DNA of 40,675 nucleotides from a virus. The first letter of the stretch is position 1; each line of letters opens with the position of its first letter. The notes beneath the pieces are model-generated. The model was not told the origin of the DNA and searched no databases. It saw nothing but the letters and a program-made list of their open reading frames with translations. The stretch covers positions 1 to 40,675 of the IMG/VR virus record IMGVR_UViG_3300035156_000221. One strand, 5' to 3'. A program made the translations under genes and the position numbers. Positions 1-40,675 of this stretch are shown here, piece by piece.

Positions 1-107
1 AGCCGCCCGAGCTCGCTTGCTGCGTGGCTTGCTTGGTACAGCCCGCCGACGAACAGGATGGCGGAGGTGGCAGTGGCCGCTACGATTAGGGTCAGCGGAT
101 CAACCAT
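1..107 (-). CDS. 5' part of the junction-spanning small membrane protein gene (duplicate of 40549-40655)
   Basis: This is the redundant left copy of the start of the 68-residue membrane protein gene listed at 40449-40655. Its ATG is at 107-105, so in circular coordinates it overlaps by 8 bases the stop codon of the 112-residue membrane protein gene at 100-438. It is cut by the window edge and is not a separate gene. Confidence 0.9.
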   Translation of the reverse strand, partial: MVDPLTLIVAATATSAILFVGGLYQASHAASELGR

Positions 108-127
108 CGCGAGCCTTTCGCATGACG
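1..127. repeat. Left copy of 127-bp terminal direct repeat
   Basis: The first 127 bases are identical to the last 127 bases of the window (40549-40675). A gene broken by the right end continues in frame through the left copy. This is the usual result of assembling a circular or circularly permuted molecule with k-mer overlap, so one copy is redundant. A true 127-bp terminal repeat on a packaged genome is possible but less likely, because the repeat starts and ends inside coding sequence with no visible special structure. Confidence 0.95.
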
Positions 128-438
128 AGCGCCTGCAGCGCGTTGAGGAGGAAGCCGAAGCCGAGGGCGCCCGAGGCCATCGACCCGAGCACGACGATCG
201 GCGCCGGGCAGTCCCACTGCAGCGCGATCAGCGTCCAGGTCGTGGCGAAGGTCGGCAGCGCGGAGAATTCCGAGGCGATCAGCCACCAGCGCTTGCGGCG
301 CCAGGCGGCGAGCTGCGCCATATCCTCGGGAGGCAATTCGGCGACTGCGAACAGCAGGTAGCCAAGCCTCGAGCAAAACGCGACGAGCGCACCAAAATAG
401 GCCGCGGTCCACAGGACCGCGATCTCGCCTCGCGTCAT
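100..438 (-). CDS. Small multi-span membrane protein
   Basis: 112 residues with about three hydrophobic segments (roughly 6-32, 50-72 and 78-104), separated by a short Glu/Pro-containing loop and a basic stretch (AWRRKRWW). No family is recognised. It lies between the tail-fibre genes and the lysis genes and its stop overlaps the start of another small membrane protein, so a role in lysis (holin or antiholin) or superinfection exclusion is possible but is only inferred from position. The ATG is at 438-436. Confidence 0.7.
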   Translation of the reverse strand: MTRGEIAVLWTAAYFGALVAFCSRLGYLLFAVAELPPEDMAQLAAWRRKRWWLIASEFSALPTFATTWTLIALQWDCPAPIVVLGSMASGALGFGFLLNALQALVMRKARDG

Positions 439-460
439 CAGAATTCCAGTTCTGTCAGAT

Positions 461-478
461 CCGCGCTCGGGAGCGCGG
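461..478 (-). terminator. GC-rich palindrome between tail and membrane-protein genes
   Basis: An 8-bp inverted repeat (CCGCGCTC and GAGCGCGG) separated by two bases lies just after the stop of the LamG-like tail gene. A weaker repeat, CAGAA...TTCTG at 439-454, follows. There is no T-run on the minus strand, so intrinsic termination is doubtful. It may only be an RNA structure separating the tail genes from the next cistron. Confidence 0.25.
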
Positions 479-481
479 CGG

Positions 482-1189
482 TTATCCGCGCGGGAAAGCT
501 ACCGTCGGCACAGTGAAATTGGCGTCAGTGTCGAAGAGAGCTTGACCCTTCACCACGAAGATGTCGTCCATGTGCCCGGCCAAGTATGCGAAGTCGCCAG
601 CCGCGTGCTTCCCAATCGCGAGTGCCAACGAGCTATCGCCGAACGCCGTGGCGTTCGTAGCCTTCTCCTTCATCACGCCGTCAATGTAGACCCGGCGAAC
701 GCCAGCGGCGTTACGTTCCGCGACGAGGAGGTGTTGGGAGTTCGGGGTCGGTGCCCAGAAAAAGCCGACTAAACCGATGCACTCCACTACACCATTCTGG
801 CGGCGCATACGCCATCCCGTGACGCCATCACTGTTGCCGATGTAGGCGCAGTCGGTGGCAACGGGTTGCCTCAAGAAGAAGCCAACGGTGAAGGGACCGC
901 TGCCGAAGTTGAAGTCCGCATGGGACGCTGCGGTCAGAGCATCGCCTGCGCCGTCGAACAACACAGACCCCGAACCGAATCTGGATTGAGCGGTATCGAT
1001 CTGCGCGTTGCCCAGTACGGTGATCGCTCTCGCTGATTGGCTCTCATCAAGGATGCTGGCAGAGCCATCCGTTCCGTTGCCGCCGATGAGCAGCTTCAAG
1101 TTGGACGATATCGGGTTGCCCCAAGCCGGCCCGCCCACACTGCCGGCAGCCGCCAGCAGACCACCAATCCCAGCCAGCCCAGGGATCAT
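482..1189 (-). CDS. LamG/ConA-like tail-associated protein
   Basis: 235 residues. After a Gly/Ala-rich N-terminus (about 1-25), the protein has the look of a concanavalin A-like (LamG) jelly-roll: SRFGSGSVLFDGAGD, then FNFGSGPFTVGFFLRQ, a middle strand region, and VRRVYIDGVMKE near the C-terminus. Such domains in phage tails usually bind carbohydrate or decorate fibres. The ATG at 1189-1187 is preferred because it forms TGATG with the stop of the upstream fibre gene; a longer reading would run back into that gene. It is probably the receptor-binding or decoration partner of the fibre. The family call is by pattern, not a search. Confidence 0.8.
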   Translation of the reverse strand: MIPGLAGIGGLLAAAGSVGGPAWGNPISSNLKLLIGGNGTDGSASILDESQSARAITVLGNAQIDTAQSRFGSGSVLFDGAGDALTAASHADFNFGSGPFTVGFFLRQPVATDCAYIGNSDGVTGWRMRRQNGVVECIGLVGFFWAPTPNSQHLLVAERNAAGVRRVYIDGVMKEKATNATAFGDSSLALAIGKHAAGDFAYLAGHMDDIFVVKGQALFDTDANFTVPTVAFPRG

Positions 1190-2049
1190 CAGGCGATCGC
1201 CTTCGCGAGGTTGGCGAAGATGACGCCCGACGACAGCACCTGGTAGAACAGCACGTCTATGGCGCCGACCGCGGTTGAGAGCACCGGATCGGTCCCGCCG
1301 GCGAATTTCCATTCGGACCCGTAGGCCAGCGTCCGTGAGCCGGTCGCATCCTGCGTGATCTTGATGTACCCGGATTGCCCCGGCTTTTCGTTGGTCGGAC
1401 TGGCCAGCGTGTAGTTCCCGCCCATCGCCAGTGTAAAGTTGAAGCCCGTCGCCATGTCGACCGCAACACTCGCGCCTGGGGCAAGCGCGACTGGCTCGGC
1501 GGCATCGAAAACCGCATCGGGTGACAGCAGCTTGCCATCCTCGGTGCCGGCGCGGAACTCGGCCGCGGAGGCAAGGCGCACGGCGATCGTGATCGTCTCA
1601 GCAACGTCATCGACGACGATCAGTATGCCCGCTCCACTCGCCAATGCCGCACCGAGCGCATCGCGTGACTGCTCGTCGCTATACGAGGCGCCCGCTGCCG
1701 CGGCGATCGTGATCGTGTCCGCGCCATCGTTGGGCGTGATCGTGACGTTGGCGCCGGCGGCTAGCGCGGCGGCGATGACATCGCGCACCTGCTCGTCGCT
1801 GTACGACCCGTCACCCATCGCGGCGATGGTGATCGTATCTGCCCCGTCGTTGGGCGTGACTGTGACGTTCGAACCCGCCGCGAGCGTCGCGGCGACGACG
1901 TCGCGCACCTGCTCGTCGGTGTAGGGCGTGATTGCCCCAAGCGCGGCGTAGACCTCGTCAAAGTTGCCGTTGATCTTCTGGTATGCGGTGCGAAGCGGAT
2001 CGCCGGTCCCGTCGTTCACCGCAGCGCCAATACCGATAACCTGCTTCAC
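1189..2049 (-). CDS. Tail fibre protein with 40-residue tandem repeats
   Basis: 286 residues. The N-terminus (IGIGAAVNDGTGDPLRTAYQ) is typical of phage fibre attachment regions. Residues 43-162 are three tandem 40-residue repeats beginning YTDEQVRD or YSDEQSRD and ending near DTITIA; the third is the most diverged. The C-terminal 120 residues (FNFTLAMGGNYTLASP onward) form a beta-rich domain likely to be the distal tip. Fibres of this kind trimerise and recognise the host. It is immediately downstream of the tail-tip protein gene and overlaps the next gene by one base. Confidence 0.85.
   Translation of the reverse strand: MKQVIGIGAAVNDGTGDPLRTAYQKINGNFDEVYAALGAITPYTDEQVRDVVAATLAAGSNVTVTPNDGADTITIAAMGDGSYSDEQVRDVIAAALAAGANVTITPNDGADTITIAAAAGASYSDEQSRDALGAALASGAGILIVVDDVAETITIAVRLASAAEFRAGTEDGKLLSPDAVFDAAEPVALAPGASVAVDMATGFNFTLAMGGNYTLASPTNEKPGQSGYIKITQDATGSRTLAYGSEWKFAGGTDPVLSTAVGAIDVLFYQVLSSGVIFANLAKAIA
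1564..1923 (-). repeat. Three 120-bp in-frame repeats in the fibre gene
   Basis: Repeat units at 1923-1804, 1803-1684 and 1683-1564 encode 40 residues each. Units 1 and 2 are close at both DNA and protein level (NVTVTPNDGADTITIAA against NVTITPNDGADTITIAA). Unit 3 keeps the Y-S-D-E-Q-x-R-D start and the ETITIA end but has diverged between them. The gradient suggests a recent duplication of unit 1 or 2. Confidence 0.9.
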
Positions 2050-2050
2050 A

Positions 2051-4519
2051 TTAGCCCCTGTCTGCCGTGATGACCGTGCTGTCGGCCGTGATGATGCTGG
2101 TGTCCGAGGTGATCCCGATCGGACCGACCAGCGTGAACGGCCGCGGATGCCCGCGACCGCGCTCTGCGCTGATCTGATAGATCCGGCCCTTGACCAGCGC
2201 CCCGGGCGCTAGCCCGTCAGCCGTCGCCTGCACGGCGGTGTAGACAAAGGCTTCGGCAGCGACCGCGATCGTCCGCACCACCACGCCGCCACCGCCCAGG
2301 ATGTCGATCTCATAGGCTTCGGTCGCTTCGCCGACCGCGCCGCTGTTCAGCCGCGATCGGCGGTCGAAGCTCGCTGCAAGATTGTAGCCGCCGTCCCAGG
2401 CGCCCTCGACGTTGATAACGCTGTACGGCCGCTTGCCCTCGCCGCTGTTGGTGAACGCCACCAGCTCGGCCTCCGCGCCGTCGTCGTTCAGCGTCACGCC
2501 GCGTAACGTCAGAGGCACGCCCCATGCATCGTCGTTGGCATAGACGATCCGGAACACGCCACCCTTCCCGAGCAGCGCGAACTCCTCGCCCGCCCCGTGC
2601 CCGCCGATCGCATGATCGGTCCCCTTGCGGCCGCGTCGCAGCCCGGTCAGCGCCCAGGTCCTCGGCGCAACCTTCGTCGCCGTCTTGAACTGCAGATACT
2701 CGCCAGCGCCGTTCTTCCCCACGAAGGCGAAGTTGGCGAATGCGTCAAGCTGCGCGTCGGTCGCCGAAGTCAGCGTCATCATGTCGTGCAGCAGCACAAC
2801 GGTAAGCACGCTGAACATGTCGAGTGCGTTGTCGAGCCCGCTGGTCGAACCCGCGGCGAGTGTTCCGACCACGTCTCCTATCGTCGCTCCGTTCGCAACA
2901 CCGCTGTCGGCGATCGTCGCAAACACCGTTCCATTGCCTGACGCCTGGACCTTGCCCCGTTCCCAGTAGGGCTGGCCGCCAGCCAGCACCGCGTAGAAGC
3001 CGAAGTCGTCATGAGCGTCCTCGAGGATCGGCATGTCCATCGCGATCAGCCGAGTCTCGGGAAAATCGGTCGGCTCCTCCGTAGGCGCTTCGCCCGACGA
3101 GCCGCTCGCAACGCCCTGGTAGACGACGCTCTCGTCGGATACCGCCTCGACCTCGATGATGCCGTTGGCGCCGCGCAAGGCCATGGTGATCCGATACGGC
3201 AGCACCTGTCCAGCGATCGGCAAGCCGTAGCAAACGCCAGGCTCGATCCCGATCCACCGATCGGTGAGGGTGAACGACGCCTTCGTTCGACCGAGGCACG
3301 CGTCCCAGTGGATTGTCGCGGCCGCGGTTGCGCCCTCGTCCGCGGTCAAGGTCATAGCAAGCGTCAGGCTGATGTTCGACCGCGAGTCGCCCTCGCTGCG
3401 CTTCGACGTCTTCGTGTTTGTCTGATAGTCGCGCGCCGGATCCGCGAAGCTGACGCTGGTCTCCTTTGGCAGCGCAACGTCGGCATCGCGCGTCGTCTCG
3501 AGCAGCGCCGGCGCGTCGTCGCCAAACACATGCCCGCCCATGGCTTCCCTCGGGATCGTCGCGCGCATTCCCAAACCGCGGCGATAGAACCGGACTTGGC
3601 CGGCCACTTCGGCGGCATCGACCCTATGTACCGGCAGCAGGGGCCTGAGGCCGTCCCAGCAGTTAGTCTCGGCAGTCACTCCATAGCCGCCGACAACGAA
3701 GCCGGTCAGTGCCGTCGTCGAGATCCGGCGTTCGACGTCGATCCCCGCGACCGAGCAGATCGCTTCCGCCACCTCGGCCAGCGTCTGCCCTTGCTTGGCG
3801 ACGACCAGCCCCTCAACCGCCGGCAGGGTTTGACCGAACTTCGCGAGCTGCAGGTCCTCGAACACTGCGATCGCCCAACCCCGATAGGCTGTGTCCTCCC
3901 CGACAGCAGCGGCGAGCACCGGGTCGATCGGTTGATTAGGCCCGCCGCCATAGATGGTCAGGCTCTTGAACCAGCGGTTTTTCTTGAACTTTCGGCTGAC
4001 CAGTCCGTGCTCGTCAATTGTCTGCGACAGCAGGTTCGATGCGCTTGCCTTGAAGATGCGCTTGCCGGCGGCCCAGAACTCGGGGATGCCCTCGATTGGG
4101 TCGTCGTGTGTCCGGTCAGCGAACAGCAGGGCGAACGTGTCCGAATAGGTGTAATACTTCTGGTCGGGCGTTGCCGCGCCGAGCAGGCCGCCGGCGACCG
4201 CGCCGATTGCTGCGCCGACCGGACCGCCCATCATGAAGCCCTGCACGGCGCCGGTCGCCGCGCCAACCAGCTCGGAATAGTCCTCGACCGTGTGCTCGGT
4301 CTCTTTGATGTCCGCCTGGGCCAGCAGGATCCCCGTCGCGCGGTACTCGCCTCCGAAAATGCGCGGGATCGTGACGCCCAGTTCGCCGCCAGCGGCCCCC
4401 AGGTTGCCGAGCCGCGGCCCGTCCTGCGCCGTGGCTCGGCCGAGCAGGTATGACGCGCCCAGCTGAACCGCGAACGCGCCGAAGTTGAAGCCGGCACCTG
4501 CTGTTGGAACCGCCGCCAT
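2051..4519 (-). CDS. Tail tip / host specificity protein (GTA gp15-like, lambda J-like)
   Basis: 822 residues, the central tail-tip protein expected after the DUF2163 hub gene in GTA-like tails. An N-terminal segment is followed by a striking glycine-zipper hydrophobic stretch (about 85-117, Gly/Ala-rich), a feature common near the N-terminus of such tip proteins. The middle has the phage-tail hub pattern (IEGIPEFWAAGKRIFKAS; NTKTSKRSEGDSRSNISL), and the C-terminal third is beta-rich with a TWALTGLRRGRKGTDHA motif seen in GTA tail-tip proteins. It is smaller than the RcGTA megatron and has no obvious glycosidase TIM-barrel. It probably closes the tail tube and carries the fibre. Confidence 0.85.
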   Translation of the reverse strand: MAAVPTAGAGFNFGAFAVQLGASYLLGRATAQDGPRLGNLGAAGGELGVTIPRIFGGEYRATGILLAQADIKETEHTVEDYSELVGAATGAVQGFMMGGPVGAAIGAVAGGLLGAATPDQKYYTYSDTFALLFADRTHDDPIEGIPEFWAAGKRIFKASASNLLSQTIDEHGLVSRKFKKNRWFKSLTIYGGGPNQPIDPVLAAAVGEDTAYRGWAIAVFEDLQLAKFGQTLPAVEGLVVAKQGQTLAEVAEAICSVAGIDVERRISTTALTGFVVGGYGVTAETNCWDGLRPLLPVHRVDAAEVAGQVRFYRRGLGMRATIPREAMGGHVFGDDAPALLETTRDADVALPKETSVSFADPARDYQTNTKTSKRSEGDSRSNISLTLAMTLTADEGATAAATIHWDACLGRTKASFTLTDRWIGIEPGVCYGLPIAGQVLPYRITMALRGANGIIEVEAVSDESVVYQGVASGSSGEAPTEEPTDFPETRLIAMDMPILEDAHDDFGFYAVLAGGQPYWERGKVQASGNGTVFATIADSGVANGATIGDVVGTLAAGSTSGLDNALDMFSVLTVVLLHDMMTLTSATDAQLDAFANFAFVGKNGAGEYLQFKTATKVAPRTWALTGLRRGRKGTDHAIGGHGAGEEFALLGKGGVFRIVYANDDAWGVPLTLRGVTLNDDGAEAELVAFTNSGEGKRPYSVINVEGAWDGGYNLAASFDRRSRLNSGAVGEATEAYEIDILGGGGVVVRTIAVAAEAFVYTAVQATADGLAPGALVKGRIYQISAERGRGHPRPFTLVGPIGITSDTSIITADSTVITADRG

Positions 4520-4561
4520 CAGCTGTGCATCCTGCGAGGCAGGGCCTGGGCAAGCACCGGG

Positions 4562-5596
4562 TCAGCCCCGGGTGTTCGCGGCGGCGCTGCGCTTGTCTCG
4601 GCCCGGCACCTTGTGCCCGCCGAGGTAGTTGATCCGATTGCCCCAAGCCTGGCACCCGTTGGTGCCGCCGGCGCTTTCCTTGGTGTTCGTGCAGCCCGGC
4701 ACCAGCGAATAGGCGGTGCCAGGGATGATCGGAAATCCGAGGCGCGGCCACAATTCGAAGACGCCGCCCGCGCTGTGCAGCTTAATCTCCGCGCTGATGC
4801 CCGCGTTGAAGCCGTCGAGGAAGGTCACGCGCCCGCGGCTGAAATAGCCGGCGGCTTCCGCCCTCAAAGCGTCCGTGAAAGTCCGGTGCCCGCTGCCGCT
4901 CTCGACAGTTCCGGTGACCGCCAGCGGAACGAGGTCCTTGCGACACCAGCGATCGCCGAATTGGTGCTGGCACTCGGGCGATAGCGGCCGCACAAGTGGT
5001 GTTTGCTCGAGCTTGGCGCCATCCCCGATCAGCTGGGCCCTAAACCCTTCCTCGGTGCTCCGGATCGCGCCGAACGTCCCGCTCAGCAGCGACTTGATCC
5101 TGCCTTGCCCATTCCAGGGCACCAGCTTCGCTTCCACATAGGCGCCGTCGAACAAACCCGCATGCAGCGCCAGTTCCGAGATCCCGCCCTCGCCGAGCAT
5201 CCCGGACAGATCCATCGAACCCGATTGACCAAGCTCGGCGATGCTTTCCGATGCGCTCGGCGTCAGCGAGTTGCAGGCTTTGTAGATATCGGCGCCGATC
5301 GCCAGGTTCCGGTCGAGCGACGTGAACCGGTAGCCGACATTGTCAGTGCGCCGGATCGTCCAGATCTGCGTCAGCCCGCCTGCGCAGGGTCCTCCGTTCG
5401 CCAGCACGTAGGCACCCGCCTGGCGGACCCCGGTTGCCGCAGTGACTGCAATGAAAGCGTAGGCTCCGGACTGGTCAATTCGTGTGGCCGGTGTCACCGC
5501 CGCGAGTGCATAGGCGCCGCCTTGGTCGACCCTCGATGCAGGCTGCGCTCCCGCCAGCACGTACAGGCCGCCCTGGTCGACCCGACTGCCAACCAT
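4562..5596 (-). CDS. Tail hub protein, DUF2163/phage BR0599 family (GTA gp13-like)
   Basis: 344 residues. Residues 4-71 are four 17-residue repeats. The rest matches the DUF2163 plus BR0599 pattern: IGADIYKACNS, LVPWNGQGRIKSLLSGTFG, then PECQHQFGDRWCRKDL, SRGRVTFLDGFNAG and NGCQAWGNRINYLGGH. Four cysteines (209, 218, 302, 315) lie in the C-terminal domain; the RcGTA counterpart has been reported to hold an iron-sulfur cluster, so metal binding is likely here too. The gene lies between a ConA-like tail gene and the tip gene. The NlpC/P60 peptidase gene that normally follows it in GTAs is missing. Confidence 0.88.
   Translation of the reverse strand: MVGSRVDQGGLYVLAGAQPASRVDQGGAYALAAVTPATRIDQSGAYAFIAVTAATGVRQAGAYVLANGGPCAGGLTQIWTIRRTDNVGYRFTSLDRNLAIGADIYKACNSLTPSASESIAELGQSGSMDLSGMLGEGGISELALHAGLFDGAYVEAKLVPWNGQGRIKSLLSGTFGAIRSTEEGFRAQLIGDGAKLEQTPLVRPLSPECQHQFGDRWCRKDLVPLAVTGTVESGSGHRTFTDALRAEAAGYFSRGRVTFLDGFNAGISAEIKLHSAGGVFELWPRLGFPIIPGTAYSLVPGCTNTKESAGGTNGCQAWGNRINYLGGHKVPGRDKRSAAANTRG
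5384..5587 (-). repeat. Four 17-residue repeats at the N-terminus of the DUF2163 protein
   Basis: Residues 4-20, 21-37, 38-54 and 55-71 each fit S/T-R-(V/I)-x-Q-x-G-x-Y-x-(L/F)-x-A followed by about five variable residues. Examples are SRVDQGGAYALAAVTPA and TRIDQSGAYAFIAVTAA. The unit is short, beta-strand-like and lies before the recognised domain, so it may form an extended arm that contacts a neighbouring tail protein. Confidence 0.85.
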
Positions 5597-5628
5597 CTAC
5601 CTGCCCTGGTTCGTCGGGAAGGCTCGCA

Positions 5629-6774
5629 TCAAGCCACACGCTCGATCAGGAGCTTGGGAGCAGCGCTGTTCGCCCATGGCGCGCCCGTCGCCGGATCGAT
5701 CGTTTTGGGACCCGGCCGCAAATACGCGTACTCGGTCGACGGATTGTCTTCGGGACCATAGGTCTCGGCAGCGCCGGAGATCAGGCCGCCCCGATAGAGC
5801 ACGCTGCCGCTCTCTTCCTTGCGTGCGTAGAGCAGCGGCATCAGCGCGATGACTTCCGCGATGTTGCCGGGCATTGCCGACAGGCCGACGATCGTTCGTG
5901 CCTCGGCCAGCGCTGTATGCAGGTACGATGTCCCCGAAGGCGGCACGTCGTTGATAGCGCCATAGGCCGTTGCGGAATTGAACACGCTCAGCTCGCTCGT
6001 AGCAGTGTCAGATGCCGCCGGGAGCCAGTAGGCGCCCTTGTCGCCGACCCAGTTGACCACGGTGTTGGTCGGGTCGTTTGCGTTGTCGTTCCAGCAGAAC
6101 GGATCGTCGAAGTCGATCGTGGCGGCGGCGTTATAAGGCGAATTGAGCGTGTTGTTGCCGCCGGTCCGACCGAAGGCCCACTGCGCCGCGGCGGCGTTGG
6201 CCGTAACTTGCGTGTCGATGCCGGTCAGGTTGAGAACGGTCTGCTCGTTGACCCTGACTTCCAGGAAGCCGCCGGCGTTGGCGATCTTCCCCATGGCTTC
6301 CAGGTGATGATACCCGCCTGGCGCGAAGCACGGATCAGAGCGTCCGATAACCTCGCCGGAGAGCGCGTCCGCACCCATGTCGATGCCGCGATACGCGACG
6401 ATCGAGCCGTCCGTGCCCGCAATCAGGGCCAGATGGGAGACGTTTGCCACGTCGCGGATGTCGGCCAGGACCACAACCGAGTTGGCAGCGCCTGACTCCC
6501 GCACCGGCAGGCTCGAGAAGGCGAAGCGGTGCGCTACGCCGAAAACCTGCGAGGCGGTGCCGAAAACCCGCCGTGCCTGGCGCGCCGGCCCGAAGCCATT
6601 GGCCTGAAAGCGCAAATGGTACGAACCTGTGGCTGGATTGGCCGTGGCAAGCTCGAACCCGGCCGAGAATGCATGCGCCCCATCTACCTGCGACCAGGCC
6701 GCGCCGCCGCCGACCCCCTCGACCATCCGCGCCATCGAGCCGTAATGTTCGAAGCCGTCACACCAGTAGAGCAT
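5629..6774 (-). CDS. Tail protein with ConA/LamG-like N-terminal half
   Basis: 381 residues. The start (MLYWCDGFEHYG) and the strand-rich body (SYHLRFQANGFG, VFGVAHRFAFSSLP, GFLEVRVNEQTVLNLTGID) resemble concanavalin A-like lectin folds used in tail proteins. The C-terminal third (LHTALAEARTIVGLSAMPGN to KLLIERVA) is probably a separate alpha/beta domain linking to the tail. It lies between the DUF2460 and DUF2163 genes, where GTAs have no extra gene, so it is likely a phage-specific minor tail or decoration protein. The function is inferred from position. Confidence 0.75.
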   Translation of the reverse strand: MLYWCDGFEHYGSMARMVEGVGGGAAWSQVDGAHAFSAGFELATANPATGSYHLRFQANGFGPARQARRVFGTASQVFGVAHRFAFSSLPVRESGAANSVVVLADIRDVANVSHLALIAGTDGSIVAYRGIDMGADALSGEVIGRSDPCFAPGGYHHLEAMGKIANAGGFLEVRVNEQTVLNLTGIDTQVTANAAAAQWAFGRTGGNNTLNSPYNAAATIDFDDPFCWNDNANDPTNTVVNWVGDKGAYWLPAASDTATSELSVFNSATAYGAINDVPPSGTSYLHTALAEARTIVGLSAMPGNIAEVIALMPLLYARKEESGSVLYRGGLISGAAETYGPEDNPSTEYAYLRPGPKTIDPATGAPWANSAAPKLLIERVA

Positions 6775-6812
6775 CAGCCCGCCGCCTTCGGTTGGTTGCT
6801 TAGAATGTTCAT
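6774..6812 (-). CDS. 12-codon mini-ORF coupling two tail genes
   Basis: An ATG at 6812-6810 forms TGATG with the DUF2460 stop. The reading frame encodes MNILSNQPKAAG and ends in a TGA at 6776-6774 that itself forms TGATG with the start of the next tail gene. Both junctions are exact one-base overlaps, so ribosomes finishing the DUF2460 gene could pass through the mini-ORF into the 381-residue gene. It may be a coupling device or chance; no peptide function is suggested. Confidence 0.35.
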   Translation of the reverse strand: MNILSNQPKAAG

Positions 6813-7471
6813 CAGCACGCCCGCGTCTCGATGAGCACGATCTCGGAGAAGCCGCCGATCGCGTAGGTGCGCAGAATACCCTCGACGGCGTCGTCGCTCT
6901 CGAACCGCACCTCGACGTCGAACAGGAAGCCGGCGGAGATGACTGTCCCGTCCTCGGGCGGGATCGCGAACGTCACGATGCCGCCGCGCCGGCTGACCGT
7001 GTAGGCTCCGGGGTCGACGAGCACGCCGTCGATCGCGACCATCACCGATGCGACCACCGGTAGCACGATCGGCCTCTGGTAAGTCTCGTCGTCGACCGCG
7101 TAGATCTTGGTCAACTGGAACGTGTCGGTGAACCCGTCGCCGGTACCGACCACCTGGTCGGTGGCGGCGATCGGCGGCACCTGGTCGGGCAGGATCAGCG
7201 GTCGCGAGGCGAAATCGAGCGGGTCGCGCCACGGAAAGGTGTGGAACGGTCCTCGCATCACGCGGAAATGATCCATCAGTCCGTCGACGACTGCCCAGTC
7301 CCGCCCGCCGGCCTGTGGCAACGAGAAGCTGTGCAGCGGATGCTCCCACTCTTGATTGACATCCTCGTGCCCACCCGCCGACACGCGGATGCTGGTCTTG
7401 AAACGTGGTCTTGAGATGCAGGGATACCCCGGCACCTTGGCCGGCATGTAGACGTCCTTGAACCGGCTCAT
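6812..7471 (-). CDS. Distal tail protein, DUF2460 family (GTA gp12-like)
   Basis: 219 residues. The sequence has the DUF2460 (TIGR02217) pattern: PGYPCISRPRFKTSIRVSAGG near the N-terminus, HSFSLPQAGGRDWAVVDGLM and FRVMRGPFHTFPWRDPLDF in the middle, and FEVRFESDD-like strands at the end. These proteins form the ring joining the tail tube to the baseplate hub. The ATG at 7471-7469 overlaps the end of the tape-measure gene by one base, and the stop overlaps the 12-codon mini-ORF. Confidence 0.88.
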   Translation of the reverse strand: MSRFKDVYMPAKVPGYPCISRPRFKTSIRVSAGGHEDVNQEWEHPLHSFSLPQAGGRDWAVVDGLMDHFRVMRGPFHTFPWRDPLDFASRPLILPDQVPPIAATDQVVGTGDGFTDTFQLTKIYAVDDETYQRPIVLPVVASVMVAIDGVLVDPGAYTVSRRGGIVTFAIPPEDGTVISAGFLFDVEVRFESDDAVEGILRTYAIGGFSEIVLIETRAC

Positions 7472-10410
7472 CAGCGCTGACCGAAAGCCCGGCGAGATCG
7501 GCGCGCGGCCTGGCTCTCATTGCGGCGGAAGCTGTCATGGTCGCTGTTCGGGAAGTTGAAGTTCTGAACAATCGGTGCCGGTCCGGACCCGCGCCCGTTG
7601 TCGTTGCCGGCGCGCGGCGCCAGGCTGCGCGGCACCTTTGGCAGCGAAGCGGCTTCGAGGACGTGGTTGGGTATGATCGTCCCCGATCCGTTCGGTATAA
7701 ACAGCTCGGGACCTTTCTCGCCGACCATGTAGAATCTCGAGGAGCTGACCGGCCCGCCGGAGGCTCGGCCCCCGCCGAACACAGCGCTGATGTCCAGATT
7801 GCCGCCCAGCGCGGACGCCGCCATCTGGAAGGCCAGGCGCAGCAGCTGGTCGACGACCTCGCCCAGTGCGCCCTTCAAACCCAGCGCCTTGCTGGCGGCA
7901 CTGACCAGATCGTCCTCGAGCGCTTTCAGGCCAGTGACCTGGATCTCCTCGAGCCGCTCCTGAATGTCGGCCAGGTCTGACGGCAGCTCGTCACGGTAGC
8001 GATCGAGCGGGGACTTGGTCCCGTCGCTCGCGTCGCCTTCCGCCCGTGCCTTCTCTCGCGGCAGATTGTTGATCTCGGCCTGAATGCGCGCCGCCTCGGC
8101 GGTGTTCTTCGCCAGCTCGGCTTGCGCCTTCAGATATTCGAGGTGGCGAAGCCTCTCCTCGTAGACGAGGTCGAGGATTTGCAGCTGCAGCGCCCGGCGT
8201 TCGCCTAGCGTGCGGGCGTCGGCCTCACGGGCCTCGAGCTCTTCCACCTGAAAACCGATCGCCTGCGCGATTGCCTCGTCCTGCTCCCGCATACTGCGCG
8301 CGAGTTGCTCGGCTGCGCCCTTGGCGAAGATGTTGGCCTTGCGCTGAATGGCAACCGCCTCGCCGGCGGCGATGACCTGTGCGCCCTGCTCCGCGCGCAG
8401 CCGGCCATCGTTGACGTCGTTCTGCACGGCGAGCGCGAGGCGCTGCTGGTCGGCGTCCACCTGCGCCTTGGCATAAGCGATCTGCGCGTCGACGTCGGTG
8501 ACCAGCTCGAACTTGGCGGACAGCAGCTGCTCGTCCAGCCGCTGCAACTGCCCGGCGAGGTTGTCGTCCTGGTCGACTTTCTTGTCGACGGCGCGCGTCC
8601 CGACGCGATCATCCCTCTTCGCCGCGGCAGCGGCGCGAGCCGCGATCTTGTCCGCGCCCTGGCGGGTTTTGTCGAAGGCGATGTGGAAGTGGTCGTCATG
8701 GCCCTTGTCGCCGGGCCCGAGCAGCTCCTTGATGAGCACACCGGCAGGCTCGAGCGCAGCCCGGATCCCGGCCTTGGTAAGCGGCTTGCCGTTGAGCGTC
8801 AGTGGGATGTCGATGGCCGTGCCGGAGAGGTGGTAGCTATTGGCAGCGCCACCCACGCGCTTGTTCTCCGCGACAGAGCGCAGCCCACCGCCGCGGTTGA
8901 TTGGCGTGCCGATCAGGCCGGCGACCTCGTCACGGGTAACCTGGGGCAAGCCAGTCGACGCGCGCGGCGCCTTCTTCCGCGCGGCGTCCTCGAGGCGGTC
9001 GATCTCGATCAGCTTTGCCGCGAGCTTGCCGACATCCTTGATCGTCCGCTCGGCCGCCTCGCGCTGTTGATTGAACTTGGCGGTGATTGGGTCGGACTGG
9101 GCCGTCGCGTCGGCTCGGGCGATCAGGACCGTCAAGTTCCTGACTGTCTCCCCAGCCTCGCCGGCCGCTTTCGTCACCCCATTGTACTCAAGAGCGAGCG
9201 CACGCACCTGGGCTTGGGCACCAGCAAGGTTCGCGCGCGCACCAGCCAGTTCCGATGCAGCCGCGCCAGCATCTTCTGGGCCGGCATTAGCGGCCGCGGC
9301 CGAGGCACCCGCCAATGCAGTCCGGGCGTCTGCTACCGCTTTGTTGGCCCTTTTCAGTAGCTCGAGGAGTTCGCGCTGGCGGCGTTCGAACCCGGCCAAG
9401 TCCTTTGCTTCTGTGTTCAGCTTGGTGCGCTCATCTTCCCCGGGTTTGAGCAGGCGCCGATTCGTCTCCTCGTTGAGCTTCCGGGTCTTCTCGATCATCC
9501 CGTCGAGGCTGCTCTCCCACACGCGATTGGCTTGCTCGTTAAGCCGCGCCTGGGCAGCCTGCTCGCGCATCTTTCCGACTAGATCGTCGGTGGCGTCTTC
9601 GGCTTCGAGCAGCCGTCCAATCAGCGGTATCAAGATCACGCCGGCAGCGCCGACTAGGGGGCCCCACTTCGCCAACCAGCCCAGGAACCCGCTTGTCCCG
9701 GCAGTCATCAGCGAAATCGCTTGGGTGACCTGGCCGATCTGCTGACCGAAGATGATCATCGGCGGGGTGCCGGCAGCATACTGAGTTGCGACGTCGCCGA
9801 TCTGGAAGCTGAGCTGCTGCAGCCCGGCCCCGTGCTGGCCGTTGATCCGCGTAACCGCACCCTGCTGTGCGCCGAACCGCTGCTGGGCACCGGTGGCACC
9901 GACCAGCTCGGCCTCAATCGTGTCGAGCACGCCGGCTTGGCCGCGCAGCGCCGTCGCATACTGGGCCGCTTCCTGAGCCGCGACCTCCGCGCTGACCGCG
10001 AAGGCTCGGTACTCGGCATTGAGTCCCTCGGCGGCATTGTCGGCGCGGACAGCGGCGTCGGCAACCAGGCGCAGCGCGCCGGCCTTCGCTTCGGCCGCAT
10101 CTGCCGCTTGGCGCGTTGCGGCCGCGTTAAGGACGTCAGCTGCCGCGGCGCCGTTCGGTGCCGCAAGCGCGGCCTCGGCATTCGAGCGGATAGCGTCGAA
10201 TGTTTTACTGTATGCCCGCTCGAGCGCCTTGGCCTGCGCCGGCGCGTTATCGCCGATCTTGTCGAGCGCCCGGCCGACTTCGGCCTGGATGTCGATCGCC
10301 GACGTACCGAACTCGTTGAGCACCGACTTGCCTGCGGTGACTGCAGCACGCAGCTGCGTGATGTCGCCGCCAATCTGCAGGAAGAGGTCGCCGCGCGACG
10401 ATCGTGCCAT
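7471..10410 (-). CDS. Tape measure protein with embedded M15-type peptidase motif
   Basis: 979 residues, typical length and composition for a siphophage tape measure. The N-terminus (SSRGDLFLQIGGDITQLRAA) and the block FQIGDVATQYAAGTPPMIIF at about 202-221 match the TMP_2 family. A hydrophobic segment lies near 241-267. Long Ala/Glu/Lys helices fill the rest. At about 485-590 lies an M15/VanY-like peptidase motif: SYHLSGTAID (H527, D534) and HDDHFHIAF (H574/H576), likely zinc ligands cutting peptidoglycan crosslinks during DNA entry. The C-terminus ends in a basic stretch. It follows the tail chaperones as expected. Confidence 0.92.
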   Translation of the reverse strand: MARSSRGDLFLQIGGDITQLRAAVTAGKSVLNEFGTSAIDIQAEVGRALDKIGDNAPAQAKALERAYSKTFDAIRSNAEAALAAPNGAAAADVLNAAATRQAADAAEAKAGALRLVADAAVRADNAAEGLNAEYRAFAVSAEVAAQEAAQYATALRGQAGVLDTIEAELVGATGAQQRFGAQQGAVTRINGQHGAGLQQLSFQIGDVATQYAAGTPPMIIFGQQIGQVTQAISLMTAGTSGFLGWLAKWGPLVGAAGVILIPLIGRLLEAEDATDDLVGKMREQAAQARLNEQANRVWESSLDGMIEKTRKLNEETNRRLLKPGEDERTKLNTEAKDLAGFERRQRELLELLKRANKAVADARTALAGASAAAANAGPEDAGAAASELAGARANLAGAQAQVRALALEYNGVTKAAGEAGETVRNLTVLIARADATAQSDPITAKFNQQREAAERTIKDVGKLAAKLIEIDRLEDAARKKAPRASTGLPQVTRDEVAGLIGTPINRGGGLRSVAENKRVGGAANSYHLSGTAIDIPLTLNGKPLTKAGIRAALEPAGVLIKELLGPGDKGHDDHFHIAFDKTRQGADKIAARAAAAAKRDDRVGTRAVDKKVDQDDNLAGQLQRLDEQLLSAKFELVTDVDAQIAYAKAQVDADQQRLALAVQNDVNDGRLRAEQGAQVIAAGEAVAIQRKANIFAKGAAEQLARSMREQDEAIAQAIGFQVEELEAREADARTLGERRALQLQILDLVYEERLRHLEYLKAQAELAKNTAEAARIQAEINNLPREKARAEGDASDGTKSPLDRYRDELPSDLADIQERLEEIQVTGLKALEDDLVSAASKALGLKGALGEVVDQLLRLAFQMAASALGGNLDISAVFGGGRASGGPVSSSRFYMVGEKGPELFIPNGSGTIIPNHVLEAASLPKVPRSLAPRAGNDNGRGSGPAPIVQNFNFPNSDHDSFRRNESQAARRSRRAFGQR

Positions 10411-10413
10411 GCG

Positions 10414-10518
10414 CTACTCCCTTTTGTTCGCTTCGATGCGTGAGTCGATGCACGCCCAGGTCTCGTGCGGCGTAGCGTCCCAGAACTGGTCGGCCGTCCA
10501 CCCGAAGGCGGACATCAT
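10414..10518 (-). CDS. Tail assembly chaperone, TAC_6-like (C-terminal frameshift partner)
   Basis: The frame encodes SAFGWTADQFWDATPHE, the signature of Phage_TAC_6 proteins, ending at a TAG at 10416-10414. An ATG at 10518-10516 forms TGATG with the stop of the upstream chaperone, giving only 34 residues. The family-like residues QRWRRLSGL sit in the same frame upstream of this ATG, so the natural product is probably a -1 frameshift fusion from the upstream gene, as in lambda G/GT. Coupled independent initiation is the alternative. It lies just before the tape measure gene, the expected place. Confidence 0.8.
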   Translation of the reverse strand: MMSAFGWTADQFWDATPHETWACIDSRIEANKRE

Positions 10519-10928
10519 CAGGCCGGAGAGGCGGCGCCAGCGCTGGGGGTCGTCTTCGTCGCTGGAGCCGCCTTCGCTTCCCCCGATGCGGCACGCCCAC
10601 CGGTCGAGGCGTCGAGCAGCACAAGCGTGATGCGCGCCTGGGCCTGGGGCAGACCCTCTTCGAAGATCAGCTCCTCAATTCGCTCGGCGTCGACCGAGCG
10701 GGTCATCGTGTCCGCCTCGTCGGCGCCAGCGCGGATCAGCTCCGCGGCAACGGCGCCGAGCTGCTCGAGCGTGAGCTCACCGGTGTTGCCCAGCCGGACC
10801 AGCGCCATTGTCGAGCGGCCCGTCGTCTGCTCGATCGCCCTGACCGCGTTATGCGACGGCCGCAGCCGGTAGGCCTTGCCGGCGAGCACGATCTCGTGCT
10901 CGCCGCGTTCCGCATTGGCCGTTGCCAT
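10518..10928 (-). CDS. Tail assembly chaperone, GTA gp10-like (TAC_11)
   Basis: 136 residues. The pattern HEIVLAGKAYRLRPSHNAVR, followed by AIEQTTGRS and a helical middle, matches the GTA gp10/Phage_TAC_11 family, which chaperones the tape measure during tail assembly. The Ala/Gly-rich C-terminus (SGEAKAAPATKTTPSAGA) is linker-like, as expected for a protein continued by frameshifting. In-frame slip candidates are G-GGG-GAA at 10584-10578 and a run of five C at 10549-10545; the -1 frame is open from there into the TAC_6 region. Confidence 0.85.
   Translation of the reverse strand: MATANAERGEHEIVLAGKAYRLRPSHNAVRAIEQTTGRSTMALVRLGNTGELTLEQLGAVAAELIRAGADEADTMTRSVDAERIEELIFEEGLPQAQARITLVLLDASTGGRAASGEAKAAPATKTTPSAGAASPA
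10578..10584 (-). promoter_or_regulatory. Candidate -1 frameshift slip site in the tail chaperone gene
   Basis: On the minus strand the sequence GGGGGAA is read in the zero frame as (TC)G GGG GAA. Slipping back one base keeps GGG in the P site and gives GGA in the A site, then runs open into the TAC_6 frame. The site is about 20 codons before the zero-frame stop. A second possible site is the C-run at 10549-10545. Neither is a perfect X-XXY-YYZ heptamer, so the exact site is uncertain. Confidence 0.45.
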
Positions 10929-10931
10929 GGG

Positions 10932-11351
10932 TTAGGCGCCCAGGTCGTCGGTCGTCGGAGCACCCTTGTTCGCCATGTCGAACGAGTAGGTGACCGGACC
11001 ATTCTTCGGGTGCGAGGTCGAGAAGTTGCCGATTGCGACCTTGCCGGCGTATTTCACGGTCGCGCCCTTCATCACCTTGATGTTCGCCTCGGGCGGCGCG
11101 GTCTTCGACACATCCGCTGCCCGCTCCAGGCCAACGTCGGGAAGCTTGACGTTCCCGTTGATGCTGAACGTGATCTTCTGCTGCCCATAGGACGTCGCGC
11201 CGTACAGGCCGTCGTCCTTGGTCGACTCATCGATTTCCTCGCTGGTGCGCTTCCAGTCGAACGAGATCTCGCCACCAATCGGTACGAAGACCTCTGGCTC
11301 GGCGTTGTTGCCGATGTGGATGCGCCAGTCGAGACCCTTTTCGGTGCCCAT
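10932..11351 (-). CDS. Major tail tube protein
   Basis: 139 residues. WRIHIGNNAEPEVFVPIGGE, SFDWKRTSEEIDESTKDDG and the later GKVAIGNFSTSHPKNGPVTY follow the Phage_tail_2 (PF06199) tube-protein pattern. Hexameric rings of such proteins stack around the tape measure. The ATG at 11351-11349 has a clear AAAGGA ribosome-binding site a few bases upstream, stronger than those of its neighbours, which suits a protein made in many copies. The gene is between the tail terminator and chaperone genes, the standard position. Confidence 0.9.
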   Translation of the reverse strand: MGTEKGLDWRIHIGNNAEPEVFVPIGGEISFDWKRTSEEIDESTKDDGLYGATSYGQQKITFSINGNVKLPDVGLERAADVSKTAPPEANIKVMKGATVKYAGKVAIGNFSTSHPKNGPVTYSFDMANKGAPTTDDLGA

Positions 11352-11385
11352 AGTTCAATCCTTTCCTGCTGGAGTGCCGTCCGCG

Positions 11386-11781
11386 TCAGGCGGGTTCGGC
11401 GTAGATTTCGAATATGCTGATGCCGGCGTAGGTCACGCCATCCGGCCCTGCGCTGCTCGCCGCGGCCGAGAGGAACTCAGGCGCCCAGAAACTCACACCG
11501 TCGGCCTCGATGACGACGCCGTCGAGCGCGGTTCGGACCTCGTGCATAATCGCCAGCAGCTCGGCGCGATCCTTGCCGCGGTAGATCGTGTGGACCTCGA
11601 CCTCGATGCGTTCGCGCTGCTCTTCCTTGCTGCCCTCGTTGCCGACCTCAATCGCACCGATCTGGACGAAGTTGGGCTCTGTGCCCTGCTTCACGTGGTC
11701 GTGGACTGGGGCGAGCGTCACGCCGGCGGCCAGCGCCGCGTAGACAGCCGCCTGCGTCGGTGAGACCAGGTCCAGCATCAT
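11386..11781 (-). CDS. Tail terminator/completion protein, DUF3168 family
   Basis: 131 residues. The start (SPTQAAVYAALAAGVTLAPV), the strand pair FVQIGAIEV and ERIEVEVHTIYRGKDRAELL, and the end GVTYAGISIFEIYAEPA match DUF3168, the family that caps the tail tube and joins it to the head. It overlaps the end of the HK97 gp10-like gene by four bases (ATGA) and precedes the tail tube gene. Confidence 0.87.
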   Translation of the reverse strand: MMLDLVSPTQAAVYAALAAGVTLAPVHDHVKQGTEPNFVQIGAIEVGNEGSKEEQRERIEVEVHTIYRGKDRAELLAIMHEVRTALDGVVIEADGVSFWAPEFLSAAASSAGPDGVTYAGISIFEIYAEPA

Positions 11782-12332
11782 GCTCTCCCGCTCTTGCCGA
11801 GCACTTCGGTCCAGAAGTTCGCGAGGCGTTGCTCCGCCCGGATCTCTGGCCGGTCCACGTGGACGAAGGGCCGCGGTGCCCGCGCCTTGATTCTCAGCGA
11901 ATAGGTTTTGGCGATATCCTCGGCCCGCTTGCGACGGCCCGGGCCCAGCCTGAGCTTGCCGTCGACGCGCTTGCGTCGCTCGACGAGGACCGTCTGGGCC
12001 TTGCGGCCGAACTCGACGAAACGGCCGTAGTATAGGTCGCCAAAGCTCTCGCCCGGCGCCCGCCCAGACTTGCGAGCGGCGCGCAGCGCGCTCTTGCTTC
12101 GCGCCTTCATGCCGATGAGGCCGACGCGCACCCGGAGCTCATCGAGCTCGAGCTGCAGCGACAGCCCCGCGGCGAGCGCCCCGGTGTGCTTGTCGACGTC
12201 GCGCTTCTGCGCTCTGAGGACCTCGTAGCCGATCAGCGCCATCTCGACGCCAACCTGCTCTCGCGCCGCCTCGGGCAACCGCCCGAGCATCGAATAGGTC
12301 TCGGCCAGGCCATCGACCTGATTACTGCGCAT
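11778..12332 (-). CDS. HK97 gp10-like neck/tail component
   Basis: 184 residues. The pattern of an N-terminal helix pair, KRDVDKHTGALAAGLSL, GDLYYGRFVEFGRKA and the closing RAPRPFVHVDRPEIR matches HK97-gp10_like proteins, which sit at the head-tail interface and help tail attachment. The central region is rich in Arg and Lys. It lies between the head-closure and tail-terminator genes. Confidence 0.88.
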   Translation of the reverse strand: MRSNQVDGLAETYSMLGRLPEAAREQVGVEMALIGYEVLRAQKRDVDKHTGALAAGLSLQLELDELRVRVGLIGMKARSKSALRAARKSGRAPGESFGDLYYGRFVEFGRKAQTVLVERRKRVDGKLRLGPGRRKRAEDIAKTYSLRIKARAPRPFVHVDRPEIRAEQRLANFWTEVLGKSGRA

Positions 12333-12335
12333 CCC

Positions 12336-12689
12336 TCAGACGCTCAGCGTGGAAGCCGTGTCGGCCATGACCACCAGCTGCTCGCGATCGCCGTTCGGGT
12401 CGACGATCGATCGAATGTTCAGGTCGCGGCCGCCGAAGCATTCGCCGATCGAGCGCAGCTGATCTGCCGGACCGACGTCGGCACCGAAGCGAACCCGGAT
12501 GCGGTACACCGAAGTGCCCTGCAGCACCCGGTCCATCACGGACTCGCGCCCGTCCAGGCCGGTCACCTCGGCGAAGATGGTGCCGGCGTCACCCCAGCCA
12601 GTGGTGTAGCCGCCCTTCCCGTTCGGCGTATCCGTCTCGCGCCGGACCGTAATCCGGTGCTTGAGGTCCTTACGCCGGAGTGGCTTCAC
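12336..12689 (-). CDS. Head closure (head-tail joining) protein
   Basis: 117 residues. DLKHRITVRRETDTPNGKGG at the N-terminus, then WGDAGTIFAEVTGLDGRE and YRIRVRFGADVGPADQL, is the classic Phage_H_T_join (PF05521) pattern. The protein forms the stopper ring below the connector. It overlaps the connector gene by four bases (ATGA). Confidence 0.9.
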   Translation of the reverse strand: MKPLRRKDLKHRITVRRETDTPNGKGGYTTGWGDAGTIFAEVTGLDGRESVMDRVLQGTSVYRIRVRFGADVGPADQLRSIGECFGGRDLNIRSIVDPNGDREQLVVMADTASTLSV

Positions 12690-13213
12690 AGCCAGAACCG
12701 GCTGTTGGCGATCAGCGGCTCGACATCGACCGGCTGCTCTTCATGCTTCCCGCGCAGCAGCGCATAGGCGGCATAGCGGAGCTTCGCTGGCACATCGGCC
12801 GCGAGCGCACCGTAGCCAACCTCGAGCGTCAGCACGATCGAGCCCTCGGCCGCAACCGGCCAGCTGCCGATCGGGAGGATGCCCTGCTCCAGCGCCGCTC
12901 CGCTGAGCCGATAGCTGTCCGCCGGCACGATGTGCTCGCCCCCGAGCCAGTCCTCGTAGGCGATGCTGGTCACGGACCGCACGGGACCGACGCGCAACTG
13001 CGCGAGATCCTCGAACGTGTCCGCAACGACCGTCAGGGTCTGGTTCAGCAGGCGGAGGCCGGTCATCTCCTCAAGATCCTGCACCGACGCCGCGCTCAGC
13101 ATGCCGAGCTCGTCGTCGAAGGCATCGCCGTCGACTCGAAGGTAGCTGCGTGCGCTCTCGATCGGGATCAGCTCGCCAGTGGGCGGCGTGATGGTGACCG
13201 GTGCGCCGAGCAT
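12686..13213 (-). CDS. Head-tail connector protein (HK97 gp6-like)
   Basis: 175 residues from the ATG at 13213-13211. LIPIESARSYLRVDGDAFDD, the helix EDLEEMTGLRLLNQTLT and the tail VPAKLRYAAYALLRGKHEE match the gp6-like connector family. These form a dodecameric ring under the portal. A longer reading from 13252 would overlap the upstream gene by 38 bases; the internal ATG just after that gene's stop is preferred. Confidence 0.87.
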   Translation of the reverse strand: MLGAPVTITPPTGELIPIESARSYLRVDGDAFDDELGMLSAASVQDLEEMTGLRLLNQTLTVVADTFEDLAQLRVGPVRSVTSIAYEDWLGGEHIVPADSYRLSGAALEQGILPIGSWPVAAEGSIVLTLEVGYGALAADVPAKLRYAAYALLRGKHEEQPVDVEPLIANSRFWL

Positions 13214-13214
13214 G

Positions 13215-13637
13215 TCAGGCCCTGACCTGACCTGGCTTCGCGAGATCGCCACGAACGAAGCGAACCGCCTCCGTAGGGCCGCAGCGATAGGCGTCCTTGG
13301 CCGACAAGCAGACGTTCGGTCCGGAGAGACCAGTCAGGAGCTCGAGCGTCACCAACCCATCATCATCTAGGGTCAGGCCGAGCACGCCCAATTCGTCAGC
13401 TTCCGTCTGCTCGACGTGCTCCGCCGGTGCCGTTGCCGCCGCCTGCTCGGCAGGAGGCTCGCTCGCGCCAGGCTGTTCCGGGGTTTCGCTCGGCCCCTGG
13501 CTTGGCTGCTCAGCCGTTGGCTGTGACTGGCCTTGTAGCTCCGCAATCTTGGCGCGAAGCTTATCGGCGCTCATGGGCGGCGGGTTCTTGCCCGTCAGTG
13601 CCGTGTAGGCCGCCTTGAGCTCGCTGAATTCACTCAT
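13215..13637 (-). CDS. Small acidic virion-region protein (unknown)
   Basis: 140 residues from the ATG at 13637-13635, which has a strong AAAAGGAGAG five bases upstream. Residues 1-35 (FSELKAAYTALTGKNPPP, KLRAKIAELQ) look like a small helical SAP/HeH-like domain. About 36-80 is a Pro/Glu/Gln/Ala-rich linker. The C-terminus (VCLSAKDAYRCGPTEAVRFV) is a compact beta region. Such genes often follow the capsid gene in HK97-like phages; a role as a head decoration or maturation factor is a guess. Its ribosome-binding site is buried in a 17-bp hairpin. Confidence 0.75.
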   Translation of the reverse strand: MSEFSELKAAYTALTGKNPPPMSADKLRAKIAELQGQSQPTAEQPSQGPSETPEQPGASEPPAEQAAATAPAEHVEQTEADELGVLGLTLDDDGLVTLELLTGLSGPNVCLSAKDAYRCGPTEAVRFVRGDLAKPGQVRA

Positions 13638-13642
13638 GTCCG

Positions 13643-13686
13643 CTCTCCTTTTCAGGCGGTCGCGCACGGCCGCCTGAAAAGGAGAG
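13643..13686 (-). promoter_or_regulatory. 17-bp perfect hairpin sequestering a ribosome-binding site
   Basis: Arms at 13643-13659 and 13670-13686 are perfect reverse complements, with a 10-base loop. On the minus-strand RNA the second arm is CCGCCTGAAAAGGAGAG, which contains the ribosome-binding site of the 140-residue gene. In the folded RNA this site would be hidden, so translation may need ribosome or protein action, or RNA processing. It immediately follows a terminator-like hairpin. Confidence 0.8.
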
Positions 13687-13709
13687 GGCCCGCTCCAAAG
13701 AGCAGGCCC
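13677..13709 (-). terminator. Terminator/attenuator after the capsid gene
   Basis: On the minus strand, GGGCCTGCTC and GAGCGGGCCC form a 10-bp stem with one mismatch and the loop TTTG, followed by the pyrimidine tract TCTCCTTTT. This lies 11 bases after the capsid stop. It should partly end transcripts, giving more capsid than downstream products. The pyrimidine tract is also the first arm of the next hairpin. Confidence 0.65.
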
Positions 13710-13720
13710 CCTGACTTAAG

Positions 13721-14992
13721 TTAGGCTGCAGTGATCAGGTGCTTGACCGCCGCGGTGTCGCTCAGCTCGCCGTCGAACCGGATCAGGCCGACGATGCCGA
13801 GGTCCGGGTAGAAGCGCTCGCGCAGCACGCCGACGAGCGGCTGTCCAACCTTGCGGACGAAGTACTTGCCGAGGTCGCCAAACAGCATGACCTTCTTGGC
13901 GGCCGCCAGCGATTCCATGTGCTGGTTGATGCTGTACGGACGGCCATTCAGGGTGGCGGGCACGCCTTGCTGCACATTGCCGGCCTGCCAGATGTAGCGG
14001 CCTTCGCTGTCCTTGAGCTTGCGCAGCGCCAGGAGCGTGTTGTCATTGAACATGTACCGGCACTTCGGGCTCGCGCGGTACGCCGGATCGACCGAATGCT
14101 CGAGCTCGAGAACCTCGTCGAAGGTGATCGCCGCGGCCGCTGCGGACGTTTTGCCCAACGTCGAGGCGGTGACAACGCCGTTGGGCTGATTGGCGCCGGT
14201 CCCAGTCGTGTTGCGGCGGTTGGCAATGCGGCCAAGCCGCTCGCCGATCAGGTCGCCCAGGAGCGGCTCGACGCCGAACGCCGAGTCCTGCGCCAGCTCG
14301 AAGCTGAAACGGATGATCGGAGTGGCGAAGACATACGCGTTGAGGCTCTTCTGCCCGATCGCGACGTCGCCGCTGCCGTCGTCCACCAGGTCGGCGCCCT
14401 CGTTGCGAGCAGCCGCTTCGTTGGCGGTGTCATCGACGGTCGGGATGTTGACCTGGTTGCCGCTGGTGGTGGTCAGGTCGGTGACGATGTCGCCATCATA
14501 CATCGGACCCCAAGCCTTCATCGAACGGACGATGAAGGCGGCCAGCTCGGTCGGCACGGTGTAGCCGCCGGCGGCTCCAGTGGTGGTCAGCTGAGCGCGA
14601 ACCTCGCTTGGGAGCTGCGAGAGGCCGGCGCGCAGAGCGTCGCGCTGCTCGGTCGGCAGCGAGGACGGATCGCCGCCACAGGCCAGCATGGCGTAGAAAG
14701 CGTCACGGTACGCGACTGCAGCACCGGTCGGCTCGTCCTGGCCGCGGGTCTCGCTGTCGGGCTGAGTCGGACGCTGCGTGGCGCGGCGCTCCTCGGCCTG
14801 GCGCTCGACCTGGATCATGCGCTCCTCGCGGGTGATCTTGGCGTCGAGCGCGTCGACCTTGGCCATGATGTCGTCGTGGCGCTTGTCGAGCTCGGCGGCG
14901 CGGGCGTCATCGGTATTCTTGCGGATCTCTTCGAGAGCCGTACGGGCCTCCGCGATCAGCCGATCGCGCTGCTCCAGCAATTCCTTCAGCAT
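13721..14992 (-). CDS. Major capsid protein, HK97 fold
   Basis: 423 residues. The N-terminal 1-75 is a charged coiled coil (scaffold-like delta domain, usually removed by the protease). The mature part begins near 90-130 and shows the HK97 pattern: LTTTGAAGGYTVPTELAAFI, the strand NQVNIPTVDDTANEA, FELAQDSAFGVEPLLGDLIG, RRNTTGTGANQPNGVV and KCRYMFNDNTLLALRKLKDS. The order of protease before capsid is standard. An intrinsic terminator lies just upstream of its start, so it may have its own promoter or depend on antitermination. Confidence 0.95.
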   Translation of the reverse strand: MLKELLEQRDRLIAEARTALEEIRKNTDDARAAELDKRHDDIMAKVDALDAKITREERMIQVERQAEERRATQRPTQPDSETRGQDEPTGAAVAYRDAFYAMLACGGDPSSLPTEQRDALRAGLSQLPSEVRAQLTTTGAAGGYTVPTELAAFIVRSMKAWGPMYDGDIVTDLTTTSGNQVNIPTVDDTANEAAARNEGADLVDDGSGDVAIGQKSLNAYVFATPIIRFSFELAQDSAFGVEPLLGDLIGERLGRIANRRNTTGTGANQPNGVVTASTLGKTSAAAAAITFDEVLELEHSVDPAYRASPKCRYMFNDNTLLALRKLKDSEGRYIWQAGNVQQGVPATLNGRPYSINQHMESLAAAKKVMLFGDLGKYFVRKVGQPLVGVLRERFYPDLGIVGLIRFDGELSDTAAVKHLITAA

Positions 14993-15010
14993 TCTCGTCT
15001 CCTGGACATG

Positions 15011-15033
15011 AAAAAGCCCGCCGATTGGCGGGC
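15011..15033 (-). terminator. Intrinsic terminator between protease and capsid genes
   Basis: On the minus strand GCCCGCC-AATC-GGCGGGC is followed directly by TTTTT, a textbook rho-independent terminator. It is 18 bases before the capsid start codon and 43 bases after the protease stop. It would separate the terminase-portal-protease transcript from the capsid transcript unless antitermination acts. Confidence 0.85.
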
Positions 15034-15076
15034 GATTGAGGGCGGGAACGCCGCCACCTCCGGCGATGCCGGGTGA

Positions 15077-15715
15077 TTACTTGATGCCGCGCTCCAGCTG
15101 CGCTTGGCGCGCCCGGCGCTCGGCGATGCGCATGGTTGCGGCGGCCTTGTTATGCTCACTGCGCTCGTTGCGCGCGCCCTCGAGCGATCGCAGTCCGACC
15201 TCCGTGTCAGGGTAGGCCGGGAACGCGGTGTACGTGATCTCGTAGAGCTCGGCCTCGATGATCGTCCGCTTAGGCGGGTCGATCGTCTCGTCCCACTCCT
15301 GCTTGCGCGTAACGAAGCCGAACGACATGCCCGGGATGTCCTTGCGCTCGATCTGGACAGCCAGGTCCCGGCCATCGCTGGTGTCCGGCAAGCTGTTCTC
15401 GAACTTGAGGCCCTTGCTGTCCTCGCTGAGCGTCAGCGTACCCGCACCAGTGCGGCCGACCACGCGGCCCGTGTCGTGGCTATGAAGGGCGACGACGTCG
15501 CGCTCGGCCAGCGACTTGCTAAAGGCGCCCGGCGCGATCGTCTCGCTCCAGTAGCCGCCAATGTCCGTCTCGACGTTGAACAGCGCGGCGTAGCCGGCAG
15601 CGGTGCGACTCTCTCCGTCGTCCGTGGCGGCACGGATCTCGAGGCCGAGCGTGACCGCCCTGGTCTCGCGGCTGTCAGGCGTCTTTCTTGTCGCCGGCGT
15701 CGTCATCAGCGGCAT
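15077..15715 (-). CDS. Prohead maturation protease, S78 family
   Basis: 212 residues. HK97 protease pattern: GYAALFNVETDIGGYWSETI, IAPGAFSKSLAERDVVALHSHD (catalytic His likely H80), GLKFENSLPDTSDGRDL, then IERKDIPGMSFGFV (catalytic Ser S131) and ELYEITYTAFPAYPDTEVGL. It cleaves the capsid delta domain and itself. The start overlaps the portal gene by about 40 bases; MTTP (three codons later) is an equally good start. The C-terminal tail is basic and helical. Confidence 0.93.
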   Translation of the reverse strand: MPLMTTPATRKTPDSRETRAVTLGLEIRAATDDGESRTAAGYAALFNVETDIGGYWSETIAPGAFSKSLAERDVVALHSHDTGRVVGRTGAGTLTLSEDSKGLKFENSLPDTSDGRDLAVQIERKDIPGMSFGFVTRKQEWDETIDPPKRTIIEAELYEITYTAFPAYPDTEVGLRSLEGARNERSEHNKAAATMRIAERRARQAQLERGIK

Positions 15716-16964
15716 CTCCGTTGTTCGTGGGGGCAGTGGCGGCCGCTTTCAGCGCCTGTGCGGTTCCGGCCATCTCGAGCGGCACCGTGGCGCCCTGGAT
15801 GTAGAGGCGGTCGCCACCTGGCTTCGGCGCCCTGTTGTCGAGTGCGCGTGCTTCGTCCGGCATGAGCTGACCCGTTTGAATGCCGCGAGCCATCGCCTCA
15901 ATCCGGCTCTTCAGGTCGCCGCGCTGCAGGCCGTCGAGGTTATGCTCCACGTACCGGGCCCGCCGGCGCTGACCGAACAGTTTGAGGTTGAGCTCGTCCT
16001 CGAAGGCCTTTGCCCACTGGCCGATCAGGTGCTTCACCAAGTGCAGATCCTGCTGCTCGGTGTTGGCGAGAGTTCCGGTGCTCAGGTCCTGCAGGAAGAC
16101 AGGCGGCAGGCCGTAAAGCCGGGCGATCTCCTGCAACTGAAACAGCCGGGCTTCAGTCATCTGCCCCTTGTCGGGGTCGATACCGATCGGCTTGAGCGCA
16201 TGCCCCGGAGGCATGCCGAAGAACGGCGCTCCAGCCAGCTTCGCCATGTCGATCGCGCGTTTGATGTCACCCTGCGCGCGCTTGAAGCCCTCGGGTCCGG
16301 ACGGCATCGGACCTTCAAGCGCCAGCGGTGGAACTCCGCCGCCGGCGAAGAAGCCGCCGGCGAAGTCGTTCATCGCGATCGCGATCCCGATCGCCTTCTT
16401 GCCCTTGGTGATGGGCGAGTAGGAATCGAGCTGGTTGGGCTTCAGCATGAACGGCACGTCGATGACGTCCGCGGCGGGGTATTCCTTGTTGTCGAACCGG
16501 TAGACCTTGCGGCCGCTCTGGCGCCGGACCGAGGTCCGCGTCGGATCCATGGGCCACAGCGCGACCGGAGTTACGCCCGCACGTTCGATCCAGGTCAGTC
16601 CGCGGCCGCCGGTGAACACTTGCTGCCAGGTGTACTTGCGCCACCCGTGGCTGCTCCACTCGGGGTTCGGAGCTTCGTTGAGCAGCAGCTGCAGATCGCC
16701 ATCGGCTCGCGCAGCTTCCCCGTCGACCTTGCGATAGGAATGGAGTGGCAGGGTCGCCAGCGTGCTCGAGAGGAAGTTCACGGCATCGAGAACCGCCGGC
16801 ACCTCAAGCGCGCTCTCGATCGTGACATGGGGCAGTTGCGCCTTGCCAGCTGCGATGCCGAAAAAGGAGTAGAAATCCTCGGGGTTCGCGGACAGCGAGA
16901 CGCCGAGGCTCTCGAGCGGATTGGCGCGCTCTTCCCGGGCAAAGATCGGGTCGTCGGGACCCAT
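15675..16964 (-). CDS. Portal protein, HK97 family
   Basis: 429 residues. Phage_portal (PF04860) pattern: SALEVPAVLDAVNFLSSTLA, LLNEAPNPEWSSHGWRKYTW, DVIDVPFMLKPNQLDSYSPI, and IARLYGLPPVFLQDLSTGTL, with the C-terminal helix region and an acidic tail (DAADDDAGDKKDA). It forms the 12-subunit DNA channel. The ATG at 16964-16962 overlaps the large terminase stop by one base (TGATG). Confidence 0.95.
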   Translation of the reverse strand: MGPDDPIFAREERANPLESLGVSLSANPEDFYSFFGIAAGKAQLPHVTIESALEVPAVLDAVNFLSSTLATLPLHSYRKVDGEAARADGDLQLLLNEAPNPEWSSHGWRKYTWQQVFTGGRGLTWIERAGVTPVALWPMDPTRTSVRRQSGRKVYRFDNKEYPAADVIDVPFMLKPNQLDSYSPITKGKKAIGIAIAMNDFAGGFFAGGGVPPLALEGPMPSGPEGFKRAQGDIKRAIDMAKLAGAPFFGMPPGHALKPIGIDPDKGQMTEARLFQLQEIARLYGLPPVFLQDLSTGTLANTEQQDLHLVKHLIGQWAKAFEDELNLKLFGQRRRARYVEHNLDGLQRGDLKSRIEAMARGIQTGQLMPDEARALDNRAPKPGGDRLYIQGATVPLEMAGTAQALKAAATAPTNNGDAADDDAGDKKDA

Positions 16965-18715
16965 CAGGCGGTCATCGAGTAGGCTGGATCATCCCACGGG
17001 GACATCGGCGCCTCCTCTTCCTGTTTGCTGATCGCCACTCCGAGTGCGCTGATCAGCGCCACCGGGTTGTCGATCTTGGCCTCGTCCCGCGGTTTGCGCG
17101 GGTAGACGTTGTCCTTGGCGTCGGCCTGGGCGACGACGTTGTTCATCTCCCACTCCATGACCGGGCAGCCGCCGTGGGCGATCGCGCCGGCCTTGGTCAG
17201 GGCGTCGAGCTCTTTCATGGGCTCGGAGAAGTTGATGACGATCGGCCGGTACTCGATGACCGGGAAACCTTCCTTCATCATCGTCGTGACCATCATCGTG
17301 GCCTGGTGCGGGTCGTAGGCGACCTGCTCGAGCTGGAAGAAGCCGCGCACCTCGCGAAGGACCGCGAGGATCTCGTCATAGTCGATGATGTTGCCGTCGG
17401 TGACGTTGATCAGCCCCAGCGCGTCCCAGGCCTGATAGGCCGGAACGTTCAGGACCGTCTCGGACGGCAGGAAGTAGAACCCGAGCCGGATGTACGGGTC
17501 GTCGCTCGTCGCTTTGGCGCCGACCGGCGGGAACAGCAGCTCAAGCGCGGCGATGTCGATCTTGGACGCTAGATCCAGCCCGGCGATGCAGCGGCGGCCG
17601 CGCAGCTTCTCGAGCTGCATGGCATCGACTGCCTTGATCGGGACGTCCGCGTCGCGGCAGCGCCGCCAGGCCTCAATGTCGAAGTAGGCGGCCTTGGCGG
17701 CCACCCAGAGGTTGAGATGCTTGGTCTTGAAGATGCCCGACTTGCGCGGCGTCGTGATCGCGTCGCGCTGTCGGGCCCGGAGGAAGTCGCCAGACACAGA
17801 GATGTCAAAGTTCGGGTTGGCCTTGCGAAGCGATGCTTCCGCCTTCCAGTCGTCGCCCTCGTCGATCGTGTACTCGACGAACAGGGTCTCCTGCTCGAGC
17901 GGCGCGTTGCCGCCCTCGCCGATGCCTGCGAGCTTTTCCCGCTCCTCCTGGATGGCGGCGTAACAGGGGCCCGCAAGGTTATCGCCGGCTGTGGTGATCA
18001 GCACCTGCAGAGGCTGGTCGCGTGCGCCCATGCCGGTTTGCATGGTGTCGACTTGGCCGTCGTCGGCGTGCTCGTGATACTCGTCATGGATCGAGCAACT
18101 CGGGCTCTGCCCGTCGCCGGGATCGCCGACGATCGTCTCGAACTTGCTGGCGTCGTCGATCCGCACCAACGCCTTGGCATTCACCTCAACACCGAACTTG
18201 GCGCAGAGCGCCGGCGTCCGCTTGGCCATCAGCTGGGCGGGCCGAAACACCTCCCAGGCCTGCTTCTCGTTGGTCGCGCCTGAATAGACCTCGGCGCCGA
18301 ACTCGCCATCGGCGCAGAGCATGTAGAGCCCGATGCCGGCCGACAGCGCCGATTTGCCGTTCTTGCGAGGAACCACGACGAACAGCACCCGGAAGCGCCG
18401 CAGACCGCTGGTCTTCCGCAGCCACCCAAAGGTGCAGCTCAGGACCCAGATCTGCCAGGGCTCAAGCCGGATGGTCTCCTTCGACCGCGCCCACTTGCCC
18501 TTGGAGTGGGGCAGCCGCTCGATGAAGCGGCAGACTCGAGCCGCCTTCTCGACGTCGAACCGAAACGGAAAGTCGCGCTGCCGTTGAAGCTTCAGCTCCT
18601 CGAGGAAACGCCTGCACTGCAGCCGGATCGACTTGCAGGCCGGGATCTTCCCTCTGGTTACGTCCCGCGCATAATCCTGCGCGATGGCGGCGTAGGGCCG
18701 CGGCTCCGTCGCCAC
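16964..18715 (-). CDS. Terminase large subunit
   Basis: 583 residues, Terminase_1 type. The ATPase domain shows a Walker A-like VPRKNGKS (115-122), the GATNEKQAWEVF motif, and a Walker B with catalytic acid at CSIHDEYHEH (D211-E212). The nuclease domain begins at CIAGLDLASKIDIAALEL (D381). The family cuts and packages DNA into the portal. Full length with all visible motifs intact, so packaging is probably functional. Confidence 0.95.
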   Translation of the reverse strand: MATEPRPYAAIAQDYARDVTRGKIPACKSIRLQCRRFLEELKLQRQRDFPFRFDVEKAARVCRFIERLPHSKGKWARSKETIRLEPWQIWVLSCTFGWLRKTSGLRRFRVLFVVVPRKNGKSALSAGIGLYMLCADGEFGAEVYSGATNEKQAWEVFRPAQLMAKRTPALCAKFGVEVNAKALVRIDDASKFETIVGDPGDGQSPSCSIHDEYHEHADDGQVDTMQTGMGARDQPLQVLITTAGDNLAGPCYAAIQEEREKLAGIGEGGNAPLEQETLFVEYTIDEGDDWKAEASLRKANPNFDISVSGDFLRARQRDAITTPRKSGIFKTKHLNLWVAAKAAYFDIEAWRRCRDADVPIKAVDAMQLEKLRGRRCIAGLDLASKIDIAALELLFPPVGAKATSDDPYIRLGFYFLPSETVLNVPAYQAWDALGLINVTDGNIIDYDEILAVLREVRGFFQLEQVAYDPHQATMMVTTMMKEGFPVIEYRPIVINFSEPMKELDALTKAGAIAHGGCPVMEWEMNNVVAQADAKDNVYPRKPRDEAKIDNPVALISALGVAISKQEEEAPMSPWDDPAYSMTA

Positions 18716-18721
18716 ATCACC

Positions 18722-18955
18722 CTAGGCTGCGCGGCGATGCTTCCGACGCACCCGCTTGCTGACGTGAAGCCGGTTGGGCTTGGCCTTCGGCTGCGACCGG
18801 GCACCCTTCCCGCGCCGATTATTCTGTCCCTTGCCGCGCCGCTGTCGCTCTTCTGGGACGAAGAGCCCAGACCCGACTGCGCCAACGACCGAGATAGGCG
18901 CAGTCAAAGCCGCGCTGGCAGACAGCGCCGCCAATGCAAAGAAGTTGATTCTCAT
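18722..18955 (-). CDS. Small exported or membrane-anchored, Arg/Lys-rich protein
   Basis: 77 residues. Residues 1-32 are a signal-peptide-like or membrane segment (INFFALAALSASAALTAP). From about 36 the chain is strongly basic (RQRRGKGQNNRRGKGARS, then VSKRVRRKHRRAA). A GAGGAG ribosome-binding site lies six bases before the ATG and within the end of the small terminase gene. No family is recognised. Its place between the two terminase genes is unusual. It could bind nucleic acid or the membrane; the function is unknown. Confidence 0.65.
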   Translation of the reverse strand: MRINFFALAALSASAALTAPISVVGAVGSGLFVPEERQRRGKGQNNRRGKGARSQPKAKPNRLHVSKRVRRKHRRAA

Positions 18956-18965
18956 GCTGGTCTCC

Positions 18966-19472
18966 TCAGAAATCGTCGAAGGCGCCGGCGGCGGGCTTGT
19001 GACCGCTGGCGATCCGGAGAGCGGCCGACGGGTTGAGCATCAGCTCGCCGATCAGCGACTGCGCCTGGCGCATCGCGTCAGACAGCATTGCGACCTCGGG
19101 CCGAGATCGCACCATCGTGGTGACGATCGTCGTATCCTTGCCAACCTTGCGGCTCGACTTGCTCGTGAAAGTGTCGCCCTCGACCTCCAGGACGGCGTTC
19201 AGTCGCTGTACCTGCGCCAAGCGCATCGCCAGCAAGCCGACGTGATCGGCGAAGTGCGGGCTCGCCCGCTTCTGCTCCTCGAGCACCTTGGCGATTGACC
19301 CGAAGATCAGCTGCTCAAGGTCGCCCAGGTGCATCGGCGCGATCATCGGGCCGAGCGGCACGTCGTCGCCGAGCGAGATCTCGCGGTCTTTCCGATCCGT
19401 GCCGGCCAGCAGCTTGAGCGCGGGGTCCTTCCGCTTTCGGCCGGCGCCCGATCGTGCTCCGCCGGACGCCAC
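18966..19472 (-). CDS. Terminase small subunit, P27-like
   Basis: 168 residues from a GTG at 19472-19470. The N-terminus (GGARSGAGRKRKDPALKLLA) is the typical P27/Terminase_4 start with a basic Gly-Arg-Lys segment. The rest is helical, including HVGLLAMRLAQVQRLNAVLE and AMRQAQSLIGELMLNPSAAL. The family recognises the packaging site and loads the large subunit. It is placed correctly between HNH and the large terminase. Confidence 0.85.
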   Translation of the reverse strand: MASGGARSGAGRKRKDPALKLLAGTDRKDREISLGDDVPLGPMIAPMHLGDLEQLIFGSIAKVLEEQKRASPHFADHVGLLAMRLAQVQRLNAVLEVEGDTFTSKSSRKVGKDTTIVTTMVRSRPEVAMLSDAMRQAQSLIGELMLNPSAALRIASGHKPAAGAFDDF

Positions 19473-19481
19473 GAAAGCCGC

Positions 19482-19742
19482 TCAGCGCCAGCGGACGGTG
19501 ACGCTGCCGTGCAGGATCTGCTCAGCAGCAATGCCATTCTCGACCACCGTGGCGCCGTTCGCATGCACCTTGAGGGCGCAAACCCAGCCCTGCTCGCAGT
19601 TGTAAGCGACAACGTTCTGTACCGGCTGTCCGTGCAGCAGGACGTCGATGCGCTTGCGGATCCGGACGATCACGGGGTCGAAGTCCACGTCGCTGGACCG
19701 GCACGAGCCGAACAGCGGGATGGTCAGCTGGTTGCCCAACAT
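19482..19742 (-). CDS. Hypothetical 86-residue protein next to small terminase
   Basis: 86 residues, beta-rich by eye (LTIPLFGSCRSSDVDFDPVI; KVHANGATVVENGIAAEQIL). No family is recognised. The ATG at 19742-19740 has AGGGGA three to four bases upstream. It lies between the HNH nuclease and small terminase genes, with 9 bases to the latter, so it is probably co-transcribed and may take part in packaging or be a minor virion protein. Function unknown. Confidence 0.65.
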   Translation of the reverse strand: MLGNQLTIPLFGSCRSSDVDFDPVIVRIRKRIDVLLHGQPVQNVVAYNCEQGWVCALKVHANGATVVENGIAAEQILHGSVTVRWR

Positions 19743-19871
19743 TTTCCCCTTTGAATTCGACCCCGTAAAAATCCGTGCACTGCGCGGTGTCCCGGGTCCG
19801 CCGCCCCGGGAAACCGACCCTCCCCCCCGGGGGATTGGGCCGCCCGCGGCGACCGGTCGAGCCCTGCTGCC
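19743..19871. other. Noncoding GC-rich gap between HNH and terminase genes; possible cos region
   Basis: No convincing gene in these 129 bases. The stretch has runs of C and G, including CCCCCCCGGGGG near 19829-19840, and an inverted CCCGGG pair near 19793-19818. In HK97-like phages that carry HNH next to the terminase genes, the cohesive-end site often lies here. No cos sequence can be named from sequence alone. Confidence 0.3.
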
Positions 19872-20183
19872 CTAGCGGTGCCGGCCTGCCGCGCTCTGAA
19901 GCGCGGTCTTGCCCTTGTGGCACGGCTTGCAGATGCCCTGCTTGTTCGCCCGCTCGTCCCAGGCTGGATCGGGCAGGCTCTCGTCGATGTGGTCGACCTC
20001 TTCACTCGGCGACGTGCGCCCTTCAGCCAGGCACGGCCGACACATCGGCTCCTCGGCAAGGATCCGCTTTCGGTCCTCACAGCCAGCGCGCCCGCGCTTG
20101 CGGCGCCGGGCGTTGGCGCCAGGCCGTTGCCAGCTCACCCTCGGCGCGACCGCTCGGCCGAACCGAGGTGGCTGCACCGGCAC
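19872..20183 (-). CDS. HNH endonuclease
   Basis: 103 residues from a GTG at 20183-20181. After a basic N-terminus (ANARRRKRGRAG) comes the HNH fold: CRPC (C48, C51), EVDHID (D64, H65), the Asn at 80 and CKPCHK (C85, C88, H89). The two CxxC pairs should bind a structural zinc and DHI holds the catalytic His. In HK97-like phages this small HNH protein works with the terminase in cos cleavage. It could alternatively be a free-standing homing enzyme, but its place before the terminase genes favours packaging. Confidence 0.88.
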   Translation of the reverse strand: MPVQPPRFGRAVAPRVSWQRPGANARRRKRGRAGCEDRKRILAEEPMCRPCLAEGRTSPSEEVDHIDESLPDPAWDERANKQGICKPCHKGKTALQSAAGRHR

Positions 20184-20187
20184 CAGC

Positions 20188-20697
20188 CTAGCTCCCGATC
20201 GTCCCGGCCTGCTCGGCCCGCTCGACGAAGAACGTCTCCTGCGCTTCCGACCGACCGATACCCAGCTCAGCCAGCGCGACCTGGTGCTTGCCGTCGAGCG
20301 ACGAGAGCACCGCGGAACGGTTCAGCGTCGTCTTCACACGCAAAAGGGGCTTGGCCCAGCGCAGGCCCTGCAGCACGGCGACGACGTCATGCTCGTCGCC
20401 GGCGATGGTGAGCGAGGAGCGGCTTGCGCGGCTCCCGACCATGCACCCGCCCAGCTCCATTGACTTGCGGCCCTTGGGCAGCAGGGCACGCCCAGCCTCG
20501 TCGAACCAGCCCTCCAGCGACGCCTTCAGTCGGTCGCGCTCGGCCGCGATCGGTGCGATCGCTTCATCCGCCACGGCGTTAACCACCGCAATGTTGTTCG
20601 CCCGCGCATTCTCGAAGGCGGCGAGCTGCGCCTCCAGCTTGGCATACCGCTCGAGCTGGCGCGTGGCGGCCGCAGTCGATCGCGGCTGTCGGCTCAT
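20188..20697 (-). CDS. Mu Gam-like host-nuclease inhibitor
   Basis: 169 residues. After an N-terminal helix (QLERYAKLEAQLAAFENARA) comes IAPIAAERDRLKASLEGWFD, ALLPKGRKSMELGGCMVGSR and VLQGLRWAKPLLRVKTTLNR, the pattern of Phage_Mu_Gam (PF07352). Gam binds DNA ends and blocks exonucleases such as RecBCD or AddAB. The ATG at 20697-20695 overlaps the previous stop as ATGA, so the longer upstream reading is not used. Confidence 0.85.
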   Translation of the reverse strand: MSRQPRSTAAATRQLERYAKLEAQLAAFENARANNIAVVNAVADEAIAPIAAERDRLKASLEGWFDEAGRALLPKGRKSMELGGCMVGSRASRSSLTIAGDEHDVVAVLQGLRWAKPLLRVKTTLNRSAVLSSLDGKHQVALAELGIGRSEAQETFFVERAEQAGTIGS

Positions 20698-20879
20698 GAC
20701 CGTGCCCCGATCTGCTGGGTCACGCCGGCCATTGCCTGCCCGTAGAGGACCTGTGCCCGCAGCCCACGGATCTCGCGCTCGACCGCGCGCAGCCAATTGC
20801 GTGAAACCTCAGCATTGGGCGTGTCGGTCCGCGCCGCGGCCGCGCTTAGCGAATCGAGGTCGATGATGCTGGTTACCAT
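20694..20879 (-). CDS. Small helical protein upstream of gam (unknown)
   Basis: 61 residues from the ATG at 20879-20877, with GGAGG five bases upstream. Composition is mostly helical (SRNWLRAVEREIRGLRAQVL). No family is recognised. It overlaps the genes on both sides (7 bases and ATGA), so it belongs to the gam operon. It may be a partner of Gam, but this is inferred from position only. Confidence 0.65.
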   Translation of the reverse strand: MVTSIIDLDSLSAAAARTDTPNAEVSRNWLRAVEREIRGLRAQVLYGQAMAGVTQQIGARS

Positions 20880-21178
20880 ATGGCCCTCCCGTCCCGCTGC
20901 CACAGCGGCGCGTTGGTCGGCGCAGCAGGCGAACCGCCGCGGAACACCGCGCGCAGTTCGGCGCCGATCGCCTCGGCCTCGTCGACGTGCGCTTCGTGCT
21001 GCCCATGTGACAGCGCTCCCAGGCGCACGCCCTGGATCAGCACGTCGAGGCGGCTGCTCAACCGCTCGAGCCGGTCAGCTGCCGGCGGCGAATGGGGGCG
21101 CCGCCGCGCCAGTGCCGGACCAGACAGAACGGCGGGGGCTACGGCGGCGCGTGCCCAAAGGGCGGGATGCGTGGACAT
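20873..21178 (-). CDS. Hypothetical protein, first gene of the gam operon
   Basis: 101 residues from the ATG at 21178-21176, preceded by GGAGGA and six bases. The N-terminal part is Ala/Pro/Arg-rich and the C-terminal half is helical (RLERLSSRLDVLIQGVRLGA; EAEAIGAELRAVFRGG). No family is recognised. It is the first gene after a terminator-like hairpin and a 21-bp palindrome, so it probably opens a transcription unit that runs into the packaging genes. Confidence 0.65.
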   Translation of the reverse strand: MSTHPALWARAAVAPAVLSGPALARRRPHSPPAADRLERLSSRLDVLIQGVRLGALSHGQHEAHVDEAEAIGAELRAVFRGGSPAAPTNAPLWQRDGRAIW

Positions 21179-21195
21179 CGCGGCTCCTCCGAACA

Positions 21196-21233
21196 CAAGA
21201 AAGCCCGCCGGTCCGGGGAGGACGAGCGGGCTT
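21196..21233 (-). terminator. Intrinsic terminator-like hairpin before the gam operon
   Basis: On the minus strand AAGCCCGC (21233-21226) pairs with GCGGGCTT (21208-21201) across a 17-base GC-rich loop, followed by TCTTGTG. This is a plausible rho-independent terminator for the upstream gene at 21348-22052. It lies 23 bases before the start codon of the next gene, which would then need read-through or a promoter between, as seen at the capsid gene. Confidence 0.6.
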
Positions 21234-21347
21234 CAGACAGACGCTGCAGCCGATCAGGGCGCAGCTGTCGCGGGGTCGTTTTTGCCCTTCCCGTGGCCGT
21301 TCCGGCAGTCCCGAATCCGTTACCTTAACGGATTGCGGACATCGGGA
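21234..21347. other. Noncoding gap with a perfect 9-bp dyad (21315-21335)
   Basis: No gene is seen here. The segment AATCCGTTA-CCT-TAACGGATT at 21315-21335 is a perfect 9+9 palindrome with a 3-base centre, more AT-rich than its surroundings and without a T-run. It is the size of an operator for a dimeric helix-turn-helix protein and lies about 140 bases before the gam-packaging operon. The LexA-like regulator encoded 0.7 kb upstream is one possible ligand; that is inference. Confidence 0.5.
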
Positions 21348-22052
21348 TCAGGCCGCTAGCCGCGCATGGACCGCGCTCAGGGCCTCGCCGTCGACCGCCT
21401 TGCACGCATCACCCAGCGCGCGTGGCCACAGGTCGAGCGCGTCGATCAGCAGCTGCTTCGCGCGGCGGTTGTGCATCCGGTATCGACGCGCCGCGACGGT
21501 GAAGCCGATCGCCTCGCCGACCACCATGTCGAGCACCGCCGCGACTGCGACGCCGCTGTCGGGCAGGAGGCGCTGCACTCCGGCCCGCCATCGCGTGTAG
21601 GCGACCTCGCGCCGCACCTGCCCAAGCCGCTCGTGGAACCCGCCGTCGCCCATGCGCGTCACGTCGACCCGCGTTTCCAGGCTCGCGGTCCGCACCGTCA
21701 CGTCGGCTCCGATCCGCTCGGCCACGGTGGCGATTTCGACCGCCGCGCCCAACTGCTCGGCGTCGATCGCGCCCGACGTGTACAGCCGCGCCAGTGCGCC
21801 CTGACAGCGACGCGAGGCCTGCTCGTGCGTTTCGGGTGTGCCCTCGGCCTTGTGCGTCCACCGCTCGCCCACCGCGACCCGCGCCTTGCGCAGCGCGCGC
21901 TCGGCTGCTGCTGCGGCGGGATGACGTTGCGTCCAGGCCAGGCGCGCTTTCTCGGCGCGCTCCTCGTGCAGGCGCTCCGCGCTGCTGCGTGTGTCGCGTT
22001 TAGGCCGCGATCGAGCCCCGGCCTTCCTTGCCCCGACGTCCTTCTTTGCCAT
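21348..22052 (-). CDS. Hypothetical helical protein
   Basis: 234 residues. The first 50 are basic (RKAGARSRPKRDTRSSAERL). The rest is helical, with HEQASRRCQGALARLYTSGA, IDAEQLGAAVEIATVAERIG and near the C-terminus GFTVAARRYRMHNRRAKQLL. No confident family. The pattern resembles phage proteins seen beside LexA-like regulators in alphaproteobacteria. It overlaps the LexA-like gene by 53 bases, so the start at 22052 is not certain. Confidence 0.65.
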   Translation of the reverse strand: MAKKDVGARKAGARSRPKRDTRSSAERLHEERAEKARLAWTQRHPAAAAAERALRKARVAVGERWTHKAEGTPETHEQASRRCQGALARLYTSGAIDAEQLGAAVEIATVAERIGADVTVRTASLETRVDVTRMGDGGFHERLGQVRREVAYTRWRAGVQRLLPDSGVAVAAVLDMVVGEAIGFTVAARRYRMHNRRAKQLLIDALDLWPRALGDACKAVDGEALSAVHARLAA

Positions 22053-22476
22053 TGGTCCCCGCCTCCTCGATCCACTCGATATGATCGAGCTCTGGCGGCA
22101 GCGGCAGTTCCTTTTCTGTTAACCCCGCAAGCGACCGGCTGACCGCGTCCGCGATCGCACTTCCCGCGCGCGGCATAGCCCCGATACCGGGCGGCATGAG
22201 GCGGTTGCCATCCTCTACCGTCCAGCCCAGCGCCGCAAGCCGCACAAGCACGTCGGCCTCGCTCAGCTCCTCGGCGCGGTCGGGCAAGCGGATGCCGCGC
22301 GTCTTGCCCGCTAGGTGCTCGATCGCCCTGTCGCTCGCTAGGCTCTGGACCAGGTCGTGCGCGCGTTTGGTGCTGACGCCCAGCGCGGCGCCGAGTTCGC
22401 CCAGCGTAGGCGACCGGCCCCACTGCGCGAAATAGCGTTTGATGAAATCAAGCGCGAGCAGCTTACGGCTCGACAT
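22000..22476 (-). CDS. LexA-DNA-binding-like winged-helix regulator
   Basis: 158 residues from the ATG at 22476-22474. Residues 1-62 fit a winged helix of the LexA N-terminal type: KLLALDFIKRYFAQWGRSPT, LGELGAALGVSTKRAHDLVQ, then RAIEHLAGKTRGIRLP. There is no Ser-Lys autoprotease domain; the C-terminal part is an unrelated acidic/basic tail. It is the first gene on the way to the packaging and structural genes and so may control late transcription. Its 5' end is present a second time, as a broken copy, at 23306-23374. Confidence 0.8.
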   Translation of the reverse strand: MSSRKLLALDFIKRYFAQWGRSPTLGELGAALGVSTKRAHDLVQSLASDRAIEHLAGKTRGIRLPDRAEELSEADVLVRLAALGWTVEDGNRLMPPGIGAMPRAGSAIADAVSRSLAGLTEKELPLPPELDHIEWIEEAGTNGKEGRRGKEGRGSIAA

Positions 22477-22575
22477 CGCCGGCGACAACCGGCTGCAAGG
22501 AGGATGATCCAGCACGCCCACGACCCCACCCGTTACGCGTTCGCAATTAACACGAACATACCGGGGCCGGAAGTA
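22425..22575 (-). repeat. Copy A of a diverged direct repeat flanking the toxin-antitoxin pair
   Basis: The segment from the start of the LexA-like gene back through its promoter region is similar to 23325-23490. Matching blocks are the coding part SRKLLALDFIKRYFA, the stretch around the start codon, and the upstream block CCGGCCCCGGTATGTT (CCGGTCCCGGTATGTT in copy B). The middle has diverged. Both copies have the same orientation. Confidence 0.8.
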
Positions 22576-22582
22576 GCGTGGG

Positions 22583-22912
22583 TTAGTGCGCCAGTTCCGG
22601 CTCGCGCTGCTCCGCGCTGGCCTTGACCTCGGCGCCTAGCTGCAGCCCAAGCGCGTTGATCACCGCGAGCAGCGTGTCGATCGTCGGATTGCCGCCTTCG
22701 CCGAGCGCCGCGTACAGCGTCTCGCGCTTGATGCCGGTCTCGCGTGCAAGCGCGCTCATGCCCCGCGCGCGCGCGATCGCGTTGAGGGTGTTGAGGATGA
22801 CGCCCTTGTGTCCGCTCTCCAGTGCTTCGCTCAGTGCTCCTGCTTGCGCTTCCGCGTCGGTGAGATATTCGGCCGCGTCGAACGGCCGGTGGGTTACTTT
22901 GCCCGTGCCCAT
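22583..22912 (-). CDS. Antitoxin, HI1420/HigA-like Xre protein
   Basis: 109 residues. The N-terminal part (FDAAEYLTDAEAQAGALSEA) and the HTH (MSALARETGIKRETLYAALG, NPTIDTLLAVINALGLQL) match the addiction-module antidote family TIGR02684. It should bind and neutralise the toxin encoded just upstream and repress the shared promoter. Toxin-first order is the rule for this family. The 51-base spacing between toxin stop and antitoxin start is somewhat long. Confidence 0.9.
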   Translation of the reverse strand: MGTGKVTHRPFDAAEYLTDAEAQAGALSEALESGHKGVILNTLNAIARARGMSALARETGIKRETLYAALGEGGNPTIDTLLAVINALGLQLGAEVKASAEQREPELAH

Positions 22913-22963
22913 ATCTAAAAGTCCAGTGTCTGCCCGTGGTAGGAATGCTGACCCCTCGCGGGG

Positions 22964-23254
22964 TCACTCAAGTCGTTTCGCCATGTCCTTCGCCTCCTTG
23001 ATGTCCGTCGGTTGGCTGCTCTTGTCGCCGCCGCACAAGACGATGATCAGCGTCAGGTCTCGGGTCACGAAGTAGACCCGGTAACCGGGGCCGAAGTGCA
23101 ACCGCAGCTCGCTGACGCCCTCACCGACCGGCTCTATGTCGCCCAGATCGAACGCCAGCTTGTCGACCCCGACGGAGATGCGACCCGCTGACTTGCGGTC
23201 GCGGAGATTGGCCAGCCAATCGTTAAACTCGTCAGTGCGGCGGATCGTCTTCAC
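22964..23254 (-). CDS. Toxin, RelE/ParE superfamily (HI1419/HigB-like)
   Basis: 96 residues from a GTG at 23254-23252. EFNDWLANLRDRKSAGRISV, ELRLHFGPGYRVYFVTRD and IIVLCGGDKSSQPTDIKEAK are the signature of TIGR02683 addiction-module killer proteins, probably ribosome-dependent mRNA interferases. The key basic and aromatic residues of the C-terminal strand (YRVYF, GGDKSSQ) are present, so it is probably active. It follows a consensus TATAAT and a palindromic operator. Confidence 0.9.
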   Translation of the reverse strand: MKTIRRTDEFNDWLANLRDRKSAGRISVGVDKLAFDLGDIEPVGEGVSELRLHFGPGYRVYFVTRDLTLIIVLCGGDKSSQPTDIKEAKDMAKRLE

Positions 23255-23256
23255 CT

Positions 23257-23294
23257 GTCCCTTTTAAGGGACGGAAGCAGGGCTGTCAATTATA
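23257..23294 (-). promoter_or_regulatory. Promoter and operator of the toxin-antitoxin operon
   Basis: A perfect inverted repeat GTCCCTT-TT-AAGGGAC lies at 23257-23272, two bases before the toxin GTG; on the minus strand it also supplies the AAGGGAC ribosome-binding region. A consensus -10 TATAAT lies at 23294-23289. No good -35 is seen at normal spacing. The layout fits autoregulation by the antitoxin covering the ribosome-binding and start region. Confidence 0.65.
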
Positions 23295-23305
23295 AAAGAC
23301 AAGGG

Positions 23306-23374
23306 TTAGAGCCCGACCAAACGCGCAAAGTACCGTTTGATGAAGTCGAGCGCGAGCAGCTTGCGGCTGACCAT
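23306..23374 (-). pseudogene. Broken 5' copy of the LexA-like gene
   Basis: From an ATG at 23374-23372 the frame reads MVSRKLLALDFIKRYFA, nearly identical to the first 17 residues of the intact gene at 22476, then diverges (RLVGL) and ends at a TAA after 22 codons. The upstream promoter block is also duplicated. The rest of the gene is gone and the toxin-antitoxin operon follows. It is a scar of the event that brought in the toxin-antitoxin pair. Confidence 0.85.
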
Positions 23375-23490
23375 CGTCGGCGAAAGCCGGAGCACCTCTG
23401 CAGATGGTGGTTTAGAAGGCGCTCCCATAACGCCATTATCGCGCAGGATTGGTGAATGGAAACATACCGGGACCGGAATGGCCTAGCAGA
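23325..23490 (-). repeat. Copy B of the diverged direct repeat flanking the toxin-antitoxin pair
   Basis: Copy B contains the broken LexA-like start and, further upstream, AACATACCGGGACCGGAA, matching AACATACCGGGGCCGGAA in copy A. The copies are about 0.9 kb apart and in the same orientation, with the toxin-antitoxin operon exactly between them. Confidence 0.8.
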
Positions 23491-24096
23491 CTATCGGTAG
23501 GTTGCGCTGACCCAATCCGTAATCTCAGCATCTAACGCAGCGACAAAGGTACCCATGGCTTCCTCAATCCGCTGAGCGTAAGCACTGGACGCAGTCTGGG
23601 TGATGTCCACGAATGGGTCGTCTGTAAGAGAGCGTCGGAGACCCACAACCGCTGCACTGGTCGAAATCATCCGCACTTTGCCAAGCGGCGCGCCCCAGCT
23701 CCACCGTCGCCTCTTAGAAATTGCGGTAAGGCGAGCGCAGCTTGCTCCAACCCGCTGCATGCGCCAGATCGTCTCAGCGAGCGCACTTGCACGATCTTTG
23801 CACTTTGGAGATGCCCAAGCCGCAATGGCGGCCTCCTTCAGTGGTCCGAGCTGCTCAACGATCTGCTTGTCCACATCGAGGACAAGCTTCTCCCGATCGC
23901 GCGACCGAGTAAGCCGATGAACCGCTAGTATCGCGAACAGTGCAGCCGCGAACCCTGGCATAGACGGAGCGAGGAGTTCCCCCCAGTTCTTGGGGGGCGG
24001 CGCCGGTGGCGCCAATTCGACGTATGTGAGCCGGGAGCCTTCCTTAGTGAACAGCGGGCTTGGAGCGATCGATTGAGTCGCGGATTTCGTCGACAT
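23491..24096 (-). CDS. Single-span membrane protein, third gene of the STAS/GHKL cassette
   Basis: 201 residues from the ATG at 24096-24094 (another ATG at 24144 gives a larger overlap). A short Ser/Thr/Pro-rich N-terminus (ELAPPAPPPKNWGELLAP) leads to one hydrophobic segment (about 44-62, PGFAAALFAILAVHRLT), then a cytoplasmic-type helical domain (VLDVDKQIVEQLGPLKEAAI; IRMQRVG-like helices; AQRIEEAMGTFVAALDAEIT). No family recognised. It overlaps the DUF4325 gene by about 50 bases. It could be the membrane effector or sensor of the cassette; this is inference. Confidence 0.7.
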   Translation of the reverse strand: MSTKSATQSIAPSPLFTKEGSRLTYVELAPPAPPPKNWGELLAPSMPGFAAALFAILAVHRLTRSRDREKLVLDVDKQIVEQLGPLKEAAIAAWASPKCKDRASALAETIWRMQRVGASCARLTAISKRRRWSWGAPLGKVRMISTSAAVVGLRRSLTDDPFVDITQTASSAYAQRIEEAMGTFVAALDAEITDWVSATYR

Positions 24097-24373
24097 AGGA
24101 GGGGTCGATCCGCGAAACGAAGGTGAGGCGTTTGAGGAGGTCATTCTTCGGCAAACCCTCGTCTCTGATCAAGCCGCCGAAAGCTTCGTCCAGAAACGAG
24201 GAGCCCATTCCGCGTGTGCCGTCCAGATTGATGACCACTTTGCCTGGGTTCGCGCGTAAAAACGCCGCTAACTTTGTGCGTAACTGCTCCCCACTGTGAG
24301 CGCCTTGGTTCTTATACCGCGGGCCAGGATGCACGCTAAAGTCTGTAGCGATCGAAAACATCGCGTTAGTCAT
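24044..24373 (-). CDS. STAS-like DUF4325 protein
   Basis: 109 residues. The core KVVINLDGTRGMGSSFLDEA, followed by FGGLIRDEG and LLKRLTFVSRIDPSYVDEIR, is the DUF4325 (PF14213) pattern, a STAS-like fold related to anti-anti-sigma factors; Ser58/Ser59 lie where those proteins are phosphorylated. Its ATG overlaps the stop of the GHKL gene by 8 bases. A role as the phosphorylatable partner of the GHKL protein is inferred from the pairing. Confidence 0.85.
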   Translation of the reverse strand: MTNAMFSIATDFSVHPGPRYKNQGAHSGEQLRTKLAAFLRANPGKVVINLDGTRGMGSSFLDEAFGGLIRDEGLPKNDLLKRLTFVSRIDPSYVDEIRDSIDRSKPAVH

Positions 24374-25499
24374 CCTTCAGTTCCACCGGGTCATCGCTCT
24401 GAAAGCGCCACTCGATCAGGGTACCACCAATTGAACGTTCGTGGTCTGCAAAGTGTTCGGCCTCGCGCATATAGGAATACGCGCCTCGATTGGAAAGCAC
24501 TCTCAGCTCACCGTCAGAGCAGACCTGAACAAACTTTTGCATGTCGCGGAACCCCTTTCCTCGGGTTTCACCCGGCATTCTTGAGGCGTGAAGCCGAGTC
24601 GCTGCCATGATCATCGCTCCATCTGACGGGACTGGCGTTAAGCCCGCGAATCGCACGTTGCCCTGAGCCAGTGAGCGGATCCGCAGGTAAAGACTCAACG
24701 GCAGGGTTTCGGGGATGCCTACTCCCTGGTCATACAGCAGTATCATGACCTCTTTGCTGATCACGTTCACGCGAGCCCCGATCCACCAACGGCCTTCCAT
24801 CGTAATCCCTGGCAAGACCCTCTGGTAGGCATGGTCGAGGGTGTTCTGCATCGCTTCGTTCATTGCAGCGACAAGTCGACCTCGCGCCACTTCGCTCAGC
24901 GCAAGGACGCGGGTCTCAACTATGCTCACGAACCCGTCAGTCAGCATCGAGTCGTGTCTATTAGAGCTCAAGAACCTTAGAAAGAGCGGCCTATCCGGAT
25001 CGTCCACCCGCGTAGGTGCTCTAGGTTCGTGCACATTGATCAGATTGAAAAAACCCATCTGTGTAAGCAGATCATAGACTTCGGCACTTGGCGGATATGT
25101 ACCACTGACCGCCTTGACGCCTAGCAACGAGCGCAAGCGATGGATTTCAGCCACGAGCACTAATGTCGCAGCAGGCTCTACGGCGTGAACGTGAGCGAAA
25201 TGCAGCATCAACGGCCTACGTCTGATCAGCCCCTTCTCGCGGATCTCGTTTAGGATCGCACAGGTTTCTGAGTGGTTGGAGGCGAAAGACAGAACTGGCG
25301 GTAGAATGATCTGCTCCCGATCGAGCCGCGGATCGAAAGGCAAGCTGTTCGAACTGGCGAAGCGGCGGCGTATCTCCGCTAGGTACCGCCGCCTGTTGTT
25401 CCGGTATCGCCGCCGTGCTTGCCGGCGGATCTCGCGCCTCTGCCGCCGACGCGAGATACGGATCTGCCTCTTGCGACCTTCAGGCGGTAGTCGACGCAT
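24366..25499 (-). CDS. STAS-like/GHKL ATPase (anti-sigma-factor-type kinase)
   Basis: 377 residues. Residues 1-47 are very Arg-rich (20 or more Arg), then an alpha/beta STAS-like region (about 64-150, RRRPLMLHFAHVHAVEPAAT), then a GHKL ATPase: N-box NEAMQNTLDHAY (E215, N219, H223), G1 box LLYDQGVGIP (D257, G259, G261) and G2 box ETRGKGFRDM (G314, G316). No dimerisation-phosphoacceptor His of a sensor kinase is seen, so it resembles SpoIIAB/RsbW-type kinases. Base composition here (about 55% GC in a sampled line) is lower than in the structural genes (about 65%), a sign of separate origin. Confidence 0.85.
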   Translation of the reverse strand: MRRLPPEGRKRQIRISRRRQRREIRRQARRRYRNNRRRYLAEIRRRFASSNSLPFDPRLDREQIILPPVLSFASNHSETCAILNEIREKGLIRRRPLMLHFAHVHAVEPAATLVLVAEIHRLRSLLGVKAVSGTYPPSAEVYDLLTQMGFFNLINVHEPRAPTRVDDPDRPLFLRFLSSNRHDSMLTDGFVSIVETRVLALSEVARGRLVAAMNEAMQNTLDHAYQRVLPGITMEGRWWIGARVNVISKEVMILLYDQGVGIPETLPLSLYLRIRSLAQGNVRFAGLTPVPSDGAMIMAATRLHASRMPGETRGKGFRDMQKFVQVCSDGELRVLSNRGAYSYMREAEHFADHERSIGGTLIEWRFQSDDPVELKDD

Positions 25500-25502
25500 C
25501 GC

Positions 25503-25616
25503 TCAGCGATTGGTCTTGCAGCAGCAGGGGCTAACTGACGAAGGCGTCTTTTCTGTGCCACATTCGCCCGTGCAGAAGGCTGACTTCCGGGCGCGGATGA
25601 TGTCCTGGAGCCTCAA
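25503..25616 (-). CDS. Candidate 37-residue Cys-rich peptide
   Basis: A TTG at 25616-25614 overlaps the stop of the 115-residue gene and opens a 37-codon frame with five cysteines (FCTGECG and PCCCK). It ends three bases before the GHKL ATG. The tight fit on both sides suggests a real coupled gene, perhaps a zinc knuckle. The TTG start and short length keep the call uncertain. Confidence 0.35.
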   Translation of the reverse strand: MRLQDIIRARKSAFCTGECGTEKTPSSVSPCCCKTNR

Positions 25617-25960
25617 CGGGTCCAGTCCTCGCGGGGGGTCCCGGACCATGCCAACCCATTTCCGCCCACCGGGGCGACCATTCGCTGTGTTCCCCGATCA
25701 AACACGGCCACCACCATAGCCGCTTGGGTCAATTGCTGAACGATTGTGCCCGCCTCTGTCACCGTGCGGAACAGCTGCGCTTCCGCGGGATCGTGGTGAA
25801 ACATGCGCAGCACGGCATCAGGCGATCCTGCCTGCTTCGCGAGGAATCGACCATCGGCGGGGGTGTGAACCGCCCAACCCTTGAACTTGGCCGTGCTCGG
25901 CAGGCCGAACTCCTTCCGCACTTGGTTCGGCGTGGGAGGCTTGCCGACCACGTTCGTCAC
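25613..25960 (-). CDS. Hypothetical 115-residue protein
   Basis: 115 residues from a GTG at 25960-25958 that overlaps the lipoprotein stop (GTGA). The N-terminus TPNQVRKEFGLPSTAKFKGW and the body FLAKQAGSPDAVLRMFHHDP are not a family recognised here. The pattern is soluble and mixed alpha/beta. It sits between a lipoprotein gene and the STAS/GHKL cassette on the same strand as the repressor, so it is probably expressed in lysogens. Confidence 0.6.
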   Translation of the reverse strand: MTNVVGKPPTPNQVRKEFGLPSTAKFKGWAVHTPADGRFLAKQAGSPDAVLRMFHHDPAEAQLFRTVTEAGTIVQQLTQAAMVVAVFDRGTQRMVAPVGGNGLAWSGTPREDWTR

Positions 25961-26211
25961 AGCCGCCGGTCCACCTCGACCGCTAGGCACTCTGTATCGG
26001 CGAACGCCTTGGCCCATTTGTATCCGTCCGCGTCGCGCCGCTCGAGCTGGGCCTCCGCCACCTGTTGCTTGGCAGAGCAGAGTTCGTCACCGGAGCCGCC
26101 GTTCAGCTCCAGGAAGGTGACCTTGGACTCGGCGTCCTTCAGCACCTGGTCGCGCGGGTCGACCCGGTTGCACCCGGCAGCGAGGAGCATCGCGAGCGCC
26201 GCGATAGCCAC
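25957..26211 (-). CDS. Small predicted lipoprotein
   Basis: 84 residues from a GTG at 26211-26209. The start region AIAALAMLLAAGCNRVDP has a lipobox (LAAGC). The mature part is charged and helical (DQVLKDAESKVTFLELNGGS; CSAKQQVAEAQLERRDADGY) with two more cysteines. The start is uncertain: the chosen GTG gives no N-terminal positive charge, while an upstream CTG would add Ser-Arg-Ala-Gly. A surface lipoprotein made by a prophage can block superinfection; that is only a suggestion. Confidence 0.55.
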   Translation of the reverse strand: MAIAALAMLLAAGCNRVDPRDQVLKDAESKVTFLELNGGSGDELCSAKQQVAEAQLERRDADGYKWAKAFADTECLAVEVDRRL

Positions 26212-26231
26212 ACCGGCCCGGCTCAGCCGCC

Positions 26232-26390
26232 CTACGGCCGTCGGCTCGCCTCCGCTCGGGCGACCAGGAACTCGGCGACGATCATGACCTCGGCGCGCTC
26301 GGCCGCGGGTAGCTGGCGAAACAGCGCCAGCACCACCCACTCGTCGCGTACCGCCGTCGCCGGCGGTCGGCCGCTGCTTCTGTCCTCCAC
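26232..26390 (-). CDS. Small protein between repressor and lipoprotein genes
   Basis: 52 residues from a GTG at 26390-26388, with GGAG seven bases upstream. The sequence is two helices, VRDEWVVLALFRQLPAAERA and EVMIVAEFLVARAEAS, with a charged start (MEDRSSGRPP, GTG read as Met). No family is recognised. The ribosome-binding site and the clean helical pattern support a real gene. Confidence 0.5.
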   Translation of the reverse strand: MEDRSSGRPPATAVRDEWVVLALFRQLPAAERAEVMIVAEFLVARAEASRRP

Positions 26391-26497
26391 GGAGATGCTC
26401 CGTTTGCGCCGGAATGCAGGCGCCGCCCTCCGGACTGGAAGACACTGGGCTCGCGAGGGTGCGAGCGGAGTGGTTACTGGAAGCGCATCGAGAGCGG
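26391..26497 (-). other. Intergenic gap after the repressor with a GC-rich hairpin
   Basis: No gene is seen. GCTCGC-GAGGGT-GCGAGC at 26449-26466 forms a 6-bp stem with a 6-base loop downstream of the repressor stop. There is no T-run on the minus strand, so termination would be weak. Confidence 0.35.
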
Positions 26498-26848
26498 TTA
26501 ATCGGCACTTTGCCGTACCTCCAGGCCGGCCATGCGCTCGATCAGATGCTTCAGCGCCGACCGGTCCTTCTTGGCGAGCTGGCGATAGATCTGAAGCAGC
26601 CTGACCTCTTCACCGCTGACTTCGGGCTCGGAGGGTGCGCCTCTAAGCGGGTCGTCCGTCTCGCCTGTGAGATACTCTGGCGTCGTTCCAAGTTCGCGCG
26701 CGATTTTATGTATGTGGCTCGACCCAGCTTTGTTCCGATAGATCAGGTTGTTGATTGTTGGCTGGGTGAGACGGACGCGACGGGCAAGCTCCGTCTGCGT
26801 CAGCTTCGCTGCCTCCATCCGCTCTTTGACGCGCTCGCCGATAATCAC
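26498..26848 (-). CDS. Xre-family repressor (CI-like, short form)
   Basis: 116 residues from a GTG at 26848-26846. Residues 2-55 are a classic HTH_3 domain: IGERVKERMEAAKLTQTELA, RRVRLTQPTINNLIYRNKAG, IHKIARELGTTPEYLTGETD. The C-terminal part is a short helical dimerisation segment (EEVRLLQIYRQLAKKDRSAL). There is no S24 self-cleavage domain, so induction cannot be by RecA-driven autocleavage of this protein. It diverges from the Cro/YdaS-like gene across shared operators and is likely to keep lysogeny. Confidence 0.88.
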   Translation of the reverse strand: MIIGERVKERMEAAKLTQTELARRVRLTQPTINNLIYRNKAGSSHIHKIARELGTTPEYLTGETDDPLRGAPSEPEVSGEEVRLLQIYRQLAKKDRSALKHLIERMAGLEVRQSAD

Positions 26849-26857
26849 GGCTCGCAC

Positions 26858-26925
26858 ACTATAAGCGTGGCTATGTACTATAAGCCGCATTATTGCATTG
26901 ACGAAGTTATAGTCAGACCTATAAC
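26858..26925. promoter_or_regulatory. Immunity operators and divergent promoters
   Basis: GTTATAG-N6-CTATAAC at 26906-26925 is a perfect 7+7 inverted repeat. On the repressor side, ACTATAAGC occurs twice in direct orientation (26858-26866 and 26877-26885). These share the half-site CTATAA(C/G). The plus-strand promoter fits TTGACG at 26898-26903 and TATAAC at 26920-26925 with a 16-base spacer, so the -10 lies inside the operator. On the minus strand TATAGT at 26863-26858 is a -10 candidate for the repressor gene. Both predicted RNA starts fall within a few bases of the start codons. Confidence 0.8.
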
Positions 26926-26934
26926 TTGCGAATC

Positions 26935-27279
26935 ATGGATCGAGATCATCTCACGCCTGCGGAGGCCCTTGATCTCGCAACCACTCGCGTCGGCTCTCAG
27001 AGCAAGCTGGCTCGGCTCTGCAAGGTAAGTCAGCCGGCGGTATGGGGATGGCTCAACAAGCTGAAGCAGCTGCCCGCGGAACACGTGTTGACCGTCGAAG
27101 CGGCGACGGGCGTCTCGCGCCACGACCTGCGGCCCGATCTCTACCCGCGCGGCCTCGAAGACGGCGTGCCGTTCCATGCAGCCAGCAATCTATTCGGCGT
27201 CCGCGAGCCCGTCGCAGAGAATAGGCAGGGGGTTTTACAATCCTCCGGTGCCGACGACCGCGAAAAATCGTCGGCATGA
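26935..27279 (+). CDS. YdaS/Cro-like DNA-binding protein
   Basis: 114 residues from the ATG at 26935. LTPAEALDLATTRVGSQSKL, ARLCKVSQPAVWGWLNKLKQ and LPAEHVLTVEAATGVSRHDL follow the YdaS (Cro-like) pattern, including the acidic Arg-Pro-Asp-Leu-Tyr-Pro after the HTH. The tail (80-114) is unstructured. With the predicted -10 ending at 26925, the mRNA would be nearly leaderless. It opens the early lytic operon and probably opposes the repressor. Confidence 0.88.
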   Translation: MDRDHLTPAEALDLATTRVGSQSKLARLCKVSQPAVWGWLNKLKQLPAEHVLTVEAATGVSRHDLRPDLYPRGLEDGVPFHAASNLFGVREPVAENRQGVLQSSGADDREKSSA

Positions 27280-27752
27280 CCAAGGTCCGCCCGCCCCTCA
27301 CCTTTGAAAACGCGCTTACTCGCGTGGCAGGGCTGATCGGCTGGGGCGAGGTCGCCCGGATCTGCGGCTGCGCCGAGAGCACCGTGCGCAACTGGTCCGA
27401 CCAGGACACGACCGCCAAGCTTCCGCTCGAGGGCGCGTTCCGGCTCGACGTCGCCTACCGCGCCGCCGGCGGCGACGATGCGCCGTTCCTGACCTGCTAC
27501 GCCACCCGCGTCGACACCGAGTTCATGGACGTGTCCGCCGATCGCCGCGAGCTGGTCGCCTGCGTTGCCCGGGCCGCCCGCGAGTCAGGCGAAGCGATCG
27601 AGGCGACGCTGGCAGCGGCCGATCCGTCCGCGACCGCCGCGGACCTGGTCGTCGCCGAGCGTGAGGTCGAAGAGGCGATCGGAACCAGCACCTCAATCCT
27701 GTCCCAATTGCGCGCGCTTGCCCGCCCGTTGATGAACCGACCCGGGTCATGA
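27276..27752 (+). CDS. CII-like helix-turn-helix regulator
   Basis: 158 residues. FENALTRVAGLIGWGEVARI, CGCAESTVRNWSDQDTTAKL and PLEGAFRLDVAYRAAGGDDA form an HTH region seen in phage regulators encoded right after cro. The C-terminal half is helical (VACVARAARESGEAIEATLA). It overlaps the previous gene as ATGA. It may activate later early genes or the repressor; the exact role is not known. Confidence 0.75.
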   Translation: MTKVRPPLTFENALTRVAGLIGWGEVARICGCAESTVRNWSDQDTTAKLPLEGAFRLDVAYRAAGGDDAPFLTCYATRVDTEFMDVSADRRELVACVARAARESGEAIEATLAAADPSATAADLVVAEREVEEAIGTSTSILSQLRALARPLMNRPGS

Positions 27753-27908
27753 TGCCCGTGCCGAGCGCAGTTGAGGGCCCGCGGCGGTCGACCGGACCGC
27801 CCCGCGCCCCTCCGTAGCGACCTGACGACCAGACACCCCTTTCGCACCCGGACCCGAGCCGCGCGCACCCGTCGCGCGGAGCGGTTTCGTGCTGCCCGGA
27901 GAACCGCC
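27753..27908 (+). other. Gap in the early operon, GC-rich
   Basis: No convincing gene. An ATG at 27749 overlapping the previous stop opens a 22-codon Pro/Arg-rich frame (to 27817), too short to judge. The stretch is C-rich (for example GACCGGACCGCCCCGCGCCC), which would suit a rho-utilisation or antitermination region, but no defined box is seen. Confidence 0.3.
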
Positions 27909-28166
27909 GTGTACCACCGCCCCATCACTGCAGCCCCTGCGCTGCGCGCCTCGCTGCCGCCTCCGACCCCAGTGCCCCAGGCCATCCATCCGTTGGCCTG
28001 CCGCTGCCTCGGCTGTGCCGCACAGCGCGACCCGATCGCCTTCGCCCGGGCCCGCCGCCTGCTGCGCACTCAGGCATTGCTCCTGCTCGCCTGTGCCGCG
28101 GCCTTCACCCTCATCGCGGTCGTCAACCTTCCCGGCATCGCCGCGGCGTTCGGGGTTGGGCAGTGA
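27909..28166 (+). CDS. Small membrane protein with a Cys motif
   Basis: 85 residues from a GTG at 27909, with GGAGA seven bases upstream. A Pro-rich start is followed by HPLACRCLGCAAQRD, a possible zinc or metal site, then a hydrophobic segment (about 58-80, ALLLLACAAAFTLIAVVNLP). C-terminal tail-anchored topology is likely. Family unknown. Longer readings upstream are Arg-rich shadow sequence and are not used. Confidence 0.6.
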   Translation: MYHRPITAAPALRASLPPPTPVPQAIHPLACRCLGCAAQRDPIAFARARRLLRTQALLLLACAAAFTLIAVVNLPGIAAAFGVGQ

Positions 28167-28441
28167 TCGCTGAGCGCGCAGTCGGAAGCGTTGAGCGCAT
28201 CGACTTTCCGCCCCCCCGGCTGTCCGTCGGGCCCCACGCTACCCGCTTCTTCGGCTGCCGCATTCTCCACGAGGTCTCCAACGGCCTCGCCAACGTCAGG
28301 ATCCATGCCGGTACCGCGGTCGACGCCCACCGCGATGAGCCCGTCCAGTTCCTGCTCGCGCGCGAAGACCTCGACCGTGTCATCGCCCACCTCACCGGCA
28401 TCCGCGCCGAAATCGCGGCCAGCGAGGTGAGGCATGGCTGA
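28163..28441 (+). CDS. Hypothetical 92-residue early protein
   Basis: 92 residues from a GTG at 28163 that overlaps the previous stop (GTGA). Mixed strand and helix (TRFFGCRILHEVSNGLANVR; VQFLLAREDLDRVIAHLTGI). No family is recognised. It overlaps the GapR gene by 8 bases. Probably an early lytic protein. Confidence 0.6.
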   Translation: MIAERAVGSVERIDFPPPRLSVGPHATRFFGCRILHEVSNGLANVRIHAGTAVDAHRDEPVQFLLAREDLDRVIAHLTGIRAEIAASEVRHG

Positions 28442-28676
28442 CGTCAACGTCGCGGCCGAACAGCTGCGCCTCTTCATCGAACGCATCGAGCGGCTGGAGG
28501 AGGAGAAGAAGGGCACGGGCGACGACATCAAGGACGTCTACGCCGAGGCGAAGGCGAACGGTTACGACACCACGACCATGCGCGCGATCGTGCGCCTTCG
28601 CCGGCTCGAGAGCCACGCGAGGCAGGAAGCCGACGCGCTGATGGAGACCTATCGGACCGCGCTGGGGCTGGCCTGA
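28434..28676 (+). CDS. gapR: GapR-like nucleoid-associated protein (DUF2312)
   Basis: 80 residues, full family length. AAEQLRLFIERIERLEEEKK, DDIKDVYAEAKANGYDTTTM and RAIVRLRRLESHARQEADAL match DUF2312/GapR almost throughout. GapR of alphaproteobacteria forms tetramers that clamp overtwisted DNA ahead of replication and transcription forks and aid topoisomerases. A phage copy may support its own replication or compete with the host protein. The start overlaps the previous gene by 8 bases and the stop overlaps the next start (TGATG). Confidence 0.95.
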   Translation: MADVNVAAEQLRLFIERIERLEEEKKGTGDDIKDVYAEAKANGYDTTTMRAIVRLRRLESHARQEADALMETYRTALGLA

Positions 28677-28879
28677 TGGGCAGTAACGCGACCATCGCCG
28701 TCACGGCCCTCGCGATCGCCGGGCTCGTCGCCTTCTGCTATGCGCTCGCCGTCACCTTCGCCGCTGGCATGTCGTCCAGCGCGGAGGAGAGCAGGAAGGC
28801 CGAGTATCTCGGCTGCAATGTCGCGCTGGTCGGCGTCGCGCTACTCGCCACGGCCATACTTATCTGGCGGCTGTCGTGA
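28676..28879 (+). CDS. Two-span small membrane protein
   Basis: 67 residues with hydrophobic segments at about 7-30 (IAVTALAIAGLVAFCYALAV) and 47-66 (CNVALVGVALLATAILIWRL), joined by a charged loop (SSAEESRKAEYLG). No family is known. It sits between gapR and the DnaA-like gene with one- and four-base overlaps. Possible roles include membrane targeting of replication or exclusion; not determined. Confidence 0.65.
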   Translation: MGSNATIAVTALAIAGLVAFCYALAVTFAAGMSSSAEESRKAEYLGCNVALVGVALLATAILIWRLS

Positions 28880-29265
28880 CCGGGGTCGGCTGGCCTCCGG
28901 AGTGCCGCACCTCGATCGAGCGCATCCTGCGCCTCGTCGCCGCGTCGTTCGCCGTATCCTATGGCGATCTTCTGTCGAAGCGGCGATCGGCTGCAGTCGC
29001 CCTGCCCCGCCAGATCGCCATGGCGCTCGCCATGGAGCACACGCCGCACTCGTCGGGCGTGATCGGCCGCCACTGCGGCGGCCGCGATCACTCGACCGTG
29101 CTATATGCCGCTGGCCGGGTCGCGAGTTTGCGTCAGGCGGACAGAGCCTTGGATTGCCAGGTGCGCGCGATCGAGGAGATGCTGCGGCCGAAACCCGAGC
29201 CCGAGCCCGTCCAGCTCGCCTTCCTGCACGGTCCTCTGTTCGATGCCGCCAGGTTGCCGGCGTGA
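28876..29265 (+). CDS. DnaA domain IV-like protein
   Basis: 129 residues from a GTG at 28876. VSYGDLLSKRRSAAVALPRQ, IAMALAMEHTPHSSGVIGRH and the signature CGGRDHSTVLYAAGRV (about 67-82) match the DnaA C-terminal DNA-binding domain. The AAA+ domain is absent. It could bind DnaA boxes to recruit or block host DnaA at the phage origin. The C-terminal tail (PKPEPEPVQLAF) is unlike DnaA. Confidence 0.88.
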   Translation: MTGVGWPPECRTSIERILRLVAASFAVSYGDLLSKRRSAAVALPRQIAMALAMEHTPHSSGVIGRHCGGRDHSTVLYAAGRVASLRQADRALDCQVRAIEEMLRPKPEPEPVQLAFLHGPLFDAARLPA

Positions 29266-29636
29266 CCGTTCACGTTACCGAGCACGCGGTCGACCGCTAC
29301 ATCGAGCGTGTTTCCCCGATCGGCCGCGCCGAGGCCCGCGCCGCCATGCAGGATGCCGAGCGCTTGATCGAGCGCGCCGTGGCGTTCGGTGGCCACCTCG
29401 TCCGGCTCGGCAGCGGCGCCCGCCTGGTGCTGCGTGGCCGAGATAGCATCCGTGTCGTGACCGTGCTCGGCCGCGCCACGGTCGAGCACAGCGACCAGCT
29501 CCGCCTCTCGCATCGCCCGATCTGCTGCGGCCGGTGCGGACAGCGCTGCGGCCATCCCATCGCACGCGCCTGCACGCGCGCTGATTGTGTCCTGCCGCAC
29601 GCCAGCCGCTGCGCGAACGATGGCGTCGGCCGATGA
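29262..29636 (+). CDS. Hypothetical protein with C-terminal zinc cluster
   Basis: 124 residues from a GTG at 29262, overlapping the DnaA-like stop. The N-terminal VTEHAVDRYIERVSPIGRAE and RLVLRGRDSIRVVTVLGR are a compact domain seen in small phage proteins. The C-terminus has eight cysteines and two histidines (CCGRCGQRCGHPIARACTRA; DCVLPHASRC), likely a zinc cluster. A longer upstream reading in this frame lies across other genes and is rejected. Confidence 0.65.
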   Translation: MTVHVTEHAVDRYIERVSPIGRAEARAAMQDAERLIERAVAFGGHLVRLGSGARLVLRGRDSIRVVTVLGRATVEHSDQLRLSHRPICCGRCGQRCGHPIARACTRADCVLPHASRCANDGVGR

Positions 29637-30115
29637 CCGAGTTCTCCAGAGAGCAGCTGGAACGCACGATCGCTAACTTTGAAGTGCCGGCGCATCTCCG
29701 CGAGGGGCTGGTCGAGCACGTTCTGCACGGCCGGCCGGTCGGCAGTTTCCTCACCGCATGCTTGCGCGGCGACTTGCTCGAAGCGGTGTCTTGCGCGGCG
29801 TCGGACGTCACGTTCGCGGACCTGCGCGCGATCATGAAGTGGCTGTACAACGAGGCGCCTGGCGGCTGCTGGGGCACGTCGGCCAAAGTCCTCGAGTGGG
29901 CTCAGGGGGAGAGTGCCGCGGCCGACGCGCGACGCGGCGACAAGGTCGCGGGCCGTGAGACCTCGGCTGAGGTCGCCAGCATCGCCGCCGATCTGCTCAA
30001 CCTGCGGCCGGCCGAACTCGACGACTACTACCGCGCGAAGGACGGCAAAAGCCCGGCGGACCTCGTCGCCAAGATCCGCACTGTTGCCGCTTGTGCCTTG
30101 GGGCAGCGCGAATGA
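29633..30115 (+). CDS. Hypothetical 160-residue early protein
   Basis: 160 residues from an ATG at 29633 (ATGA overlap). FSREQLERTIANFEVPAHLR, LVEHVLHGRPVGSFLTACLR and DLRAIMKWLYNEAPGGCWGT are soluble, helical, and similar in style to DUF-type phage early proteins that share a helical core ending GSFLTACLRGD. The C-terminal half is helical (VASIAADLLNLRPAELDDYY). Function unknown. Confidence 0.65.
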   Translation: MTEFSREQLERTIANFEVPAHLREGLVEHVLHGRPVGSFLTACLRGDLLEAVSCAASDVTFADLRAIMKWLYNEAPGGCWGTSAKVLEWAQGESAAADARRGDKVAGRETSAEVASIAADLLNLRPAELDDYYRAKDGKSPADLVAKIRTVAACALGQRE

Positions 30116-30336
30116 ACGCTCCTCCGCAGCTCGCTGAGGGCGATTACCTGATCAAGTTAAAGATCGAGAACCGCTCGCGACGGCTGCTCAGGCTCATCGA
30201 CCTGCAGGCACCCGCGACCATCATCTCGCGCGAGTGCGCCCTGCTCCAGCAGGCGATCGATGAGGTCCGGGCCCGCTGGGGCAGCTGGAGCGAGACAGCG
30301 GACGGCGCGCCTGCACCGGAAGGCGACGCATCATGA
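30112..30336 (+). CDS. Hypothetical 74-residue protein
   Basis: 74 residues from an ATG at 30112 (ATGA overlap). LIKLKIENRSRRLLRLIDLQ and ISRECALLQQAIDEVRARWG suggest two helices; the tail is Ala/Pro/Glu-rich. No family is recognised. Part of the tightly coupled early operon. Confidence 0.6.
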   Translation: MNAPPQLAEGDYLIKLKIENRSRRLLRLIDLQAPATIISRECALLQQAIDEVRARWGSWSETADGAPAPEGDAS

Positions 30337-30524
30337 GCCACGATTTGTCTCCGCTGCACCACAAGGGCGAGGTGCGCCAGCCGGTGCTCGGCAAGTGTGG
30401 CCAGTCCGACTGCGGCTTCGTCTGGCCCGTCCTCTACGGCCCGATGCCGCTGCACCAGGTCGCCGAGTGCATGATGGCAGCGCGCTGCCCGATGTGCGCC
30501 AGTCGCAAGGTGCTCACCGCATGA
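30333..30524 (+). CDS. Small zinc-ribbon-like protein
   Basis: 63 residues. Cysteine pairs in GKCGQSDCGF and ARCPMCASRK make a likely zinc ribbon, with a hydrophobic middle (FVWPVLYGPMPLHQVAECMM). It precedes the Gp37/Gp68-like gene with an overlap of four bases (ATGA). Function unknown. Confidence 0.65.
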   Translation: MSHDLSPLHHKGEVRQPVLGKCGQSDCGFVWPVLYGPMPLHQVAECMMAARCPMCASRKVLTA

Positions 30525-31564
30525 GCGACGGCACCGCGATCGAGTGGACCGACGCCACCTGGAACGTCGTCAACGGCTGCAGCGTCCTCTCGCCCGGCTG
30601 CACCAATTGCTACGCCATGCACCTGGCCGGCACCCGCCTGCGCAACCACCCGACCCGCGCCGGTCTGACCAGCGACAGCAAGGCCGGGCCCGTGTGGACC
30701 GGCGAGGTGCGCTTCAACGACAAGGTTCTGCTCGACCCGCTGGGCTGGCGCCGCCCGCGCCAGATCTTCGTCTGCGCGCACGGCGACCTGTTCCACGAGA
30801 ACGTGCCCGTCGAGTGGATCGTGCGCGTCTATGGCGTTGCGATCGCGGCACATCACCTGAACGGTCACGTCCTGCAGTTCCTGACCAAGCGGGCCGATCG
30901 GGCGCGAAAACTGCTGAACAGCCAGGAGTTCTGGGACTGGGTTAACGCCGAAGCCTCCATGCACATCATGGAGCGCGTCGACCCCCTCAACCGCCGCAGC
31001 GACGATCCCCGCGCGACCTGTGACGAGTACGGTCCTGACAATCCGCCACCGGGGCTCTGGCTAGGCGTCTCGGCCGAGGACCAGCGGCGCGCCGAAGAGC
31101 GCATTGCGCACCTGCTTGCCACGCCAGCCGCCGTGCGCTGGATCAGCGCCGAGCCGCTTCTCGCGGCGCTTGAGCTCGACTCCTTGTGGCTGCGTACCTC
31201 CCCCAGCGCTGCCTTTGTCGCCGGCGAGGTCACGCCGGAGATGCCGGCATGGACACGCATCGGCTCGACGGCGATCGACTGGATCGTCGCCGGTGGCGAG
31301 TCCGGTCGCGGCGCTCGGCCGATGCACCCAGATTGGGCCCGGGGCCTGCGCGACCAGTGCGAGTCTGCCGGCGTCCCCTTCCTGTTCAAGCAATGGGGCG
31401 AATGGGCGCCGGCAGCGCCCGGCGCCGGCACGCACTGGCTGAGCAGCACCGGCAGCCTGCACCGCGGCCCCGCGCCGGCCGACGCCGTCCCCGTCGTACG
31501 CTTCGGCAAGAAAGCCGCCGGACGCCTTCTCGATGGCGTCCAGCACGACGGGTACCCGGCATGA
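30521..31564 (+). CDS. Gp37/Gp68-family (DUF5131) protein
   Basis: 347 residues from the ATG at 30521. IEWTDATWNVVNGCSVLSPG and CTNCYAMHLAGTRLRNHP start the family pattern, with a CX6CX2C set (C20, C27, C30) as in radical-SAM-like iron-sulfur sites. Later blocks are ALWRP-like strands, RRPRQIFVCAHGDLFHENVP, LQFLTKRADRARKLL, WLGVSAEDQRRAEERIAHLL, VRWISAEPLLAALEL and IDWIVAGGESGRGARPMHPD. Widespread in phages with unproven substrate; nucleic-acid base modification has been suggested. Confidence 0.92.
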   Translation: MSDGTAIEWTDATWNVVNGCSVLSPGCTNCYAMHLAGTRLRNHPTRAGLTSDSKAGPVWTGEVRFNDKVLLDPLGWRRPRQIFVCAHGDLFHENVPVEWIVRVYGVAIAAHHLNGHVLQFLTKRADRARKLLNSQEFWDWVNAEASMHIMERVDPLNRRSDDPRATCDEYGPDNPPPGLWLGVSAEDQRRAEERIAHLLATPAAVRWISAEPLLAALELDSLWLRTSPSAAFVAGEVTPEMPAWTRIGSTAIDWIVAGGESGRGARPMHPDWARGLRDQCESAGVPFLFKQWGEWAPAAPGAGTHWLSSTGSLHRGPAPADAVPVVRFGKKAAGRLLDGVQHDGYPA

Positions 31565-32763
31565 GTATGTTGAGGCGCCCCTGGTCTGAGCCCGAGCTCG
31601 AGGTGCTCCGCACTGTCTATGTCGAGCGCGGGCTCGAGGCGGCGATTCCGCTTCTGCCACTCAGGTCCCGTCAGTCGATCTACGTGAAGGCGAACAAGCT
31701 TGGCCTCCTCACCGAGCACCGGCCCGTCCGCAAGGGCGTGTACCGGTCGAATGCCGGCGCAGCGCTCAAGCTTCGCCAGCAGGGCCTGAGCTACCGCGCC
31801 ATCGGCGAGCAGCTGGGCATGTGCGAGGCCGCTGCCACCAACGCCGTGCTGTTGGCCGAATGCGGTGCGGCAGGCCACCGGCCGCTCGAGCGCGGCCAAG
31901 ACGGCCGGATCTCGCTGGCGGGTCGCGAGCGCCTTCGCTTCATGCTGCGCAAGGGCATGCGGCACCGGGACATCCAGGCCCGCTGCGGCATCGCCGCGGC
32001 GACCATCACGCGCGAGCGGCGGCTGTACGAGGCCGAGCTGAAGGAGCGCCGCCTGGCGCCTCTGTCCCCGGCCGGCGGCGGCGAGCGCTACTCGGGCGCG
32101 CGTCTGTCCGCTGCCGACCGCAAGGAGGTCGAGCGCCTCTATATCGAGGGCTGGGGCGCGGGGAAAATCAGCACCCGGACCGGCGTATCGCGGACCCACG
32201 TCCTGCGCATCCGCGAGGCCCTGATCGGTCGTCTGAAGCGCAAGCGGCAGTCGCTGGCGGGCTGCGACCAAGACGGTCGCCGCATCGCGTACAAGGGGCA
32301 CCGGCGATCGATCCCCCCCGCGAACCTCGCTCGACTGCGTGAGCTGATCCTGGAGGGTGAGCCCGTCATCCGCGCTGCCCGGCTCGCCGTTGTGGGCAGC
32401 TGCACCGCCTACCGCCTGTTCCACACGCTTCAAGCCGAGCTGGCGGCGGACGGCAAGACCATCCTACCCAAGCCGTGGCGCGGCAAGCGCCGCCAGCAGA
32501 TGGCCCACATCCAGGCGCCGGCGCTGCCAGGCAAGCGCTGGGGCATCGATCGCTACCGCGCGCTCGTCCATGACGGCGCCGAGCACGAGGAGGCGGTCCG
32601 CCTGGTCCGGGCCGAGTGGAAGGCGAAAGTCGCCGCCATGCCGTTCGAGGAGCGTACCAGGCACCAGCTGGCGGGCGGCGGGAAGATCGCTGCAGTTGTC
32701 CGCATTGAACGTGCAGGGCCGCAGCACACGCTCGGCGGCATCGCGACTGGAGCGCTGGCATGA
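31561..32763 (+). CDS. Multi-HTH protein with N-terminal SANT/Myb-like domain
   Basis: 400 residues from the ATG at 31561 (ATGA overlap). Residues 5-50 (RRPWSEPELEVLRTVYVERG, LLPLRSRQSIYVKANKLGL) fit a SANT/GcrA-like DNA-binding motif. Then at least three HTH-like segments follow: LKLRQQGLSYRAIGEQLGM, LRKGMRHRDIQARCGIAAAT and YIEGWGAGKISTRTGVSRTH. The rest is basic. No catalytic triad of a transposase is seen. It may organise or regulate phage DNA; the function is unknown. Confidence 0.75.
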   Translation: MSMLRRPWSEPELEVLRTVYVERGLEAAIPLLPLRSRQSIYVKANKLGLLTEHRPVRKGVYRSNAGAALKLRQQGLSYRAIGEQLGMCEAAATNAVLLAECGAAGHRPLERGQDGRISLAGRERLRFMLRKGMRHRDIQARCGIAAATITRERRLYEAELKERRLAPLSPAGGGERYSGARLSAADRKEVERLYIEGWGAGKISTRTGVSRTHVLRIREALIGRLKRKRQSLAGCDQDGRRIAYKGHRRSIPPANLARLRELILEGEPVIRAARLAVVGSCTAYRLFHTLQAELAADGKTILPKPWRGKRRQQMAHIQAPALPGKRWGIDRYRALVHDGAEHEEAVRLVRAEWKAKVAAMPFEERTRHQLAGGGKIAAVVRIERAGPQHTLGGIATGALA

Positions 32764-32981
32764 ACTGCCAGCACATTGGTAACGCAATCGTCTGCAGCCC
32801 TCGCCGGCGCTGCAAGTGCGGCCGACGGGCGACCCTGCTGTGCGATTGGAAGCAGCCCAAGAAAAAGAGCGGCACCTGCGACGCTCCGATCTGCGCGCGC
32901 TGCACGACCTCACCGGCAGCCGATAAGGACCTCTGCGCCAAGCACGCAGCCGAGTTCCAAGCGTGGAAGGAGGGGCGATGA
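32760..32981 (+). CDS. Cys-rich zinc-binding protein
   Basis: 73 residues with eight cysteines (for example PRRRCKCGRRATLLCDW, TCDAPICARC, LCAKH), most likely two zinc sites in a treble-clef or B-box-like layout. It overlaps the multi-HTH gene by four bases. Small zinc proteins of this type are frequent in phages of this group. Function unknown. Confidence 0.7.
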   Translation: MNCQHIGNAIVCSPRRRCKCGRRATLLCDWKQPKKKSGTCDAPICARCTTSPAADKDLCAKHAAEFQAWKEGR

Positions 32982-33274
32982 CCCGGCCGGCTCGGATCCA
33001 GCTTCGACGAACACCCGGTTGGCGCATGCCGCCCGGCACGGTGAAGGTCGACCGCACCACCCGGTGGGGCAACGACTTCGTCATGGCACACGAGGGCACG
33101 CGCGAAACGGCCGTCACTTGGCACAGGCAGCAAGCCATTGCGCAAGCCGTGGCCTTCCCGCGCTACTTCGAGCCGTTGCGCGGATTGAATCTCGCTTGCT
33201 GGTGCCCGCTAGACCGGCCGTGCAATGCAGACGTGCTGCTCGAACTGGCGAACTCGGCCGCGGCGCACCCATGA
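32978..33274 (+). CDS. DUF4326 protein
   Basis: 98 residues from an ATG at 32978 (ATGA overlap). VKVDRTTRWGNDFVM, RYFEPLRGLNLACWCPLDRP and CNADVLLELANS match DUF4326 (PF14216), whose hallmark is the Cys-Trp-Cys-Pro then Cys-x-(A/G)-(D/H) cluster. The family occurs in phages and is of unknown function. Confidence 0.88.
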   Translation: MTRPARIQLRRTPGWRMPPGTVKVDRTTRWGNDFVMAHEGTRETAVTWHRQQAIAQAVAFPRYFEPLRGLNLACWCPLDRPCNADVLLELANSAAAHP

Positions 33275-33567
33275 CCGCCCTCCACCCCGCCATTGCGGAT
33301 CTCGTCCGGGCGATTGCCCGCGACATGGCGGCAGCCGATGCTGCTCCTCCTGCCCACGATTCTCGGAGTCGCCAACGATGCGCCCCAACCTCGGCCGCCA
33401 GCGCTGCGCCATCTACGCCCGGTTCTCGACTGACCGGCAGAACGAGAAGTCCGCCGAGGACCAGGTCCGGGAATGCCGCCGCCGGGCCGAACAGGAAGGC
33501 TGGAACGTCGTCGAGGTCTACAGCGACCTCGCGATCAGCGGCGCCTCCAACCGGCGACCCGGAATGA
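33271..33567 (+). CDS. Possible short protein overlapping the serine recombinase start
   Basis: An ATG at 33271 overlaps the DUF4326 stop (ATGA) and encodes ALHPAIADLVRAIARDMAAA, which looks like a genuine helix. After about 36 codons it runs into the recombinase gene in another frame and reads as Ser/Arg-rich shadow sequence to 33567. The 5' part may be a real short gene that lost its stop, or a translational-coupling leader for the recombinase. Confidence 0.3.
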   Translation: MTALHPAIADLVRAIARDMAAADAAPPAHDSRSRQRCAPTSAASAAPSTPGSRLTGRTRSPPRTRSGNAAAGPNRKAGTSSRSTATSRSAAPPTGDPE

Positions 33568-35033
33568 TGGCCCTGCTTGCCGACGCGGCCGCTGGCGCCT
33601 TCGACATCGTCCTGGCCGAGGACCAGGACCGGATCGCGCGCGACCTCGAGGACTCGGCCGCGTTCTACAAGCGGCTCCGCTTCGCCGACGTCGAGCTCTT
33701 CACCCTGGCCAACGGCCGCGTCGACGAGCTGCAGATTGGCTTCAAGGGCACGATGGATGCCGTCGAGCTGCGCAAGATGGCCGACAAAATCCGGCGGGGA
33801 CAGCGCGGCGCTTTGTCGCGCGGGCGGATCCCTGGCGGGCTCTGTTACGGCTATGAGGTCGTGCGCGAACTCGACGAGCGCGGCGAGATGATTGCCGGCC
33901 GGCGCCGGGTCTTGCCTGAGCAGGCGGCCGTCGTCCGCCGCATCATGGAGGAATATGCCGCCGATCGCAGCCCGAAGGCGATCGCGAAAGAGCTGAATGC
34001 CGAGGGCATCCGCTCAGCCCGGGGCGGAGAGTGGCGCGCTTCGGCCATCGTCGGAAACCGAGCGCGGCAGATCGGCATCCTGCACAACCCGATCTATGTC
34101 GGTCGCTTCGTCTACAACCGCGTCACGATGCGGCGCGACCCGGAGACCCGGAACCGCGTCTCACGGCCGAATGCCGGCGAGGATCGGCTGACAGTCGAGA
34201 TGCCCGAGCTGCGGATCGTGAGCGACGAGCTCTGGCAGAAGGTTCAGGATGCGCGATCCAGCCGCAGTGCGCAGCCGCTCGTCCAGCGCAAGCGCCCCCG
34301 GCACCTCTTCTCGGGCCTGGTGAAGTGCGGTGAGTGCGGCGGCGGCGTCGCGATTTTCGCCAACGATCGGCTCTGCTGCTCAAGATCGCGTGAGGCCGGC
34401 ACATGCTCTCATCGACGGGAGATCAGGCTCGGCGAACTTCAGCGGCGTGTGCTGAGGGGGCTGGAGAGCCAGCTGCTCTCGCCCGAGGCGGTGTCGCTGC
34501 TTGTTCGAGAGTATCATCTCGAGCGGGAGCGGCGGTCCCGCGAGGATGCGAAGGCGCGGGGATCGTCTGAGCGGCGCCTGCGGCAGGCCCAGGCAGCTGT
34601 GGACCGCCTTGTCGCGGCAATCGCCGACGGCGGCGCCGACTTTGCGGAACTGCGCGGGGCGCTCACCGCGAAGACGCAGGAGCGGGACCAGGCCAGGGCC
34701 GAGCTCGCCGAGGTGGAGGCGCCATCGACCATCGCTTTGCACCCGCACATAGCGACCGCCTACCGGAAGCGGGTGCAGGAGCTCACCACGGGGCTCGCGG
34801 CTGACGAGCTGGGCGAGGACGCCAAACGCAGCATCCGCAGCCTGGTCGAAGCGATTTATTTGCGCCCTGTCGAGGGCGGAGGCCACCAGATCGAGGTGGT
34901 GGGCAGTTTCGAGTCGGCCATCGCCCTCGCTTGGGGCAAGCCAGTACCAGCAAGGGGAACGCACGCGTCGGTTATGTTGGTAGCGGAGGACCGCTGCCAG
35001 CGTAACCGACACAGGCGTTCAATCATGACTTGA
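33378..35033 (+). CDS. Large serine recombinase
   Basis: 551 residues from the ATG at 33378, with GGAG about nine bases upstream. Resolvase domain: AIYARFSTDRQ (catalytic S17), EDQDRIARDLEDSAAFYKRL. Recombinase domain: PGGLCYGYEVVRELDERGEM, KELNAEGIRSARGG and HNPIYVGRFVYNRVTM. Zinc ribbon: HLFSGLVKCGECGGGVAI and later CCSRSREAGTCSH. A coiled coil (about 380-460) follows. All parts of a phage-type large serine integrase are present. Its place at the end of the early lytic operon and beside a tyrosine integrase is unusual. Confidence 0.93.
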   Translation: MRPNLGRQRCAIYARFSTDRQNEKSAEDQVRECRRRAEQEGWNVVEVYSDLAISGASNRRPGMMALLADAAAGAFDIVLAEDQDRIARDLEDSAAFYKRLRFADVELFTLANGRVDELQIGFKGTMDAVELRKMADKIRRGQRGALSRGRIPGGLCYGYEVVRELDERGEMIAGRRRVLPEQAAVVRRIMEEYAADRSPKAIAKELNAEGIRSARGGEWRASAIVGNRARQIGILHNPIYVGRFVYNRVTMRRDPETRNRVSRPNAGEDRLTVEMPELRIVSDELWQKVQDARSSRSAQPLVQRKRPRHLFSGLVKCGECGGGVAIFANDRLCCSRSREAGTCSHRREIRLGELQRRVLRGLESQLLSPEAVSLLVREYHLERERRSREDAKARGSSERRLRQAQAAVDRLVAAIADGGADFAELRGALTAKTQERDQARAELAEVEAPSTIALHPHIATAYRKRVQELTTGLAADELGEDAKRSIRSLVEAIYLRPVEGGGHQIEVVGSFESAIALAWGKPVPARGTHASVMLVAEDRCQRNRHRRSIMT

Positions 35034-35057
35034 GGCGCGCGTGCTTTCACGCGCGCC
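35034..35057. terminator. Perfect 10-bp hairpin after the serine recombinase
   Basis: GGCGCGCGTG-CTTT-CACGCGCGCC begins right after the recombinase stop and ends one base before the stop of the small minus-strand frame at 35058-35306. It has no T-run on either strand, so it may be a factor-assisted bidirectional terminator or an RNA-end structure between converging genes. Confidence 0.5.
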
Positions 35058-35306
35058 CTAGCGCAAATCGAGCTCGCGCACCCCCGCGCCGCCGCAACCG
35101 CATAGGTTGGCCGCGGCCTCCCTGATCCACTCCCAAGGCGCGACCTGAAACCCGCCTTCGGCGTGGCTGAGACCACGACCAACCTCTTCCACTGCGCGTC
35201 TCCGCGCAGCTTCCGCTCTGCGAACCGACGGCTGCGACGTCATTCCGGCCGCCGGTTTCGTGCGCCCGATCGACTCCCGACCGGAGGCCGAAATGATTTC
35301 GTGCAC
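35058..35306 (-). CDS. Possible 82-residue protein opposite the early operon
   Basis: From a GTG at 35306-35304 the frame has mostly G/C third bases and ends VAPWEWIREAAANLCGCGGA then GVRELDLR. It converges on the hairpin at 35034-35057. No ribosome-binding site is clear and no family is known. It fills most of the 35034-35366 gap between two plus-strand genes, which otherwise holds nothing recognisable. Confidence 0.4.
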   Translation of the reverse strand: MHEIISASGRESIGRTKPAAGMTSQPSVRRAEAARRRAVEEVGRGLSHAEGGFQVAPWEWIREAAANLCGCGGAGVRELDLR

Positions 35307-35366
35307 TCAACTGCCCAGCGCAACCGCCAGCGCCGTGTTCCCTAACCTTGCTCAGGGTATTCGTTC

Positions 35367-36089
35367 ATGACCGCGCGAACGTCAGGCGACCTAGCCCGTC
35401 GCGTTGCCGCGCAGCTCGGCGCGGACCGCGCGATGGTTCGCCGAACGCATCAGCCGGTGCACCGCCGCAGCTTCCACGCCGGCGAGCGCGAGGAGCGCGA
35501 GTGGCGCCAGCACAACCGCTTCCCGCGATCGCAGGACAATGCGCGCCTCAGGGCGCTGCAGGAGATCGAGGAGCAGCAGCGCTATGCCGATCGCGAAGGG
35601 CGTCGACGGCGACGCGAGGACAATGTGATGCGCGGCGTCTACCGCTTCCTGCTGCGGCTGCGCGGCAAGCTGAACGGCCGGCTCGACCCGACCTATCAGA
35701 CGATCGCGGCCTCGCTGCACTATGCGCCCAGCGCGGTGAAGGCCGCCATGAAGCGGTTGAGCGACCTCGGCTTCGTGCGTTGGATCCGCCGCACGCGCCT
35801 GCTGGACGAGCCGCAGCCCGGCGGTCAGTTCGTCGAGCAGATCTCGAACGCCTATGTGCTCGAGCTCACGGGGCGGGCTGCCGACCTGGTACGACGCATC
35901 CTGCGCCAGCTCACGCCCGACCAGGAGCGTGACCGGGCACGGCAACAGCGCGACGCCGAGACGGCTGCGATGACGCTCGAGCAGGCAGTCGACGTCGTCG
36001 CCGATCCTGAGCTGCGCGCTTTGCTCTCGCGAATGGGCGATCGTCTGAGGAGTGCGGGTCCTCCGGACGGCCTGAATCCAGCCCTATGA
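35367..36089 (+). CDS. Winged-helix replication-type protein
   Basis: 240 residues. The N-terminal third is basic. A winged-helix core at about 85-165 reads MRGVYRFLLRLRGKLNGRLD, PTYQTIAASLHYAPSAVKAA and MKRLSDLGFVRWIRRTRLLD, with QFVEQISNAYVLEL as the wing. Related proteins in alphaproteobacterial phages and plasmids act in replication start. The phage has no polymerase, helicase or primase, so this may be the initiator that brings in host machinery. The C-terminal tail is charged. Confidence 0.7.
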   Translation: MTARTSGDLARRVAAQLGADRAMVRRTHQPVHRRSFHAGEREEREWRQHNRFPRSQDNARLRALQEIEEQQRYADREGRRRRREDNVMRGVYRFLLRLRGKLNGRLDPTYQTIAASLHYAPSAVKAAMKRLSDLGFVRWIRRTRLLDEPQPGGQFVEQISNAYVLELTGRAADLVRRILRQLTPDQERDRARQQRDAETAAMTLEQAVDVVADPELRALLSRMGDRLRSAGPPDGLNPAL

Positions 36090-36276
36090 GGTCTAAGATG
36101 AGAAGGACGTGCTTCGCACGGCGCAATTTGATCGGCTGATCCGCCTCTGACCCGCCCCTACCCTCCCGTCCGCAGTCACCCCAGACCGCGGTGCGCGCCG
36201 GCTTGCGCCGTCGCGGGGGCTCTCCAGGAGGAGCGATGGCAAGGATCGTGCCATCTCGCTCTCATCAGACCGCTGG
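36090..36276. other. Gap between convergent early operon and integrase; hairpins
   Basis: No supported gene. CGTGC-TTC-GCACG near 36108-36120 is a small hairpin that could end the plus-strand operon. ATGGCA-AGGATCG-TGCCAT at 36235-36253 is an inverted repeat next to the end of the integrase gene, a usual place for attP or terminators. The sequence GGAGGAGCGATGG here looks like a start site on the plus strand, but the frame it opens lies antisense to the integrase. Confidence 0.4.
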
Positions 36277-37491
36277 TCAGGCGCCGCCGAGGACGCGGGC
36301 CCAGCGTTCGAACAGGCACCGCCTCCGGACCAGCTGCTCGGCGCGGTTGTACGCGGCCTCGACGCGGTCCTTGGGCGTATGGGCGAGCGCCTGGTCGATC
36401 AGCGCCCGGTCCGCAGGGAAGCGCTCGTTGAGTATGGTCGAGAAGGTCGCGCGCCAGCCGTGGGGCACATGCTGGCCGGTAAAGCCCGCCCGGCGGTAGA
36501 GGTCGCCGATCGCGGCCTCGCCGATCGGCTGCCGCCCGTCGCGCCCCGGGAACACGAGCTCGCTTGCGCCGGCGAGTTTCCGCGCCGCTCGCAAGACGTC
36601 GACGGCGGCCGCCGACAAGGGCACCAGGTGCGCGGCGGTCGGGTCGCTCTTCCTGACCTTGGTCAACTTCATCCGCGCCGGCGGGATGCGCCACAGCGCC
36701 CGCAGCGGCCCGACGAAGCTGCCGTCCAGGTCGACCTCCTCGAGCTCGTCCCAGCGCGCGCCGCGCAGGGTGCCCAGGCGGACACCGGTTAGCGCGAGGA
36801 ATCGCGAGGCTAGCTTGACCCCCGGCCCCACGTCGACTCGCTCGGCGGCGGCGAGCAGCGCGCGCGCAGCATCCACCTCGAGCAAGGCAGGATGCCGGCG
36901 CTTGGCCGGGGTCGGCGCAAGGGCGCGCGCGACGATCGCCGCGGGATCCTGCCCCGCGAAGCCCTCGGACATCGCGAGGCCGAACACGGCCGAGATCCGC
37001 TGGCGGAGCCGTCGCGCGGTCTCGACGCACGATCGTGCCTCGACCGTGCGCAGCAGCTGTAGCACCGCCGGCGCGTCGATCGCCTCAAGCGGAAACGCGC
37101 CGATCGCCGGGAAGGCGTCGCGCTGCAGGCTCGAGAGGACGTCGGCCGCGTGGACCGCCGACCAGCGCGACTGCTGGTGCGCGTGCCAGCGCAGCGCGGA
37201 ATCCTGGAACGTCGCAGCCTGGTCGTTGGCCGCGGCCTCCCGTTTGGAGATGGGCAGCTCGCCCCGCAGCAGCTGCTCGCGTGCGGAATCTCGGCGCTCG
37301 CGTGCATGCGCCAGGTCGACGTCGGGGAAGGCACCAAAGGTGAGCAGCCGCTCCTTGCGTCCGAAGCGGAACTTCATGCGCCAGGTTCGACTGCCGTTCG
37401 GACGCACGAGCAGGTACAGCCCGCCGGCGTCCGCCATCTTGTACGGGCGCGCGGACGGCCGCGCGGCCTTAACGGTCGCGTTGGTCAGCAT
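36277..37491 (-). CDS. int: Tyrosine integrase with DUF4102 arm-binding domain
   Basis: 404 residues from the ATG at 37491-37489, with GAGG six bases upstream. DUF4102 N-terminus: LTNATVKAARPSARPYKMAD, GGLYLLVRPNGSRTWRMKFR. Core-binding region about 95-185. Catalytic domain: LTGVRLGTLRGARWDEL (R238), HVPHGWRATFSTILN (H344, R347), LAHT (H371) and VEAAYNRAE (Y381). All catalytic residues seem present, so it should be active. It belongs to the P4/tRNA-integrating type, but no attP core matching a tRNA is visible. Confidence 0.95.
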   Translation of the reverse strand: MLTNATVKAARPSARPYKMADAGGLYLLVRPNGSRTWRMKFRFGRKERLLTFGAFPDVDLAHARERRDSAREQLLRGELPISKREAAANDQAATFQDSALRWHAHQQSRWSAVHAADVLSSLQRDAFPAIGAFPLEAIDAPAVLQLLRTVEARSCVETARRLRQRISAVFGLAMSEGFAGQDPAAIVARALAPTPAKRRHPALLEVDAARALLAAAERVDVGPGVKLASRFLALTGVRLGTLRGARWDELEEVDLDGSFVGPLRALWRIPPARMKLTKVRKSDPTAAHLVPLSAAAVDVLRAARKLAGASELVFPGRDGRQPIGEAAIGDLYRRAGFTGQHVPHGWRATFSTILNERFPADRALIDQALAHTPKDRVEAAYNRAEQLVRRRCLFERWARVLGGA

Positions 37492-37515
37492 GATGCACCT
37501 CGAGGGGAGAGTTGG

Positions 37516-37725
37516 ATGGCTAGATTCATTTTCGAGGAGAGCGGCGACGCGCACCGCTTCCGCTTGGAGGCTGAGCAAGGCGAGGTTATCTCTACTGAGA
37601 TGGTCGCGGCGTACGCGTTACTTTGCCAAGCCGACGCTCTGGATCGGCTCGCGGCGAACATCGTCAGCCTCGACAATGCCGTAAACCGTGCCGCCGACAA
37701 CTTGACGGACGTTGCTGCACGCTAG
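37516..37725 (+). CDS. Small hypothetical protein divergent from integrase
   Basis: 69 residues from the ATG at 37516, with GGGGAGAG just upstream. FIFEESGDAHRFRLEAEQGE and ALDRLAANIVSLDNAVNRAA read as a small strand region then a helix. No family is recognised. It starts 24 bases from the integrase start on the other strand; it might be an excisionase or int regulator by position, but it lacks an obvious HTH. Confidence 0.6.
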   Translation: MARFIFEESGDAHRFRLEAEQGEVISTEMVAAYALLCQADALDRLAANIVSLDNAVNRAADNLTDVAAR

Positions 37726-37861
37726 CGATCCCACTTGGACACGCCAGCACGGCGGACACGTCCTCCGCCCTGCTCGCGCGATCAATGGCGGACGTCAGCC
37801 GTTTCTAGGGCACGCCGGATCGGGGGCGTACCCCGACCCGTACCCCGACTTTTCGGCCGGA
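37726..37861. other. Gap with 11-bp tandem repeat, possible attP or integrase arm sites
   Basis: No gene is seen. CGTACCCCGAC occurs at 37827-37837 and again at 37839-37849, and the first copy is also part of GGGGCGTACCCC. Short direct repeats close to a tyrosine integrase gene can be arm-type sites or an att core. The gap is between the convergent ends of the 69-residue gene and the methylase gene, so it could hold a terminator too, but no T-run hairpin is seen. Confidence 0.35.
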
Positions 37862-38674
37862 TCAGCGTCCCCGAATGATCAGCTCGCCAGCACGCTTGCC
37901 GGATCCGGCGCTGGCCGTGCAGATGGAGTAGGTCGTCTCGACCTCCTCGAGCACGAACCGACCGAAGACCTCGCGCACGCCCGGCGTGTCGTTGATCGAC
38001 AGCACGAACTGGCCGCGGATCCCGGCCAGCTGCTCGGCCAGGCGCTCGAAGTCGGCCCGCTCGAACGTGCCCTCGCCATAGTCGTCCTCGCAATTCCAGT
38101 ACGGGGGGTCGAGGTAGAACAGCGTCTCTTGAGCGTCGTAGCGGCGGATGAGCTCCGAATAGGGCAGCTGCTCGATCGTTACGCCCGACAAGCGCTCGTT
38201 GAGGTCGGCGAGTGCCGGCTCGAGCTTGCTCACGTCGAACCGCCCCGGGGTCTGTCGACTAACGCCGAAGGTGCGCCCGGTGACCTTCCCGCCGAACGCG
38301 AGGCGCTGCAGGTACAGGAATCGCGCAGCGCGGTTCAGGTCGGTCATCCGCTCGCCGGGCATTGCGAGCAAGCGCTGGAACTCCGCCCGGCTGCTGATCC
38401 GCCACCGCAGCATGTCGATGAAGTAGGGATAGTGCTCCTGCAGCACGCGGTAGAGCGTGATCACGTCGCCGGAGATGTCGTTGATCACCTCGACCGACGG
38501 TTGCCGCGCGCGGCGGAAGAATACGCCGCCCATGCCGACGAACGGTTCGACATAGGTACGGTGCGGAATCGCGTCGATCAGCGCGCACAGGCGCCGGGCA
38601 AGGTTGCGCTTGCCGCCGAGGTAAGGGGCTGCCGGTACCACCGGCTTAACTGCAATCGTTGAGGCTTCCATCAT
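37862..38674 (-). CDS. dam: DNA adenine methylase, Dam/D12 class
   Basis: 270 residues from the ATG at 38674-38672 (a second ATG is adjacent). The family motifs are PYLGGKRNLA (S-adenosylmethionine binding, like FxGxK), TYVEPFVGMGGVFF, the central VINDISGDVITLYRVLQEHY, and the catalytic DPPYWNCEDDYG. It methylates adenine N6, probably in a GATC-like site. It lies after the lysis genes with no matching nuclease gene, so it is an orphan methylase that may protect phage DNA or alter gene expression. Full length and apparently intact. Confidence 0.93.
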   Translation of the reverse strand: MMEASTIAVKPVVPAAPYLGGKRNLARRLCALIDAIPHRTYVEPFVGMGGVFFRRARQPSVEVINDISGDVITLYRVLQEHYPYFIDMLRWRISSRAEFQRLLAMPGERMTDLNRAARFLYLQRLAFGGKVTGRTFGVSRQTPGRFDVSKLEPALADLNERLSGVTIEQLPYSELIRRYDAQETLFYLDPPYWNCEDDYGEGTFERADFERLAEQLAGIRGQFVLSINDTPGVREVFGRFVLEEVETTYSICTASAGSGKRAGELIIRGR

Positions 38675-38707
38675 CGTTGGGGTCCGAACTGGCCCCGCCC
38701 GGTGCAC

Positions 38708-38849
38708 GGGTGCGGGGCGTTGCGGCTAGGCCAGCCGCGCGTGACCGGTGTCAGCCGGTCGGTTGCCCTGTTGACGCAGGGCACCCCCGCTCGGCCGCGC
38801 AGGGAGCGTGGCAGCGGACGTGTTCTAATCTATGTCGGCGAGGCGGCGG
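38708..38849 (-). other. Gap between spanin and methylase genes with a GC-rich hairpin
   Basis: No gene is seen. TGCCCTG-TTGACG-CAGGGCA at 38764-38783 forms a 7-bp perfect stem; no T-run follows on the minus strand. It could be a weak terminator or RNA structure after the lysis genes. The bases TTGACG in the loop are on the plus strand and are not a promoter for the minus-strand methylase. Confidence 0.35.
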
Positions 38850-39200
38850 CTAGCGCCGGCGCTTGCCCGGCCTCGCCGTGATCGCCCTCGCCAGTTCGTC
38901 GAACGCGGCCGCCAGCGCGTCATAGGCGCTCACCGCTGCCCCGTGCTTCGCCTGGCAGCGTCGGTACTCGAGCGCGAGCTCGGCATCGGCGCTCGCGATG
39001 CCCGCCGGCGAGGGATCAGAGACCCGCGCGGGGTTCGGGCACGTGGCCCGCACCTGCGCGCTCAGCTTCGGTCGAATCGCCGGCACCGGCGTGTCCTCGA
39101 GCCCGATTGACGGCTTCGAGCAGGCCGGGAGAGAGACAGCGGCCAGCATCAGCAAGACTAGGGTCGCGCGCGAGTTCGCGCTGAATGATAGGCTGAACAA
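38850..39200 (-). CDS. Rz1-like outer-membrane spanin lipoprotein
   Basis: 116 residues from a TTG at 39200-39198, with AAGGA seven bases upstream. A signal peptide (SRATLVLLMLAAVSLPAC) ends in a lipobox (LPAC). The mature part starts Pro-containing (GLEDTPVPAIRPKLS) and ends in a helix and basic tail. It starts inside the Rz-like gene in another frame and extends beyond it, the classic overlapping spanin layout. It should span the periplasm with Rz to fuse the membranes at lysis. Confidence 0.75.
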   Translation of the reverse strand: MFSLSFSANSRATLVLLMLAAVSLPACSKPSIGLEDTPVPAIRPKLSAQVRATCPNPARVSDPSPAGIASADAELALEYRRCQAKHGAAVSAYDALAAAFDELARAITARPGKRRR

Positions 39201-39480
39201 GGGTGCGTCCTTCCGTGTCGATCGCCTGCAGCGTGCCGGCGAGCTGGGTATCGATGGCGGCCAAGCGTGCCGCGAGGGTCTGCTCGATCTGCGCGACAAG
39301 CCACATGTTGCCGATCGCGCGCTCGAGGCGGGCGCGCTCCTCTTGGTCTTTGGCGCGGCGGTACCCGCGCTGGTCGATCAGGAAGAGGCCGCCGACCAGC
39401 GCAGCGACAATCGCGAGCGCCAGCCAGACTTGCAGCGGCACGCGCCTGAGCGCACCGAAGATCCGGACCGCCCAGATCAT
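39016..39480 (-). CDS. Rz-like inner-membrane spanin
   Basis: 154 residues. One N-terminal membrane segment (about 15-35, VPLQVWLALAIVAALVGGLF) is followed by a periplasmic coiled coil (RAKDQEERARLERAIGNMWL; AARLAAIDTQLAGTLQAIDT). This is the i-spanin layout. It overlaps the 68-residue lipoprotein gene as ATGA and holds the start of the Rz1-like gene out of frame. Confidence 0.8.
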   Translation of the reverse strand: MIWAVRIFGALRRVPLQVWLALAIVAALVGGLFLIDQRGYRRAKDQEERARLERAIGNMWLVAQIEQTLAARLAAIDTQLAGTLQAIDTEGRTLVQPIIQRELARDPSLADAGRCLSPGLLEAVNRARGHAGAGDSTEAERAGAGHVPEPRAGL

Positions 39481-39683
39481 GCGAGTCCGCCTTGATTACG
39501 CCACGGCATAACGTCCCGCGTCGGCCGCACTGGACCAGGCCGGACCGTCACGCACCGCGGATAGTCCACGTAAACTATCTCGTCCGGGATCGGCCGCTGC
39601 CGATCGCAGCTCTGAACCGTGCTTACCAGCGCGACGAGCAACAGGAGACCGAGAAGCGTGCGCACCAAAGGATGGTTGAACAT
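39477..39683 (-). CDS. Small Pro-rich lipoprotein or membrane protein
   Basis: 68 residues. A hydrophobic segment (LVRTLLGLLLLVALVSTVQSC) ends in a possible lipobox (TVQSC), followed by a Pro-rich mature part (RPIPDEIVYVDYPRCVTVRP). It lies between the holin candidate and Rz genes. It resembles an o-spanin more than a holin, which would make two lipoproteins in this lysis cassette. Function not certain. Confidence 0.65.
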   Translation of the reverse strand: MFNHPLVRTLLGLLLLVALVSTVQSCDRQRPIPDEIVYVDYPRCVTVRPGPVRPTRDVMPWRNQGGLA

Positions 39684-39685
39684 TC

Positions 39686-39943
39686 TTACTCCCTCCCCAC
39701 CGACGACGGCTCAGCCGACAGTGACTTGGCTCTCACGATGTCCTTGATTCCGATTAGGGCACCGGCTCCCAGCAGCACCGCGCCGTAGCCGGTGCCAAGC
39801 GACGCCCACTCGATCGAAGAGCCCCTCGCGGCTGCGTATAAAAATGCGGCGGAGTAGGAGCCGACCGCCCAAGCTGCCATAAAGCGGGCCAGCTCCCACG
39901 CATTGTTGCCGACGTTCATGAAGAGGTCGCGGAGCAGCTTCAT
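39686..39943 (-). CDS. Holin candidate
   Basis: 85 residues from the ATG at 39943-39941, which forms TGATG with the endolysin stop. Two hydrophobic segments (about 18-38, ELARFMAAWAVGSYSAAFLY, and 47-68, SLGTGYGAVLLGAGALIGIK) are joined by a short loop, with a charged tail. Size, topology and place next to the endolysin fit a class II holin, although no sequence family is recognised. Confidence 0.65.
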   Translation of the reverse strand: MKLLRDLFMNVGNNAWELARFMAAWAVGSYSAAFLYAAARGSSIEWASLGTGYGAVLLGAGALIGIKDIVRAKSLSAEPSSVGRE

Positions 39944-40377
39944 CAGGCGCCCCACAGTTCGAAGTGTGGGCTGTCCCCCTCCCCCCTCTCATGATATTCT
40001 CCGTCTCGGTCCCAGTCGCCGCCCCAGCGGATTGGCGTATCCAGCTCGTCGGCGGCCTTCATCATCGCCTTGCGGATCACGAGGCTCTGCGCGGCCGTCT
40101 GATTGGGACTGAAGGGCATCGCGTAGACGTCGACCGCATGACCAAAGCCGGTCCGCGGGTTGACGAAATGGTTGCTGTTAAGGGTCCAGGTGACCTTCTG
40201 CCCTGGCTTCGTGCGACCTTGCGCATAGAGCTCGCGTTGCCGCTCGGGTGTTCGCACGCCCTCGTTGACGAAGAAGTCGAGCGTGGTGAGCGCAAGCGCT
40301 CGCTCGACGACGGCAACGAGCCGCGGGTGAACGCCTTTGAGACGCGCGCGCGATCGGCTGCCCAGGGTGAAGCCCAT
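39943..40377 (-). CDS. Endolysin, M15 L-Ala-D-Glu peptidase type
   Basis: 144 residues, the usual size for single-domain M15 endolysins. FFVNEGVRTPERQRELYAQG leads to the zinc-binding motifs SNHFVNPRTGFGHAVDVYAM (H70, D83) and GDSPHFELWG (H138), with D135 as likely catalytic acid. It cuts the peptide bonds of peptidoglycan. There is no signal sequence, so it needs a holin. The ATG at 40377-40375 is preceded by GGAAGGAA. Confidence 0.92.
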   Translation of the reverse strand: MGFTLGSRSRARLKGVHPRLVAVVERALALTTLDFFVNEGVRTPERQRELYAQGRTKPGQKVTWTLNSNHFVNPRTGFGHAVDVYAMPFSPNQTAAQSLVIRKAMMKAADELDTPIRWGGDWDRDGEYHERGEGDSPHFELWGA

Positions 40378-40448
40378 GTGCTGGTTCCTTCCAGAGTGAT
40401 GTGAGGTGCGCGGCGCTCGGCAGCGGCGCCGGATTGTTGTCGCGTTCG
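40378..40448 (-). other. Short gap between membrane-protein and endolysin genes
   Basis: No gene is seen in these 71 bases. It holds the endolysin ribosome-binding site (GGAAGGAA) and a GC-rich stretch (GCGCGGCGCTCGGCAGCGGC) that could form a weak hairpin. No promoter is clear. Confidence 0.4.
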
Positions 40449-40655
40449 CTAGTTGAGCCGGCGCAGCAGGGCGGCCATGTCCTCGGGCAGCCCCCCAAAG
40501 GAATCGTCGAAGGTTTCGTCGGGTGTTTGTGCGATCGGCTGACGCTCAAGCCGCCCGAGCTCGCTTGCTGCGTGGCTTGCTTGGTACAGCCCGCCGACGA
40601 ACAGGATGGCGGAGGTGGCAGTGGCCGCTACGATTAGGGTCAGCGGATCAACCAT
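40449..40655 (-). CDS. Small membrane protein across the circle junction
   Basis: 68 residues from the ATG at 40655-40653. One hydrophobic N-terminal segment (about 5-24, LTLIVAATATSAILFVGGLY) is followed by a charged soluble tail (SELGRLERQPIAQTPDETFD). In circular coordinates it starts at 107 and overlaps the 112-residue membrane gene. Its place before the endolysin suggests an antiholin or holin partner, but this is uncertain. Confidence 0.7.
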   Translation of the reverse strand: MVDPLTLIVAATATSAILFVGGLYQASHAASELGRLERQPIAQTPDETFDDSFGGLPEDMAALLRRLN

Positions 40656-40675
40656 CGCGAGCCTTTCGCATGACG
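40549..40675. repeat. Right copy of the 127-bp terminal direct repeat
   Basis: Identical to 1-127. With one copy removed, the circular unit is 40,548 bp and the two partly overlapping small membrane-protein genes join correctly. Confidence 0.95.

Follow-up and report, generated by a model that had tools for sequence, protein, structure and literature searches.

Why should a phage carry the start of a regulator gene twice, with a toxin-antitoxin (TA) pair lodged between the two copies? The window, i.e., the whole 40,675-nucleotide stretch of DNA analysed (IMG/VR virus record IMGVR_UViG_3300035156_000221), presents exactly this arrangement (Table 1). A mechanical repeat search returned two direct repeats in the same orientation, one of 79 nt (78% identity; spacing, 898 nt) and one of 18 nt (17/18 nt, 94%; 22555–22572 and 23461–23478; spacing, 906 nt), and a BLAST comparison of the 221-nt inner block against its own record returned the outer copy (E 8.7e-15, 82% over 68 nt). 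The top 68-nt identity between the copies was 0.82, compared with at most 0.53 for about 60 random window pairs. The similarity forms two islands, the promoter block and the first codons; the leaders separating them display no similarity between the inner and outer copies. As the promoter block is shared by both copies, the resemblance does not stop at the helix-turn-helix (HTH) helix, a restriction that the original prediction had named as grounds against itself. The TA pair occupies the gap precisely, with the outer open reading frame stopping at 23306, the antitoxin at 22583, and the inner promoter block beginning at 22572. The doubled start and promoter, some 0.9 kb apart, and the exact placement of the TA operon between them were thus correctly recognized from the outset.

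Table 1. Positions of the features discussed, numbered from the first nucleotide of the window.
Feature	Position	Strand	Basis
Conserved gene just downstream of regulator (right anchor)	21348..22052	-	Gene order in relatives
Intact regulator, 173 aa, GTG start, LexA-type winged-HTH domain, no protease domain	22000..22521	-	PF01726 in family, fold model
Inner copy of duplicated gene start, 79 nt	22414..22492	-	Repeat search
Inner promoter/operator-like block TTCCGGCCCCGGTATGTT, 10 nt after antitoxin stop	22555..22572	-	Repeat search
Antitoxin, HI1420 type, 109 aa	22583..22912	-	TIGR02684 92.7 bits (cut-off 53.7), PF21716 80.7 bits
Toxin, HI1419 type RelE/ParE, 96 aa	22964..23254	-	TIGR02683 112.8 bits (cut-off 62.85), PHROG 3445 toxin
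Likely promoter and operator of TA pair	23258..23294	-	Read from sequence, function inferred
Outer truncated regulator fragment, 40 codons	23306..23428	-	Open reading frame from family-conserved start
Outer copy of duplicated gene start, 79 nt	23312..23390	-	Repeat search
Outer promoter/operator-like block TTCCGGTCCCGGTATGTTTCCATTCAC	23452..23478	-	Repeat and motif search
Further cargo left of scar: orphan gene, DUF4325 STAS-like gene, HATPase-like gene	23491..25499	-	GC and family searches

The outer copy encodes MGAPSKPPSAEVLRLSPTMVSRKLLALDFIKRYFARLVGL followed by a stop. Homologues begin upstream of the ATG first chosen for it, at a conserved RLSPxM motif, and the truncation to 22 codons originally described applies only from that internal ATG; from the conserved start there are 40. 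The fragment lacks the recognition helix, ending ahead of it in the predicted fold. Its intact counterpart was at first called LexA-like, a description that suits its DNA-binding domain: PF01726 was matched in 24/26 members of the regulator family (the window regulator itself falling under the Pfam cut-off, at 19.3 versus 23.7 bits), and the regulator model matches the LexA DNA-binding domain 1lea with a TM score of 0.81 by target length. Likeness to full LexA does not extend further, the protease half being missing; the C-terminal part is modelled with low confidence and is partly unstructured, Pfam returned no match there to a self-cleaving S24 peptidase domain, and the score against the lexA equivalog was 24.8 bits (cut-off 110.95). 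Downstream, the order regulator–conserved gene–HNH–TerS–TerL is kept on one strand in relatives, with the conserved gene matching nothing in Pfam, PHROG, or NCBIfam. The position of the regulator at the head of this terminase-structural gene string suggests that it may control late genes; to name it outright a late-gene regulator, as was done initially, overstated a reading made solely from position.

The adjacent toxin and antitoxin both exceed curated NCBIfam cut-offs (TIGR02683/TIGR02684), with the toxin gene first, and by these profile matches the pair is a member of the HI1419/HI1420 family, in which there is nothing notable to set it apart from other ordinary phage-borne members. Canonical HigBA, defined by a PF05015 HigB-like toxin and a TIGR02607 antitoxin, was considered and rejected: the toxin is of the PF05973/TIGR02683 type with no match to PF05015, and the antitoxin is TIGR02684, such that the HigB/HigA-like assignment first given does not hold in its canonical sense. 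Ahead of the pair lie a TATAAT (23289–23294) and an inverted repeat, GTCCCTTAAAAGGGAC (23258–23273), the latter palindrome being a likely, putative antitoxin-binding site. With the toxin as query, viral contigs yielded other phage contexts only, none with this regulator, and PADLOC gave no convincing defence match for the window cargo.

With no mismatch allowed, the promoter block was present at these two places only, and a loose search allowing 3 mismatches gave 4 matches (0.48 expected). The outer block retains the clade motif TATGTTCCCATTCAT at all but 2 positions (with ≤3 mismatches allowed, 0.15 matches would be expected by chance) and lies nearer to it than does the inner block. A TATGTTC-like element stands upstream of the regulator in 45/57 checked loci, the window counted. 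Searched in viral contigs, the palindromic promoter block matched only at unrelated places, so this particular block does not serve as an operator across the family. In a subclade of relatives (L039, L040, L043, L046, L058, and L096), the TATGTTC element upstream of the regulator is followed by CTCCC-spacer-GGGAGG, an arrangement in which the 5′ leader could base-pair with the likely ribosome-binding site; an operator or a ribosome-site hairpin is possible.

How common is such a doubling? As a single query the regulator found no relatives in phages, viral contigs, or genome contigs, and the 26-row regulator alignment was too diverse for a pattern search; relatives were instead collected with TerL as query. 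They comprise viral contigs and named genomes, with the closest phages having hosts among the Sphingomonadales (e.g., Novosphingobium, Sphingomonas, Sphingobium, and Blastomonas); Sphingomonads live in soil and water. Among 56 distinct regulators with the conserved gene next to them, a count that includes the window and its relative L046, 54 are single copy; by the comparison that the original prediction had proposed, single-copy relatives without this TA pair are thus the rule. A six-frame profile scan detected a double copy at two loci only, the window and L046. An N-terminal model run against 399 family genomes and 399 order genomes revealed no further close double copies. Remnants under ~22 codons would have gone undetected.

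The second case is the more legible one. In L046, a truncated copy (4885–5085) is followed by cargo open reading frames (5086–5918; small genes of unknown kind, unrelated to the window cargo), a promoter element, and an intact copy (6000–6455), whereas L058 carries a single regulator, as does L095 (Sphingobium sp. AP50). The outer block of L046 matches L058 at 86.5% identity over 163 nt, at which point the match ends; the inner regulator matches at only 49–67% along its length; and from ~6500 the first part of the conserved next gene returns to 80–88%, the jump in identity falling near L046:6460–6500. With the next gene at 80% protein identity, N-terminal identity to L058 is 0.87 for the outer copy and 0.50 for the inner, the latter equalling the lowest value in the reference range (six pairs with the next gene at 0.80–0.90; mean N-terminal identity, 0.76). 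Since L058 matches the outer copy and the next gene but not the inner regulator, the outer copy is the resident start, and the greater part of the resident regulator gave way to cargo together with a foreign regulator. As read from these alignments, L046 shows both joints of the exchange; the replaced segment is flanked on both sides by shared sequence (up to 86–88%), which does not by itself show the pathway by which the joints were formed.

In the window itself the record is fainter. Across 22 aligned codons of the two copies, 13 are identical, 7 differ synonymously, and 2 differ nonsynonymously; as 7/9 changes are synonymous, both copies were working genes while they diverged, and the truncation of one came later. 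Over 66 nt the nearest neighbour of the outer copy is L185 and that of the inner copy is L178 (over a longer stretch, L011), with bootstrap values of only 44% and 67%, and the relatives include no close single-copy parent of either. Two distinct parent lineages are thus likely from the sequences, at a level short of proof in the window itself given so short an alignment and such bootstraps. The proposal that the intact copy arrived together with the cargo is accordingly clean for L046 versus L058, and for the window is weakly backed by mostly synonymous differences and different neighbours.

Taken together, we consider it probable that two related temperate phages of Sphingomonads exchanged cargo and that the window preserves the resulting scar. 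The recipient would have possessed one short regulator of the LexA-DNA-binding-domain type as the first gene of the string leading to the terminase and structural genes, and the donor segment would have brought an intact regulator of its own along with the TA pair and a promoter. At the left joint, this segment would have entered the resident regulator at about codon 36 without clear homology; the right joint, within the regulator or beyond it, would have formed by homology. The start and promoter of the resident gene would thereby have stayed upstream of the cargo as the 40-codon fragment, with the operon now served by the donor's regulator. Only two scarred cases are known, the window and L046; we infer that the former arose in the same single step as the latter, and an L046-like history is the simplest reading for the window and the most likely one.

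An identical end state would be reached in two steps if a TA insertion had broken the regulator and a second regulator had later been acquired, or been rebuilt by recombination with another phage, and the HI1419/HI1420 family is widespread in phages. This route is nonetheless unlikely, as it needs two events and an intermediate without a working regulator; moreover, TA pairs already precede intact regulators in the single-copy relatives L103, L100, and L183, and one exchange therefore suffices. A separate proposition concerns present function and is compatible with an origin by cargo exchange, namely that the doubled promoter is under selection, with the spare phage promoter driving the cargo in step with the regulator operon. 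The conservation of the outer block, its proximity to the clade motif, and an outer promoter element in L046 that likewise appears intact would all suit this proposition. We nevertheless find it rather doubtful, for the doubled arrangement is present in only 2/56 relatives, the TA pair has a likely promoter and operator of its own, and the conservation may merely reflect recent origin. Independently of any such selection, the leftover outer promoter may be active and read into the TA pair.

Had the gene start been duplicated locally in tandem, the TA pair being trapped between the copies and the truncated copy left to drift, the common orientation and the conserved promoter block would be explained; a useless copy should however drift regardless of codons, whereas 7/9 changes here are synonymous, and the L046 copies clearly come from different lineages, making this origin very improbable. 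Insertion with long target duplication, as described for restriction-modification genes, also leaves a selfish two-gene module flanked by directly repeated copies of the end of an adjacent gene. In that process, however, the flanking repeats are copies of one target, whereas those in the window are diverged homologues (78–82% identity, mostly synonymous differences) and those in L046 are clearly of distinct lineages; this mechanism was thus rejected. Finally, although the window, an IMG/VR virus record, joins two lineages at a conserved block, an assembly chimera of two metagenomic phages is highly implausible, as the longest exact matches between copies (14 nt in the window, 11 nt in L046) are too short to confuse usual assembly k-mers and L046 is an independent record with the same layout.

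The cargo exchange that we favour would have taken place at a site where many relatives carry other cargo. Where a CI-like repressor is recognized, the interval from it to the regulator ranges from <0.2 kb to ~4.5 kb, with gene content varying by relative. By Pfam, the interval contains HigB toxins with HTH partners in L017 and L068, a HigB toxin and HicAB in L033, HicB in L069, HI1419/1420 in L100, ParE in L134, TIR in L035, and an Eco57I-type methylase in L083; BrnTA lies immediately upstream of the regulator in L103 (Pfam), and in L183 (4693–5941) HicB-, HI1420-, and BrnT/BrnA-like open reading frames are stacked just upstream of it, as judged by sequence. Because cargo differs from relative to relative at the same interval, the modular site envisaged by the original prediction is real. 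A variable locus of a few kilobases between conserved phage genes, with recurrent TA and defence-type genes, has the makings of a prophage cargo hotspot, and one that is apparently undescribed, a small and limited literature search having found no description of it.

Several further observations touch on cargo in this phage group. Downstream of the conserved gene in L047 (6181–6735), the opposite strand carries an HI1419/HI1420-type pair, which perhaps marks a second cargo place. In the window, the stretch left of the scar has a GC content of 0.58 (0.67 for the window), and within it the DUF4325 STAS-like and HATPase-like genes overlap (24044–25499, minus strand). The HATPase-like gene has only one weak phage relative (Marinobacter phage AS1, 27%), and the two genes are possibly a regulatory or defence pair. 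Elsewhere, the window contains both a large serine recombinase (33225–35033, plus strand) and a tyrosine integrase (36277–37578, minus strand), and its early region encodes, on the plus strand, a GapR-like DNA-binding protein (28434–28676) and a DnaA C-terminal-like protein (28876–29265).

Hotspots of antiviral systems in prophages and satellites, including one beside the cI repressor in Vibrionaceae phages, were defined by Rousset et al. 2022 (PMC9122126), who called the movement of cargo in and out unsettled. The present site shares with these a small, high-turnover locus between two conserved phage genes, bearing TA and defence-type genes. It differs in phage group, in position (between the repressor and the start of the terminase string), and in that a single exchange has left a visible footprint, the anchor gene being among the parts exchanged and the cargo being only putatively anti-phage. 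In the relaxed homologous recombination described by De Paepe et al. 2014 (PMC3945230), diverged relatives likewise exchange DNA and leave homology at the borders, with most trace-bearing mosaics having traces on one side only; here, however, the left joint falls within a coding gene, of which the resident copy is left truncated, and the window revealed no phage recombinase.

What the window displays is most probably ordinary phage mosaicism at a prophage cargo hotspot, both of them familiar phenomena, rather than a new kind of system; what stands out is how legible the scar is. It is tempting, though we think it unlikely, to regard the regulator gene as a portable landing pad, at which incoming cargo would bring its own promoter and regulator, the resident type would be replaced, and the leftover promoter would control the cargo; were this true, cargo gain would be coupled to a regulator switch. 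More directly, L058 and L046 come close to a before-and-after pair that places both joints of one exchange, with the window as a second case, and the regulator together with its conserved downstream gene provides an anchor for mining TA and defence-type genes in Sphingomonad phages.
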